A stretch of 64,000 nucleotides of DNA from Alphaproteobacteria bacterium (GCA_022822405.1 JAJEBT010000097.1:37850-101849); one strand, 5' to 3'. Positions 1 to 64,000 are shown, numbered from the stretch's first letter. A program made the numbers and translations. Notes: generated by a model not told the origin, from the sequence alone.

Positions 1-353
1 GGCGCGAAGGCCGCCTGTTCGCCGTCTTCCACGGGCCGGGCCTTGAGCACGATCTCCTCGGCGGGAATAGCGCCGGCGGCAAAGATCTGGCTCCAGCGGT
101 AACTGAACCAGCCGTTGCGCAGCACGAGACACTTGCGCCCGGTGGCGAACTGGCGCGCCACGGCCTCCATGCCGTAGGTGCCGCCGCCGGGAACGAAGAC
201 CACCGCGCGGCCATTGTACACTTGGCGCAGGACCGCCGAGACCTCGGTCATGACCGTCTGGAAACTGCGGGACATATGGTTCAGCGAGCGGTCGGTGAAG
301 ACCACCGAGTATTCGAGAAGGCCGTCCGGATCGATGTCGGTCAGTCCTGGCAT
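1..353 (-). CDS. Class V aminotransferase (alanine-glyoxylate aminotransferase-like), partial, C-terminus outside window
   Basis: Reverse-strand reading from cat at 351-353: MPGLTDIDPDGLLEYSVVFTDRSLNHMSRSFQTVMTEVSAVLRQVYNGRAVVFVPGGGTYGMEAVARQF...; PGGGTYGMEA fits the class V aminotransferase N-terminal region; open to window edge. Confidence 0.75.
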   Translation of the reverse strand, partial: MPGLTDIDPDGLLEYSVVFTDRSLNHMSRSFQTVMTEVSAVLRQVYNGRAVVFVPGGGTYGMEAVARQFATGRKCLVLRNGWFSYRWSQIFAAGAIPAEEIVLKARPVEDGEQAAFA

Positions 354-425
354 GTGCTGGTCGTCTCCCTGTCAGCGTGATGCGCTTCTTAGCGGATTGA
401 TGCCCGGAACGCCAGCCGCCGCGTC

Positions 426-1769
426 CTATTCGGCGGCTTGGCGGTCGGAGAAAAACCTGTTTTCGGGCCGGGGTAGACCCATAACCTCGCGCAGTGTCTG
501 GCCTTCGTAGGCCCGTCGAAACAGACCGCGATCCTGAAGTTCGGGGACCAGCCGGTCGACGACGTCATCGAGCCCCTGGGGCAGGAAGGGGAACATGATG
601 GTGAAGCCGTCGCTGCCGCGGGTCTCGAGCCATTCCTCCATCTCGTCGGCGACGGTGCGTGCGGTGCCGACCATCGCGAGGCCGGAATATCCGCCGAGGC
701 GCAGCGCGAGCTGTCGCACCGTCAGCCCGTCGCGCTCTGCGAGTGCGATCGCGCGCTCCCGCCCGGACTTCGTGGCGTTGCTCTCTGGAATGGGCGGCAG
801 CGGACCGTCGAGGTCGAAGCCGGAAGCATCGCACCCGAGCGCTATCGACAGCGAGGCGATCGCGCTTTCCTCGTGGACCAGGCTGTCTAGCCGCGCCCGC
901 TTGGCCCGCGCCTCCTCGACGCTGTCGCCGAGGATCACGAGGCAGGCCGGCATGATCTTGAGAAATTCGGGATTGCGTCCAACTGCCACCATGCGGCCCT
1001 TGACATCCTTGTAGAACGCCTGGCCTGCCTCAAGATGGGCTTGGGCAGCGAAGACGGCCTCCGCGGTCTCGGCTGCGAGCTGGCGTCCGGCGTCCGATCC
1101 TCCGGCCTGGACGATGACCGGCCAGCCCTGGATCGGGCGGGCGATGTTGAGCGGTCCGCGGACATTGAAGAACTCGCCATGGTGATCGAGAACGTGCATG
1201 CGGTCCGGTTCCATCAGGATGCCGCGCTCCTGGTCGCGGACAAAGGCGTTGTCCGCCCAGCTGTCCCAGAGGCCGGTCACCACGTCATGGAACTCGCGCG
1301 CCCGCCGGTAGCGGTCTCCGTGTTCCAGATGCTCTTCGCGCCCGAAATTTTTCGACGCGTCCGGATTCGAGGTGGTGACGATGTTCCAGCCGGCCCGCCC
1401 GCCGCTGAGGTGATCGAGCGAGGCGAACCGGCGCGCGATGTGGAATGGCTCATCGTAGGTTGTGGAGCCGGTTGCCAGCAGGCCTATGTGGTTGGTGATC
1501 ATTGCGAGCGCCGAGAGCAGCGTGAAGGGCTCGAACGAGGTCGGCGTGACCGAGCGGCGAAGGGCCTCGACCGGCATATTCAGGACGGCAAGGTGATCAG
1601 CGAGAAAGATGCCGTCGAACCGCGCCTCTTCCAGGCGGGTCGCGAAATACTTCATGTGCGTGAGGTTGAAGTTTGCGTCGGCATAAGCGCCCGGATAACG
1701 CCAGCCACCGGCGTGAATGGTCGCCGGGCGCATGAAGGCGTTCAGGTGAAGCTGGCGTGTGCCGTTCAT
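426..1769 (-). CDS. FMN-dependent monooxygenase, NtaA/SnaA/DszA (nitrilotriacetate monooxygenase component A-like) family
   Basis: ORF 426..1925; likely start MNGTRQLHLNAFMRPATIHAGGWRYPGAY at 1769; motifs FLADHLAVL, SGGRAGWNIVTTSNPDASKNFG typical of the family. Confidence 0.88.
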   Translation of the reverse strand: MNGTRQLHLNAFMRPATIHAGGWRYPGAYADANFNLTHMKYFATRLEEARFDGIFLADHLAVLNMPVEALRRSVTPTSFEPFTLLSALAMITNHIGLLATGSTTYDEPFHIARRFASLDHLSGGRAGWNIVTTSNPDASKNFGREEHLEHGDRYRRAREFHDVVTGLWDSWADNAFVRDQERGILMEPDRMHVLDHHGEFFNVRGPLNIARPIQGWPVIVQAGGSDAGRQLAAETAEAVFAAQAHLEAGQAFYKDVKGRMVAVGRNPEFLKIMPACLVILGDSVEEARAKRARLDSLVHEESAIASLSIALGCDASGFDLDGPLPPIPESNATKSGRERAIALAERDGLTVRQLALRLGGYSGLAMVGTARTVADEMEEWLETRGSDGFTIMFPFLPQGLDDVVDRLVPELQDRGLFRRAYEGQTLREVMGLPRPENRFFSDRQAAE

Positions 1770-2528
1770 TGCGGAAAGTCCTCCTCGCGATGCCGGAGCC
1801 GGGAGCCCGCGGAAGCGGGCGCAGGATGCGGAACGGTCCGGCCTCCGAATGCACAATATAGGTCGCCCGGACAGGAATTCCATCGTGCCGTCCGGGTAGC
1901 TCCGCAGACGGAGTTCCACCGACACTGCGGCGAATCCTGTTCCGCTCGAAACCGGTCGGTCTCGAGATCTATTCCGTATTAATCGGCGGCAGCGGCTGGT
2001 TGATTTCCACCGATGAGAACACCTGGTTCCGGCGCGGTCGGAAGGGCATTTTGGCCACGTCCGGCGAGGTCAGGACGATAGGTTCTGGCCCTGCACTCCG
2101 CAAGAGGCACCGGCCAACCAGAAGTCGGAACGTTTTCGCCAGGCTGCTGTCCAACCCGTCGAATCAGGGAGCCATCGGCAGCAGCGATGTAGGCTGGTCC
2201 TGCAGCCTATCGTCCGCAGAAGGGAGTCACACACCTGCGTGAACCTGTCCTGCACAACCATGGGGTGTCTGAGGACGGCGCCGTTTCGGAACTCGGACCG
2301 GGTGCGCGTCAGGCCCGTTGCGGTGCGGACCTGCGGCGGACTTTCTTGCGTGTCCCGATACAGACATCAACAATTGCCCGAGAAGGTGAATTCGGAATTC
2401 GAGGGTTTCTTGTCTGCCGGAGGGTCGGTTGCTAGTGTCACAGGGATTCAACCGGTGCAGGTGGACGAACGCTTGCGATTGCTGCCGCATGGTCGGGAGC
2501 ATGAATTGGGAAAAATCGGGAGGTCATC

Positions 2529-3743
2529 ATGAAGTATCTTCTCAAACTCACGTCGGTTGCGGCTCTCGTCGCCGCTGTCTCGGCTGCCGCGCCGCCTGCG
2601 GCCGCCAAGCTCGGCTCCTGCGATGATCCGATCACGCTGGGCACCACTATCTCCTCGACCGGACGCTATTCGACGCTGGCCGAGCGCTGGGCGGAAATGA
2701 CGCGGATCTTCGCCGAGGAGTTCAACAAGGATGGCGGCATCTTCATCAAGAGCTGCAACAAGAAGGTGCCTATCGAGTTCGTCATCTATGACGACCAGAG
2801 CGTGCCGTCGCTGGCGGTAACGCTCTATGAGAGGCTGGCGACGGTCGACAAGGTCGATTTCTTCGTCGGACCCGACTGGTCGGCGATGGGCTTCCCGGTG
2901 CCACCGGTCGCTGAGAAGCACAAGATCCCGATGGTGATGGCGAACGTCGCCGCGCCGCCGATCTTCAAGCGCGGTCTCAAATACATGTGGGGCACCCCGA
3001 TGCCGACTGTCCCCAACTGGTCGGTGACCTATTTCGATCTGCTGGCGGCTCAGAAATCACCGCCGAAGACGATCTATTTCATCACCCAGGACAACCCGAT
3101 CACCAAGGCAATCTCGGGCTTCTGGGTCAAGGCGGCCCAGGACCGCGGGCTCAAGCTGCTTGGCCACGAGCTGTTCTCCCAGGAACTCAAGGACTTCACC
3201 TCGCTGGTCCTCAAGCTCAGGATCGCGAAACCCGACATCATCTACATCTCGTCATTCGACGTGCCGTCGGTTCCGCTGATCCAGCAGATGCGGCGGCTCA
3301 AGACCAAGGCCAAGGACGTGCATCACACGATCCTCACCGGCGCGCTGGAGAAGCAACTCGGCAAGGATATCGAGGGCATGACCGGGGAGATCGCCTGGTA
3401 CCCGGGCGTGAAGGGCCCCTATAGCGAATTCGCCGAACGGGTCCTCGGCCGCGCCAAGATCGATATGTTCTACTACTGGTCGACGATGTCGCGTTTCGCC
3501 TCCTACCTGATCATGGTCCAGGCCATCGAGAAGGCCGGCGCGGTGGACCGCGAGGCCGTGAAGAAGGCGCTCTACAAGGGAAGTTTCAAGACGCCGATCG
3601 GCATCGTCGAGTTCGACGAGACCGGGTATGCCTACAAGAATGGCGCCATGACCAGCCAGATTCAGGACGGCAAGCTCGTCGTCGTGGCTCCGGCGGACAG
3701 GGCGACCGGCACCTTCAGGTATCCTTCTCCATCCTGGCAATGA
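2529..3743 (+). CDS. ABC transporter substrate-binding protein, branched-chain amino acid type (LivK-like)
   Basis: Signal peptide MKYLLKLTSVAALVAAVSAAAPPAAA, then ITLGTTISSTGRYSTLAERWAEM...; followed by liv permease/ATPase genes. Confidence 0.9.
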   Translation: MKYLLKLTSVAALVAAVSAAAPPAAAKLGSCDDPITLGTTISSTGRYSTLAERWAEMTRIFAEEFNKDGGIFIKSCNKKVPIEFVIYDDQSVPSLAVTLYERLATVDKVDFFVGPDWSAMGFPVPPVAEKHKIPMVMANVAAPPIFKRGLKYMWGTPMPTVPNWSVTYFDLLAAQKSPPKTIYFITQDNPITKAISGFWVKAAQDRGLKLLGHELFSQELKDFTSLVLKLRIAKPDIIYISSFDVPSVPLIQQMRRLKTKAKDVHHTILTGALEKQLGKDIEGMTGEIAWYPGVKGPYSEFAERVLGRAKIDMFYYWSTMSRFASYLIMVQAIEKAGAVDREAVKKALYKGSFKTPIGIVEFDETGYAYKNGAMTSQIQDGKLVVVAPADRATGTFRYPSPSWQ

Positions 3744-3774
3744 ACGCCGCGCGGCGGGATCCCTCGCCTTCTTT

Positions 3775-3804
3775 CCTGCCTGCCGCCTTCGGGCGGCGGG
3801 CAGG
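3775..3804 (+). terminator. GC-rich 13-bp hairpin with UUCG tetraloop between binding-protein and permease genes (attenuator/stabiliser)
   Basis: CCTGCCTGCCGCC-TTCG-GGCGGCGGGCAGG, one G:U pair; no U-tract follows. Confidence 0.6.
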
Positions 3805-3838
3805 GGGAGCGGTTGCCGCCGCAGCTGGGCACTGACTT

Positions 3839-4717
3839 ATGACGATTGACATATTTTTGCAAATTCTTGTCGGCGGACTGCTGCTCGGCGGGCTCTATGC
3901 CCTGGTCGCGTTTGGCCTGTCCCTGATCTACGGGGTGGCCCAGATCCTGAACTTCGCCCACGGTACGCTGCTCGCCGTCGGTGGGGTTGCTGCGGCCGCG
4001 ATTTTTGCGGCGACGGCTTGGCATCCGCTGGTCCTCATCATGCTGCTGGTGCCGGTCTTTCTCGTCTTCGGCTTCTACTTCTACCGGACCATGCTGCGGC
4101 CCCTGATGGGGCGCAACCATTTCGAATACATGGTCGGCTCGGTTCTGGTCACCGTTGGCGCGCTGCTCATCCTGTCGGATTTCGCGGCCTGGCTCGCGGG
4201 GCCGTCGCCGAAGAACATTCCCGTAGAGTTCGAGATCATCGAGCTTGGTGAGGTGCTCGTGACCACGACCCAAGCCTACATCCTGATCGGCATCGTGATC
4301 CTGACGGTGATCCTGCACATGTTCATCAGCAGGTCCTGGTTCGGACGCGCGATGCGCGCGGTCACCCAGGACCATGTCGGGGCGGCGATCTGCGGTGTCC
4401 GGGCGAGCTGGGTCCATGCCGGCACCTTCGCCTTTGGCTCGGCGATCGTGGCCATCGCTGCCGTACTCTACACGATGCTCTTCCCTGTCGATCCGTATGT
4501 CGGGCTCTCGCTGACCGTGAAGGCGTTCACCATCATCATTCTCGGCGGCATCGGAAACCTTGTCGGCGCGTTGTTCGCGGGCATCTTCCTCGGTATCGCG
4601 GAGAGCCTCACCTCCTTCTTTTGGGCGACGCAATGGGCGCCGGCCATCAGCATCATCCTGTTGCTGGTCATCCTCGTGCTGTTTCCGCGAGGCTTCTTGA
4701 ACAGGAGATCGCAATGA
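3839..4717 (+). CDS. Branched-chain amino acid ABC transporter permease LivH-type
   Basis: MTIDIFLQILVGGLLLGGLYALVAFGLSLIYGVAQILNFAHG...; ILGGIGNLVGALFAGIFLGI. Confidence 0.92.
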   Translation: MTIDIFLQILVGGLLLGGLYALVAFGLSLIYGVAQILNFAHGTLLAVGGVAAAAIFAATAWHPLVLIMLLVPVFLVFGFYFYRTMLRPLMGRNHFEYMVGSVLVTVGALLILSDFAAWLAGPSPKNIPVEFEIIELGEVLVTTTQAYILIGIVILTVILHMFISRSWFGRAMRAVTQDHVGAAICGVRASWVHAGTFAFGSAIVAIAAVLYTMLFPVDPYVGLSLTVKAFTIIILGGIGNLVGALFAGIFLGIAESLTSFFWATQWAPAISIILLLVILVLFPRGFLNRRSQ

Positions 4718-6456
4718 GGATCACCGCTCCGCAGGTGCTGGTGGCGATTTGCCTTGTCGCGCTGCTCGTCGTCCCGACTTTCAGCGGCGCCTACCTGACG
4801 GACTTCCTGTTCACGCTGATGATCGCTTTCGTGTTGGCGCAGAGTTGGGACTGGATTGGTGGCGAAGCCGGATACATCAACCTCGCGCACTACACCTTCT
4901 TCGGGATTGGGGCCTATGCCTTCTGCCTGGCACTGGTTGGCGGTGTGCCGATTATTCTCTGCTTCGCGGTCGCCCTTGTGGTCACCGTGATTATCGCCGT
5001 CCTGCTCAGCTTTCCGCTCTTTCGCCTCCACGGCGACTATTTCGCGTTTGCGACGCTGGCCATGCTGCCGCTTTCGGAACTGCTCGCGCATAATTTCGAG
5101 TTCACGGGCGGCGCCGACGGCGTGATCCTGCCGCCCGAATATGTGCTCTTCGAGGCCTACTACATCGCCATCGGGCTGGTGGTCGCGGCCGTCACCGTTA
5201 CCGTCTGGATCAACCGCGTGAGGTTCGGCTACGCGCTCAAGGGAATCCGCAACGACGAGGAGGCTGCCGAGATCTGCGGCATCCGCATCTTTCCGGAAAA
5301 GGCCAAGGTGCTGGCGCTGAGCGCCGGCCTTGCCGCACTGGCCGGCGCGGTGTCGGGCTGGAAATTGAGCTTCATCGACCCGCCGACCGTGTTCGGCCTT
5401 GATGTCGCCCTTGTTCCCCTCGCGATGGCGCTGCTCGGTGGATCGGGCCTGCTTTGGGGACCGGTAGCCGGCGTCCTCATTCTCGGCACCCTGAACCAGA
5501 TCCTCGTGATCAACATGCCCTTCCTGCAGATCGCGGTCTTCGGGATGGTGCTTCTGCTCATTGGACGCTTCATGCCCGGCGGACTGCTGCGCTCGGGCCC
5601 GGTGCGGAATTCCCGCGTATTCGGTTTCCTCGGGCGTGAGCACTACGAGCGCGTGCCGGTGGTCGACGCGGAAAGTGACGAACTGTCACTTTCCGAACAG
5701 GCGTTCGATCCCGAGCGGGTGATCCTCGAATGCCGCGACCTTACAATGGCGTTCGGCGGCAACATTGCCGTCGACAACGTCAACCTCACAGTCCGCCAGG
5801 GCGAGATCATCGGGCTTGTCGGCACCAACGGGTCAGGCAAGACGACGCTGTTCAACTGCGTCTCGAAGATCTGGGAGCCCAAGGCTGGCGACATCATGTT
5901 CGACGGGGAGAGTCTGCTCGGGGAGCGCCGGGATGCCGTCTCGCGCATGGGAATCGGGCGGACGTACCAGATTCCGCGACCGTTTTCGGATCTCACCGTG
6001 CAGGAGAACATCGCGGTTCCGATCATGTTCCGCGAGGCCCGCGCTATCGCTCTTTCCGACGCCCTGGCGCGCGCCAGGGCGTTCGCCGCCTATGCGGGTC
6101 TCGAGGATCAGTTGACCATGCGTGCAGACACGCTCAACCTTCAGCAGAAGAAGGCGCTGGAATTTGCTCGCGCCCTGGCCTGTCGGCCCCGGCTCCTGCT
6201 CGTCGACGAGGTCGCCTCCGGCCTGACTCCGGCGGAGGTGAGGAGATTCGTCGACCATATCCGCGAAATGCGCGACCGCTACGGGATGACGGTGATCTGG
6301 GTCGAGCACATCTTCTCGGCGCTTTCGCAGGTCGTCGACCGGGTGGTCGTCATGGAGCAGGGCCACATCATCGCCGATGGCCCGCTCGACGAAATCGTCA
6401 CCGACGAAAAGGTGCTCAAGGCCTATCTGGGCTCGTCTGTCGAGGAGCGCGAGTGA
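4714..6456 (+). CDS. Fused LivM permease / LivG ATP-binding protein
   Basis: ATGA overlap with livH; N-terminal LivM (GEAGYINLAHYTFFGIGAYAF) then ABC ATPase (GLVGTNGSGKTTLFN Walker A, LLLVDEVASGL Walker B) in one open frame. Confidence 0.92.
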   Translation: MRITAPQVLVAICLVALLVVPTFSGAYLTDFLFTLMIAFVLAQSWDWIGGEAGYINLAHYTFFGIGAYAFCLALVGGVPIILCFAVALVVTVIIAVLLSFPLFRLHGDYFAFATLAMLPLSELLAHNFEFTGGADGVILPPEYVLFEAYYIAIGLVVAAVTVTVWINRVRFGYALKGIRNDEEAAEICGIRIFPEKAKVLALSAGLAALAGAVSGWKLSFIDPPTVFGLDVALVPLAMALLGGSGLLWGPVAGVLILGTLNQILVINMPFLQIAVFGMVLLLIGRFMPGGLLRSGPVRNSRVFGFLGREHYERVPVVDAESDELSLSEQAFDPERVILECRDLTMAFGGNIAVDNVNLTVRQGEIIGLVGTNGSGKTTLFNCVSKIWEPKAGDIMFDGESLLGERRDAVSRMGIGRTYQIPRPFSDLTVQENIAVPIMFREARAIALSDALARARAFAAYAGLEDQLTMRADTLNLQQKKALEFARALACRPRLLLVDEVASGLTPAEVRRFVDHIREMRDRYGMTVIWVEHIFSALSQVVDRVVVMEQGHIIADGPLDEIVTDEKVLKAYLGSSVEERE

Positions 6457-7163
6457 TGCTGGAGGTTTCCGGACTTGCCGTGGATCACGGGAAGCTGCGG
6501 GCGATCTGGGACGTGAGCTTTCGCGTCGAGGAGGGTGCGCGGGTCGGTCTGCTCGGGGCCAACGGCGCCGGAAAGTCGACGACGCTCGGCGCGGTCATCG
6601 GCCTCTATCCGGTTGCAGAGGGCGCGATCCTCTACGGTGAGCGCTCGCTCGTGGGCGCCAGCACGCCACAGAATGTCGATGACGGAATCGCGCTGGTTCC
6701 CGAGGGGCGCCGGATCTTCGCCGAGATGACGGTGCGTGAGAACCTGGAGATGGGGGCTTACACGCCGGGAGCGAGGAAACGGGTATCGGAGGGGCTTTCG
6801 CGGGCATTCGAGTTGTTTCCGGTTCTGGACGAGAAGCAGGCGGACCGCGCAGGGACGCTCTCAGGCGGGCAACAGCAGATGCTTGCGATCGGTCGCGCCC
6901 TGATGTCCGGCCCCCGCCTGATGCTCCTCGATGAGCCGTTCCTCGGCGTGGCACCGATCTTGGTCGAGGAAGTGATGGCGGCGCTCAACCGGCTCGCCGA
7001 TGATGGCGTCACATTCCTGCTGGTCGAGCAGAACATTCACCGCGCGTTCGACTTCGTACAGTACGCCTATGTCATCGAGAACGGGCGCACTGTGCTGGAC
7101 GGCGCCCGGGACGAGCTGCTTGGTGATCCGGAGTTCAGCAACAAGTTCCTCGGGCTCGACTGA
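6456..7163 (+). CDS. Branched-chain amino acid ABC transporter ATP-binding protein LivF-type
   Basis: MLEVSGLAVDHGKLRAIWDVSF..GLLGANGAGKSTTLGAV; LSGGQQQMLAIGRALMSGPRLMLLDEP; TGATG overlap with previous gene. Confidence 0.93.
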   Translation: MLEVSGLAVDHGKLRAIWDVSFRVEEGARVGLLGANGAGKSTTLGAVIGLYPVAEGAILYGERSLVGASTPQNVDDGIALVPEGRRIFAEMTVRENLEMGAYTPGARKRVSEGLSRAFELFPVLDEKQADRAGTLSGGQQQMLAIGRALMSGPRLMLLDEPFLGVAPILVEEVMAALNRLADDGVTFLLVEQNIHRAFDFVQYAYVIENGRTVLDGARDELLGDPEFSNKFLGLD

Positions 7164-7646
7164 TCTCCGGTCTAGCGCAGGCGCGTCGGGCACGGGGCTG
7201 CGTTTTCAGAACATGGTCCAACGCAAGCGCGTCAAGCCGGTTTGCCAGCCGTGCGGCATGGGCTTCGGCCCGTACCGCTACCGACCGTTCGATGGTGCAA
7301 TCAGGGATGTCCTCGAACCGGGCAATCGTGGCGGGTGAATGGACGACCGGCGTCATGAATTGCGACGGGTGTGCTGCCGCTTTGAGTTGTGTCAAATATT
7401 CTCTCCAAATTCGATCGTGCCCGGAAACTCGGCCCTTCTGCGGCTACGAACCTTCCACCGACGTTAACGTTGCATAGTTGCTGAAAGCAATGTCGCGGGA
7501 GTATTCGGCGCGCGGCGACCGTGCTAGAAGGAGCGCCATGGGAACGCAGTGTCCGAGATATGGTGCCACGTCGCGCGTTCCGGGCCCTTCGTGGCGCTTG
7601 ACATGCCTCTGCCGGGAGGTTCCCGGCGAGGATGGGAGATAGTGCC

Positions 7647-8132
7647 ATGTCAGTCTTCAAGATATCGGTCGGCACCGCCGGCGTGCTGCTCGCCGCGTTC
7701 CTCGGCGTCGCCGCGGCGGCCCCGGAGCGGGTTGCCGACGAACAGGAAGCGAAGAAGGTCCAAGGGGAGCGGAGCGCGGCCATGAAATCCATGGGCGGTG
7801 CAATGCGGACGCTCAAGTTCTACACGGCCGGCCGCGGCTCGGCCGAGGACGCCGCGAAGGCGGCATCTTTGATCGCCAAGACAGCGGCGACGATACCGTC
7901 CCTGTTTCCGGCGGGAACCGGCATGGACGTGCTGTCCGATTCAGAATCAAAGCCGGAGATCTGGCAGCAGTGGGACGCGTTCGCAAAGGCCGCGAAGACG
8001 CTCAAGGGCAAGGCCGCGGTCTTGGCCGCCGCGCTTGCGGCGGGCGACAAGGACAAGGTCGGTGCCGCGTTCGCCGATGTGGGCAGGGGTGGTTGCGCGG
8101 GCTGCCACCGGGTGTTCCGCCAGAAACGCTGA
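7647..8132 (+). CDS. Class II cytochrome c (cytochrome c')
   Basis: Signal peptide, four-helix-type sequence, C-terminal CAGCH heme motif (GRGGCAGCHRVFRQKR). Confidence 0.88.
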   Translation: MSVFKISVGTAGVLLAAFLGVAAAAPERVADEQEAKKVQGERSAAMKSMGGAMRTLKFYTAGRGSAEDAAKAASLIAKTAATIPSLFPAGTGMDVLSDSESKPEIWQQWDAFAKAAKTLKGKAAVLAAALAAGDKDKVGAAFADVGRGGCAGCHRVFRQKR

Positions 8133-8195
8133 GCCTGGCTGCGGCCGGGAACAGCGTCGCCGCCGACAGAACGAAAATCGGATGCCGCGGCGGAC

Positions 8196-8897
8196 CTACA
8201 GCACGCGCGAGGCCAGTTCGATTCCGCCGACGACCGCGACGACGGCAACCGCGAGGACCAGGAGCGCCCGGCTGTCGGGAGCGAAGCGCGGCGCCTCGAA
8301 TTTCTCCGCAACATCGGCGTGCCCGGTCACCATTGGGCCGGTGAGGTTTTCCCGCTTGTAGAGGAGGTGGAACGCAACCGCGGCGAGATGCAGGCCGACG
8401 AGCACGAGCAGGATGTCGACGACCAGTCCATGCAGCTCTGCGGCCTCACGAGCGAGATCATAGGTCACGAGGAAGGATAGCGGGCCTTCGTGCAGCCCGT
8501 CGACATCGGCCGCGAACAGACCGAGGCCGGTCTGCGCGAGGAGTGCCGCCAGCATCGCCAGGACCGAGAGGCCGCCGAGCGGATTGTGGCCGGCATGGCG
8601 GTCCGGTTCGCGGCGAAACACGACGCGAAGATAGGCCGCAATCTCGGCGGGCGAACGGACGAGGCGGCGCAACCGGGAGGTCTCGCTGCCGATAAGGCCC
8701 CAGAGTACCCGTGCGACGACGAGTACCAGGAGTGCCTGGCCAGCGACAATGTGAATGTCGAAACGCTCCTGGCGTCCGCTGATGAAGCACACCACGAACA
8801 GGATGACTAGCAACCAGTGAAAGATCCGGGTCGGGCGGTCCCAGACCCGGATTCGTCGTGTCGCGTCCTTCCCTTCACCGGGTTTTCCAGCACCCAT
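8196..8897 (-). CDS. Cytochrome b561-like (b-type di-heme membrane) protein
   Basis: RIRVWDRPTRIFHWLLVILFVVCFISGRQERFDIHIVAGQALLVLVVARVLWGLIGSETSRL; convergent with cytochrome c' gene. Confidence 0.85.
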   Translation of the reverse strand: MGAGKPGEGKDATRRIRVWDRPTRIFHWLLVILFVVCFISGRQERFDIHIVAGQALLVLVVARVLWGLIGSETSRLRRLVRSPAEIAAYLRVVFRREPDRHAGHNPLGGLSVLAMLAALLAQTGLGLFAADVDGLHEGPLSFLVTYDLAREAAELHGLVVDILLVLVGLHLAAVAFHLLYKRENLTGPMVTGHADVAEKFEAPRFAPDSRALLVLAVAVVAVVGGIELASRVL

Positions 8898-8911
8898 GCC
8901 TTGCGTCACGT

Positions 8912-9556
8912 TCAGGCCGCCTCTGCAAATTGCGTCTGGATCTCTTTTTCGAATGCGAGCAGCTTCTGGACGCTCGCCCGCAAATGCATCCGGTCGAAAT
9001 GCGCCTGGCAGTTCCCGAAGGGTGACAGGTCGAGACCGAATTGTGTGGCCCGTCGGAAGCACCAGAAGAAGTGCGCGTCGGGCGCCGTGAAATGATCGAA
9101 GAAATGGTCGCGCCCGTCGAGAAGCCTGTCCGCGATCTCGAAATTTTCGTATATCGCTTCGGCTGCTGCGCGCCTGATATCATCGGCTGCTTCCCGGAGC
9201 TGGCATACTCTCGATGGCGCATTGATGCGACTCAGGAACGGGTGAATGCCGCCGGAGCACCAGGACAGCATTGATACTGCCTGGAGTTCGAGCCACGGAT
9301 CCTCGGGCAGGATCTGGGCCTCGGGAAAGGTGCGCGCCACCCATTGGTGGATTGCCACGTTCTCGGTCAATTTCCTGCCGTCAACTATGAGCAGCGGCAC
9401 CTTGTGCTTCGGGTTGATCGCCAGATACTCCGGTGACTTGTGCTGTTCCTTCTTGAAATCGAGTGCTTCTACCTCGAATTCGGCGCCAGCCTCGGTGAGC
9501 GTGACGTAGGGCGCGAGAGCGCAGGTTATGGGCGCGTAGTAGAGCTTGATGTTCAT
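8912..9556 (-). CDS. Glutathione S-transferase family protein
   Basis: MNIKLYYAPITCALAPYVTLTEAGAEFEVEALDFKKEQHKSPEYLAINPKHKVPLLIVDGRKLTENVAIHQWVA. Confidence 0.9.
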   Translation of the reverse strand: MNIKLYYAPITCALAPYVTLTEAGAEFEVEALDFKKEQHKSPEYLAINPKHKVPLLIVDGRKLTENVAIHQWVARTFPEAQILPEDPWLELQAVSMLSWCSGGIHPFLSRINAPSRVCQLREAADDIRRAAAEAIYENFEIADRLLDGRDHFFDHFTAPDAHFFWCFRRATQFGLDLSPFGNCQAHFDRMHLRASVQKLLAFEKEIQTQFAEAA

Positions 9557-9897
9557 CGGTGTCTCCTTGATGATTGAAGTGCGCGGATCGCTGGCAGCGT
9601 AGCTGCTCGGGAGCCGCGACAGCGTTGCGCTCGGTGTTCCGTCATAGAACCCGGGAAGCGCCGGGAACGCAACCCGGGCAGGCACGGCGCCTGCCATCCG
9701 TCGGCGGTGCCCGGAGGGCGCTGCATCAGTCGGGTGTTCGGAGGTGAGGGGGCGAAGGCCGGGCACAAGGCTCCTAGCCCGGGCGAGCCAGACCTCCGGA
9801 TCGGGGTCTGGTAGGTGGTCACAGGTGAAGTTCTTTGCACGGTTCGGTCAGGGTGCGGCCGGATTCGCGAAGTTGCCCGGGACCGGAATGCGAAACT

Positions 9898-10713
9898 TCA
9901 ACATTCGCCCTCGCCACCCTCCCGTTCGTGACGTGTCTGCTCGATCAGGCGGCGCGCCTCGTCGATGCTCGCGGCCGCTGCGGCCGCGAGAAGCCGCGTG
10001 TCGCCGGAGATCGTGGTCATGTTGAAACCCCAACCGATCATGCGCGCCGCGTAGGCCGGCGTGCCGCAATGTATGCCGGCGCGTATGCCTGCAGTCTTTG
10101 CCGCCCGGAGAATCTTGCGGATCACCTCGATCATTTCGGGTTCCTCGCGGTCGAACCCGGGTGCCAGCCGGCCGCGGGTGACACCGAGCGTAAGGTCGGA
10201 CGGCCCGACATAGATGCCGTCGAGGCCCGCAGTTGCGCAGATCGCCTCGACATTCTCGACTCCCTCCGCGGTCTCGATCATGGCGAAGGCGAGCATGTTG
10301 TCGTTTGCCTCCGACGCGTAGTCGCTTCCCGCCGTGAAGTTCACGCGTGTTGGGCCGAAACTCCGGTTTCCGAGCGGCGGATAGCGCATGCAGTCGACAA
10401 GCGCTGCCGCTTGCTCGGCGGTGTTGATCATCGGGCAGATCACGCCGTAGGCGCCGGCGTCGAGGACCTTCATGATGATGCCAGGCTCAAGCCAGGGGAC
10501 ACGCGTCATGGGCGTCACGCCGCTGGCTCTCAGCGCCTGCAGCATGCTCCGGGCATCGCCGTAATCGAGAAATCCGTGCTGGATGTCGATCGTGATGCTG
10601 TCGTAGCCCTGCTGTCCCATGATTTCGGCGCTGAACGCATTGCCGATCGACAGCCAGCCATTGATGGTGCCGTGCCCATCGGTCCATTTCCGTTTCAGCC
10701 CGTTGGGGATCAT
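9898..10713 (-). CDS. HpcH/HpaI aldolase family protein
   Basis: MIPNGLKRKWTDGHGTINGWLSIGNAFSAEIMGQQGYDSITIDIQHGFLDY...MIETAEGVENVEAICATAGLDGIYVGPSDL. Confidence 0.92.
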   Translation of the reverse strand: MIPNGLKRKWTDGHGTINGWLSIGNAFSAEIMGQQGYDSITIDIQHGFLDYGDARSMLQALRASGVTPMTRVPWLEPGIIMKVLDAGAYGVICPMINTAEQAAALVDCMRYPPLGNRSFGPTRVNFTAGSDYASEANDNMLAFAMIETAEGVENVEAICATAGLDGIYVGPSDLTLGVTRGRLAPGFDREEPEMIEVIRKILRAAKTAGIRAGIHCGTPAYAARMIGWGFNMTTISGDTRLLAAAAAASIDEARRLIEQTRHEREGGEGEC

Positions 10714-10970
10714 GTTCGCCTCATCGCCTTTTGAATGCCGCGTGCCCGGGCACCGCGGATCGGTGTCGGATGCCGTACGCGGCGGAATTGTAGGACGGGC
10801 CATGGCTGACGGGAATGTTGCCGTTTGGCGTGCGATGTCAATGGCGATCGCAAGACAGCGTCAAGTGCGACCGGGATTCTTCATCAGGCACCATCAGATT
10901 GTTGTGTAGAGGATCTCCTCGTTCTCGGAAGCCCGTTACGGAGTCCGGCGTTGAGACCAACGCCCTGTCC

Positions 10971-11789
10971 TTACTCTTGGATCGTCGACGCTGTGCCTGA
11001 GATCGTCCGATCAACACCCGCGGCATAGGTCGCCATCCTGCGCCATTCGAGGACGGCCTTTTCAAACTGGGGGCGTTCGCTGATGACGCTGTACCAACGC
11101 TGGACAGCCGGATAAGGCGTGAAATCATAGCCGCCGCCCGTCAACGTGGTGATCGTCGGAGCCCAGGAAATGTCCGCAAGCGTATAGGCGCCATCGACCA
11201 ACCACTCTCGATCCGTCAAGGCCCGGTTCATTTCCGCAAATGTTTCGTCAAGGAGCATGGTCGCTCCTGCCAGGTCGGCCTCGGAAAAGCTCTCACCCTG
11301 ACGGTGCTTGCCGTGGAAGGCCAGCAGATCTGGATCTTTTTGCAGTTTCCAGTAGAGGGTTTCCTCATCTTCGGTCTTTTTCACCAGCCTGGAGTTGATC
11401 TTGCTGTACTGAAATGTCTTGATCGCCGGCAAATGCATGTCACCCGACTTTTTCAGCCAGTGGTCGATCTCGGCCTGTTGACCGGCAGGTACCGACCGGA
11501 ACCCGGGCTCGGGAAATGCTTCTTCAAGATAGACGAGAATGTCATTGGATTCGACAACGACCGTGCCGTCATGGACAAGCGACGGAACAAGTCCTTTCGG
11601 GTTGATTCCGAAATATTCTTCGGAAATGTTTTCCTTTTTGCCAAGATCGATGTGATGGCTGGTCCAATCGAGGCGCTTTTCCTCAAGCAGCAGACGCACG
11701 CGGGCGGCACAGTTTGACCGGTTGGCGTGATAGAGGTGAAGCCCCTTGAGCGAGAGGACAGCTTCGTTGGTTGGAACTACGATTCCCAT
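10971..11789 (-). CDS. Glutathione S-transferase family protein
   Basis: LKGLHLYHANRSNCAARVRLLLEEKRLDWTSHHIDLGKKENISEEYFGINPKGLVPSLVHDGTVVVESNDILVYLE. Confidence 0.87.
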   Translation of the reverse strand: MGIVVPTNEAVLSLKGLHLYHANRSNCAARVRLLLEEKRLDWTSHHIDLGKKENISEEYFGINPKGLVPSLVHDGTVVVESNDILVYLEEAFPEPGFRSVPAGQQAEIDHWLKKSGDMHLPAIKTFQYSKINSRLVKKTEDEETLYWKLQKDPDLLAFHGKHRQGESFSEADLAGATMLLDETFAEMNRALTDREWLVDGAYTLADISWAPTITTLTGGGYDFTPYPAVQRWYSVISERPQFEKAVLEWRRMATYAAGVDRTISGTASTIQE

Positions 11790-12040
11790 TTGATCGATTC
11801 TCCCGCTTCGGATCTGCGATGGCTGTCATGCGTCAGCGTCCGGATAACCGAGACCGGTCCGAGTTTCACCTGTTTGGTGTCGAAGCGCAATTCCGTCAGA
11901 TGCTCAAGGGAAGGGATCACGCACCTGCCCCTCGAGCTACCAGGGAAGGTCAAGGGTGGGGTCGGCTTTCCGTCTGCCACCAGGGCCCGGGCGCAATGGG
12001 CAGACCATACGACAGTCCGAGGAGGGGCGCCCTCTCGCAT

Positions 12041-12868
12041 TCAGAATGCATGGGCGAAGGTTTCACGGTATTCCGCAAGTTTCTCGCGGAAGCCCGGTTC
12101 CGTTTCACGGCCCGCCCGCGCATGCGGAGAGTCTTCTGCAACCGCATTGCTCGGGAATTCATCGAGTTGCCGAATGCTCGGCCTGCTCGCCAAGCGATCC
12201 CACCAGGCTCTGGTCAGCGGATATGGCTCAAGCCAGAAGTCCAGAAACCGCACCATTTCGATCACCTTGATGAACGGGGCCAGGTTGGTCTCGGCCAGAG
12301 TGAAGCGGTCGCCCATCAGAAACGGCCGGTCATCTTCGAGGGCCTTTTCCATTCTGCGAAAGATCGTCTCAAAGGCACCGATTGCTCGCAGCACGTAAGG
12401 GGAGTCGAGGCCGTCCAGCAAGACCGACTTCTGGCGATACAGGCGATCAATATTGGGAACGTATTTCCAGCGTTTCATGAACTCTTCTCGCGGAATGGTC
12501 AGGCGAAACTTGGTGAGGAAATTGATTACTGCACAAGCTTCGAATCCACGCTCGTCAAAAAGCTTGATCCACTCTGCCATGTGAAAGCGCTCTATGGGAT
12601 CCTCGGGAGCAAGCGGCGGGTCGGCTTTCAGGGTGTCGATGTAGCTGCAAATGAGCGAAGACTCGCGTATCACGGCGCCGTTATGGACAAGTGTCGGAAC
12701 AGTTCCGTTGGGATTCATCGCCAAGTATGATGGCTTGAACTGGTCTCGGTTCATAAGAAGCATCTTGATAGGGGTCCAATCAGTAATGCCTTTTTCAGAA
12801 AGAGTGACTATGACACGATTCGAACATATTGAATCTGTCTCTTCAAGATAGTATATTTCCATTGTCAT
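12041..12868 (-). CDS. Glutathione S-transferase family protein
   Basis: MTMEIYYLEETDSICSNRVIVTLSEKGITDWTPIKMLLMNRDQFKPSYLAMNPNGTVPTLVHNGAVIRESSLICSYID. Confidence 0.87.
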   Translation of the reverse strand: MTMEIYYLEETDSICSNRVIVTLSEKGITDWTPIKMLLMNRDQFKPSYLAMNPNGTVPTLVHNGAVIRESSLICSYIDTLKADPPLAPEDPIERFHMAEWIKLFDERGFEACAVINFLTKFRLTIPREEFMKRWKYVPNIDRLYRQKSVLLDGLDSPYVLRAIGAFETIFRRMEKALEDDRPFLMGDRFTLAETNLAPFIKVIEMVRFLDFWLEPYPLTRAWWDRLASRPSIRQLDEFPSNAVAEDSPHARAGRETEPGFREKLAEYRETFAHAF

Positions 12869-13361
12869 TTTCTTCGTCCTCTTTGCTTTTCTGATATCGC
12901 ACGACAATCAGGGTGAGCCACTTCTCGACATTCGACCGGTGTCATGATCGCACCCCCACCCCGAGGGCGCAACCGGGAGTTTCCGGGTGGATGCCGGTCA
13001 TGGCAACGCGATAGGGTCGCCCCATCGACCTATAGAGGGAATGAGAAGGCGGCTTTTTGGTTACCTCCCCGGACCTGGGTGGGGCATTCACGGATGGCGA
13101 TGCGCTCAAGGCTGTCGTGGAAGCTGTGGACTTGCGTGGAGGAAGCTCGCGCAGTTGCCACATCGACAGGACCCCGGTCTGCTGGATGCCTGGATACCGG
13201 CGGATTCGCGCACATGCCTGGGCGCTGATAGTCTCTGTTCGACGGGACCTCGCCGAGGGCGTTGGCCGCACCTGCTGTCGGCGGCCGATCACCGGCAAGA
13301 ATGGCTCCGCTGGACATTTCCACACCGATTCGGCGCAGTGCCGTAGATCAAGGAGGGCCCG

Positions 13362-15014
13362 ATGAACGGAGCCGATGTCGTTGCCACTATTCTCGCGCGG
13401 GAAGGCACGGAGTTCCTGTCCTGCTATCCGCGCAATCCGCTGATAGAAGCCTGCGCTAAACTGGATATCCGTCCCATCCTCTGCCGCCAGGAACGGGTCG
13501 GTGTCGGGATCGCCGACGGCTACACGCGCGTCCGGCGCGGCCGCGTCAACGGCGTGTTTGCGGTCCAGCAGGGTCCTGGAATTGAAAACGCCTTTGCCGG
13601 GGTCGCCCAGGCCCATGCCGAAAACGTTCCGATCCTCATCCTTCCGGCCGGAGCAGGGCTCGACCGCCAGTACCGACATCCGACGTTCAGCGCGGCCGAT
13701 GTCTTCGCACCGGTCACCAAATGGGCTGCCCGCATCCACGATGCGGCCGAGATTCCGGATGCGCTGCGCCAAGCCTATCATGCCCTGCGTACCGGCAAGG
13801 GAGGACCTGTGCTCGTCGAGATCCCGGCCGAGGTCTGGGAACAGGAATTCGACGGAGAGGTCGACTACATGCCCGTCGAGGCACTGGCCGCGGCACCCGA
13901 CCCGGCAGCGGTAGCCCGCGCCGTCGACATGCTGCTTGAAGCGGAGCACCCTCTCCTTTGGGCCGGCCAGGGGGTCCTCTATGCGGACGCCAGCGACGAG
14001 CTGATGGAGCTCGCCGAGTTCCTTCCTGCGCCGGTCATGACCACGAATCCCGGCAAGAGCGCGTTTCCCGAGAACCATCCCCTGGCGGTCGGGGCGAGCA
14101 CGCGGTCGCGGCCACGCATGCTGGTCGAGATGATGAAGCGGGCCGATGTCGTGCTCGCTGTCGGATCGAGCCTGACCAGGACTCCCTTCGGTCCCATGAT
14201 TCCGCCCGACAAGCGCATCATCCATGCGACCAACGATCCGGCGGACATCAACAAGGACTACCGGGTGGATCATGGCGTGGTCGGTGACGCGAAACTCGTG
14301 CTTGCCATGCTCGGCGCCGAAATACGGTCGCGGAAGGAAGGGAGCCCGCCGGCCGCGGCCATGGAGCGGCTCGCCGGCGAAATCGCGGCAGTGCGTGCGG
14401 TCTGGCTCGGGGACTGGGAAGCGCAGCTGCGGTCCGACGAGGTTCCGATCAACCAGTACCGCCTGATTGCGGACCTCATGGACGCGGTGGATCCGGACGA
14501 GGTCATCATCACGCATGACTCGGGTGGGCCGCGCGAGCAGTTACTGCCGTTCTGGCAGGCCACGGCGCCTCTCGGCTATCTCGGCTGGGGCAAGTCCACC
14601 CAGCTCGGCTACGGCCTCGGCCTGAACATGGGCGCCAGGCTGGCGGCGCCGGACAAGCTCTGCATCAACGTGATGGGGGATGCTGCCATCGGCATGACGG
14701 GGATGGATCTCGAGACGGCAGCGCGGAACGGGATCGGGACGCTGACGATCGTCTTCAACAACGGGGTGATGGCGGCAGAACGGGATGTCCTGAAGACATC
14801 GACCGCCAAATACGGCGCGCTGACCGTCAGCGGCAACTACGCGATGGTGGCCGAGGGGCTCGGCGTCGCCGCGGCTAGGGTCGAAACCCCCGACGCCTTC
14901 CGTCCGGCTCTCGAGGAAGCGAGAAAGGTCACCGAATCGGACCGGCCGTTTCTTATCGAGTGCCTGGTCAAGGAGGGTTACGACTTCTCACGCGAGCATC
15001 TTGAGGGGCTGTGA
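13362..15014 (+). CDS. Thiamine pyrophosphate-requiring enzyme (acetolactate synthase-like large subunit)
   Basis: MNGADVVATILAREGTEFLSCYPRNPLIEAC..CRQERVGVGIADGYTRV (conserved Glu), GDAAIGMTGMDLETAARNGIGTLTIVFNN TPP motif. Confidence 0.9.
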   Translation: MNGADVVATILAREGTEFLSCYPRNPLIEACAKLDIRPILCRQERVGVGIADGYTRVRRGRVNGVFAVQQGPGIENAFAGVAQAHAENVPILILPAGAGLDRQYRHPTFSAADVFAPVTKWAARIHDAAEIPDALRQAYHALRTGKGGPVLVEIPAEVWEQEFDGEVDYMPVEALAAAPDPAAVARAVDMLLEAEHPLLWAGQGVLYADASDELMELAEFLPAPVMTTNPGKSAFPENHPLAVGASTRSRPRMLVEMMKRADVVLAVGSSLTRTPFGPMIPPDKRIIHATNDPADINKDYRVDHGVVGDAKLVLAMLGAEIRSRKEGSPPAAAMERLAGEIAAVRAVWLGDWEAQLRSDEVPINQYRLIADLMDAVDPDEVIITHDSGGPREQLLPFWQATAPLGYLGWGKSTQLGYGLGLNMGARLAAPDKLCINVMGDAAIGMTGMDLETAARNGIGTLTIVFNNGVMAAERDVLKTSTAKYGALTVSGNYAMVAEGLGVAAARVETPDAFRPALEEARKVTESDRPFLIECLVKEGYDFSREHLEGL

Positions 15015-15114
15015 GCGTTCCGCTCCGGCGCGGTTTCCAGACGCGTCCGCGATCGGATAGAGTGCCGCGCCGCCGGAGTTGTTCCGGCGCAGCGACCACT
15101 GGAGGAATGAGCAG

Positions 15115-15663
15115 ATGGCGCGACTAGGCCCGCCGCAACCGTCGGACTACAACGAAGACCAGCAGCGTATTGCAGACTCGATCACGTCCAGCCGCGGTTC
15201 CATCCGCGGGCCGTTCGGCCCTTGGCTCCATGCGCCGGGGCTGGCTGACCCTGCCCAGCAGACGGGCGCCTATCTGCGTTTCGGTACCGAGATGTCCGAC
15301 GGGCTCCGCGAAATCGCGATCTGCACGGTGGCGCGCCACTGGCAGGCCAACTTCGAGTGGTACGCACATGCGCCGCTGGCGGAGAAGGCGGGAATATCGG
15401 CGGCGGCGATCGAGAAACTGAGGACGGGTGCAACGCCCGAACCGCTTTCGCCCGACGAGAGGCTGGTTCATGAACTCGCCAAGGAGATCGTCGAAACCGG
15501 ACACCTTTCCGACGAATCCTACGCGTTCGGCCGCGAACTTCTCGGCGACGCGGGCATGGTCGATCTCGTAGGGCTCTGCGGATATTACAGCCTCGTGTCG
15601 TTCACCCTCAACGTGTTCGATGTGGCGGTTCCCGACGGTGAGCCCCCGTTCACGAAGGGCTGA
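15115..15663 (+). CDS. Carboxymuconolactone decarboxylase/AhpD-like family protein
   Basis: LREIAICTVARHWQANFEWYAHAPLAEKAGISAAAIEKLRTG. Confidence 0.85.
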   Translation: MARLGPPQPSDYNEDQQRIADSITSSRGSIRGPFGPWLHAPGLADPAQQTGAYLRFGTEMSDGLREIAICTVARHWQANFEWYAHAPLAEKAGISAAAIEKLRTGATPEPLSPDERLVHELAKEIVETGHLSDESYAFGRELLGDAGMVDLVGLCGYYSLVSFTLNVFDVAVPDGEPPFTKG

Positions 15664-15678
15664 CGGTCGCCGCGGCAC

Positions 15679-16467
15679 CTACGTGCCGCGGAAGCGCGGT
15701 TCCCGTTTCTCGAAGAAGGCGGCCATGCCTTCGCGGTGATCTTCCGAGAGCACCAGTCCCGACTGCGCCAGGCGCTCGATGTCGCGGCCGGTGTGCATGT
15801 CGGCATTGACGCACATGTTGACGACGTGTTTGGCCATGCCCATGGCGAACGGGGAGTTCTTGAGAAGCCGCTCGGCGCGCGCATAGACCCGCTGCATCAG
15901 TTCACCTTCCCGGCAGACCTCGCTGATCAGGCCGATGCGCCGCGCCTCGGCGGCATTGATCGGGTCAGCGGAGATGATCAGCTCCTTGGTCTTCGCGAGG
16001 CCGACATGGTGAATCATGCGGTTGCAGGCGCCGGATGCCGGGATCGCGCCGAGCTGGTTCTCGATCAGGCAGAAGGTCGCGTTCTCGTCGGCGACCGTAA
16101 TGTCGCACGACAGCGCGAGTTCCACGCCGCCGCCGTAGCAGAGCCCGTTCACCGCGGCGATGACCGGGACCTCGAGCGCCTCGAGATCGTCGAAGGCCTG
16201 ATGGGCCTGGCGGTAGTAGAAACGAAACGCCGGCGGCTTGAGCCTGTCGCTTCCGAGCATCGACAGGTCGACGCCCGAGGAGAACGCCCGTCCCCGGCCG
16301 GTGATCACCAGCACCCGTACCTTTTCGTTGAACGCGCAATGTGCGATCACGTCGCGCCATTCGTCGAACATCTTGCGGGTGAAGCTGTTGAGACGTTCCG
16401 GGCGGTTGAGCGTCATCGTCGCTATGCCGTCCTCGCGCAGGTCGAATTCGATCTCGGTGTAGTCCAT
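15679..16467 (-). CDS. Enoyl-CoA hydratase/isomerase family protein
   Basis: MDYTEIEFDLREDGIATMTLNRPERLNSFTRKMFDEWRDVIAHC...VITGRGRAFSSGVDLSML. Confidence 0.92.
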   Translation of the reverse strand: MDYTEIEFDLREDGIATMTLNRPERLNSFTRKMFDEWRDVIAHCAFNEKVRVLVITGRGRAFSSGVDLSMLGSDRLKPPAFRFYYRQAHQAFDDLEALEVPVIAAVNGLCYGGGVELALSCDITVADENATFCLIENQLGAIPASGACNRMIHHVGLAKTKELIISADPINAAEARRIGLISEVCREGELMQRVYARAERLLKNSPFAMGMAKHVVNMCVNADMHTGRDIERLAQSGLVLSEDHREGMAAFFEKREPRFRGT

Positions 16468-16539
16468 GGGCTTCTCCTCAGGTCTGTGGGCGGCGCATGG
16501 TAGAAGACCGGCCAGCGTCGGAAAAGGCTGCCGGACCAC

Positions 16540-18165
16540 TTGCCATGTGCCGGCGTTGAGGCAACTATCCCCGTGAACATCGGGGGAGGCCGTCACTTGT
16601 ACACCGCATCGCGCATACTGGAGCGCGCGGTCCTGTTCTTTCCGGAGCGTCCCGCACTGGTGGATGGAGACGTGCGGCTGACTTATCGCCAGCTGGGCGG
16701 CCGCGTGCACCGGCTTGCCAATGCCCTTCGCGGGCTCGGGCTGGAGCGCGGCGATCGCGTTGCCGTGCTCGATCACAATTCGCACCGCTACGCCGAGGCC
16801 TATTACGCGTGCGCGCTCGCGGGATTCGCGTTCCTGCCGCTCAATTCGCGGCTGGCGCCGCCCGAGCTCGCATACATCTTCAACGACTCGGACGCGCGGG
16901 CGCTCCTGCTGTCGGAGCCGTTCGGCGGCCTCCTTGAGGAGGTGCGGTCGGAAGCGCCCTCGCTCGAGTTCCTCGTCGGGCTCGACATCGATCCCTGTCC
17001 GGCCGGCGTTGCCGACTACGAGGCCCTGATCGGCGCTGCCTCCGACCGGTTCGTCGAACCGGGAGGTGGCCTCGACGACGTCATGCAGATCTACTACACG
17101 TCGGGCACGACCGGCGATCCCAAGGGCGTCTGCCTGACCAACGCCAACGTGTTCTGCTGCGGCCTCGACTGCATCGGCACCATGGATTTCCGGCTGGGCA
17201 GCATCTGGCTGCACTGCGCGCCGATGTTCCATCTCGCTGACGCCGTTGCGTTCTGGGCCGTGCCCATGGTTGGCGGCACGCAGGTCTGCGTGCAGTTCCG
17301 GCCCGATGAGGCGCTGCGGCTGATCGAGTCGGAACGTGTCACCATTACGTCGCTGCCGGCCACCCTGATCGCGATGATCGCCAACCACGGTGGCGTCGCA
17401 GATTACGATCTTTCGAGCCTCACCCAGATCATGTATGGCGGTTCACCGACGCCGATCGGGGTGCTCCGGAAGGCGGAGGAATTTTTTCCGTCCAGCCTCC
17501 TTCTGCATACCTACGGCATCACCGAGACGGCCGGACTCGCCTGCTGCCTGCACCCCTCGGAACACGACCTTTCGGTTCCGGATGGCGGCATCCACCGCGC
17601 GGGCTCATGCGGGCCGCCGACGCCGCTGATCGATCTCCGCGTCGTCGATGACGGCGGCAACGACCTGCCTGTCGGCACCGTTGGCGAGGTGCTGTGCGGC
17701 GGGCCCAAGGTCATGAAGGGGTACTGGCGCCGCCCCGATCTGACGTCCGAGGTCCTCCGCGACGGCTGGTACAGCACCGGCGACATGGGCTATCTCGACG
17801 ACACCGGGCATCTCTATCTGGTTGACCGCAAGAAGGACATGATCATCACCGGCGCCGAGAACGTCTATTCGGTCGAGATCGAGAACCTGCTCTCGACCCA
17901 TCCTGCGGTGCTTGAAACCGCTGTCTTCGGGATCCCCCACGAGCTGTGGGGTGAACAGGTCCACGCGATCGTTGTCAAGCGCGGCGGCCACGAGGATATC
18001 TCGGCAGCCGAGATCCTCGAGTTCTGTCGCGGCCGGATCGCCGGTTACAAGATTCCGAAGTCGCTGGATTTCGTCGACGGCCCTCTGCCGACAACCGGGC
18101 CCGGCAAGGTCGCCAAGCGCCGCCTGCGCGATCCCTACTGGGAGGGGACGAACCGACGCGTCTGA
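16540..18165 (+). CDS. Acyl-CoA synthetase (AMP-forming)
   Basis: YYTSGTTGDPKGVCLTNANV, YGITETAGLA, STGDMGYLD; start may instead be GTG at 16573. Confidence 0.9.
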   Translation: MPCAGVEATIPVNIGGGRHLYTASRILERAVLFFPERPALVDGDVRLTYRQLGGRVHRLANALRGLGLERGDRVAVLDHNSHRYAEAYYACALAGFAFLPLNSRLAPPELAYIFNDSDARALLLSEPFGGLLEEVRSEAPSLEFLVGLDIDPCPAGVADYEALIGAASDRFVEPGGGLDDVMQIYYTSGTTGDPKGVCLTNANVFCCGLDCIGTMDFRLGSIWLHCAPMFHLADAVAFWAVPMVGGTQVCVQFRPDEALRLIESERVTITSLPATLIAMIANHGGVADYDLSSLTQIMYGGSPTPIGVLRKAEEFFPSSLLLHTYGITETAGLACCLHPSEHDLSVPDGGIHRAGSCGPPTPLIDLRVVDDGGNDLPVGTVGEVLCGGPKVMKGYWRRPDLTSEVLRDGWYSTGDMGYLDDTGHLYLVDRKKDMIITGAENVYSVEIENLLSTHPAVLETAVFGIPHELWGEQVHAIVVKRGGHEDISAAEILEFCRGRIAGYKIPKSLDFVDGPLPTTGPGKVAKRRLRDPYWEGTNRRV

Positions 18166-18196
18166 GGACGCCGTCGACCCGCAACAGGAAACCGCC

Positions 18197-19222
18197 ATGG
18201 CTGATTTCGTTCGCAACGCATGGTACGCGGCCTGCTGGTCCGATGAGTTGACGGGTGGCCCGGCCGCAAGACGGATTCTGGACGAGGACGTCGCGCTCTA
18301 CCGGACCGCGTCCGGTCGCGCCGCTGCGGTCGAGGACTGCTGTCCCCACCGCTTCGCGCCGCTATCCTTCGGCTCGGTCGAGGGAGAGAACATTGTTTGC
18401 GGCTACCACGGGATGAGTTTCGCCCTTGATGGCGCCTGCACCGCCATTCCGGGCCAGCGGAACGTTCCGTCCCGCGCGCGGGTCCGCGCATTCCCGGTCG
18501 TCGAGAAGCACCGGCTCGTCTGGGTCTGGACCGGCGCAGCCGAGCGTGCTGACCCGAACCTTGTTCCGGATGTGCACTGGATCGGCGATCCGGGCTGGAC
18601 CTCGGTGACCGGAACCATGCGCTACGACTGCAACTGGATCCTGCTGGTCGACAACCTGATCGACCTTTCCCACACCGCCTTCGTTCACAAGTCGACGATC
18701 GGTACCGACGATGTGGCGGCCACGGAGGTGACGGCGGTGCGGGAAGGCAATATCGTTACCGTCACGCGCCTGATGAACGATACCGAGCCGTCGGTGTTCT
18801 ATCGCAAGGTCGGCGGGTTCGAGGGCAAGATCGACCGCTGGCACAGGATCTGGCTCGAACCGCCCTCGACCGTGGTCATCGACGCCGGTGGAGTCCCGGC
18901 GGGCACCGGGGACAGGAGCCGTGGCATCGATACCCGAGTCATCAGCATGCTGACGCCGGTGGGCAATAGCGCCGTTGACCAGCTCTGGGCGTTCTCTCGC
19001 GATTTCAGACTGGATGATGCCGGCGTCGACGACACGATAGCCCGTTCGATAGACGTGACCTTCAACGAGGACCGGGCCATTCTTGCCGGACAGCAGAGGA
19101 ACGCCGAGGCGCGGCCTGACCAGGGGATGCTGAACAACGCCGCCGATGCCGGCGTCGTTCATGCGCGCCGTATCATCGACGAGTTTCTCGCAGCCGAGAG
19201 GGCGCAAGAAACCGGCCGCTGA
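18197..19222 (+). CDS. Rieske [2Fe-2S] oxygenase (VanA-type demethylase alpha subunit-like)
   Basis: MADFVRNAWYAACWSDELTGGPAARRILDEDVALYR..CCPHRFAPLSFGSVEGENIVCGYHGMSF; LVDNLIDLSHTAFVH iron-site region. Confidence 0.9.
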   Translation: MADFVRNAWYAACWSDELTGGPAARRILDEDVALYRTASGRAAAVEDCCPHRFAPLSFGSVEGENIVCGYHGMSFALDGACTAIPGQRNVPSRARVRAFPVVEKHRLVWVWTGAAERADPNLVPDVHWIGDPGWTSVTGTMRYDCNWILLVDNLIDLSHTAFVHKSTIGTDDVAATEVTAVREGNIVTVTRLMNDTEPSVFYRKVGGFEGKIDRWHRIWLEPPSTVVIDAGGVPAGTGDRSRGIDTRVISMLTPVGNSAVDQLWAFSRDFRLDDAGVDDTIARSIDVTFNEDRAILAGQQRNAEARPDQGMLNNAADAGVVHARRIIDEFLAAERAQETGR

Positions 19223-19376
19223 CGGTCGCACAGCCTCGGCAGTCTTCCAGCGAAGATAAGCAGGCGGAGTCCGGCGCAGGATCCGGAGTCCGCAACATGC
19301 AGCGCCGCCCGACGGCTCCGGTCACCGGTCCGTCCCGCGGCCGATGCCGGCGTCGATGCGGCGGCGCTTGGTGTCG

Positions 19377-19408
19377 GCGCCCCGCCAGCCATTCGGGAGG
19401 CGGGGCGC
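19377..19408 (-). terminator. GC-rich hairpin downstream of cold-shock gene
   Basis: GCGCCCCGCC...GGCGGGGCGC 10-bp perfect arms just past the csp stop codon. Confidence 0.6.
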
Positions 19409-19415
19409 AGGCGGA

Positions 19416-19625
19416 TCAGTCGATTGCCTGCAGCTGGTCCGCCGCTTCGCGACCGTCGCGGCTCGGAACCAGTTCGAAACGGATCTTCTGTCCCTCTTGC
19501 AGCCCGGTAAGGCCTGCACGCTCAACGGCGGAAATATGCACGAACGCGTCCTTGCCGCCGCCTTCAGGCTCGATGAATCCGAACCCCTTTGCGGCATTGA
19601 ACCATTTTACGGTGCCTGTCGGCAT
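19416..19625 (-). CDS. Cold-shock protein (CspA family)
   Basis: [52 protein letters not shown]. Confidence 0.97.
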
Positions 19626-19783
19626 AGCTACTTCTCCATACAGTGTGCGGTGCCGGATCCGGAATCCGCACGGTCTCGATCATCCTGTCCGGGTGCAGCT
19701 TGTCGCGTCGCGAGACGTCGAAGAGTACGCCAGGGCAGTCACACGGCGACATAATAGCCCGTTTGCCACCGCAAACGCAATCA

Positions 19784-19807
19784 CCAAAGTTGTGGCCAAA
19801 GTTGTGG
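19784..19807. repeat. Perfect tandem 12-bp direct repeat CCAAAGTTGTGG x2
   Basis: ccaaagttgtgg|ccaaagttgtgg read directly; about 160 nt upstream of the csp start codon, just past the 3' end of the trmO-like gene. Confidence 0.85.
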
Positions 19808-19843
19808 CGCGGTTCCAGAGCCGCACGAGTTCCGATGCAGCCC

Positions 19844-20308
19844 TTACCAGTAACCGGCCATGAGCTCCTTCGACCAGTCCGGTTCGGCGACGTCGCCTCG
19901 CGGCTCGAACCCGGTCATGTAGGGCTTGATGTCGATCACAGGGGTGCCGTCGACGGCGTCCAGCCCCTGCACATGCAGCCGTCGCCCCTCGACACCGAGG
20001 ATGCGGCAGGTCGTCACGCCGACCCGGTTGGGCCGGTTCTTGCCGCGCTGCGCAAAGATGCCGACCAGCGGCCAGTCCCTGTTATTGCGCGGATGGCGGG
20101 CGCCCCATTCGATGGTCGCCGGATCGACCTGGTCGAAGTGGAACACGATCACGGCGTGGGAAAACTGGTCGAGGCTCGACAGCGCCGTCTCGTCGAGGCG
20201 CCGGTCGAGTTCGATCCAGGCCTCGATCCCGCCCCAGTTGTCGTTGATGACCTCGGCACGGCCGCCGCACACGGTGCCGATTGCCTCAAGTTCTATTTGT
20301 GCGCCCAT
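19844..20308 (-). CDS. TrmO/TsaA (UPF0066) family, tRNA (N6-threonylcarbamoyladenosine37-N6)-methyltransferase-like
   Basis: GIFAQRGKNRPNRVGVTTCRILGVEGRRLHVQGLDAVDGTPVIDIKPYM signature. Confidence 0.88.
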   Translation of the reverse strand: MGAQIELEAIGTVCGGRAEVINDNWGGIEAWIELDRRLDETALSSLDQFSHAVIVFHFDQVDPATIEWGARHPRNNRDWPLVGIFAQRGKNRPNRVGVTTCRILGVEGRRLHVQGLDAVDGTPVIDIKPYMTGFEPRGDVAEPDWSKELMAGYW

Positions 20309-20311
20309 CCT

Positions 20312-21049
20312 TCAGCCTTCCCCTCCGGGTTCCGGCGGCAGTTCGATGCCGAAGTGCCGCCGCAGCATGTCGTCGATCAGGTCAAAGCACGAGCCATAGC
20401 GGATCACGCGCATGTCGCTGAAATTGATCATTGTCGAGGACTTCTCGTAGCGATGCCAGCGCATCAGGCCGTGGTCGAGAACGATGTCCGCGGCATCGAG
20501 AACCTCCTGCTCGATGTCCCCGGCGCGGAACTTCACGCCCCGGAGTGAGATATTTGCCGATGAGCCGATGACGAGGCGGTTGTCGGCAAACGCGATGCGG
20601 GCCAGCGAATCCATCACCGGGCCCGCATTCAGCAACATGGCCAGCGTTCCGTGGTCGGTGGTCTGCTCGAGAATGTCGGGGCGCAGCATCGCCATCGCCG
20701 GGTGGTCGAGCCGCGCGTTGGCTGCGGTCCCGAGCGGCAGGTCGCATTGCTCGGTGATCGCCGCCACGATGTCGCGGCGGTCGCCGGGGAGGTCATGGAG
20801 TGCCGCGTGCATCTCGCTGCAGCCGCAGACCGCGTTGAGCTTGTCCGGCTTGCGCCGCTTGACCTCGAATATGCGCCAGATTGCCTCCGGGTCGCAGGCG
20901 ACGATCACATAACCGACATCCGTCGGGACGATCCCGATCCCGCCGCCCGCGAGCACCTCGTAGACGCGCGCCGCGTCCGTTTGTTCATTGCCGAAATCCA
21001 TGGGCCCGAAAACCTCTCCGATCATGGCCGTGGGTCCGGGCCGTGCCAT
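20312..21049 (-). CDS. Sua5/YciO/YrdC family protein (divergent threonylcarbamoyl-AMP synthase-like)
   Basis: GGGIGIVPTDVGYVIVACDPEAIWRIFEVKRRKPDKLNAV...LVIGSSANISLRGVKF; STMINF; start uncertain (21049 or 21025). Confidence 0.8.
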   Translation of the reverse strand: MARPGPTAMIGEVFGPMDFGNEQTDAARVYEVLAGGGIGIVPTDVGYVIVACDPEAIWRIFEVKRRKPDKLNAVCGCSEMHAALHDLPGDRRDIVAAITEQCDLPLGTAANARLDHPAMAMLRPDILEQTTDHGTLAMLLNAGPVMDSLARIAFADNRLVIGSSANISLRGVKFRAGDIEQEVLDAADIVLDHGLMRWHRYEKSSTMINFSDMRVIRYGSCFDLIDDMLRRHFGIELPPEPGGEG

Positions 21050-21150
21050 CGCCGCCGGATCCGTCACTGTCGGCCGCTTCTTACGGCCTCTGCACTTGTC
21101 GGGCAAGTCGGCGCCAGCTATAGACGCGGCAACAACCGGGAGTATCGCAC

Positions 21151-22338
21151 ATGGACGCGGACGCACGCGCAGCGAACGGCCTTCGCCGGAGCATCGAGGA
21201 CCTGCCCGAATCCCTGATCCGGTACGTCTCCGAGCCCAACATGGACCGCGCCGGGCTGGTGCGGTTGTGGTTCGGCGAGCCGGATCGTCCGACACCGGAC
21301 TTCATCAAGCGGGCGGCCGAGGCGGCGCTCGCCGACAATCACGTGTTCTATGCAAGCAACCGCGGAGTTCCGCCGCTTCGCGAAGCGATCTGCGAATACG
21401 CAACGGGCCTGCATGGCCGACCGATCAGCCTGGATCGCATCACCGTCTCGGGATCGGGCATGAACGCGATCATGATGATCTCGGAAGCGCTGCTGTCGCG
21501 CGGCGACAACATCGTCGTGGTCGGCCCGGTCTGGCCGAACTGCCGGGAGACGGCGCGAATCATGGATGCCGAGCCGCGCGAGGCGTTGCTTCGGCTCGGA
21601 GCTGACGGGCGCTGGCATCTCGATATCGACGAGCTGTTCAGCCACTGCGACGAGCATACGCGGGCAATATTCATCAATTCGCCCGGCAATCCCACCGGCT
21701 GGGTCATGCCGGCGGAGGAGCAGCTGGCTGTCCTGGAGGAATGCCGCAGGCGCGGCATCTGGGTGGTCAGCGACGAGGTCTACATCCGGCTCGCTTACGA
21801 ATCCGGTCTGCCGCTCGGCCGCGCCCCGTCCTTTCTCGACATTGCCGAGGACGAAGACCGGGTGGTCGTCGTCAATTCGTTTTCGAAGTCATGGTCGATG
21901 ACCGGGTGGAGGCTGGGCTGGATGACGCATCCGCCGTCGGCAGGGGACGGGTTCTCCAAGCTCATGGAGTACAATATCGCGAGCCCCACGACCTTCGTGC
22001 AGTATGCCGGCGTCACCGCCATTCGCGAGGGCGAGGACTTCGTTACCGAGACCGTGGAGCGTTACCGCCGCAACCGCGATGTCGTCGTGCAGCGGCTGGG
22101 CGCCATGGAGCGGGTGACGCTTTCGAAGCCCGAGGGTGCCTTCTACGCGTTCTTTGCAGTCGACGGCATGACCGATTCGGTCGCCTTTGCGCAGACGCTC
22201 ATAGAGGAAGCCGGGGTCGGCTTGGCGCCGGGGCTGGCGTTCGGCGACGGCGCCGAGGGCTGGATGCGCCTGTGCTTTGCTGCCGATATCGAAACAATTG
22301 CCGAAGCCATGGACCGCCTGCAGCCGATCCTCGGCTGA
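21151..22338 (+). CDS. Pyridoxal-phosphate aminotransferase class I/II
   Basis: INSPGNPTGWVMPAEEQLAVLEECRRRGIWVVSDEVYIRL; NSFSKSWSMTGWRLGW. Confidence 0.92.
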   Translation: MDADARAANGLRRSIEDLPESLIRYVSEPNMDRAGLVRLWFGEPDRPTPDFIKRAAEAALADNHVFYASNRGVPPLREAICEYATGLHGRPISLDRITVSGSGMNAIMMISEALLSRGDNIVVVGPVWPNCRETARIMDAEPREALLRLGADGRWHLDIDELFSHCDEHTRAIFINSPGNPTGWVMPAEEQLAVLEECRRRGIWVVSDEVYIRLAYESGLPLGRAPSFLDIAEDEDRVVVVNSFSKSWSMTGWRLGWMTHPPSAGDGFSKLMEYNIASPTTFVQYAGVTAIREGEDFVTETVERYRRNRDVVVQRLGAMERVTLSKPEGAFYAFFAVDGMTDSVAFAQTLIEEAGVGLAPGLAFGDGAEGWMRLCFAADIETIAEAMDRLQPILG

Positions 22339-22340
22339 TC

Positions 22341-22793
22341 TCACCCGGCGAGGCGGCCCGGTTCGTCGTCGACCTCGGGCGAAAATCCGGCATAGAGCTT
22401 GGACAGGAGCTGGCGCAGTGTCGCGAGTTCGGCTTCCGTGAACGCTGCCGCGGCCTGCTCCTCAAGCGCCCTGGCAGCAGGAATCAGCCTTTCCGTGATC
22501 TCGCGGCCGGCCGGCCGGAGGCCGACGATCACCTGCCGGGCGTCGCCGCCCCGCTGGCGCTCGACGAGATCCTTCGCGTCCATGCGGCCGACCAGGCGCG
22601 ACAACGTCGACAGATTGATGCTCGTCAGTTCGGAAAGGACCGTGATCGGCTGTTCGCCGCGCTGGTAGAGTGCGGACAGCACGCGCCACATCTGGACATC
22701 GACACCCTCCGCCGCGAGGACCGGCGAGAACTCGGCGACGAATCGCTGTCCCAGCCGGTTGACGAGATAGGGCAGGTAGGTTCCGAGTTCCAT
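22341..22793 (-). CDS. MarR family transcriptional regulator
   Basis: MWRVLSALYQRGEQPITVLSELTSINLSTLSRLVGRMDAKDLVERQRGGDARQVIVGLRPAG. Confidence 0.9.
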   Translation of the reverse strand: MELGTYLPYLVNRLGQRFVAEFSPVLAAEGVDVQMWRVLSALYQRGEQPITVLSELTSINLSTLSRLVGRMDAKDLVERQRGGDARQVIVGLRPAGREITERLIPAARALEEQAAAAFTEAELATLRQLLSKLYAGFSPEVDDEPGRLAG

Positions 22794-22796
22794 CCG

Positions 22797-23873
22797 CTAT
22801 TCTGCCGCTGTCCGGTAGTTCTCGAAGGCCGGCGCGATCTCCGCCATGAACTTGTGCATCTGCTCCTTGACCAGCGCGTGCGGCTTGTTGCCGACATTGA
22901 AGTAGAGGATGACCTCGGAGATGCCTGCGGCCTCGACCAGCTTGAGCTGGTCGATGATCTGCTGGGGGCTGCCGATGAGCACCGAATTGGCCGACAGCTT
23001 GTCCTTCTCCATGTTGCGGAGCACTTCGTTGATCTTGAGGAAGTAGTGCATGGTCGGCGGCATGGTCTTCGGATCGTCGGGGAAGGCGCGCAGCACGCAG
23101 TGCTTGAAGTAGTCCATCATGGCCTGGCGGCCGACATCGTCCTCGTCTGCGTTTTCGGCGATGTGGATGAAGTAGCTGCACATGGCGCGGCCGGGTTCGT
23201 GGCCCTCGGCAGCGCAGCGTTCGCGGTAGGCGTCGACGGCCCGGTCGAGGCTGCCGAACACCATCGCGGCGGCGAACGGCGCGTAGATGATGTTGAGACC
23301 CCGTTTCGCGGCCATCTTGATCGAGGTCTCCGAAAACGAGGCAACGTAGAACGGAATCGGGTTCTGGACCGGCTTCGGCGTGATCGACATGTCGTCGATG
23401 TGGTACCAGTTCCCGTGGTGGGACCAGAAGCCCGGCTCCGTCCAGGCCTTGAGAAGGACGTCGATGCCTTCCTCGAACATTTCGGCTGACTTCATGAAGT
23501 CGGCGCCGAAGGGCGCGTACTCGGCCTGGTCGTAGCCGCGTCCGGTCGCGAAATCGACACGCCCGCCGGAGAGCAGGTCGAGCGTGGCCCAGCATTCGGC
23601 GACGTGAACCGGGTGGTGAAGCGGCAGCACGTTAACCGCCGGGGCGAAGCGGATGTTCCTGGTCTCGGGAATGATGCTGGCGAGCAGGATGTCGGGGCGC
23701 GAGTTGACGCCGAGCCGGTCGAAGTGGTGCTCGCCGATCCACGCCGAATGGTAGCCGAGCCGGTCCGCGAGGATCGCCTGTTCGCGGATTTCAAGGACGA
23801 ACTGGCTCGCCGAGCGCGGGTTGTCGGGATAGTGGTTGTCCGAAAGGGTGAAATATCCGAAGTCGATGGTCAT
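22797..23873 (-). CDS. LLM-class flavin-dependent oxidoreductase (luciferase-like monooxygenase)
   Basis: MTIDFGYFTLSDNHYPDNPRSASQFVLEIREQAILADRLGYHSAWIGEHHF; LDLLSGGRVDFATGRGY. Confidence 0.92.
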   Translation of the reverse strand: MTIDFGYFTLSDNHYPDNPRSASQFVLEIREQAILADRLGYHSAWIGEHHFDRLGVNSRPDILLASIIPETRNIRFAPAVNVLPLHHPVHVAECWATLDLLSGGRVDFATGRGYDQAEYAPFGADFMKSAEMFEEGIDVLLKAWTEPGFWSHHGNWYHIDDMSITPKPVQNPIPFYVASFSETSIKMAAKRGLNIIYAPFAAAMVFGSLDRAVDAYRERCAAEGHEPGRAMCSYFIHIAENADEDDVGRQAMMDYFKHCVLRAFPDDPKTMPPTMHYFLKINEVLRNMEKDKLSANSVLIGSPQQIIDQLKLVEAAGISEVILYFNVGNKPHALVKEQMHKFMAEIAPAFENYRTAAE

Positions 23874-23956
23874 GCTTTCGCTCCTTCGAGGTCGGCCGCC
23901 CGGTCATGGCTCCGCAGCTTGCAGCATCGGCGGATCATGGCAGCGAATGCGATTAT

Positions 23957-23968
23957 TTGCAACTGCAA
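23957..23968. promoter_or_regulatory. Candidate MarR-type operator (inverted repeat TTGC-AACT-GCAA)
   Basis: ttgcaactgcaa read directly 84 nt upstream of the LLM-marR transcription unit. Confidence 0.4.
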
Positions 23969-24240
23969 GTTTTTTCTGGCGGGCACCGGCGGAACGGCAA
24001 GCCCCTGGCTCCTTTCCCGGGGCGGCGCTGTGCGGCCCGTCGCCGAAATCTCGGTACACCTTGCCGTGCGGCAGAACCGGGCCTGGCCCGGGCCGGCACA
24101 GGTTCGCGAGTTGCCGAACGCGGCCAAAACGGGCAGACATCAGGGTCGGACAATGCCCGCAGGTATCAGGTGGCCAGCGGGCCGCGCAACGGCTGCTGGC
24201 GAGTCGCCGGTGGCCGGAATGAACAGGGGAGGGAAAGTCG

Positions 24241-25122
24241 ATGGGAACTGCCGTGTACCGGAACTACGACGCCGAAGCGCTGTACGGGCAATACAACAAC
24301 CGTGCGATGATCGCCGAAGATGCGCTGGCGGCAATCAAGGACGATCAGAACGCCCGCTCGTCGGCCTTTCGTGCAGGCGCGGCGCGCAAGCATCTCGATA
24401 TCGCCTACGGCTCGCATGAGCGGGAACGGCTCGATCTCTTCCTTCCGGAGGGGGACGGCGCGCCGCTGTTCGCGTTCATGCACGGCGGCTACTGGCAATG
24501 GAACGACAAGGAAGGCTTCGAGTTCCTTGCCGAAGCGGTTGTTGCCGCCGGGGCCGCGTTCGCGAACATCGAATATGCGCTGTGTCCGACGGTGACGCTT
24601 GCGGAACTTTCGGACCAGTGTCGCCGGGCCATGGCGCATCTGTGGCGGGAAGGGCCGCGTTACGGTTTCGACCGTGACCGGATCGTCGTCTCCGGCCACT
24701 CGGCGGGCGGACATCTGACGGCGATGATGATGGCCACCGACTGGCCGGGTTTCGGGGAGGGTCTGCCGCCCAACCTGGTTGCAGCGGGCCTGCCCATCAG
24801 CGGCATCTACGACGTTGAACCGATTCGGCTGACACCGCTCAACGACGCGGTTCGCTTGCGCGAAGACGATGTTTCAGCGGTCAGCCCGATGTTCATGCGA
24901 CCGCCGTCGCCAGCCCCCGTGGTCGTTGCATATGGCGGTGACGAGTCCGAGGAGTTTCACCGCCAGGCGGGCGATTTCGTCGCGACATGGACAGGACACG
25001 GCATGCGCGCCAGCCTTCTGGAACTCTCCGGCCGTGACCACTTCACGGCGCTGAGCGCGCTCGCCGAGCCCGATCACGAACTCTTTCGTCAAGCAATGGA
25101 GTTGTTGCAGGCGGCAGATTGA
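24241..25122 (+). CDS. Alpha/beta hydrolase (kynurenine formamidase-like)
   Basis: YRNYDAEALYGQYNNR; FMHGGYWQW oxyanion motif; VVSGHSAGGHLTAMMMA nucleophile elbow. Confidence 0.85.
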   Translation: MGTAVYRNYDAEALYGQYNNRAMIAEDALAAIKDDQNARSSAFRAGAARKHLDIAYGSHERERLDLFLPEGDGAPLFAFMHGGYWQWNDKEGFEFLAEAVVAAGAAFANIEYALCPTVTLAELSDQCRRAMAHLWREGPRYGFDRDRIVVSGHSAGGHLTAMMMATDWPGFGEGLPPNLVAAGLPISGIYDVEPIRLTPLNDAVRLREDDVSAVSPMFMRPPSPAPVVVAYGGDESEEFHRQAGDFVATWTGHGMRASLLELSGRDHFTALSALAEPDHELFRQAMELLQAAD

Positions 25123-25252
25123 ACGGGTTGCGCCCGGCGGCGAGTGCAGTGACGCGGGCTTCGCGGCAGAGAACCGTACCCCGACCGAGGGTCAGGGTCC
25201 CCGTCCGGCCGACCTTGCCCCGGCGCCTGTCCGCTGCGCCGTCAGGGACGAC

Positions 25253-26101
25253 CTACGTCTCGTTCACGATCGGATTGGACAGGATGCCGATACCGTCCAG
25301 TTCGACCTCGATCGTGTCGCCTTCCTTCATCAGTGCCGGCGGCTCCCTGTAGATCCCGACCCCGCCCGTGGTTCCGGTGGAGATGACGTCGCCGGGGTAG
25401 AGTTCGGTGACCGTCGTCAGATAGGCGATGAGCTGATTGATGTTGAAAAGCAGGTCGTCCGTTGTCGCACGCTGCATTTCTTCGCCGTTCAGTCGCGTAA
25501 GCAGCGTCATCCTGGTCGGGTCGGGGATCTCGTCGGCGGTTACCATCCACGGACCGAAGGCGCCCGAATGATAGAAATTCTTGCCCGGGTAGAACTGGCT
25601 GGTATGTCGCTGGTAGTCGCGGACGGAGCCGTCGTTGTAGCACGAGTAGCCGGCGATCACGGATAGAGCATCCTTTTCGGCCACATGCCGGCAGGTGCGG
25701 CCAATGATCACCGCAAGCTCGCCTTCGTAATCGAACTTGTCCGACACCCTGGGTTTGACCATCGGTTGCCGGTGACCGACCTGGGAATTCGGGTAGCGGG
25801 TGAAGATCATCGGGAATTTCGGGATGTCGCGGCCGCCTTCCAGCACATGGGTGCGATAGTTCAGCCCAATGCAGATGATCTTGTCGGGGTCGGGTATGAC
25901 CGGGAGGAACTCGATCTCGTCCAGGCCGTGGTCCGGAGACCTGCCGTCCGCCGCTTCGGCAATCCGGTCGAGCGCGCTGGCGGCGATCGCGGCGCGCAGC
26001 GTCGGCGCATTCTCGACCATGGAGCCGGCGTCTATGATTCCGTCGTCGGTGACGACGCCATAGGATTGTTTTCCGTTTGCGGCAAAGCTTGTGAGTCTCA
26101 T
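25253..26101 (-). CDS. Fumarylacetoacetate hydrolase family protein
   Basis: MRLTSFAANGKQSYGVVTDDGIIDAG..KIICIGLNYRTHVLEGG; DYQRHTSQFYPGKNFYHSGAFGPWMVTADEIPDPTRM. Confidence 0.92.
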   Translation of the reverse strand: MRLTSFAANGKQSYGVVTDDGIIDAGSMVENAPTLRAAIAASALDRIAEAADGRSPDHGLDEIEFLPVIPDPDKIICIGLNYRTHVLEGGRDIPKFPMIFTRYPNSQVGHRQPMVKPRVSDKFDYEGELAVIIGRTCRHVAEKDALSVIAGYSCYNDGSVRDYQRHTSQFYPGKNFYHSGAFGPWMVTADEIPDPTRMTLLTRLNGEEMQRATTDDLLFNINQLIAYLTTVTELYPGDVISTGTTGGVGIYREPPALMKEGDTIEVELDGIGILSNPIVNET

Positions 26102-26556
26102 TCCGTCCTCCGGGTTCCTGGATGGGCATCAATAGCGGTCCCCATCGGTCGAGGCAACTTGGAACTGGAACCGCTCCCAAGGGTGCATGTCATGATTATG
26201 GGGGTTGGGGGAGTTCCTTGAAGAGGGTTAGTCTTTTGTCGCGGTTTCTTGCAACTTTCTGTGCAAGTTATGGGTATGTCGCGCTCGGCAGAGAATCCGC
26301 TACCGAGGCACTCTCACGACCGACTTCGACCAACTCGTCGAACGGCGCGACCACGTCCTCGCAGACCACCGTATCACGAACCGGCAAGGAGAATTATGTT
26401 ACCCCCATGCTTTCTCTACTTCCAGAATGCAAGCCAAGCTCACGACGCTGGCTCTTCTGAACCAGGTATCACGGCCAAGGACTGCCAATGTACCAATTCA
26501 GCACTTGAGCGCACCGTCGAGATATGGTATGACTTGGTCATAAAATGGAGGGTTGG

Positions 26557-26826
26557 ATGACCATAAAGACAACGCTCAGTTTCACTGATCGACACCACCG
26601 TTTCCTTTCGGAGAAGGTGGACGAAGGTGTTTTCGCCACACGGAGTGCTGCTGTGGCCAGTGCCATCGAGCAGATGATGCAGGACGATCAGGAGCGGGAA
26701 ATAGCGCTGTCCGCCCTCGCTGATGAAATCCGCGCCCGGATGCAGACTACGCGTTCGGAGTACGTTGACGGAGAACAGGTGTTTTCGGCAGCCCGTGCTG
26801 CCGTGGAGGCGTCTCGCCGCAGATGA
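26557..26826 (+). CDS. Type II antitoxin, ParD/CopG-like ribbon-helix-helix
   Basis: MTIKTTLSFTDRHHRFLSEKVDEGVFATRSAAVASAIEQMMQDDQEREIALSAL; ATGA overlap with toxin gene. Confidence 0.85.
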   Translation: MTIKTTLSFTDRHHRFLSEKVDEGVFATRSAAVASAIEQMMQDDQEREIALSALADEIRARMQTTRSEYVDGEQVFSAARAAVEASRRR

Positions 26827-27140
26827 CCTACCGTGTCCGCTTCCATCCGCTCGTGGTTCGAGACTTGGAGGCGATCGTCCAATGGATCATCGAGTACGCG
26901 GGAAGCGAAGTAGCCCACCGCAAGCTCGCGGAGATTGAGCAGGAGATAGAGAGCTTGGCTCGAACGCCGCACAAAGGTTCGATCCGCGACGAAATCGCTC
27001 CCGGCCTGCGTGCCGTTCCGGCTACAAGAAAGGCCGTGATTGCGTTCACGGTCGACGACAATGCCAAGGAGATCCTTATTCACTGCGTAACCTACAGCGG
27101 AGCCGACTGGATGAGCCGCAGCCGCGGACGGGTCCTTTAG
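26823..27140 (+). CDS. Type II toxin, RelE/ParE family
   Basis: MTYRVRFHPLVVRDLEAIVQWIIEYAGSEVAHRKLAEIEQEIESLARTPHKGSIRDEIAPGLRAVPATRKAVIAFTVD. Confidence 0.87.
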   Translation: MTYRVRFHPLVVRDLEAIVQWIIEYAGSEVAHRKLAEIEQEIESLARTPHKGSIRDEIAPGLRAVPATRKAVIAFTVDDNAKEILIHCVTYSGADWMSRSRGRVL

Positions 27141-27477
27141 GCCTGCATCCGCCCCTAGAAACTCTCACCAAAATAAATTGCCCTGCTGGACCCGTCCGGT
27201 CGACAGACCCTTCAGGCTGCAGCGCCTGTCGGGCGGTGCCGGTAGACCGCGATTGCGGGCGATCCTGGGCGTCCGTGCGGAAGCGCGGGCGATCGCCCTC
27301 GGGGGCCGATCACGCAGCGATCGGCTTGTAAACCGCGGCCCCTTCAAGTATAGGAATCCGAAGGCGGGTAAGCGCGCCCTGGCCGAAGACACTGTCGCAA
27401 GCCCCGGCATCGAAACGCGCGGCGGCATCGGCAGGGAGGCCGAACCCGGTCGGATCTTGAACGGGAAGGACAGCAGG

Positions 27478-28026
27478 ATGGCCAAGCTCCCTGAAATGAC
27501 GCTTGCCCATGTCGGGATCTGGGTGCAGGACTTTGAGCGCATGCGCAACTTCTACATGCGCATGTTCGGCTTCGCCGTCTCGGATGAGGGCCTGCTCAAC
27601 GGCGGCAAGTATGCCTTCATGAGCCGCGACCCCCGCGATCATCACCAGGTAATCGTCGCCGAGGGCCGCAAGCCGGAAACCCGGCAGACGACGGTCAACC
27701 AGATATCGTTCCGTTGCGAAAGCCTCGACGACCTCCGTGCTGTCCACGAGGCGGTCACCGAGGATGAGGACGTGCAGGAGGTCTACGTCACCGATCACGG
27801 CAACGCCTGGTCGGTCTATTTCTTCGATCCGGAGGGCAACCGGCTGGAGGCGTTCATGGACACGCCGTGGTACATAAACCAGCCGCACCGGCACGAACTC
27901 GACCTGTCGCTCGACAACGAGGAGATCTTCGCCCGGTCGGAGGCCCACGCCAAGGCGGATCCGTCGTTCCGGCCGATCGAGGACTGGCGCGCGCAGTTTG
28001 CGGAAAAGCTTGCCGAGAGTGCCTGA
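27478..28026 (+). CDS. VOC/glyoxalase superfamily protein (extradiol-dioxygenase-like fold)
   Basis: MAKLPEMTLAHVGIWVQDFERMRNFYMRMFGFAVSDEG..VYFFDPEGNRLEAFMDTPWY. Confidence 0.88.
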   Translation: MAKLPEMTLAHVGIWVQDFERMRNFYMRMFGFAVSDEGLLNGGKYAFMSRDPRDHHQVIVAEGRKPETRQTTVNQISFRCESLDDLRAVHEAVTEDEDVQEVYVTDHGNAWSVYFFDPEGNRLEAFMDTPWYINQPHRHELDLSLDNEEIFARSEAHAKADPSFRPIEDWRAQFAEKLAESA

Positions 28027-28146
28027 GCCCCGGCGCCGTCCCGCCGCCTTCGACAGGCGCCCTCGCGCAACCGTGACGGAGGATGTCCGGATCGCCTCCA
28101 CGGCCGCGAGCAGGAGACGTGTGCCGTGATACCGAACCGCCAGCCC

Positions 28147-29298
28147 ATGCTCGATTTCGAACTCGGCGAGACGGCCGAGATGCTCCGCGAATCGGTGCGG
28201 GGCTTCGCCGACGCCGAAATCGCACCGCTTGCTGCCGAGATTGACGCCTCCAACGAGTTTCCCATGGAGCTCTGGCCGCGGATGGGCGAGCTTGGTCTTC
28301 TCGGTGTTACGGTCGAGGAGGATTACGGCGGCGCCGGCATGGGCTACGTCGAGCATGTCGTCGCGATGGAGGAGATCAGCCGGGCCTCGGCGTCGGTGGG
28401 GCTCTCTTATGGCGCCCATTCCAACCTGTGCGTGAACCAGATACGCCGTTACGGCACCGAGGAGCAAAAGCGCCACTACCTCCCGCGCCTGATTTCCGGG
28501 GCGCATGTCGGAGCGCTGGCGATGTCGGAGCCCGGCGCGGGGTCCGATGTCGTGTCGATGAGGCTGGCGGCGGTCCCGAGCGGCGACGGGTACGTGCTCA
28601 ACGGCGCCAAGATGTGGATCACCAACGGACCCGATGCCGACATCATCGTCGTCTATGCCAAGACGCGACCCGAGGCGGGATCGCGCGGCATCACGGCCTT
28701 CATCGTCGAAAGCGCCTTCGAGGGATTCTCCACGTCCCCGAAACTCGACAAGCTCGGCATGCGCGGCTCGAACACCGGCGAGCTCGTGTTCAGCGACTGC
28801 TACGTGCCCTCCGGGAACATCCTCGGCGAGCTCGACCGCGGCGTGGCGGTGCTGATGAGCGGCCTCGATTCGGAGCGGGCCGTACTCTCGGGCGGGCCGC
28901 TCGGCGTCATGCAGGCCTGCCTCGACCTCGTGCTGCCCTATGTCCGCGAGCGCGAGCAGTTTGGCCAGCCGATCGGAGAGTTCCAGCTCATTCAGGGCAA
29001 GCTCGCCGACATGTACACCAAGATGAGCGCTTCACGGGCCTATGTCTACGCCGTGGCAAGGGCCTGCGACCTCGAGCGACCGAGCCGAAAGGACGCTGCC
29101 GGGGCAATCCTGTACTCGGCCGAGCGCGCCACCGAAATTGCGCTTGATGCGGTGCAGATCCTCGGCGGCAACGGCTATATCAACGAGTATCCGGCCGGGC
29201 GCCTCCTGCGCGACGCCAAGCTCTACGAAATCGGTGCCGGAACCTCCGAGATCCGCCGCATGCTGATCGGACGCGAACTGTTTGCCGAAGCCGGATAG
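28147..29298 (+). CDS. ivd: Acyl-CoA dehydrogenase, isovaleryl-CoA dehydrogenase-like
   Basis: [67 protein letters not shown] characteristic of isovaleryl-CoA dehydrogenase; near mccB/mccA. Confidence 0.82.
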
Positions 29299-29306
29299 GG
29301 GGTTCA

Positions 29307-30710
29307 ATGCCGGCGCGCACCCTCTTCGACAAGATCTGGGACCGGCATATCGTGGCCGAGCGCGAGGGCGGCCAGACCCTTCTCTATGTCGACCGTCATC
29401 TCTGCCACGACGGATCCTTCAACGGGTTCAGGCAACTCCGCGCGGCGGGCCGCGCGGTGCGGCGCCCCGGTCAGACCTTCGCCACCCCAGACCACTATGT
29501 CCCGACCGACGGCACCCGGCCCGACGCGGTGGCCGAACCTCACGCGCGGGAGATCCTCGGCGAGATTGGCGGAAACTGCGCAGATTTCGGGGTCACGCTG
29601 TTTCCGTGGGGCGACCGGCGCCAGGGAATAGTCCATGTCGTCGGACCGGAACAAGGCATCACCCTGCCCGGGATCACGCTCGTCTGCGGCGATTCCCATA
29701 CCTCGACGCATGGCGCGCTCGGCTGCATCTCGTTCGGGATCGGCGCCTCTGAAGTGGCCCTGGTGCTGGCCACCCAGTGCATCTGGCAACGGCGACCGAA
29801 GACGATGCGGATCACGCTTGGCGGGACGCTCGCTGGCGGCGTCACCGCCAAGGATCTCATGATCGCAATCATCCACCGCATCGGCGCCGACGGCGGGGCC
29901 GGGCATGCGATCGAGTATGCCGGGCAGGCCGTGCGCGCGCTCTCGGTCGAGGCGCGTCTCACGCTGTGCAACATGACCATAGAGGCCGGGTCCCGGTTCG
30001 GGCTCGTTGCGCCCGACGATTCCACGTTCGAATACATCTCGGGGCGGCCGTTCGCCCCGCAGGGACAACACTGGGACCGGGCGCTCGCATTGTGGAAGGG
30101 GCTGCCCTCGGACGGGGACGCCGCCTTCGACCGCGAGCTTGCGATCGACGCCGGAGACGTGGGACCGATGGTCACCTGGGGCAACAGCCCGGCGCTGGCG
30201 GAGCCGGTGACGGGGCGCATTCCCGATCCGGACCGGGAACCGGATGCCGATATACGCCGAGAAATGATCGAGGCCCTCGAATACATGGATCTTCGCCCGG
30301 GGACGCCGATGACTGACATTCGTGTCGACCGGGTGTTTATCGGGTCATGCACGAACTCGCGGATCGAGGACCTCCGCGCCGCCGCTGCCGTGCTTCGGGG
30401 GCGCCGCGCCATGGTGCCGATTCTGGTGTCGCCGGGTTCGGGACTCGTCCGGGCGCAGGCCGAGGCGGAGGGGCTCGACCGGATATTTGCCGCCGCCGGC
30501 GCGGAATGGCGACGGCCAGGCTGTTCGATGTGCGTGGGCATGAACGGCGACCGCCTGGCGCCCGGGGAGCGATGCGCGTCGACCAGCAACCGAAATTTCC
30601 GCGGCCGCCAGGGCCCTGGGAGCCGCACGCATCTGGTGAGCCCGGCGATGGCCGCCGCCGCCGGGGTCGAGGGACGGTTTGCTGACGTGCGCCGAATGGG
30701 GAGCGGATGA
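29307..30710 (+). CDS. 3-isopropylmalate dehydratase large subunit-like (aconitase superfamily)
   Basis: [76 protein letters not shown]. Confidence 0.9.
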
Positions 30711-31327
30711 TGGAGCCGTTCGTCCGCTTCCGCGCAATCGGCATTCCGGTCGACATCGTCAACTGCGATACTGACCAGATCATACCGGCGCGCTTCCTGC
30801 GGTACCCGCGCGGCCACGAAGGTTATGAGCGCTTCCTGTTCCACGACCTCCGCTACGATGCGGACGGGTCCGAGCGGCCGGACTTCATCTGCAACCGGAC
30901 GCCCTATCGCGACGGCCGGATCATCGTTGCAGATCTGAACTGGGGCTGCGGGTCGTCGCGCGAGAGCGCGGTCTATGCGCTCCTTGCCAACGGGATTCGC
31001 GCCGTGATCGCGCCGAGCTTCGGCGAGATACATCACGGCAACTGCATGAAATGGGGCGTTCTTCCTGTCCGCCTGCCGCGTGACGTCTGCGCCGCGCTCC
31101 GGGAGGAACTGCATGCTGTGCCCGGGGCCGAGATCGAGATCGATCTCGAAGACCAGGTCGTGACCGGTCCGGCGGGCAGTGCGCATCCGTTCGGGATTTC
31201 CGGGTTCGATCGCCACCGCATGCTCCACGGCCTTGACGACCACGATCTCGTCATGGAGCACGAGCACGACCTGGCGCTGTTTGAGGCCGGCCGCTGCAGG
31301 GACGAGCCATGGCTCTTCGCGAACTGA
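30707..31327 (+). CDS. 3-isopropylmalate dehydratase small subunit-like
   Basis: [69 protein letters not shown] overlap with large subunit. Confidence 0.9.
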
Positions 31328-31403
31328 ACCGGGAACCGTCATGGCCCGCCGGCCGCTACGACCCGCGCCGCTGCCGCCGGCTGCGACACGTGAGGAGGTA
31401 ATC

Positions 31404-33008
<1,605 letters not shown>

Positions 33009-33017
33009 CATGGCGCT

Positions 33018-35021
33018 GTGGGCGCTCCTGGCACGCGGCCGCGCGAGGTATCGGTGTTCGACAGGATTCTGATCGCCAACCGCGGCGAAATCGCCTGCCG
33101 GATCATCCGCACCTGCCGCGCCATGGGCGTCGGCACGGTCGCCGTCCATTCCTCTGCCGACCGGTTTGCGCCGCATGTCGCGCTGGCCGACCGGGCGGTG
33201 CGTATCGGGGCGTCGCCACCGGCGCTGAGCTATCTGGACGGACCGGGGATCATCGAAACGGCGCTGCGGCGCGGCGCCAGCGCTATTCATCCCGGTTTCG
33301 GGTTTCTCTCCGAAAACGCGGATTTCGCTGCCGCTTGCGTCGATGCCGGCGTGGTCTTCATCGGACCGTCGGCGGATGCGATACGCGCGATGGGATCGAA
33401 GACGGAAGCCAAGCGCCTGGCGCGGGCCGCGGGCATTCCCGTGCTCGGGGCCGGTGACGACATCGCCCAGGATGACGCCAGCCTTGCCGCCGCCGCAAGC
33501 GCCGTCGGGTTCCCGGTGATGATCAAACCTGCTGCGGGAGGCGGCGGGCGCGGCATGCGCATGGTCGCTGCCGAGGCTGATCTGCGCCCGGCGCTGGCCG
33601 CGGCGCGGCGCGAGGCGTTGTCGTCTTTCGGCGACGACAGACTGCTTGTCGAGCAATATGTCGATGGCGCCCGTCATATCGAGGTTCAGGTCTTCGGCGA
33701 TTCCCGTGGCGGCGTCATCCACCTCCATGAGCGCGAGTGCTCGATACAGCGGCGCCACCAGAAGCTCGTCGAGGAGGCGCCGGCGCCGGACCTGTCACCG
33801 GCACTCCGCGAGCGGCTCGCAGCCGGCGCGGTCGCGGCGGCGCGCGCGGTCGAATACAGCGGTGCCGGCACGGTCGAGTTCCTCGTGGCCCCGGATGGCC
33901 GCCACTGGTTCATCGAGATGAACACGCGCCTCCAGGTCGAGCATCCGGTCACCGAGATGGTCACCGGAATAGATCTCGTCGAGTGGCAACTCAGGATTGC
34001 CGCCGGCGAGCCGCTGCCGCTGCGCCAGGAGGAAATCGTGAGTACTGGCCATGCTGTCGAGGCGCGGCTCTGCGCGGAAGATCCGGAGGATGGTTTCCGC
34101 CCGGGTTTCGGGCACCTGCGGCATCTAGCGCTGCCTGAAGCCGGTGACGGGCTGCGCATCGACACCGGGGTGGAAGAGGGTGGCGAGATCACCGTTCACT
34201 ACGATTCGATGATTGCCAAGATCATCGCCCACGGCCGCGACCGCGCGACCGCCTGCAACCGGTTGTCGGCGGCGCTCGGGGCAGTGCGCGTCGCCGGCCC
34301 GGCGACGAACGAGCGCTTTCTCCGGGCGGTCGTCGATCATCCGGAGTTTCGCGGTGGCCGCTACGACACGGGCTTCATCGAACGCCATATCGACGAGCTC
34401 GTGCCGCCCGGGCCCGAGACTCCCGCCGAGATCGTGGCGGTCGCGGCCCTGGCGGTCCTGTCGCCTCCGGTCGCTGTCGATAGCCGGAGTTCCCCCTGGT
34501 CCGCCAGCGACGGGTGGCGGCTCGGCGGGGCCGCGGAGCGCAGGGTTGCCCTCATGTCCGCCGGCCGCGCATACGGGTTCGTCCTGCGGCCGGGGGCGGA
34601 GCTGTTGCGGGACGACGGCGCTCCGGCTGGAGTCGGCGGGCGATGGAAATCGGCGACTGTGTTTGCCGCTACGCTGGCTTCCGGGCAGATCGAGGCGGTG
34701 ATCATCCGGGACGGGACGGCGCTCACGGTCTTTGCGCGCGGTCGGCGTTACGTGTTTGGCCTCGACGATCCGCTACTGGCCGACCGTTCGGACGCAGCTG
34801 GCAGCGGGATGCTCTCCGCGCCGATGCCGGGCGTCGTATCAGTGGTGAACGTCACGCCTGGCGATACGGTCGCCGCTGGCGCCGTGCTCATGGTCATCGA
34901 GGCGATGAAGGTCGAGCACGCGATTCGGGCGCCCTCTGACGGCCGTGTGGTGGAGATCCATTTCGCGACTGGCGACCGGGTCAGGGAAGGGGTCGAACTC
35001 GTCGTCTTCGACGCCGAGTGA
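33018..35021 (+). CDS. mccA: Biotin carboxylase / biotin carrier (alpha) subunit of acyl-CoA carboxylase, methylcrotonoyl-CoA carboxylase-like
   Basis: FDRILIANRGEIACRIIRTCRAMG; MIKPAAGGGGRGMRMV; MNTRLQVEHPVTEMVTGIDLVEWQ; C-terminal VIEAMKVEHAI biotinylation motif; true start possibly GTG at 33054. Confidence 0.9.
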   Translation: MGAPGTRPREVSVFDRILIANRGEIACRIIRTCRAMGVGTVAVHSSADRFAPHVALADRAVRIGASPPALSYLDGPGIIETALRRGASAIHPGFGFLSENADFAAACVDAGVVFIGPSADAIRAMGSKTEAKRLARAAGIPVLGAGDDIAQDDASLAAAASAVGFPVMIKPAAGGGGRGMRMVAAEADLRPALAAARREALSSFGDDRLLVEQYVDGARHIEVQVFGDSRGGVIHLHERECSIQRRHQKLVEEAPAPDLSPALRERLAAGAVAAARAVEYSGAGTVEFLVAPDGRHWFIEMNTRLQVEHPVTEMVTGIDLVEWQLRIAAGEPLPLRQEEIVSTGHAVEARLCAEDPEDGFRPGFGHLRHLALPEAGDGLRIDTGVEEGGEITVHYDSMIAKIIAHGRDRATACNRLSAALGAVRVAGPATNERFLRAVVDHPEFRGGRYDTGFIERHIDELVPPGPETPAEIVAVAALAVLSPPVAVDSRSSPWSASDGWRLGGAAERRVALMSAGRAYGFVLRPGAELLRDDGAPAGVGGRWKSATVFAATLASGQIEAVIIRDGTALTVFARGRRYVFGLDDPLLADRSDAAGSGMLSAPMPGVVSVVNVTPGDTVAAGAVLMVIEAMKVEHAIRAPSDGRVVEIHFATGDRVREGVELVVFDAE

Positions 35022-35229
35022 ACGGGGCCGCCGGCGGGCTGGCAGTGTCCGGCACGCCCGGCAATCGCGTCGGGGAGCCTGCGGCGGCGGACGGCTGTTC
35101 CCGACAGCCGCCCGAATCATCTGACGTTGCAATGCGGCCTCCGATATCGCACAAAAATCGTGGCTGTCGGTACGAGTGGGGTGCCGACGCTACGGCGTTT
35201 CGCGTTACCGATGCGCAGAGGGGTGGGGA

Positions 35230-37995
35230 ATGGCACGGGAAGCAGGTCATAAGCCGAACGGGCGGAAACGGCTTGACGTGGACAGGCCACCGACATTCAC
35301 GGGATGGCTGTCGACGGACGAGGAGGAGATAGGACGCCGGGAGTGGCGTGGAAAGACCGAGATCGACGGCGTCGAGAAGCTCGATGGCGGAGAATCGTGT
35401 TTTGCCGACTATGTGGTGACGTCGTCCAGTGGAAGCACCTATATCGTCGAAATCCGCAGCCTTCGGGAACGCGTCAATTCGTGCGAATGCCACGACTACC
35501 GGACTAACCAGCTCGGAACCTGCAAGCATATCGAGGGCGTCCTCCATTCGCTCCGCGGCCGCGGTCCGGAAGGAAAGATCAGCGGCAGGATCGAGGTTTT
35601 TCTCGACGAGCGTGACGGACGCAATCTGCGGCTGACAGTCCCGGCCGACATCGCCCGCAATGATCCCGAACTCGAGATCGAGGTGGACGGGCTGGTCCGC
35701 GAACTGGATCGTGGTTCCGGCAAGGCCCTCTCGCGGTTGCGCAATCTCGGAGGCGCGCGGCCCGAAGCGCTCAGGGTGTCGCGGCGCCTGGAGGCGTGGA
35801 TCGAGTCGCTGAAAGCGGAGAAGCGCCGCCGGCGCGACAATGACCGTTTCATGCAGGACATCGGATCCGGTCGCCGTTCGGCGGATTTTCTCAAGTTGCC
35901 GTTATTGCCCTACCAGATCGAGGGCGCTGCGCACCTTGCTTTCGGCGAGCGCGCGCTGCTTGCCGACGACATGGGGCTCGGCAAGACCGTGCAGGCCGTC
36001 GCAGCCTGCATCATTTTGCGCGACCTTCGCCGCATCGGGCGTGTGTTGGTGGTATCGCCGGCGTCGCTCAAGGCGGAATGGGAAGAGCAGATCGGGCAGT
36101 TCTGCGACGAATCGGTCACCGCCGTGTTCGGCAACCGGATGGCGCGGCTGGCGGCCTATGCCGAGGGTTCGTTCTTCACACTATGCAATTACGAACAGGT
36201 CCTCGCCGACGGCCGCGACATGCTCGACACGGTCGCCCCCGACGTCATCATTCTCGACGAGGCGCAACGGATAAAGAACTGGCAGACCAAGACGGCGAAC
36301 GCCGTCAAGAAGCTGACGAGCCGCTATGCGTTCGTGCTGACCGGTACGCCGCTCGAGAATCGGATCGACGAGATCTATTCGATCGTCCAGTTCCTCGATC
36401 CGGAAATTCTCGGACCGCTGTTCCGTTTCAACCGCGAGTATTACGAGCTCGACGAAAAGGGTCGCCCGGCCGGCTTCAGGAATCTCGACAGGCTGGCGGA
36501 TCGCATTTCGTCGGTCATGCTCCGGCGGCGCAAGGACGAAGTCGAGACCCAGCTTCCGGATCGCACGACCAAGACCTTCTTCGTGCCGATGACGGATTTT
36601 CAACGCAGCATATATGACGACTACGATTTTCTCGCCAGGCGGTTGGCCGCAGTGGCGGAGAGGCGGCCGCTGACGCCCGAGGAGTTCGAAAGGCTCCAGC
36701 GATATCTGGCCTGCATGCGCATGGTCTGCGATACGCCCTACATTCTCGACGACGCTCACGACGATTGTCCCAAGATGGATGAACTCGAGAAGCTGGTTCC
36801 CGAATTGCTCGAGGATCCCGACCGCAAGATCATCATCTTCTCGGAATGGGTGCGCATGCTCGATCTGGTGCGCGAATTCGCGATCGCGAACGGCCTCGAG
36901 TTCGCATGGCACACGGGCAGTGTTCCCCAGCATCGGCGGCGGGCGGAGATCAACAGATTCCGCAAGGATCCATCATGCCGGCTGTTCCTGTCCTCGGAGT
37001 CGGGCGGTGTCGGCCTCAACCTCCAGGTGGCCGACACCGTGGTCAATCTTGACCAGCCATGGAACCCGGCCCGGCTCGAGCAGCGGATCTCGCGGGCCTG
37101 GCGCAAGCACCAGACGCGATCCGTAAACGTCATCAACCTGGTGAGCGAGGAGACCATTGAGCACCGCATGCTCGGGCTGTTGGCAAGCAAGCAGGCGCTT
37201 GCGGATGGAGTGCTCGACCGGCGGGGCGACTTGGCGGAAATCAAGCTGCCGACCGGGCGGAACGCTTTCATCGAACGCCTCAACCAGGTTCTCGACGAAA
37301 GCGGAAAAGGCCCGCCGGAGGCCGACAGGCTTGAAGCCTTGCGCGAAGACCTTGTCGCCTGCCATGGCGCCGCGCTGCGGCGGTTGCTGGTGCGCGAGGG
37401 CAGGGATGGCGATCCGGATACGGTGCTGGTGGTGCTCGACCTGCCGCCTGGGAAGATCGCTGCAGAAGAGCAGCGCCTTGCCGGCGATTCCGAGATCAAG
37501 CTAAGCGTAATTGATGCGGCCACGCACGAATCGATGCTGCGGCTGGCCGAGACCGGGCTGATTTCCATACCGGCCGAGAACATGCGCGAAATCCATCACG
37601 CGGGATCCGATGGTCAGGCGGGGTTCGACAAACGCCGGATCCTGCGCGCCCAAGCATTGGCCGAACAGGCCGAAAGGAAGCTCAAGGCTGCGCAGCTGCT
37701 TGCCGGCGGTGGTTTTGAGGACGAGGCTCGCGCCCCGGCCGCGGAGGCGGTCCGGCTAGGCGCATGCGGCCTCGCCGCGCTGAGCAATGCGCCGGAACCG
37801 GAGGAAGCGGAGGCAGCGGCGGCATTCCTCGCTGAGAGCGAATCCGTTGCCGGGAGCCATTCGCTCGATGCCGCGCGTCTCCTTTCCGGTGGGGCGGAGG
37901 AGGATGATGCGGTGGCCGTCGCACGGGTCTTTGTCGACGACGTGTCGAGGTGGATTTCCGGGGCCGGATCTGCGGCGTCGAGCCGCGGCCCGTGA
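35230..37995 (+). CDS. SNF2-family helicase with N-terminal SWIM zinc finger
   Basis: CECHDYRTNQLGTCKHIEGVLHS (SWIM CxCxnCxH); LLADDMGLGKTVQAVAA Walker A, ILDEAQRIKN; LSSESGGVGLNLQVADTVVNLDQPWNPARLEQRISRAWRKHQTRSVNVINL. Confidence 0.93.
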   Translation: MAREAGHKPNGRKRLDVDRPPTFTGWLSTDEEEIGRREWRGKTEIDGVEKLDGGESCFADYVVTSSSGSTYIVEIRSLRERVNSCECHDYRTNQLGTCKHIEGVLHSLRGRGPEGKISGRIEVFLDERDGRNLRLTVPADIARNDPELEIEVDGLVRELDRGSGKALSRLRNLGGARPEALRVSRRLEAWIESLKAEKRRRRDNDRFMQDIGSGRRSADFLKLPLLPYQIEGAAHLAFGERALLADDMGLGKTVQAVAACIILRDLRRIGRVLVVSPASLKAEWEEQIGQFCDESVTAVFGNRMARLAAYAEGSFFTLCNYEQVLADGRDMLDTVAPDVIILDEAQRIKNWQTKTANAVKKLTSRYAFVLTGTPLENRIDEIYSIVQFLDPEILGPLFRFNREYYELDEKGRPAGFRNLDRLADRISSVMLRRRKDEVETQLPDRTTKTFFVPMTDFQRSIYDDYDFLARRLAAVAERRPLTPEEFERLQRYLACMRMVCDTPYILDDAHDDCPKMDELEKLVPELLEDPDRKIIIFSEWVRMLDLVREFAIANGLEFAWHTGSVPQHRRRAEINRFRKDPSCRLFLSSESGGVGLNLQVADTVVNLDQPWNPARLEQRISRAWRKHQTRSVNVINLVSEETIEHRMLGLLASKQALADGVLDRRGDLAEIKLPTGRNAFIERLNQVLDESGKGPPEADRLEALREDLVACHGAALRRLLVREGRDGDPDTVLVVLDLPPGKIAAEEQRLAGDSEIKLSVIDAATHESMLRLAETGLISIPAENMREIHHAGSDGQAGFDKRRILRAQALAEQAERKLKAAQLLAGGGFEDEARAPAAEAVRLGACGLAALSNAPEPEEAEAAAAFLAESESVAGSHSLDAARLLSGGAEEDDAVAVARVFVDDVSRWISGAGSAASSRGP

Positions 37996-38028
37996 GCGCC
38001 GAAATTTCTGGATGACGAATCGGTTTGA

Positions 38029-38044
38029 GGAACAAAACGCGAAA
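38029..38044. promoter_or_regulatory. GGAACAAAAC element, first copy (possible degenerate GAAC-N7-GAA SOS half-site)
   Basis: ggaacaaaacgcgaaa read directly; shares GGAACAAAAC with the element immediately upstream of recA. Confidence 0.35.
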
Positions 38045-38110
38045 AATAATGTGGAGAACCGCTTTCCGGCCTGCCCAAGACACCGCAACGCTGTGCCCGA
38101 AAGTTTCATA

Positions 38111-38154
38111 ACAATTTGATATTATTTATATAATATAATTATATGAAATTGTTT
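38111..38154. promoter_or_regulatory. Extremely AT-rich block with inverted repeat AACAATTT...AAATTGTT in recA upstream region
   Basis: aacaatttgatattatttatataatataattatatgaaattgtt; nearly all A/T in a GC-rich genome. Confidence 0.6.
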
Positions 38155-38216
38155 CCGGGCGAATCGCCGCTGGCAAACCGATTCGGCAAAAAATTCGTGC
38201 TCCCTCTTGCCAAAAG

Positions 38217-38239
38217 GAACAAAACAGGTACATTTGTTC
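38217..38239. promoter_or_regulatory. Candidate LexA/SOS box upstream of recA
   Basis: GAACAAAACAGGTACATTTGTTC: GAAC-N7-GTAC near-match to the alphaproteobacterial GAAC-N7-GAAC type, and also inverted GAACAAA-N9-TTTGTTC; ends 49 nt before recA ATG. Confidence 0.55.
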
Positions 38240-38288
38240 CTGGATGCGGTTGAGTTGGACGCAACCATGTGGAATAAGGAGAACGAAT

Positions 38289-39404
38289 ATGGCCGATTCC
38301 AGACTCAGAGTGGTTGAAAATGACGGGATGAACAGATCTGCTGCGGACAGGTCCAAGGCGCTTGAGGCAGCCTTGGGCCAGATCGAGCGTGCCCATGGCA
38401 AGGGCTCGATCATGAAGCTTGGCGACGCGTCTGCCCAGGCCGATATCGAAGCAGTGTCGACGGGCTCGCTCGGGCTCGATATTGCACTCGGAATTGGCGG
38501 CGTGCCGCGCGGGCGGATCACCGAGATCTACGGACCCGAGAGTTCCGGCAAGACGACGCTGGCGCTTCACGTGATTGCCGAAGCGCAGAAGGCAGGCGGC
38601 GCCTGCGCGTTCATCGATGCCGAGCATGCGCTTGACCCGGCCTATGCCAAGAAGCTCGATGTCGATACCGACGAGTTGCTGATCTCGCAGCCCGACGCTG
38701 GCGAGCAGGCGCTCGAGATAGCCGATACGCTCGTGCGGTCGGGTGCAATCGACGTGATTGTGATCGACTCTGTTGCCGCGCTGGTTCCGAGGGCCGAGCT
38801 CGAGGGCGAGATGGGCGATACTCATGTCGGACTGCAGGCGCGGCTGATGAGCCAGGCGCTCCGCAAACTGACGGGTTCGATCAGCCGTTCGCGGTGCCTC
38901 ATCATTTTCATCAACCAGATCCGCATGAAGATCGGCGTCATGTTCGGCAGCCCCGAGACCACGACCGGTGGCAACGCCCTCAAGTTCTATTCCTCGGTAC
39001 GCCTTGATATCCGCCGCATCGGCGCCATCAAGGACAGAGACGAGATCGTCGGCAACCAAACTCGCGTGAAGGTCGTCAAAAACAAGATGGCGCCACCGTT
39101 CAAGACGATCGAGTTCGACATCATGTATGGCGAGGGCATCTCGCAGACGGGCGAGTTGATCGACCTCGGCGTCAAGGCAGGGATCGTGGAGAAATCCGGT
39201 TCTTGGTACTCCTATGGCGATCAGCGCATCGGCCAGGGACGCGAGAACGCCAAGCAGTTTCTCGTGGAGAATCCCGAGATCGCCGAGAAGCTCCGCCTCG
39301 AAATCCTTCAGCATGCCGGCGTGCTGTCGGAAGCTGCGATGAGCGACAGCCCGCCCGGTCCGGTGACCGAGGACGACGACGCCCAGGCTGGCGGGGTTCT
39401 CTGA
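38289..39404 (+). CDS. recA: Recombinase RecA
   Basis: [121 protein letters not shown]. Confidence 0.99.
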
Positions 39405-39446
39405 ACCCGCAGCCGGACGGCGGTGCATGGCTCCGCGTCCGGCCCG

Positions 39447-39478
39447 GGCCGCGTTCCCGTCCGATCGGGAGCGCGGCC
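39447..39478 (+). terminator. 13-bp hairpin between recA and alaS
   Basis: GGCCGCGTTCCCG-tccgat-CGGGAGCGCGGCC, one G:U pair; U-tract not evident. Confidence 0.6.
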
Positions 39479-39641
39479 GGTGCGGTCCGGCGATGATGCG
39501 GTTCGGCAGATCTCCCTGTCTGACTGACGCCAAAAAAACACGGTAGCCCGGAAGCTCCAAAACCGATATATCTTCAAGGCAACCGCCATCGCTGCCGCCG
39601 GCCCCGGCCGTGGGCCGGCATGAACCGCACGGAAGACCATC

Positions 39642-42308
39642 GTGACTCACCGCACCAGTGAGATCAGAACCGCGTTTCTCGACTATTTCGCGGCCAGCGG
39701 CCACGAGATTGTCGCATCATCTCCGCTGGTGCCGCACAACGACCCGACGCTGCTCTTCACCAATGCCGGCATGGTGCAGTTCAAGAACGTCTTCACCGGG
39801 ATTGAGAACCGTTCCTATAACAGGGCGGTCACTTCCCAGAAATGCGTACGTGCCGGCGGTAAGCACAACGATCTCGAGAATGTCGGCTACACGGCACGTC
39901 ACCATACGTTTTTCGAGATGCTGGGAAATTTTTCGTTTGGCGACTACTTCAAGGATGTTGCCATCGAGTTGGCCTGGGATCTTGTCACCCGTGAGTTCGG
40001 CCTCGCACCGGAACGCCTGCTGGTCACGGTCTACGCGGAGGACAACCAGGCGTTCGACCTTTGGAAGAAGATTGCCGGGCTTCCTGAACAGCGCATCATC
40101 CGCATAGGTACGAGTGACAATTTCTGGTCGATGGGGGAGACTGGACCGTGCGGGCCGTGTTCCGAGATCTTCTACGACCATGGCGAGGGGATTCCCGGAG
40201 GCCCTCCGGGAAGCCCCGACGAGGACGGGGACCGATTCATCGAGATCTGGAACCTGGTGTTCATGCAGTTCGAGCAAGTTGATGCAGAGACCAGAAACGA
40301 TCTTCCGCGGCCGTCAATTGATACCGGCATGGGCCTTGAACGGGTCGCCGCCGTGCTGCAGGGCAAGCACGACAATTACGATATCGACCTGATGCAGGCG
40401 CTGATTTCCGCCTCGGCCTCGGTGTCCGGCGTCGCACCCGATGGAGAACATGCCGTCGGCCACCGCGTGATCGCAGACCATCTGCGGGCGAGTTGCTTCC
40501 TCATCGCCGACGGCGTACTGCCCTCCAACGAAGGTCGGGGATACGTGTTGCGGCGGATCATGCGCCGTGCCATGCGTCACGGCCACATGATGGGTTGCGA
40601 GGAACCCGTCCTGTGGAAACTGGTGCCGACGCTGGTCGGAGAGATGGGCAAGGCGTTTCCCGAACTAGAGCGCGCCCAGGCGCTGATCTCCGAGACATTG
40701 AAGCTGGAAGAAGGCAGATTCAGCGACATGCTGGCCAGGGGACTGAGAATTCTGGCCGACGAGAGCGGAAAACTCCCTGACGGTGGAGTCCTTCCCGGCG
40801 ATGTCGCATTCCGCCTCTATGACACTTACGGATTTCCCGTTGATCTCACCCAGGACGTCCTCCGCGGCAAGGGCATGACCGTTGATGCCGCCGGATTCGA
40901 GGCAGCGATGGAGCGCCAGCGCGCCGAGGCGCGGAAGCACTGGAGCGGGACCGGCGCGATGGCCGACGAGGCCCAGTGGTTTGAGCTTCGCGAGCGCTCT
41001 GGCGCAACCGAGTTTCTGGGCTACAGCACGGAAACCGCCGAGGGGGTCGTGGTCGGTCTGATCATCGATGGCGCCGAGGCTCAAACAGCGGGGCAAGGCA
41101 CAGCGATAGCGCTTGTCGCCAACCAGACGCCGTTCTATGCGGAGAGCGGCGGTCAGGTCGGTGATCGCGGCAGGATCATTGCGGACGAGTTCGAGATCGA
41201 GGTCGACGATACCCTGAGGAGGGCCGACGATCTGCATGTCCATCTCGGTACCGTTGTTCGCGGTGAGGTCGCGTGCGGCTTGGCGGCACGGTTCGAGGTT
41301 GACGGCGCCCGCCGGGCGGGATTGCGCGCCCACCACTCCGCCACCCACCTTCTTCACGAGGCGCTGCGGCGACAACTGGGAGATCACGTGACGCAGAAGG
41401 GCTCGCTGGTTGCGCCCGACCGGTTGCGCTTCGACATATCCCATCCGACGGCAATCGGCCCCGAGAACCTTGTTGCCATCGAAAGGGAGGTCAACGCTCG
41501 CATTCGCCTCAACACGTCGGTCGAGACCCGGCTGATGACCCCGGACCAGGCAGTTGAAGATGGCGCCATGGCGCTGTTCGGCGAAAAGTACGGGACCGAG
41601 GTACGGGTGGTGGGCATGGGCGCCGATTCTGGGCGTTATTCCGTCGAATTGTGCGGTGGTACGCATGTCGGACGCACAGGAGATATCGGGTATTTCCACA
41701 TCATCGACGAAAGCGCGGTCGGTGCGGGCGTCCGCCGAATCGAGGCTGTCGCAGGCGTCGCGGCAGATGACCGGATACTGCAGCAGGACGCAGTCCTGGG
41801 CAGGGCCGCGGCCTTACTGCGGACAGGAAGACAGGACCTGCCGGCCCGCATCGACGCTCTTCTTGACGAACGCAAGCAGCTCGAACGGGAACTTGTCGAT
41901 CTGCGCCGCACGATTGCTACCGGTGGAGCCGGAACCGGCAACGGGGTAGAGAGCAAGGATGACGACGTGCGCGAAGTTGCGGGCATAAAGTTTGCGCCGC
42001 GCCAGCTTGCCGACGTGCCGCCCAGGGAACTGAAACCCATGGCCGACGAGATCAAGAAGAAGATTGGGTCGGGGGTTGCCGCGCTGGTATCCGTCACCGA
42101 CGGCCGCGCGTCGCTTGTCGTCGGCGTCACAGACGACGTTGCCGAAAGGATCAGCGCCGTCGATCTCGTCCGAGCGGGCTCCGCAGTGCTTGGCGGCAAG
42201 GGCGGAGGCGGCCGTCCCGACATGGCCCAGTCGGGCGGGCCGGAAGGGTCGGCTGCAGCGGCGGCACTGGAAGCGATCGCCGCGGCGATCGCGGAGAAGA
42301 CGGGGTAG
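39642..42308 (+). CDS. alaS: Alanyl-tRNA synthetase
   Basis: [84 protein letters not shown] start at 39642. Confidence 0.98.
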
Positions 42309-42413
42309 GCGCGGCATCGCAGCCTCCCAATCGGGAGCGGACAGCCCGGTGGGGAACGCGGTCCCCGCCGTTGCGGAATTCTTACCGGAAAGCAGCAAAG
42401 GAATGAGGCGTTC

Positions 42414-43781
42414 ATGATCGATCTTATGTCTATCGCGCGCACCGAGGCCGAGGGTGGAGACCTGTTCGGCATCTTCGAAGGCATGTTTGCGCCTGCGGAT
42501 GTCAGGCCCACGGGCCATCCGGATGCGGTTGTCTGGAAGGGTGGCAATCACGACGGCACTCTCAACCCTGTCGCCCATTGCCTGACCGACGCCTACGCGC
42601 TTCTCGGTACGCTGGCCGCCATCGATATTCTCGACCTTCCGTTCTACGCGGTTCCGATGTGGTCGCAGTACCGCCATGACAAGGAACTCAAGCCTCTTGC
42701 CTGGTTCGGAAACATGCCCTGCACGTCCATCAAGTGGTCGACGGCGGGCGATGCGTATGTCGATGACGGCAAGGGTGGCAAGGTCGTCGTCATGGGCAAG
42801 TCGGGGAATGCGCCGCTCAGAACCCAGGCCGGTGTGTACTGCAATGTCCGCCCCTACGGTCCGATCACCGTTGTGCGCTGCATGCCGTGCCTGCCCTATT
42901 CGCAGAACCGGGCCGTGTTCGATGTCAACGAGGATGGCGTCATTCACTCCGAGATGAACACGCCGGGCGTCCAGCTTGCCTATGCGAACCGGTTGTTCCT
43001 CAGGATGGTTCACGAGACCGGAGCGATCGGCCGCGTCGCGACCAAGCCTACCCAGGCCATGGAAGATGGTATCAACGCGGGCCTGCATTCTTGGCTGCTT
43101 CGGGGAACCAAGTTCGAGGTTGGACGCCGCTACGCGGTCGATCCCTACGAGGAGCACAAGGAACGGGTCGACCGGATAATCGCGCTGTTGCCGGCCGATT
43201 TCAGGGACGGCATGGACCAGTGGGGCGGCCGCATAGAGCAGCACATCTCGGATACGAATTACGGTCTGCTGCTATGGGACCTGATAGAGCAGCAGGACTG
43301 CATCGTGCTCGCGACGGATCTCGACGGCGACCGGCTGACCGACTTGTTGGCCGATGTCTCGGATCCGCTCCGCGCCTATGGCGGGCGGGTTGCGAAGCAT
43401 CTGGGCGCCGAAATCGACATGGACGCCGCTTGGCGTGAAATGGGCTACACCACCGGCAACGGCCGCGACATGACGTCGGTCATGCACCGGATGTCAGGAC
43501 CGCCGATTCACGAACAAACCCTCGGTTCGGCGGACGCCATGCTGTTGCGGCTTCTTGACGGCGACGAGTCCATGGGCGGCACAAAGCGTCCCTATGACCC
43601 CAGGATTCACTTCGTTCTGATCCGCGATGCCTATCTTGATGCCAATCCGGACAACGCGGAACTGCGCGGTTGGCTGGATGGCGTCCTGGCCACCTTCGAT
43701 TCGATCTATGGCGGCACACGCCCGGGCTTCCTGGACGGGTACCGCGCATTGAAGGACGCGGTCACGCCCTGGCACGGATAA
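42414..43781 (+). CDS. Protein of unknown function, 455 aa
   Basis: Long uninterrupted ORF downstream of alaS, same strand, codon usage like neighbours; no family recognised. Confidence 0.8.
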   Translation: MIDLMSIARTEAEGGDLFGIFEGMFAPADVRPTGHPDAVVWKGGNHDGTLNPVAHCLTDAYALLGTLAAIDILDLPFYAVPMWSQYRHDKELKPLAWFGNMPCTSIKWSTAGDAYVDDGKGGKVVVMGKSGNAPLRTQAGVYCNVRPYGPITVVRCMPCLPYSQNRAVFDVNEDGVIHSEMNTPGVQLAYANRLFLRMVHETGAIGRVATKPTQAMEDGINAGLHSWLLRGTKFEVGRRYAVDPYEEHKERVDRIIALLPADFRDGMDQWGGRIEQHISDTNYGLLLWDLIEQQDCIVLATDLDGDRLTDLLADVSDPLRAYGGRVAKHLGAEIDMDAAWREMGYTTGNGRDMTSVMHRMSGPPIHEQTLGSADAMLLRLLDGDESMGGTKRPYDPRIHFVLIRDAYLDANPDNAELRGWLDGVLATFDSIYGGTRPGFLDGYRALKDAVTPWHG

Positions 43782-43802
43782 ATCGCCACCGTGAGCTCCG
43801 CT

Positions 43803-44360
43803 TCAGCGCTGCGCAGTCAGAAGATCGAGTACCGCTTGCGGGCTGTCTGCAAGGTGAAACAGGTTGTCCATCCGGCTGTGCGCGAAACCGTTGCTGACAA
43901 TGCTGTCGAAGACGGTCCGGAAGGGTGCCCAGTAGTCCTGGACATTGACTAGCAGCACCGGCTTCCGGTGGCGGCCGAGCTGCCGCCAGGTGATCATTTC
44001 CAGGGTCTCGTCGAGGGTGCCGATGCCGCCCGGCAGGGCAATGAAGGCATCGGACATGTCGAACATCATGCGTTTTCGTTCGTGCATGCCGGCGACGACA
44101 TGCAGTTCGGTAAGCTCCTCGTTCGCAAGTTCCTGTTCATAGAGAAAACCGGGAATGATACCCACGACATGACCCCCGGCGGCAAGCGCAGCCTTGGAAA
44201 CGCTTCCCATCAGCCCCTTGCTGCCACCGCCGAACACCAGCCGCATGCCGGCCTTGGCGATGCGGGTGCCGAGATCGGCAGCCGCGTCAACGAAAACCTC
44301 GTCCTTGCCCGCGGCGGCGCCACAGAACACGCAGACGGAACTGACCCCGGATGGTGCCAT
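43803..44360 (-). CDS. LOG family protein (TIGR00730-type; cytokinin riboside 5'-monophosphate phosphoribohydrolase-like)
   Basis: VCVFCGAAAGKDEVF; LVFGGGSKGLMGSVSKAALAAGGHVVGIIPGFL; ALPGGIGTLDETLEMITWRQLG. Confidence 0.93.
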   Translation of the reverse strand: MAPSGVSSVCVFCGAAAGKDEVFVDAAADLGTRIAKAGMRLVFGGGSKGLMGSVSKAALAAGGHVVGIIPGFLYEQELANEELTELHVVAGMHERKRMMFDMSDAFIALPGGIGTLDETLEMITWRQLGRHRKPVLLVNVQDYWAPFRTVFDSIVSNGFAHSRMDNLFHLADSPQAVLDLLTAQR

Positions 44361-44598
44361 TGAAAGATCCTTTTCTGGTCGGAATGCGCGGGAAGCGTGT
44401 CCGGGACGGCCGATGCGGGCAACAGGTCCGGACCGGATCCTGGCGGGAAGGTAGCGGATTCCAGGATGCGAATGAAGGTCTGGCAGATCGCGGCATGCAG
44501 GGCGGATCCTTGAATTCGCGGCGATAATCCGGCGTGATCGACTATGGTGCCGCTGCTGCTCCGGATCCGCGCCGACGGTTGCCAAACGCGGGCTTTGC

Positions 44599-46188
44599 TC
44601 AGGCGGTCCCCGGCGCGCCAGCGTCCGCCAGCCACCGTTCCCGCAGACGGTCGCGAAGTATCTTGCCGCGATCCGACCTTGGCAGTTCGTCGACGAAGTA
44701 GAGCTGCTTCGGGCATTTGGCTTCGGGCAGGCTCTGCCTGCACCACGCTCTGGCGTCGGACGCGGAAAAGGTCTCGCCTGGCCTGACCGCGATATAGGCG
44801 ACTACTTCTTCGCCATAGATGTCGTGCGGCACCCCGACCGCGGCTGCTTCGAGCACCTTCGGATGCCTGAGCAGCACGTTGTCGATCTCGACCGGCGCGA
44901 TGTTCACGCCGCCGCGAATGATCAGATCCTTGAGTCGGCCGACAACGGTGACGAAGCCGTCGTTGTCCATGATGCCGACATCGCCGGTGGATATGCGCCC
45001 GCCGTTGCGTGGTTCGTATTGGCCCTCGGGCGATATCGTGGCGCTGCAGGCCTGCGGGCCACCAACCGTGATTTCTCCCTCCACCCCAGCCGAACAGCGG
45101 TTGCCGGAGGCATCTACGATCTCCAGTTCCTGATGCTTGGCCGGCGGTCCGACCGTTCCCATCCGTTTTCGGTAATGGCGGTTGCCGCAGATCCATCCGG
45201 CTTCCGACATCCCATAGAGCTGCAGCAAGGTGATGTCGTACATCTGCTCGAAATTCTCCCACTGGTCGGGAGAGAGTGGAGCAGTCGAGCAGGTCATCAG
45301 CCTGAGCGAGGGGACGTCCCGCTCTTCTTCGGGCGGCGGTTCGTTCAGCAGCATGTTGACGACAGTGGGAACGCCAACGGAATAGGTGATCTGGTGATCG
45401 CGGATCCAGCCAAAGAACCGCGAGCGCGAGAACCGCTTGGCGATGTGCATGGTGAGGCCGAGCTGCAGCCAGGGCATGAAGCTGAGTATCTGCGCCGAGT
45501 TCCAGCCGAAGGAGCGGTATTCCAGGGTCCGGTCGTCTTCGGTCAACCCGACCATATCGATCGAGGACAGTCCGCTCAGCCAGTAGGACATGTGATTGTA
45601 GACGACGCTCTTGGGTTTGGCGGACGTTCCCGACGTGCAGAAGATGCAGGCAAGATCCTCGGGGCCGTTCTCGCCCGGTATATCCCGCCCGGTGCCGTCG
45701 GGACAGGACGTAATCCTTGAGAAAAACGCGTCCGTCGAATTGCCGTGTTCGGTCCAATCTCCGAAGCGAACCACGTCGGTCCCGCTGTTTCCGACCATGC
45801 GCGAACTGTTGAGATCCTGATGGCACATAATCAGCTTGGGCTCGATCTGCTCGAGCAGTTCGGCGAGATGACTCTCGTTCAGTTCGACGTTGAGCGGACA
45901 GACCGCTGCGCCAAGCCGCCAGATTCCCATCCAGATGATGAGTTTCTCGATGACTTCATCCGACAGGAGAGCAACCTTGTCGCCAGGTTTGATGCCGCGA
46001 TCGGTAAGGTGCTGCGCGATCCTGTCTGCCTCGGCGGCAAGCCGGCCCCACGAGATCTGCCGGCAATCTTGGTCGAGGTCGACTATCGCGGTCTTGGCGG
46101 CGTCGCGTTCCTGCCACTTGCGGAGCAACGTCCGCGTCGATTCGAAGGGCAGGCTCAGCTCGGGCTGGTTCGACATGTCAATCGTCAT
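44599..46188 (-). CDS. AMP-binding adenylate-forming enzyme (acyl-CoA synthetase-like)
   Basis: IFCTSGTSAKPKSVVYNHMS; LYGMSEAGWICGNRHYRKRMGTVGPP; ISTGDVGIMDNDGFVTVVGRLKDLIIRGG. Confidence 0.9.
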   Translation of the reverse strand: MTIDMSNQPELSLPFESTRTLLRKWQERDAAKTAIVDLDQDCRQISWGRLAAEADRIAQHLTDRGIKPGDKVALLSDEVIEKLIIWMGIWRLGAAVCPLNVELNESHLAELLEQIEPKLIMCHQDLNSSRMVGNSGTDVVRFGDWTEHGNSTDAFFSRITSCPDGTGRDIPGENGPEDLACIFCTSGTSAKPKSVVYNHMSYWLSGLSSIDMVGLTEDDRTLEYRSFGWNSAQILSFMPWLQLGLTMHIAKRFSRSRFFGWIRDHQITYSVGVPTVVNMLLNEPPPEEERDVPSLRLMTCSTAPLSPDQWENFEQMYDITLLQLYGMSEAGWICGNRHYRKRMGTVGPPAKHQELEIVDASGNRCSAGVEGEITVGGPQACSATISPEGQYEPRNGGRISTGDVGIMDNDGFVTVVGRLKDLIIRGGVNIAPVEIDNVLLRHPKVLEAAAVGVPHDIYGEEVVAYIAVRPGETFSASDARAWCRQSLPEAKCPKQLYFVDELPRSDRGKILRDRLRERWLADAGAPGTA

Positions 46189-46292
46189 GGGACTTTCCGA
46201 TGTTTTGTCAGTGTTCTTGATGGTGCTCGGAGGCGTCGCGCAATACATAGCGATCCGGTCCGCAAGACGTCAATAATCCGTGGCCGCGGAAG

Positions 46293-47063
46293 TCAGAGGG
46301 ACAGTCCCGCATCTCCGGCGGCGCTCCACAACAGCCGCAGGGCTAGCAGGGTTAGGGTGATCTGGAATACCCGCCGAAAGACTCGCTCCGGCATCCGGTT
46401 CAGGAGTTTTACGCCGATCCAGTTGCCGACAAAGCTCATCGCTATCATCGCTGCGAGCAGCGGAAGATAGTCGAAAAATGCGAATCCGAGAATGCCGAAG
46501 ACCACTACCTTGAGCAGGTGGACGAACATCATGATCGCAGCATGAGTGGCGACGAAGATGCGGCGGTCGTCGCTCACGCCGCGCACCCAGGGGGCGAGAA
46601 GCGTGCCCGTCGCTCCCACGAACATGGAAATCAGGCCGCCGGCGAGGCCGAGAACGACAAAGCGCCGGCGGGATGGCGCTCCGGCGGTAATGCGTGGCGC
46701 CCAGGTGACATAGAGAAGAAATGCGCCAAGCACCGCCTGCAGAACCGCGGGCGGAAGGGATACGACTATGCTTCCGCCAGCCGACCCACCGACCAGGGCA
46801 CCAGCTGCGAAGGGCAGAATGGTGCGGTAAATCACGAGGCGGCGCATGATCAGGATGCGAGTGAAGTTGGTACCTGCCTGAACAGCGCCGTGCAGGGGGA
46901 TCAGCGCCGCAGCCGGAAGCACCATCGCCATCGTGCCGATCATCAGTATGCCGCCGCCAAGCCCCGCAACCACACCAAATGCCGCGGTGAAGGCGGCGAG
47001 CAGGGTGAATCCGATGAACACCCAGCCGTCGATTTCCGGAGTAATGGACAGAAATTCGATCAT
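46293..47063 (-). CDS. Sulfite exporter TauE/SafE family membrane protein
   Basis: FGVVAGLGGGILMIGTMAMVLPAAALIPLHGAVQAGTNFTRILI; multiple hydrophobic segments; LGLAGGLISMFVGATGTLLAPW. Confidence 0.87.
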   Translation of the reverse strand: MIEFLSITPEIDGWVFIGFTLLAAFTAAFGVVAGLGGGILMIGTMAMVLPAAALIPLHGAVQAGTNFTRILIMRRLVIYRTILPFAAGALVGGSAGGSIVVSLPPAVLQAVLGAFLLYVTWAPRITAGAPSRRRFVVLGLAGGLISMFVGATGTLLAPWVRGVSDDRRIFVATHAAIMMFVHLLKVVVFGILGFAFFDYLPLLAAMIAMSFVGNWIGVKLLNRMPERVFRRVFQITLTLLALRLLWSAAGDAGLSL

Positions 47064-47402
47064 TCAGGGACCGGGGCATGGCGGTTGCATCGCTGCGCGG
47101 GGTTTGTGCGGAGGCTGCCGAAGGTTGTGAGCGACGTGCACGCGCGGCGGGTTGCGGACGGGATCGTGGGTGCGAAACGCCAGTCTAGTCGAAGAGGCTC
47201 TCGGCTGGAAGCCTCCGGAAGGCGCGGGAAGCAGCGGACAGGACTTCCGGCTGCATCTCCCTGCGCCGGATCGGAGGATCTGGTGTCAGGTGGACCCCTC
47301 TGGCGGGACCGGATTTGACGGCATTTGCGACTTGTCTATTGTCGTTGCGCCATAGCGCGGAAACAACCGTGGAGGGGCAGGCCGCGCGCCGGGGGTGCAT
47401 TG

Positions 47403-49013
47403 GCCGGAGGGAGTTTCACAGTGGAATTTACGAGAGTTCCGGCCGTCATTCCCAATCCGAACCGCCAGATGCCTCTGGCGGCAATCGTCGAGTTTGCCAC
47501 CGACATTCCATCGCACGCGGTCATTCGCCTTGTCGACGACAAGTACACCCGGCAGATTGAAAGCGATTCGGATTCCGGAGGGAGGTACAGAATTCCGGTC
47601 ACCGGTCTCCGTTTCGGCACGGTCTATGACATTGCCGTGACCGTAGAGGCGGTCGAAGGCACGGAGCGGCTCACGGCCGGTTCCCTGACCTTTGCCACCC
47701 CGGTACTGCCAAAGGAATTTCCGCCGGTGAAACTCCGCTCCTGCCTCCCCGAACGGCGCGAGCCGGGTGCGATGATGTTCAATGTCCGTTATAGCCCGTC
47801 TTCGGAACATCGTCCCGGCTTCGGGCTCATGATTGCCGTGGACAAGTTCGGCGAGATTGTCTGGAGCTACCAGCTCGACGAGGCCGCTGGTGATATCAGA
47901 CGGCTAGCCAACGGCAACATTCTCTTCATGACCGACGGTCGGCTACGCGAGATCGATCTTTTGGGCAACACGGTGGGAGACTGGCATGCGGCCGAGCGCT
48001 GGAAGGATCGCCGCCCGCCCGCAGGCTCGGTCGCGGTCGAGACGAACATGTTCCACCATGCGGCGATCGAGTTGCCGTCAGGAAACCTGGCCGCTTGCAG
48101 CATGGAGATTCGCGACATAGATGACTTTCCGGCTTCCGATGAGGATCCGGAAGCGGGTGTGGCACCTGCTCGGGTCGTCGGTGACGTGATCGTGGAATTC
48201 TCGCGCGATGGGGCGGTAGTCAACCGCTATTCGCTTCTCGATCTGCTGGATCCGCATCGCATCTGCTATGGCAGCCTCAGCAGGTATTGGGTAAGCCGCG
48301 GGTATCCTGACACCTATGACTGGAGCCACACGAACAGTCTGGCGTACGATCCCGCGGACGACAGTTTCGTGGCGTCGCTGCGGCATCAGGATTGTCTCGT
48401 CAAGATCGACCGATCCAGCGGCACGGTGAAATGGATACTAGGAAGCCATGCGAACTGGCGGGCGCCATGGAAGGACAACCTCCTCACGGCCGGGCCGGGT
48501 CTGGAGTGGCAGTATCATCAGCATGACTGTTCGGTGACCGGGGATGGGACCGTGATGTGCTTCGATAACGGCAACCACCGTGCCTGTCCATTCGACGAGA
48601 AGACGGCACCTCCCGAGAACTACAGCCGTGCCGTCGAGTTTGCCGTCGACGCGCCGGCGGGAACGGTTCGCCAGATGTGGGAGTGGGGCCAACGCGACCA
48701 CGATGTCTTCTCGACCTTCCAGAGCGGCGCCTGCCGCTTGCCCGCTTCCGGAAATACCTTCATCACCTATGGCGGAATCTGCTCCGTCGACGGCGTACCG
48801 GCGGAAAACCCCTTCACCTCGCACTGCATGGCGCGATGGATCGAGGTTACGCCCGGGACGCCCGGCGAAATGGTGTTCGAGATGATCGTTGAAGACGAGT
48901 CTGCCGAGGATCCAGTTGCCTGGTCATCGTTCCGGGCGGAACATTTCCCGGACCTGGGCGCAGGTGTAACGCTTTTCCAAAGCCCGGGGCGCGGCGAAGG
49001 TGCAGAATCATGA
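47403..49013 (+). CDS. Arylsulfotransferase (ASST) family protein with N-terminal Ig-like domain
   Basis: YDWSHTNSLAYDPADDSFVASLRHQDCLVKIDRSSGTVKWILGSHANWRAPW..HDCSVTGDGTVMCFDNGNHR; ASST-type repeats; start uncertain (ORF opens 47325). Confidence 0.82.
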   Translation, partial: AGGSFTVEFTRVPAVIPNPNRQMPLAAIVEFATDIPSHAVIRLVDDKYTRQIESDSDSGGRYRIPVTGLRFGTVYDIAVTVEAVEGTERLTAGSLTFATPVLPKEFPPVKLRSCLPERREPGAMMFNVRYSPSSEHRPGFGLMIAVDKFGEIVWSYQLDEAAGDIRRLANGNILFMTDGRLREIDLLGNTVGDWHAAERWKDRRPPAGSVAVETNMFHHAAIELPSGNLAACSMEIRDIDDFPASDEDPEAGVAPARVVGDVIVEFSRDGAVVNRYSLLDLLDPHRICYGSLSRYWVSRGYPDTYDWSHTNSLAYDPADDSFVASLRHQDCLVKIDRSSGTVKWILGSHANWRAPWKDNLLTAGPGLEWQYHQHDCSVTGDGTVMCFDNGNHRACPFDEKTAPPENYSRAVEFAVDAPAGTVRQMWEWGQRDHDVFSTFQSGACRLPASGNTFITYGGICSVDGVPAENPFTSHCMARWIEVTPGTPGEMVFEMIVEDESAEDPVAWSSFRAEHFPDLGAGVTLFQSPGRGEGAES

Positions 49014-50233
49014 CAGGCGGGCTCGGGCCTCTCTCCGGCATTACGGTGCTCGACCTGACTCGCGTGCTCGCCGGGCCAACATGTACCCAGATGCTCGGAG
49101 ATCTCGGCGCGGAAGTGATCAAGGTCGAGCGCCCGGGCAGCGGGGATGATACGCGCAAGTTCGCTCCGCCCTTCGTACAGGATGGTGAGGGCCGGGACAC
49201 CGGTGAAAGCGCCTACTACATGGGCGCGAACCGGAACAAGAAGTCCATTGCGCTTGACATCGCGCGGCCGGAGGGCGCCGAAATCGTTCGCCGCTTGGCG
49301 GCCGGGGCCCAGTGCGTGGTGGAGAACTTCAAGACCGGCAATCTCGCCAGGTACGGTCTCGGTTACGAGGACCTGAAGGAGGAGAATCCCGGCCTTGTCT
49401 ACTGTTCGGTGACCGGGTTCGGCCAGACGGGACCTTACGCGCCGCGTCCGGGCTACGATTTCCTGCTGCAGGGAATGGGCGGGTTGATGTCGATTACCGG
49501 TGAAGTCGACGGCGAACCCCAGAAGGTGGGCGTCCCCATTGCCGATCTGATGGCCGGGATGTATGCGGCGGTGGCGATCTGCGCGGCATTGCGTCATGCC
49601 GCTGTGTCCGGTGAAGGCCAGTATATCGACATTGGCATGATGGATACGACCGTTGCCATGCTGGCCAACGCGGGAATGAACTACCTGCATGGCGGCTCGT
49701 TGGGCCGGCTGGGCAATGCCCACCCCAACATCGTTCCCTATCAGCCGTTCCGGACGGCTGACGGATACATCATCGTCGCGATCGGAAATGACGGGCAGTT
49801 CCAGAGGTTCTGCGATCTTGCAGGCCGCGCCGACCTTGCCCGGGATCCGGACTACGCGACCAACGATTCACGGGTCCGGAACCGCCAGTCTCTCCTGCCG
49901 GTGCTGCGCGAGATCTTTGCCGGCCGGCCTTCCGCAGAGTGGCTGAGCGGCCTTGAGGAACGAAACATCGGCTGCGGTCCGATCAACGACCTCGAAGATG
50001 TCTTCGACGACCCTCACGTCCGGGCGCGAGAAATGGTGGTCAGCATGGATCATCCTCTCGGCGGCAGTGGCGGTGTGGCATTGATAGGAAGCCCGATGCG
50101 GCTTTCCGGCACCCCGGTCGAATACCGGTATGCCCCGCCAATGCTCGGCGAGCATACGGAGGCGGTGCTCCGCGAGCAGCTTGGGCTCCGCGACGATGAC
50201 CTCGAAGCCCTGCGTCGGCAGGATGTGATCTGA
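49010..50233 (+). CDS. CaiB/BaiF family CoA-transferase
   Basis: GPLSGITVLDLTRVLAGPTCTQMLGDLGAEVIKVERPGSGDDTR; GANRNKKSIALDI; ATGA overlap with preceding gene. Confidence 0.94.
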   Translation: MTGGLGPLSGITVLDLTRVLAGPTCTQMLGDLGAEVIKVERPGSGDDTRKFAPPFVQDGEGRDTGESAYYMGANRNKKSIALDIARPEGAEIVRRLAAGAQCVVENFKTGNLARYGLGYEDLKEENPGLVYCSVTGFGQTGPYAPRPGYDFLLQGMGGLMSITGEVDGEPQKVGVPIADLMAGMYAAVAICAALRHAAVSGEGQYIDIGMMDTTVAMLANAGMNYLHGGSLGRLGNAHPNIVPYQPFRTADGYIIVAIGNDGQFQRFCDLAGRADLARDPDYATNDSRVRNRQSLLPVLREIFAGRPSAEWLSGLEERNIGCGPINDLEDVFDDPHVRAREMVVSMDHPLGGSGGVALIGSPMRLSGTPVEYRYAPPMLGEHTEAVLREQLGLRDDDLEALRRQDVI

Positions 50234-50273
50234 ACGCCCCGGCAACTGCCGCCGTCGCCGAAGCAAGCCGCGC

Positions 50274-50933
50274 ATGACGACACGAAAACGCACGGGAACG
50301 CCCGCCATCGGGGGCAACCCGCCACCCTCGGAGCCCGCCGTCCCGGTCAGCCGCGAGGTTCGGTTGCAATCCCTTGCCGAAACCCTGGCGCATGCTCCCC
50401 TGCCCGACAGCATCAGTGTCTTTGCCTACGGCTCCTTGATATGGAACCCGTGTTTCGAGGTTGCGGACAGTCGCAGCGCGACGCTCGAGGGCTATTGTCG
50501 GCAGTTTTCGATCTGGTCGGTGCATGCTCGCGGCACGCCGGACAAGCCTGGCCTCGGATTCGCGCTCGAGAGATGCGAAGGCGCACGGTGTGAGGGGATG
50601 CTGTTTACCCTGCCTCCCGGTGCAGCCGTGCCGGAACTCGAGCCGCTATGGGAACGTGAGATGTGGACGTCCACCTACCGTCCAGCGTGGGTGGAGGTCA
50701 AGGCTGGGGAGGACCTCGTTCCGGCGCTGACCTTCGTGGCCGCTCCCGAGCATCCGCAATATGCCGGCAACCTCCCGGTGGCCGACGTGGCGGCGTACAT
50801 CGCGTCCGCATCCGGAAAGTTCGGAAGTTGCCGGGACTACCTCGCCCTGACTGTTGACGCCCTGCAGGGCGCCGGCTTCTCTGATCCCGATCTGGAAGCG
50901 CTTCTCGATGCCGTCGACCGGCTTCGCTGTTGA
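50274..50933 (+). CDS. ChaC-like gamma-glutamylcyclotransferase
   Basis: ISVFAYGSLIWNPCFEVADSRSATLEGYCRQFSIWSVHARGTPDKPGLGFALERCEGARCEGMLF. Confidence 0.92.
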   Translation: MTTRKRTGTPAIGGNPPPSEPAVPVSREVRLQSLAETLAHAPLPDSISVFAYGSLIWNPCFEVADSRSATLEGYCRQFSIWSVHARGTPDKPGLGFALERCEGARCEGMLFTLPPGAAVPELEPLWEREMWTSTYRPAWVEVKAGEDLVPALTFVAAPEHPQYAGNLPVADVAAYIASASGKFGSCRDYLALTVDALQGAGFSDPDLEALLDAVDRLRC

Positions 50934-51056
50934 CTGGCAGATTCGCCCCCGGTCGCCGCCGGACCCGGTTTTGTTTGTCATCCGTAGCCTCTGCGCTAGA
51001 CTGCGATCGGCGGCCGTGTCGACGGCTGTTACGGTCCACGACAAGGGAGAACGGCC

Positions 51057-51872
51057 ATGACCGAGATCGGTCACATTGACTACACGACCATCGACGTCGA
51101 CAGGAACGTCAGTTACGAGAGCCTCAGGGATCGTGTGGTCATCATCACCGGCGGTGGGCAAGCGATAGGCAGGGGCTATGCGCACTATTTTGCTGCCCAG
51201 GGCGCCATTCCGGTGGTTGCCGATATCAATGCCGACAACGCTCGCAAGGTCGTTGGCGAAATCGAGGATAACGGTGGCCGCGGGCTCGCTCTCGAAGTCG
51301 ATGTTGCGGTCGAGGGTTCGGCCAACGAGATGGCCGCCGCCACTATGGATGCCTTCGGGCGGATCGACGTGCTGATCAACAACGCCGCTGTGTTTTCCCG
51401 GATCACGATGGCGCCGTTCTGGGAACTGCCGGGCGACGAATGGTTGCGTGCCGTCGACGTCAATGTGAACGGCGCCTTCTGGTGCTCGCGTGCTGTCGTC
51501 CGCCACATGATAGAGGCCCGGTGGGGGCGCATCATCAACGTTTCCTCCGGCACGACGGCGCTCGGCCGCCCGAACTATCTTCATTACATCACCACCAAGT
51601 CGGCGATGATCGGCATGACGCGGTCGATGGCGCGCGAGGTCGGCCCTTACGGGATCACCGTGAACACGTTTTGGCCGGGTGTCATGCAGACTGAAATTGA
51701 GCGGCCCTCCGTTCCGCGTGAGATGTTCGCAAAGTTTACGGATTCCCAGTGCCTGCCGAGACAGGGAACGATCCATGACCTGGCCAAGGCGATGCTGTTC
51801 CTGTGTTCCGACGAGGCAGCCTACATGACCGGGCAGGGGATGATCGTGGATGGCGGAAACAACTTCCTGTGA
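51057..51872 (+). CDS. Short-chain dehydrogenase/reductase (SDR)
   Basis: VVIITGGGQAIGRGYAHYFAAQGAIPVVADINADNARKVV; NNAAV; YITTKSAMIGMTRSMARE. Confidence 0.93.
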   Translation: MTEIGHIDYTTIDVDRNVSYESLRDRVVIITGGGQAIGRGYAHYFAAQGAIPVVADINADNARKVVGEIEDNGGRGLALEVDVAVEGSANEMAAATMDAFGRIDVLINNAAVFSRITMAPFWELPGDEWLRAVDVNVNGAFWCSRAVVRHMIEARWGRIINVSSGTTALGRPNYLHYITTKSAMIGMTRSMAREVGPYGITVNTFWPGVMQTEIERPSVPREMFAKFTDSQCLPRQGTIHDLAKAMLFLCSDEAAYMTGQGMIVDGGNNFL

Positions 51873-52476
51873 TCGCCTGTCGGGGCCGGACTGGGCGCTA
51901 TACTACCGGAAGACAGGACACCGCCCGCCGCGTCCGACCCTGGTCCGGGCTCTCGACAGTTTCGATTTGGAAGGCCGGCCGCGGGACGCCCTGGCTGTCG
52001 ATCTCGGTTGCGGGTCGGGACGCGATACCATCGAGATCCTGCGAAGGGGCTGGCCGGTGCTTGCCGTCGATGCCGCCGAAGAGGCCATTGCGGCGCTTCT
52101 GGCCCGCGATGACCTGCCGCCTGAGGCTGGCATCCGCACGCTCGTCCGCCGTCACGAGGAGTTGGAGATGCCGCGATGCGATCTCGCCAATGCCGGCTTT
52201 TCGCTTCCGCTTTGCCCCAGGCCGGCCTTTCCGGCTGTGTGGTGCAAGATCGTCACAGCGCTGCGCTCCGGCGGCCGCTTTTCCGGCCAGTTCTTCGGCG
52301 AGCGGGACAGTTGGTCGGGCAATCCGTCCATGACCCATCTTTCCCGTTCCGAGGCAGAGCGATTCCTGTCGGATCTTGAAATCGAGCAATTCGAGGAAGA
52401 GGAGGATGACAGCGTGACGCCGCGCGGCGAATTCAAGCACTGGCACATCTTTCATATCGTCGGGCGCAAGCCGTGA
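51850..52476 (+). CDS. Class I SAM-dependent methyltransferase
   Basis: ALAVDLGCGSGRDTIEILRRGWPVLAVDAAEEAI; start overlaps SDR stop by 23 nt. Confidence 0.82.
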   Translation: MAETTSCDRLSGPDWALYYRKTGHRPPRPTLVRALDSFDLEGRPRDALAVDLGCGSGRDTIEILRRGWPVLAVDAAEEAIAALLARDDLPPEAGIRTLVRRHEELEMPRCDLANAGFSLPLCPRPAFPAVWCKIVTALRSGGRFSGQFFGERDSWSGNPSMTHLSRSEAERFLSDLEIEQFEEEEDDSVTPRGEFKHWHIFHIVGRKP

Positions 52477-53225
52477 CACCGGACACGGACAGGCGGTCGT
52501 CACTGCGTGCAGAAGTCGCGGCCTGCACGCGCATCCTCAACATGGAGGGATTGATCGACTATTCCGGACATGTCAGCGCGCGACTGCCCGACGGATCCGG
52601 CATCGTCATACAGTGCTACGACGATCCCCGTTCCGGCGTCACGCCCGATGGTCTGCTGATTTGCGACATGGACGGGCACCTTGTCGAAGGCTCTGCGGGA
52701 AAGGCGCCACCGCGTGAGGTGTTCATTCATACCGAGGTCCTCGCCACACGCCCGGAAGTCCACGCGGTCGGACATTTTCATCCTGAGATCGCGACCATCT
52801 TCAGCATCGTCAAGGATACAGGGCTGGCCGCCGTGAAAAATCATGCAGCGCGCTGGGCAGACGGAATACCGGTTCACCCTGATCCCGGCCACATTAACAC
52901 TCCCGCGGCCGGCCGCGCGTTGGCGGCGACGCTTGGATCCTGCAATGCCGCCCTCATCCGCGCCCACGGGGTCGTGCTGCTCGCCGAGAGCGTGCCGGCG
53001 TTGCTCGTTGATTCGGTGCATTTCGAGGAGAACGCCCAGGCGTTCTGGCGTGCAGCGGCCATCGGCGCCGTCGATCCGCTTTCCGATGCGGAACTCGCGG
53101 CCTTCACGCGGCGTTTCGACCGCGCCAAGCACGTTGCCAAGCTCTGGAAATACTACGTTGACCGGGCGATAGAACGCGAAGTTGTTCCGCCCGAGTGGTT
53201 GGGCTATACGCAACCGGGCTTGTAG
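52473..53225 (+). CDS. Class II aldolase/adducin family protein
   Basis: ILNMEGLIDYSGHVSARLPDGSGIVIQ; EVHAVGHFHPEIATIFSIV; LIRAHGVVLLAESV. Confidence 0.92.
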   Translation: MTPDTDRRSSLRAEVAACTRILNMEGLIDYSGHVSARLPDGSGIVIQCYDDPRSGVTPDGLLICDMDGHLVEGSAGKAPPREVFIHTEVLATRPEVHAVGHFHPEIATIFSIVKDTGLAAVKNHAARWADGIPVHPDPGHINTPAAGRALAATLGSCNAALIRAHGVVLLAESVPALLVDSVHFEENAQAFWRAAAIGAVDPLSDAELAAFTRRFDRAKHVAKLWKYYVDRAIEREVVPPEWLGYTQPGL

Positions 53226-53234
53226 CGGGACTGG

Positions 53235-53305
53235 AGCGGGTGAAGGGAATCGAACCCTCGTCGTAAGCTTGGGAAGCTTCTGCTCTGCCATTGAGCTACA
53301 CCCGC
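53235..53305 (-). tRNA. tRNA-Gly (anticodon CCC)
   Basis: Reverse complement GCGGGTG-TA-GCTC AATGGCA GAGC-A-GAAGC TTCCCAA GCTTA-CGAC-GAGGG TTCGATT CCCTT-CACCCGC-T: full cloverleaf, CCC anticodon, U73 discriminator consistent with Gly. Confidence 0.95.
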
Positions 53306-53435
53306 GCTTCGGCAACGCATCCTATGCGCCGGTGCCGGGGAGTCAAGCAAGCCACGAAGGTGGGATTGCTGGCGCTGACAAGCCGGCGGACAGGGCCTCG
53401 GGGCGCGTCTGCATTGTGGAACAAGGGAGGAAGAG

Positions 53436-54290
53436 ATGAAGCTCTGCCGTTTCAACGACGACCGTCTGGGCATTGTGGAGGGCGGAGAGGTCATTGACGT
53501 CACCGGTGCGTTGGACGCGATCCCCGCGTCCCGCTGGCCCCGGCCCCAGGGTGATGCCCTGATCGCGAACCTCGATGCAGTATGCGAGAGGGCGCGTGAC
53601 CTCGCCGGTTCCGGCGCGCGCTTCGACGCGGACGGTGTCCTGCTCAGGAGCCCGGTCGCCAACCCGACCAAGGTCATCGGTGCGCCTGTCAACTACCACG
53701 CCCATATGGAAGAATCGATCAAGGATGAGGGCGTCAGCTTCGGCCGCGACATCAAGACGATCGATGAGTATGGGCTGTTCCTGAAGAGCCCCGTTCTCGT
53801 CGGGCCGGGCGAAGGCGTTGCGCTGCATTTCACGGACCGTCGCAACGATCACGAAATTGAACTCGCCATGGTCATCGGAAAGACGGCGAAGAATGTCGCG
53901 TACGAGGACGCGCTCGATCATGTGGCAGGTTACGCCATCGGCCTCGACATGACGGTGCGCGGCACCGAAGAGCGGAGCCTGCGCAAGGCGATCGACAGTT
54001 ATTCCGTCCTCGGCCCGTGGCTCGTGACCGCTGACGAAATTGCTGATCCCGACAAGCTCGATTTCGCTATCCACGTCGGCGACGAAGAGCGCCAGAACTC
54101 GAACACCGACAAGTTGATCTTCGACTGCCGCAAGCTGATAGCCTACGGCTCGAGCTTCTACACGCTCTTCCCCGGCGACGTTATCATGACCGGCACGCCC
54201 GAAGGCGTCGGCCCGGTTACGCCGGGTGACGTGATGCATTGTTATTGCGAGGGCATCGGCCGCATGGATGTCCCCGTTCGCGCTGCCTGA
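53436..54290 (+). CDS. Fumarylacetoacetate hydrolase family protein
   Basis: MKLCRFNDDRLGIVEGGEVIDVTGALDAIP; NPTKVIGAPVNYHAHMEES; TLFPGDVIMTGTPEGVGPVTPGD. Confidence 0.93.
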   Translation: MKLCRFNDDRLGIVEGGEVIDVTGALDAIPASRWPRPQGDALIANLDAVCERARDLAGSGARFDADGVLLRSPVANPTKVIGAPVNYHAHMEESIKDEGVSFGRDIKTIDEYGLFLKSPVLVGPGEGVALHFTDRRNDHEIELAMVIGKTAKNVAYEDALDHVAGYAIGLDMTVRGTEERSLRKAIDSYSVLGPWLVTADEIADPDKLDFAIHVGDEERQNSNTDKLIFDCRKLIAYGSSFYTLFPGDVIMTGTPEGVGPVTPGDVMHCYCEGIGRMDVPVRAA

Positions 54291-54691
54291 TGCCCGGAGA
54301 GACCCTTGTCGGGCGCCTTGCCACGGGGATCGGCATGGGCAAGACCTTCACCAGGCTCGATTGGGCGCGTCACCAGTTTGTCGAGAAACTCGGAATCGAT
54401 CCCTATCCGGGTACCGTCAATGTGGTCGTCGACGATCCCGAATCGATGCCGGTCTGGGTTCGTCTCAAGCGACAGGCAGGAATTGCGGTGGAAAATCCGG
54501 GAGACGGGCCGCATGACTGTGATGCAAAATGCTGGCCGGTCCGGATCGCCGGCGCAATCGACGGTGCGATCGTCCTCCCTCTCGTCGAAGATTATCCGCC
54601 GGCCCAGGTGGAGGTGATCGCGGCGGTCGGCGTGCGCGAGGCGCTAGGTATTGAGGACGGCGACACGGTGACGCTGACGCTGGCAGGCTGA
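54290..54691 (+). CDS. DUF120-family protein (archaeal CTP-dependent riboflavin kinase RibK-like)
   Basis: LVGRLATGIGMGKTFTRLDWARHQFVEKLGIDPYPGTVNVVVD...GAIVLPLVEDYPPAQVEVIAAVGVREALGIEDGDTVTLTL; matches G-x-G-x-F, KLGxxPYxGTxN, and GAIVxPxxxxY...LREx..L.DGD.V signatures recalled from Methanocaldococcus MJ0056; TGATG overlap with preceding FAH gene. Confidence 0.85.
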   Translation: MPGETLVGRLATGIGMGKTFTRLDWARHQFVEKLGIDPYPGTVNVVVDDPESMPVWVRLKRQAGIAVENPGDGPHDCDAKCWPVRIAGAIDGAIVLPLVEDYPPAQVEVIAAVGVREALGIEDGDTVTLTLAG

Positions 54692-54694
54692 ACG

Positions 54695-55777
54695 ATGACG
54701 GCGCGCATCGTACGGGCGGAGGCGGAACTCTGGGTCTTCCCGCTGTCGGGGCCGACGGGCGGTTCCGGCATCACCGCCGTCGACGTGATCGTCGTCGATC
54801 TCGAGGATTCGGCTGGTCATGTCGGCAGCGGCTTTTCCTATGTCCTCGGCGGCGGCGGCGGCACGGTGGTGGCTGCGGCGCGCGACATGCTCGACCGGTT
54901 TGTCAGGAATGAGCCCCTGGTACCGCCCCAGGTCATGTGGCGCCGCCTCGCCGCGTCCCTGAACCGCCTCGGGCGCGGAGTCGGATATCTCGCGATCGCC
55001 GCCATCGACGTGGCGATGTGGGATCTCCAAGCCAGACGTCTTGGGGTACCGCTTGCCGTCGCGCTCGGCGGGGCGCCACGCAGCCTGCCGGTGTACGGTT
55101 CGGGCGGATTCGCGCCGGCGCAGGACCCCGGCGCTGCAGTTGAACAGGCCTGCCGTTATGCGGAAGCAGGCTGCAGGGCCGTCAAGTTGCGTGTCGCCGG
55201 CACTCCGCCGGACGCCGAGCGCATCGGGGCGGTCGCGGATGCGCTTCCCTCTCATGTGCAACTCATGGCCGACGCCAACGAAAAATGCGACCTTGTCAGC
55301 GCGCAGTGGCTTGCGAGGAAGCTTGCGGATGCGGATGCGCTGTGGTTCGAGGAGCCGCTACCGGCGCACGACACCGATGGCTTTCGCGTGTTGGCGCAGA
55401 ACAGTCCGGTCGCCCTGGCGACCGGCGAGCATCATCAGGGCGTCGAGGAGTTGGCGCCGTTGATGGAGGCAAGGGCGATCTCGGTTATTCAGCCGGATCT
55501 TGCCATGATGGGCGGCATCACCGAATGCCTGCGCGTTGCGCAGATAGCTGAGCACTACAATCTGGCGGTATCGCCGCATTTTCTCCCGGCGCTTTTCATT
55601 CACCTTGCTGCGGCGGCACCAGCTGTCGTCTGGATGGAAGATTTTCCGCTCCTTGAACCGCTGTTCGACGAGCCCCGGTCGATGGATGAACACGGTTTTA
55701 TTACGCCTTCGGAGGAGCCGGGGCACGGGCTTGCATGGGCAGCAGGCGCCCGCGAGGAATACAGGACGGATCGATGA
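54695..55777 (+). CDS. Mandelate racemase/muconate lactonizing enzyme family (enolase superfamily)
   Basis: GVGYLAIAAIDVAMWDLQARRLGVPLAVALGG; CRAVKLRVAG; LMADANEKCDL; WFEEPLPAHD; IQPDLAMMGGITECLRVAQIAEHYNLAVSPHFLP. Confidence 0.93.
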   Translation: MTARIVRAEAELWVFPLSGPTGGSGITAVDVIVVDLEDSAGHVGSGFSYVLGGGGGTVVAAARDMLDRFVRNEPLVPPQVMWRRLAASLNRLGRGVGYLAIAAIDVAMWDLQARRLGVPLAVALGGAPRSLPVYGSGGFAPAQDPGAAVEQACRYAEAGCRAVKLRVAGTPPDAERIGAVADALPSHVQLMADANEKCDLVSAQWLARKLADADALWFEEPLPAHDTDGFRVLAQNSPVALATGEHHQGVEELAPLMEARAISVIQPDLAMMGGITECLRVAQIAEHYNLAVSPHFLPALFIHLAAAAPAVVWMEDFPLLEPLFDEPRSMDEHGFITPSEEPGHGLAWAAGAREEYRTDR

Positions 55778-56652
55778 GGTTGTGCCGCTACAACAGCGAC
55801 AAGCTGGGACTGGTCAAGGGAGACCAGCTGATCGACGTCACCCCGGCGCTTGATGTCCTGCCCGAGCGGCGTTGGCCGTCTCCTCTAGGCGACCAGCTGA
55901 TCGCCGGTCTCGACACGGTGCTCAGGGAAGTGTCCGGCCTCCAGAAGATGGGATACGTGCAGGGGGTTGCCAACGTCACGCTGCGAAGCCCGGTGGCCAA
56001 TCCGACAAAGATCATTGGCGCGCCCGCGAACTATATGGATCACGTCGCGGAAGCACGGGATGATCCCGGGATCAGCTTCGGCCGCGAGACCAGGACGATC
56101 AAGGACAGCGGGCTGTTCCTGAAGGCGGTGTCAGCCTTGGCCGGGGCCGGTGATGGCATCGTTCTCGGCCATGCCGGCCGCCGCAATGACCACGAGATCG
56201 AACTTGCGCTGGTCATCGGACGTGGCGGCAAGAACATCGCGCCCGATGCCGCTCTCGACCATGTCGCCGGGTATGCCATCGGCCTTGACATCACGGTGCG
56301 CGGCGTCGAGGACCGCAGTCTCCGCAAGTCCGGTGACTCCTATGCGCTGCTGGGGCCGTGGATGACGACGGCCGACGAGATTCCTGACCCGGACAACCTC
56401 GGATTTCGCCTTCTGGTGAACGGAGACGTGCGCCAGGAGTCGAACACCCGGTTCATGATCTTCGGTTGCCGGAAGTTGATCGCCTACGCGTCGACATTCT
56501 ACACGCTCTATCCGGGCGACGTCATCATGACGGGCACGCCGAGCGGCGTTGGCCACCTGTTTCCCGGGGACAGCCTGCGGTGCGAGTTTGACATCATCGG
56601 AAAGATGGACGTAAAGGTGCGCACCGCTGCCGAGGCAGCGGCTGCCCCGTAA
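55774..56652 (+). CDS. Fumarylacetoacetate hydrolase family protein (paralog of 53436..54290)
   Basis: MRLCRYNSDKLGLVKGDQLIDVTPALDVLP; NPTKIIGAPANYMDHVAEARDD; TLYPGDVIMTGTPSGVGHLFPGD; ATGA overlap with enolase-superfamily gene. Confidence 0.93.
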   Translation: MRLCRYNSDKLGLVKGDQLIDVTPALDVLPERRWPSPLGDQLIAGLDTVLREVSGLQKMGYVQGVANVTLRSPVANPTKIIGAPANYMDHVAEARDDPGISFGRETRTIKDSGLFLKAVSALAGAGDGIVLGHAGRRNDHEIELALVIGRGGKNIAPDAALDHVAGYAIGLDITVRGVEDRSLRKSGDSYALLGPWMTTADEIPDPDNLGFRLLVNGDVRQESNTRFMIFGCRKLIAYASTFYTLYPGDVIMTGTPSGVGHLFPGDSLRCEFDIIGKMDVKVRTAAEAAAAP

Positions 56653-56740
56653 TGAAGCCGCGGCGGAGCCGGTAATACCGGAGCCGGACGCGGTTCGGAA
56701 CGTCCGGGGAGCAAAGGCAGAGCCTGGCGCGGGCTGTTGT

Positions 56741-58162
56741 TCAACTGTTTCCGACGGACCGGGCGCTTTCCTGAAAATCCCTGATTTCGTCGGCGTCGGG
56801 CATGACCACGAACTCGGGATAGGCCTCGATCCCGAGTTCGGCAGTATCTTGTCCCAACTCCTCGACCGACAGCGTCACGCGCGCTGACAGCGTCTTGTCG
56901 ATGGCCCACCAGACGGCGAGCGAAGAGACGAAGACGAACGCGCCTATGGCCACCACTCCGGTGAGCTGCGTAACGAAGTCACCACCGCCCGCGATGCACA
57001 CTGCGAGCGTTCCCCAAATGCCGGCGAACAGATGCGCCGGCACGGCGCCGACAACATCGTCGAGTTTCATAATCTCGAGAAGCCTCATGCCGAGCACGAC
57101 GATGATGCCGCCGACTCCACCGATGATGATGGCCCAGTAATGTTCGGTGATATCAGGCCCCGCCGTGATAGCCACGAGGCCGCCGATGGCGCCGTTGAGC
57201 GTGGCGAGCAAGTCGACCCGGCCGGTTACCGGACGCGAGATCGTAATCGCCGCCATTACGCCGGCGGCGGCAGCAAGGTTGGTGTTGGCGAGGATGTTGC
57301 TTATCGCGATGGCGTCTACGGCGCCGCTCAGTGCGAGTTGCGAGCCACCGTTGAAGCCGAACCAGCCCAACCAAAGAATGAATACCCCGAGGGTCACGGC
57401 CGGCACGTTAGATGGCGGCGTGGACTTGACGCTGCCGTCGTCACGGAATTTTCCGGTTCTTGCGCCGACGATGATGATGCCGGCAAGCGCCGCCCAGCCG
57501 CCGGTGGAATGAACGATGGTTGAGCCAGCGAAGTCCTTGAACCCCATTTCGCCGAGCCATCCACCGCCCCACGTCCAGGAACCGATGACGGGGTAGATGA
57601 TGGCAGTCAGTATTGCCGTGAAGAGAAAGAACGACCACAACTTGACGCGTTCAGCCAAGGCTCCGGATACGATCGAAGCCGTCGTGGCCACGAATACCAT
57701 CTGGAAGAACCAGTCCGACATCGTCGAGTACTTGTTCTTGATCACGCTGGCGGCGACCTCGGTCTTGCCGCCCACGAGCGCGATCTCGTCTGCGGTCGTG
57801 CCGTAGAGAAAGTCGAAGCTGCCGATCCAGCCGCTCACATCGGTGTACATGAGGGTGTAGCCGAGCAGGTAGTAGGTAAGGCCGGCGATGGAGTAGAGGC
57901 CGATGTTCTTCAGGCAGATCACGGAAGCGTTCTTGGTGCGCACGGTACCCGATTCGAGCATCGTGAAGCCGGCGCACATCCACATGACCAGCGCGCCCCA
58001 GACGAGGAAGGAGAAGCTGTTGAGTACGAAGCCGGCTTCGGCATCGACGGCGGCCTGCGCTGCCGGGGCGAAGACGATCATGCCAAGCGCTGCAAGAACG
58101 ATGGTGACGGCCCGTGCAGGACGGCGGGCGGAAAGCGGCCGGAACTTATTCATCTGGTACAT
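56741..58162 (-). CDS. Ammonium transporter (Amt family)
   Basis: AGFTMLESGTVRTKNASVICLKNIGLYSIAGLTYYLLGYTLMY; STIVHSTGGWAALAGIIIVGARTGKF; LGWFGFNGGSQLA; start could be the in-frame Met at 58153. Confidence 0.94.
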   Translation of the reverse strand: MYQMNKFRPLSARRPARAVTIVLAALGMIVFAPAAQAAVDAEAGFVLNSFSFLVWGALVMWMCAGFTMLESGTVRTKNASVICLKNIGLYSIAGLTYYLLGYTLMYTDVSGWIGSFDFLYGTTADEIALVGGKTEVAASVIKNKYSTMSDWFFQMVFVATTASIVSGALAERVKLWSFFLFTAILTAIIYPVIGSWTWGGGWLGEMGFKDFAGSTIVHSTGGWAALAGIIIVGARTGKFRDDGSVKSTPPSNVPAVTLGVFILWLGWFGFNGGSQLALSGAVDAIAISNILANTNLAAAAGVMAAITISRPVTGRVDLLATLNGAIGGLVAITAGPDITEHYWAIIIGGVGGIIVVLGMRLLEIMKLDDVVGAVPAHLFAGIWGTLAVCIAGGGDFVTQLTGVVAIGAFVFVSSLAVWWAIDKTLSARVTLSVEELGQDTAELGIEAYPEFVVMPDADEIRDFQESARSVGNS

Positions 58163-58312
58163 GCCTCCGTTGATGCCCCGATGGGCAGGCGGGCCGATGA
58201 TATAGCCCTTTGCGGGTATTTTTCGCGGCATGCCTCTGCAGCCATCCGCCGTCTTCATTCGGGCGAGAGACGTAGCCGGGTGGCAGTCCTCGCCGGTCGA
58301 TGCAGTTCTGGC

Positions 58313-59539
58313 CTAGCGGTCGAAATTGAAGATTCGCTTCGCGTTCAGCCCCAGGATATTGCGCTTCGCCTCCTCGTCGAGAAACGGGAGGTCCCAGATC
58401 ACGCTTGGTGTGTCGAAGTCGTAATGCGGCCAGTCCGAGGCGTAGAGGAGCTGGGTATTCGCGTTGATCATCTCGAAGGTCACCTCGAGGGCCTTCATGT
58501 GATCGGTCTCCATGGGCTGGCACGTATAGTACATCTCCTTCATGTACTCGCTCGGCAGCTTCTTGAGCACTGGCGCTTCCGACGACCGCATCAGGTAGGT
58601 GTGGTCAAGGCGCTGCATCAGCCACGGTACCCAGGCGAGGCCGGATTCGATCCAGACGACGTCCAGGCCGGGAAAACGCTCGGGAAGGCCGTTCATGATC
58701 CAGTTCGTCATGTGGACCACGTTGCACCACACGAAGGACAGCGCGTGCATCGAACCAAACCGGTTGATCTGCATCATGAAGGGGTCCTGCCAGTAATAGC
58801 CGGCATGGAAGCCGAGCGGCAGGCCGCGCTCCTCAAGGGCGCGATAGACCTTCATGTAGTGATTGTGGTGGACGGCCTTGTAGCGCACCGACGTGACCAT
58901 GAATCCGACGCAACCCGGCGCGTCGCCGAACTCCTCGATGGTCTCGAGCGCCGATTCGGGATCGTTGAACGGCAGGAACATCATCGTCTTGAGGTGCTTG
59001 TCCTTGGTGAGGATGTTGTCGACCTGCCAGCGGTTGTAGGCCTTGCCAAGAGTGGCCTCCATGTCGAACTGGGGGTGCATGCCGAGAAAGAGCATGGGCG
59101 TGGGGAAGACTATCTGGTAGTCGATTCCCATGGCCTCGTAGGCGCGCTTCGCAAGCACCAGATCACGATGTCCGGCCTGCTTCAGCTCCTGTTCGCTGAC
59201 CGGCTCGCTGCGCGCGGCCTGATGCGGTATGCGACCGCCGACGTCCTGGTAGCGCATCGCAAGGTCGCCGTTGAGTGCATAGGGCGGGGTGCCCGAGCGA
59301 TGGAGAACCATCTCTCTCGCGTTCTCGCGCACGACGGGGTCATCGATATAGCCGATGATGTCTCGCCACGATTCGGTCTCGGTATGGTGCGAATCGATAT
59401 CGACGATGAACACATCGTCGAAATTCCGCTCTTCGGCCTGCCGCCGCGCCTTGGCAAGCACGTCCCTCGAATCTGTGTAGGTGGTGATTTCCTTGACGGG
59501 GTTTTCCCTGACCGGGACTGCTTCGACGCCTGTATCCAT
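58313..59539 (-). CDS. Amidohydrolase family protein (ACMSD-like TIM-barrel metal hydrolase)
   Basis: DDVFIVDIDSHHTETESW; PLGFHAGYYW; LLYASDWPHYDFDTP; AKRNILGLNAKRIFNF. Confidence 0.88.
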   Translation of the reverse strand: MDTGVEAVPVRENPVKEITTYTDSRDVLAKARRQAEERNFDDVFIVDIDSHHTETESWRDIIGYIDDPVVRENAREMVLHRSGTPPYALNGDLAMRYQDVGGRIPHQAARSEPVSEQELKQAGHRDLVLAKRAYEAMGIDYQIVFPTPMLFLGMHPQFDMEATLGKAYNRWQVDNILTKDKHLKTMMFLPFNDPESALETIEEFGDAPGCVGFMVTSVRYKAVHHNHYMKVYRALEERGLPLGFHAGYYWQDPFMMQINRFGSMHALSFVWCNVVHMTNWIMNGLPERFPGLDVVWIESGLAWVPWLMQRLDHTYLMRSSEAPVLKKLPSEYMKEMYYTCQPMETDHMKALEVTFEMINANTQLLYASDWPHYDFDTPSVIWDLPFLDEEAKRNILGLNAKRIFNFDR

Positions 59540-59625
59540 GTCTCGTCTCCCGTTTTCGCGTTCGCTTTTCGCCGGTTGCGGCCGACCTTTCCGGTACCGT
59601 CACCGACCCTGTTGCAGCCGGAGAT

Positions 59626-59946
59626 CTACGCGTCGTCGTCGGGCCGCGGCCTTCCGAACCACATGGCCAGATCGAAAGTCGAGAGGTTGACGGCGCGCAG
59701 CATGTCCGAACACGTCATGACCACGTCCGTCGCCGTGACATCCTGCGGTCCGGTGTAGGGAGAGAAGAACCGCTCCTCCATCTCGACCTTGTTTGCGAAG
59801 AGCCGGGTTCCCGCGGTCAGCAGCCGCTGCACCGTCTCATCGGAAATTGCCGCCGTGTCGCCGTTATCGAGGGCCTGTTCCGCTATTTCCAGCGCCTTCG
59901 ACGCCGCCGCGTCAAGTGCTGCAAGGTCGGCTTCAGATGGCGACAT
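59626..59946 (-). CDS. Small protein of unknown function (106 aa) between amidohydrolase and Rieske genes
   Basis: MSPSEADLAALDAAASKALEIAEQALDNGDTAAISDETVQRLLTAGTRLFANKVEMEERFFSPYTGPQ...; 14-nt overlap with Rieske gene. Confidence 0.7.
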   Translation of the reverse strand: MSPSEADLAALDAAASKALEIAEQALDNGDTAAISDETVQRLLTAGTRLFANKVEMEERFFSPYTGPQDVTATDVVMTCSDMLRAVNLSTFDLAMWFGRPRPDDDA

Positions 59947-60301
59947 ACACCTCTCCGTCCTTGACAGAGACCTTGAACGGCCGGAGCCGTACGTTCTTGC
60001 TGCCGGGATGGCGGCCGGTTTTCACGTTGTATTCAAAGCCGTGCCACGGGCAGACGATATGGACATCCGTCTCCGAGAACTTGAGCCCATGGGCCGTCTT
60101 CTCGGTTTCGTGAATGATCTCTTCGACGCGGTTGATGATCTTGCCCTGGCACGCCGGCCCGCCCTGATGGGCGCAATTGTTCTCATACGCGTAGAATTCG
60201 CCGTCGACATGAAAGACGCCGATCTCGAGATCGCCTTGCGCGATGATTTTTCGGTCGCGGTCGCCGAATTCGTCTGTCCGCCCGACATAAAGCTCCGCCA
60301 C
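59933..60301 (-). CDS. Rieske [2Fe-2S] ferredoxin-like protein
   Basis: FYAYENNCAHQGGPACQGKI...IVCPWHGFEYNVKTGRHPG (CxH..CxxH). Confidence 0.93.
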   Translation of the reverse strand: MAELYVGRTDEFGDRDRKIIAQGDLEIGVFHVDGEFYAYENNCAHQGGPACQGKIINRVEEIIHETEKTAHGLKFSETDVHIVCPWHGFEYNVKTGRHPGSKNVRLRPFKVSVKDGEVYVAI

Positions 60302-60474
60302 TGTCGATCCTCCCCGGCTACTGCCCCGGATTGCTGCCGCATGACCGGGCGGCAGCGAGTTTCATCTTTCCGACCCCACTATAGCATCGGCGCTTTTTTT
60401 CGCCAAAACCGCTGTGCCGTTGTGCCGCCTCGCTGATTCGCGCCAGTGCTCCGGTGTTCCAGCGCGACAACTCG

Positions 60475-61470
60475 TCAGGCGGATTCCCGATTCACGGATC
60501 CGGGACCCGAAATGATGTCGGCAAACAGGTCCGGATCGACGTTGCCGCCGGAGAGAATTACGCAGGCCGTCTTGCCCACGATGTCGATCTTGCCTGCGAG
60601 GATGGTTGCGAGACCGGTGGCCCCGCCCGGTTCGGTCACGAGGCGGGCATCCGAAAACGCCGTCTTCATCGCTGCCCTGACCTCGCTGTCGGAAACCGAT
60701 GCGGCGCCGGCGAGATGCTTGCGATTTATATCGAACGTGAGTTCGCCTGGAGTCGATACCAGCAGCGCGTCACAGATCGACGTCGCGCCGGCCGCATTCG
60801 TTTCGCGCTTGCCCGAGAGAAGCGAGCGCCGGGTGTCATCGAATCCGTCTGGCTCTGCTGCATGAATTTCCGCGTCGGGCCAGGACGCGTGCAGGGCGAG
60901 GGAGGTTCCGGCGATCAGGCCGCCGCCTGAACAGGGCACGACCGCGATATCGACGTCGATGTCCAGTTCCCGGCATTGTGCGACGACCTCAAGGCCTACG
61001 GTCCCCTGGCCGGCAACGACATCAGGATGGTCGTAGGGGTGGATCAGCACTGCTCCGGTGCGGTCCATGATCTCGGCGGCAACCTGCTCGCGGGCGCCGC
61101 CCTCGCGGCTGCAGGTCACGATGTTCGCGCCAAATGAGCGGGTGCGCTCGATCTTGATGTCCGGCGCATCGGACGGCATGACGATTGTCGCGTCGATGCC
61201 CAGCCTCTGTGCGGCCAGGGCAGCGGCCTGCGCATGATTGCCCGAGGAGTGAGTGACAATTCCGCGTGCGCGTTCACGGTCGGGGAGGCGCGAAATGCGG
61301 TTCCAGGCGCCCCTGATCTTGAACGCGCCCATGGGCTGGAACATCTCGCACTTGAGGAGGACGCGCCCGCCAGTCCGTGCGTTTATCGCTGCGCTCTCGA
61401 GAAGCGGCGTGATGCAGGCGACGTCCCGCAAGCGCGTGGCGGCATCCCGGATATCGTCGATTGTCGGCAT
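60475..61470 (-). CDS. Threonine/serine dehydratase-like PLP enzyme (threonine ammonia-lyase family)
   Basis: VLLKCEMFQPMGAFKIRGAWNRISRLPDRERARGIVTHSSGNHAQAAALAAQRLGIDATIVMP; PCSGGGLIAGTSLA. Confidence 0.9.
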   Translation of the reverse strand: MPTIDDIRDAATRLRDVACITPLLESAAINARTGGRVLLKCEMFQPMGAFKIRGAWNRISRLPDRERARGIVTHSSGNHAQAAALAAQRLGIDATIVMPSDAPDIKIERTRSFGANIVTCSREGGAREQVAAEIMDRTGAVLIHPYDHPDVVAGQGTVGLEVVAQCRELDIDVDIAVVPCSGGGLIAGTSLALHASWPDAEIHAAEPDGFDDTRRSLLSGKRETNAAGATSICDALLVSTPGELTFDINRKHLAGAASVSDSEVRAAMKTAFSDARLVTEPGGATGLATILAGKIDIVGKTACVILSGGNVDPDLFADIISGPGSVNRESA

Positions 61471-61507
61471 TTGCTATCGGCTCCCGAGGTGATGTGGCGG
61501 GCGGCGC

Positions 61508-62194
61508 TCAGAGCCCGAGCAATTCCGGCAATTCGGTAAGCGTCGTTATTTCGGCTTGCGGCCCCGCCGGCAGGTGCTCGGGCAGTTGCCCTCCACGATT
61601 GACCCAGACGCTGAGAAAGCCGAACGAGGCGGCGCCGTGTGCATCCCACGCGTTCGAGGACTGGAAGGCGATCTGGCTAGCGGGTACCTTCAACCGATCG
61701 GTTGCGAGCTGATAGACCGATGGGTGGGGCTTGAAGATACCAACGCTCTGCACCGAGAGAATTTCATCGAGCAGCCCGTATATGCCCGCGCTCTTGGCGG
61801 CGCTGATCAGCATCGAGACATCCCCGTTTGAAAGGATCGCCGTTTTCTTGCCCGACTCCTTGAGGCGGGTGAGGGTGTCGGCGACTTCCGGAAAGGAAGA
61901 CAGCTGCAGGTAGAGTTCCATGAGCCGGCTGCGCAGGGCGGGATCGGTGAGGCCGACACGCTTCATGGCGTAGTCAAGCGCATTGCCCGTTATCTCCCAG
62001 AAATCGGCGTGCCGTCCCATGAGGCTGTGCAACCATGTGTATTGAAGCTGACGCTCGCGCCAGATCACCGACAGCTCCCGGGTCTTGTCGTCGAGTTTGT
62101 CCCTTGCCTGCTCGGCAGGGGAATGAATGTCGAACAGGGTGCCGTACGCGTCGAAAACACAGGCTTGGACATCGTCGAATCTCGAATCCGGCAT
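61508..62194 (-). CDS. Haloacid dehalogenase, type II
   Basis: VQACVFDAYGTLFDIHSPAEQ; KTAILSNGDVSMLISAAKSAGIYGLLDEILSVQSVGIFKPHPSVYQLA; FQSSNAWDAHGAASFGFLSVWVNR. Confidence 0.93.
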   Translation of the reverse strand: MPDSRFDDVQACVFDAYGTLFDIHSPAEQARDKLDDKTRELSVIWRERQLQYTWLHSLMGRHADFWEITGNALDYAMKRVGLTDPALRSRLMELYLQLSSFPEVADTLTRLKESGKKTAILSNGDVSMLISAAKSAGIYGLLDEILSVQSVGIFKPHPSVYQLATDRLKVPASQIAFQSSNAWDAHGAASFGFLSVWVNRGGQLPEHLPAGPQAEITTLTELPELLGL

Positions 62195-62688
62195 CGAATT
62201 TCCTCTCAGGCAACTGTTCCGGGAAGCAACGGCCCATGCAACTGCCCCCGGCTCGCCATGGCAACCGGAGGAGGCAGCATCACGAGACTGCACCGCTGGC
62301 GAAAGAGCTGCGGCTCTCGATACGCGTCCAGAGTGTTGGTCCCCGATCAGCAGAAAACCATACACGTCGGACGCTATCACGGGCAACCGGGTTTTCGAGA
62401 GCGTACATATGGTCCCTGTCCCGGCAGGAGTCCCGTGCGCGGCGGCCGCGGTCTACCGCCAGAAGCGACCGGTATCGTTGCGAGAGGATGCTCGTCAGCG
62501 ATCAAGGTAGGAACAGGCCGGAGTATGCCCGCACGCGTGGTTTCGGGCTGTGTGGCTGGTCAACGGTTCTGTCATGGCTCTGATTTCCCGGCTCGTGATT
62601 TCCGGGATCCGGAGCGCGTTCGGAAAACTTCAAAACCCGGTCCGCTGTCCAGCTTGATCGTTCCGTGGCCAGCAGCTAGCATCTTCCC

Positions 62689-63534
62689 ATGACCGGCTTC
62701 ACGCTTCACAAGCTGCACAGATCGCTTGGCGCTGAAGTGCGCGGCCTTGATCTTGCGCAACCGCTTGATCCGACGACGCGCGATGCCTTGATTGAGGCTT
62801 GGCTTGAACACATGGTTCTGCTGTTCCGGGGCCAGGAGCTGTCGCCGGAGACGCAACGGCGGTTCTGCGAGAATTTCGGGCCGCTCGGCGAACGGTCGCG
62901 CAAGGCGGATGATCGGCCCGAGGGTGCTGGCGTAGAGCATGAGATGCTCGTCACGAACGTGCGCAGGGACGGGGTTCCCATCGGCTCCCTGCCGGATGGT
63001 GAGATGTATTTCCACCACGACAAGTGCTATGTGCCTGTGCCGGATTGGGGCACCATGCTGTACGCGATGGTGGTCACCGATACCGGCGGTCATACGCTGT
63101 TCGCCAACATGTGCGAAGCTCTCGAGACCCTGCCCGACGATCTCAGAAGTACGATAGACGGGCGCCGAGTTCTCCACATGTACAAGTATCATCCCACGGA
63201 ACGTGTCGAACTTGAGGACGACATCGGGCGCCATGACCATTGCTGGCAGCCGGCAGTGGTGACTCACCCAAGAAGCGGGCGGCGGGCGCTCTATATCAAC
63301 GAATTGATGACGGCCCTGATCGATGGCTACAGCGAGGAGGAAAGCTGCGGGATTCGTGATGCGCTGATGGCCCATGTAAGGTCCGCCAACGTCATCTACG
63401 AGCATAAATGGAAGAAGGGCGACCTCGTGATGTGGGACAACTGGTGCACCATGCATGCCCGAACGGATTTTCCGCCCGAGCAGACCAGAATGCTCCGGAG
63501 ATACACGATCCGGGGACAGGCCTTGACGGCGTGA
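62689..63534 (+). CDS. TauD/TfdA family Fe(II)/2-oxoglutarate-dependent dioxygenase
   Basis: LHRSLGAEVRGLDLAQPLDPTTRDALIEAWLEHMVLLFRGQ; MYFHHDKCY; LVMWDNWCTMHARTDF. Confidence 0.93.
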   Translation: MTGFTLHKLHRSLGAEVRGLDLAQPLDPTTRDALIEAWLEHMVLLFRGQELSPETQRRFCENFGPLGERSRKADDRPEGAGVEHEMLVTNVRRDGVPIGSLPDGEMYFHHDKCYVPVPDWGTMLYAMVVTDTGGHTLFANMCEALETLPDDLRSTIDGRRVLHMYKYHPTERVELEDDIGRHDHCWQPAVVTHPRSGRRALYINELMTALIDGYSEEESCGIRDALMAHVRSANVIYEHKWKKGDLVMWDNWCTMHARTDFPPEQTRMLRRYTIRGQALTA

Positions 63535-63594
63535 GCGGGCAGGCAGGGATTCCCGCGGCCCGGGGGTGTTTCCCGGAGGGCGAAAGGGCAAGTG

Positions 63595-64000
63595 ATGCCG
63601 CGTATTCTCAGTGATGGGCAGGTCGAAGACTACCGCTCCAGGGGTTTCGTGTTTCCCGTACGCGCGCTGACACCTGACGAAGCATCTGCCGCGACCGCGA
63701 AGGTGGAAGCCTTCGAAGCCGAATATGGCTGCGAGGCTCAGCAGAAACTGGCGTTCAAAGCGCATCTGCCCTTCAGGTGGCTGAACGACATCATACGCCA
63801 CCCGCGCATCCTAGACGCGGTCGAGGATGTCATCGGTCCCGACATCCTGTGCTGGGGGACGGCGTTTTTCCAGAAGAATGCACACGACCCCCGTTTCGTG
63901 TCATGGCATCAGGACAAGTTCTATTACGGCCTCGAGCCGTCCGAAACTTGCACAGCCTGGCTTGCGTTTACGCCCAGTACCCTGGAATCGGGATGCGTCC
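63595..64000 (+). CDS. Phytanoyl-CoA dioxygenase family protein, partial (runs off window)
   Basis: MPRILSDGQVEDYRSRGFVFPVRALTPDEASAATAKVEAFE...FVSWHQDKFYYGLEPSETCTAWLAFTPSTLESGC. Confidence 0.88.
   Translation, partial: MPRILSDGQVEDYRSRGFVFPVRALTPDEASAATAKVEAFEAEYGCEAQQKLAFKAHLPFRWLNDIIRHPRILDAVEDVIGPDILCWGTAFFQKNAHDPRFVSWHQDKFYYGLEPSETCTAWLAFTPSTLESGCV

Follow-up and report, generated by a model that had tools for sequence, protein, structure and literature searches.

An uncultured order of Alphaproteobacteria holds a gene for a protein of the DUF120 family (PF01982), the family of the archaeal riboflavin kinase RibK, strictly paired with one gene of the enolase superfamily. The example analysed here lies in a 64,000-nucleotide stretch of an alphaproteobacterial genome (GCA_022822405.1 JAJEBT010000097.1:37850-101849, hereafter the window), and its product is a real protein under purifying selection whose modelled fold is that of RibK. 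Our preferred reading, to which we would assign a probability of roughly 0.45, is that of a CTP-dependent flavin kinase serving a catabolism rich in flavin and prenyl-FMN.

The gene is the second of four that are closely packed on the plus strand (Table 1), between two members of the fumarylacetoacetate-hydrolase (FAH) family and directly ahead of a gene of the mandelate-racemase (MR) subgroup of the enolase superfamily (hereafter the MR gene). That it encodes a 133-aa DUF120 protein, as the initial annotation had stated, is borne out by the translation and by a match to PF01982 of 97.3 bits (E=7.7e-28, cut-off 25, residues 12–130), and the junctions it had described can all be read directly: FAH1 and DUF120 have one base in common within TGATG (the A at 54290), 3 nt separate the DUF120 stop from the ATG of MR, and MR and FAH2 overlap by ATGA at 55774–55777. 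Given these junctions, co-transcription and translational coupling of the four genes are very likely. The nearest solved relative of FAH1 is the maleylpyruvate hydrolase 6jvv (E 3e-56), FAH2 is 60% identical to FAH1, and both (137.8 bits for FAH1 and 147.7 for FAH2) remain below the cut-off of 500 of the NF053535 equivalog, 2,4-didehydro-3-deoxy-L-rhamnonate hydrolase. The SDR, methyltransferase and class II aldolase-like decarboxylase genes upstream, which are kept in that position in family f1, are possible pathway partners of the operon.

Table 1. Genes of the DUF120 operon and its upstream neighbours, in window coordinates.
Feature	Position	Strand	Evidence
CaiB-type family III CoA-transferase	49010..50233	+	PF02515; tblastn synteny
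SDR oxidoreductase, methyltransferase, class II aldolase-like decarboxylase (upstream genes)	51057..53225	+	Pfam; synteny in L051, L053
FAH1, fumarylacetoacetate-hydrolase family, 284 aa	53436..54290	+	PF01557 159 bits, E 1e-46
DUF120 / PF01982 protein, 133 aa, putative bacterial-type RibK-like CTP-dependent kinase	54290..54691	+	PF01982 97.3 bits
MR-subgroup enolase-superfamily protein, 360 aa, talarate/galactarate-dehydratase-like	54695..55777	+	PF13378/PF02746
FAH2, fumarylacetoacetate-hydrolase family, 292 aa from ATGA start	55774..56652	+	PF01557 168 bits, E 3e-49

Two further groups of genes lie close to the operon on the minus strand of the window. One is a cassette of an amidohydrolase, a 106-aa orphan and a Rieske ferredoxin (58313–60301), which is also kept near the operon in families f1 and f3. 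The other (60475–62386) comprises a PALP gene resembling hydroxyaspartate/threonine dehydratases and a gene for a type II haloacid dehalogenase (210 bits, above the NCBIfam cut-off), both of which are also kept near the DUF120-MR pair in families f1 and f2.

In a sample of 192 relatives and 399 genomes of the phylum, DUF120 is found in 24 of the 27 genomes of the window's order (the window's own included), and outside that order only in G138, G160 and, weakly, G315. The MR gene lies directly downstream of it in every one of the 24, with 48–74% identity to the MR of the window and a spacing of 0–21 nt in those genomes where the start codon could be assigned. Among the three genomes of the order with no DUF120 match, G001 has its MR gene 37 nt from the end of a contig, where DUF120 would be lost, and G006 (67% complete) and G017 (79%) are without MR as well. 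Two copies are present in G018, with their reading frames disrupted. No MR orthologue outside the order passes E<1e-70 among 289 genomes of the class. The same group also has named records, which are uncultured alphaproteobacterial MAGs (e.g., UBA830 and UBA7314).

The position of the FAH genes is more variable. They flank the pair on both sides in family f1, while in f3 there is one FAH after MR, the counterpart of the FAH1 that lies upstream of DUF120 in f1, and in f2 a different FAH gene is found several kb off, near a CaiB-type CoA transferase. Since the FAH genes are less constant than the pair, the selected unit in the order is DUF120-MR, with the FAH genes as its looser part. The four-gene operon of the initial annotation therefore stands at the window but does not extend beyond f1, outside of which only DUF120-MR is invariant; likewise, of the proposed linkage of DUF120, FAH and enolase in other genomes, the enolase-superfamily gene is always there within the order, whereas FAH is not always near. 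A CaiB-type CoA-transferase lies at most about 10 kb from the pair in f1, f2 and f4, and several f2 genomes have a PAS histidine kinase and response regulator before the pair and M23 peptidase and bactofilin genes after it.

The conservation of the pair in 24 genomes rules out a contig artefact or a chance similarity. Together with the single PF01982 match above threshold in a profile search of the window's genome and a dN/dS of 0.06–0.14 for DUF120, it argues that the operon is not a product of chance. An origin from phage or plasmid was also considered and rejected, with no match in phage records or viral contigs; plasmid matches to DUF120 come from Azoarcus and haloarchaea only.

The AlphaFold2 model of the protein (pLDDT 87.7) finds confident matches with Foldseek to RibK and RbkR only (TM 0.71–0.83, with 2vbu, 5trd and 2vbv at E about 1e-8 and TM 0.72–0.83), at 26–28% identity in the structural alignment. 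It has in common with archaeal RibK (MJ0056, 2vbu/2vbv) and RbkR (5trd) the cradle-loop fold, the glycine loop, the PGTxN Mg motif, the Glu and the Arg, and differs from them in being without the winged-helix domain, in coming from an organism that has RibF, and in the linkage of its gene to one of the enolase superfamily. Scores against the archaeal RibK equivalogs NF040694 and NF010762 (57 and 80.7 bits) do not reach the cut-offs of 168 and 279.

When aligned, 22 bacterial DUF120 sequences have the G13/G15 loop, P40-G41-T42-x-N44, E108 and R116 without exception, together with F20, W25, F30, W56, C77 and Y102, and P103 is nearly invariant. We take the glycine loop, P-G-T-x-N and R116 to be the nucleotide- and Mg-binding residues, as in the RibK structures; these motifs are thus kept, as would be expected of the kinase that the initial annotation proposed. 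No basic residue other than R116 is invariant in the 22 sequences. The archaeal [KR]-T-x-H segment, the Thr of which is presumably an FMN contact in MJ0056, is absent from the bacterial sequences inspected, with Y-P (Y102, P103) in its place, so that the bacterial branch differs from RibK and RbkR both in this loss and in its conserved W25, C77 and Y-P. These W, C and Y-P features recur in the DUF120s of Azoarcus and G690 and largely in fusions to HAD domains. In the tree, the split between archaeal and bacterial DUF120s is supported (95/96), while the branching order within the bacterial part is without support and several branches are long. Judged from the alignment and the tree, the bacterial proteins are a distinct branch with its own active-site signature, and we infer that the DUF120 of the window is catalytically active and would use CTP.

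It is also important to consider a DUF120 that binds nucleotide or flavin without catalysis and regulates or stabilises the MR enzyme. Such a partner would fit the constant adjacency and tight spacing of the two genes, and RbkR, a DUF120 protein solved with its cognate DNA (5trd), points to sensing roles in the family. The invariance of T-x-N, the glycine loop, E108 and R116 is unexpected in a dead enzyme, however, and with the low dN/dS taken into account a non-catalytic role seems very unlikely.

The initial annotation had left it to be seen whether a RibF homologue is encoded elsewhere in the genome. An ordinary RibF is indeed present (G000), as it is in all 20 of the other DUF120-bearing genomes tested, which rules out DUF120 as the organism's only riboflavin kinase; it follows that DUF120 is not the housekeeping enzyme. 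The same genome, a 5-Mb MAG, has 29 homologues above threshold of the UbiD family of prenyl-FMN-dependent decarboxylases. This is apparently an unusually large set, consisting mostly of single genes among catabolic neighbours; three of the homologues stand in tandem (C212:9543-13612) and another adjoins relatives of the window's own CaiB and SDR genes.

Beyond the order, bacterial DUF120 genes occur in two other recurrent settings. On plasmid pAZKH of Azoarcus sp. KH32C, phenylphosphate synthase/carboxylase genes are followed by UbiD, UbiX, DUF120 (40% identical to that of the window) and NUDIX, and an operon of the same kind is found in G690, the single genome sampled for its order (UbiD 65%, DUF120 48%, NUDIX 49% and UbiX 61% identical). 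The window's protein has the bacterial signature in common with these two DUF120s and differs in adjoining MR and FAH where they adjoin UbiD, UbiX and NUDIX. In the second setting, DUF120 is fused to a HAD domain in 6 of the 8 genomes of one gammaproteobacterial order (G1019, G928, G820, G1030, G1031 and G1029, on L087, L088, L089 and L097–L102), and these six belong to a single family. The neighbour of the fusion gene is UbiD in G1019, G1030 and G1031, and a PepN-like gene, not UbiD, in G928, G820 and G1029. The domain order is reversed (DUF120-HAD) in G792; both orders are seen across the fusion loci, which include a HAD phosphatase/DUF120 fusion at L086:8710-9759, and downstream of the HAD-DUF120 gene there is a conserved ORF of 147 aa.

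Several more scattered occurrences complete this survey. Archaeal DUF120 genes on plasmids have RibB and LLM flavin oxidoreductases as neighbours, and on the haloarchaeal plasmids L065, L066 and L067 DUF120 and RibB stand beside flavin-dependent or acyl-CoA catabolic genes; this arrangement looks like a mobile FMN-supply module. In G138 (L052:8857-10206), DUF120 adjoins a short ORF similar to reductive dehalogenases (TIGR02486, 98.5 bits against a cut-off of 160), and the divergent DUF120-like ORFs of G160, G315, G848 and G884 have no informative gene context.

A HAD phosphatase fused to a riboflavin kinase is known from plants, as the FMN hydrolase/riboflavin kinase AtFHy/RFK (PMC2972280), and UbiX uses FMN together with dimethylallyl (pyro)phosphate (PMC6541611), so that the bacterial settings point to flavins. 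The bacterial HAD-DUF120 fusions parallel the plant architecture, although AtFHy/RFK has a kinase of the ordinary RFK type and the DUF120 of the window has no HAD domain.

It is for the UbiD/UbiX/NUDIX operons, the HAD fusions and the 29 UbiD homologues that we favour a flavin kinase, along with the flavin-related neighbours of the archaeal plasmid genes, the restriction of confident fold matches to RibK and RbkR, and the kept nucleotide and Mg motifs. The invariant positions are mostly aromatic or small; an acid sugar would suit them less well than a flat, aromatic acceptor, and several of the aromatics could hold a flavin. On this view DUF120, a member of a separate bacterial branch with the RibK fold, would phosphorylate a small molecule at the expense of CTP, and that molecule would most likely have remained a flavin, with riboflavin converted to FMN. 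The enzyme would add to the FMN made by RibF in an organism with many flavin and prenyl-FMN (UbiD) decarboxylases, and it would be co-expressed with a catabolic operon of the sugar-acid-dehydratase/FAH type and not with the flavoenzymes themselves, such that induction of the operon raises the FMN supply. Against this stand the redundancy of the FMN supply given RibF, the loss of [KR]-T-x-H, the NCBIfam RibK scores below their cut-offs, and the absence of UbiD and UbiX from the surroundings of the pair examined in the order, which reach up to about 10 kb on each side. Nor would an enzyme that only supplies FMN have to accompany a single MR gene in 24/24 genomes, a pairing for which the flavin kinase does not account. 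The FMN supply tied to a catabolic module that the initial annotation put forward is thus strengthened by the UbiD/UbiX operons, the fusions and the UbiD set, and weakened by the redundancy with RibF and the lock to MR.

The association with UbiX may also be read as a shift of the whole branch to another hydrophobic or aromatic alcohol, either dimethylallyl alcohol, phosphorylated to dimethylallyl phosphate for UbiX, or a catabolic aryl or alkyl alcohol. UbiX enzymes vary in their use of dimethylallyl mono- or pyrophosphate (PMC6541611), DUF120 shares two phenol-type operons with UbiX and NUDIX, a HAD fusion would make a kinase/phosphatase pair, and most of the conserved residues are aromatic. 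Even so, the monophosphate could be obtained from the pyrophosphate by NUDIX or HAD alone, and the MR pair in the order has no UbiX nearby. We know of no RibK-fold kinase with such an alcohol as its acceptor, and consider this shift quite improbable.

In an alignment of 25 sequences of the MR enzyme from the order, the metal ligands D193/E219/E245 and the D268-H295 dyad are invariant. The closest PDB entries are the MR protein 2og9 and L-talarate/galactarate dehydratase (2pp0), which have the metal ligands and Asp-His dyad in common with the partner enzyme and differ at the second Lys of the KxK motif, which is Arg in all orthologues (K164-x-R166); K-x-R is also seen in MR relatives from Pseudonocardia and Roseicitreum. 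The score against NF047820, the L-talarate/galactarate dehydratase equivalog, is 223 bits, below its cut-off of 500. MR, SDR and the FAH hydrolases would fit a route of dehydratase, 4-dehydrogenase and FAH hydrolase, similar in its gene set to the non-phosphorylative sugar-acid routes that end in an FAH-type hydrolase (NF053535), although such a route has no kinase, and FAH1 and FAH2 score far below the 500 bits of that family.

Within such a route DUF120 may have been repurposed to stand in for a KDG-type kinase, with CTP as phosphate donor and, as acceptor, the terminal hydroxyl group of either a sugar acid or the 2-keto-3-deoxy compound that MR produces. This accounts for the strict MR pairing better than a flavin kinase does, including the absence of MR wherever DUF120 is absent (except at the contig edge) and of MR orthologues outside the order; it would also fit the loss of [KR]-T-x-H and the RibF of every genome tested, and the ribityl CH2OH that RibK phosphorylates would resemble the terminus of an aldonate. 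The flavin kinase covers the aromatic signature and the majority of the branch's other settings. A plasmid of Pseudonocardia carries an MR relative (42% identical, with an internal stop) that has FAH after it but no DUF120, so a kinase is not chemically required by a route of this type, and since R116 is the sole invariant basic residue, a pocket for an acid sugar, with its carboxylate, is not evident. The UbiD-linked and HAD-fused relatives carry the same active-site signature in settings that give no reason to expect a sugar acid, and FAH hydrolases acting after phosphorylated intermediates are not known to us. The TGGSG loop of MR had been taken as a sign of a phosphorylated substrate, an argument that we dropped because GGSG is also present in the Pseudonocardia homologue, which has no DUF120. 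A kinase acting between dehydratase and FAH, as the initial annotation alternatively proposed, keeps the strict MR pairing in its favour, loses ground to the Pseudonocardia genes, the variable FAH and the lone R116, and seems to us rather unlikely.

More broadly, the branch may have changed its acceptor, phosphorylating a catabolic intermediate or a prenyl-FMN precursor, with MR using the product or feeding the kinase. We regard such a change as unlikely; if true, it would be the first pathway that pairs a CTP-dependent kinase with an enzyme of the enolase superfamily.

As far as the open-access literature searched shows, PF01982 has been characterised only in archaea. Our search of that literature (subscription papers were outside its scope) found no work on the function of bacterial DUF120, only a bare mention of the domain among cyanophage genes (PMC3037559). 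The branch described here has its own signature and three settings (an enolase-superfamily partner, a UbiD/UbiX operon and a HAD fusion), with RibF in every genome tested. It would represent either a second, CTP-driven source of FMN for flavin- and prenyl-FMN-heavy catabolism in bacteria, or a fold that has acquired a new acceptor. A single small protein gives access to both readings, and its strict pairing with MR offers a direct route to the substrate of a group of enolase-superfamily enzymes.
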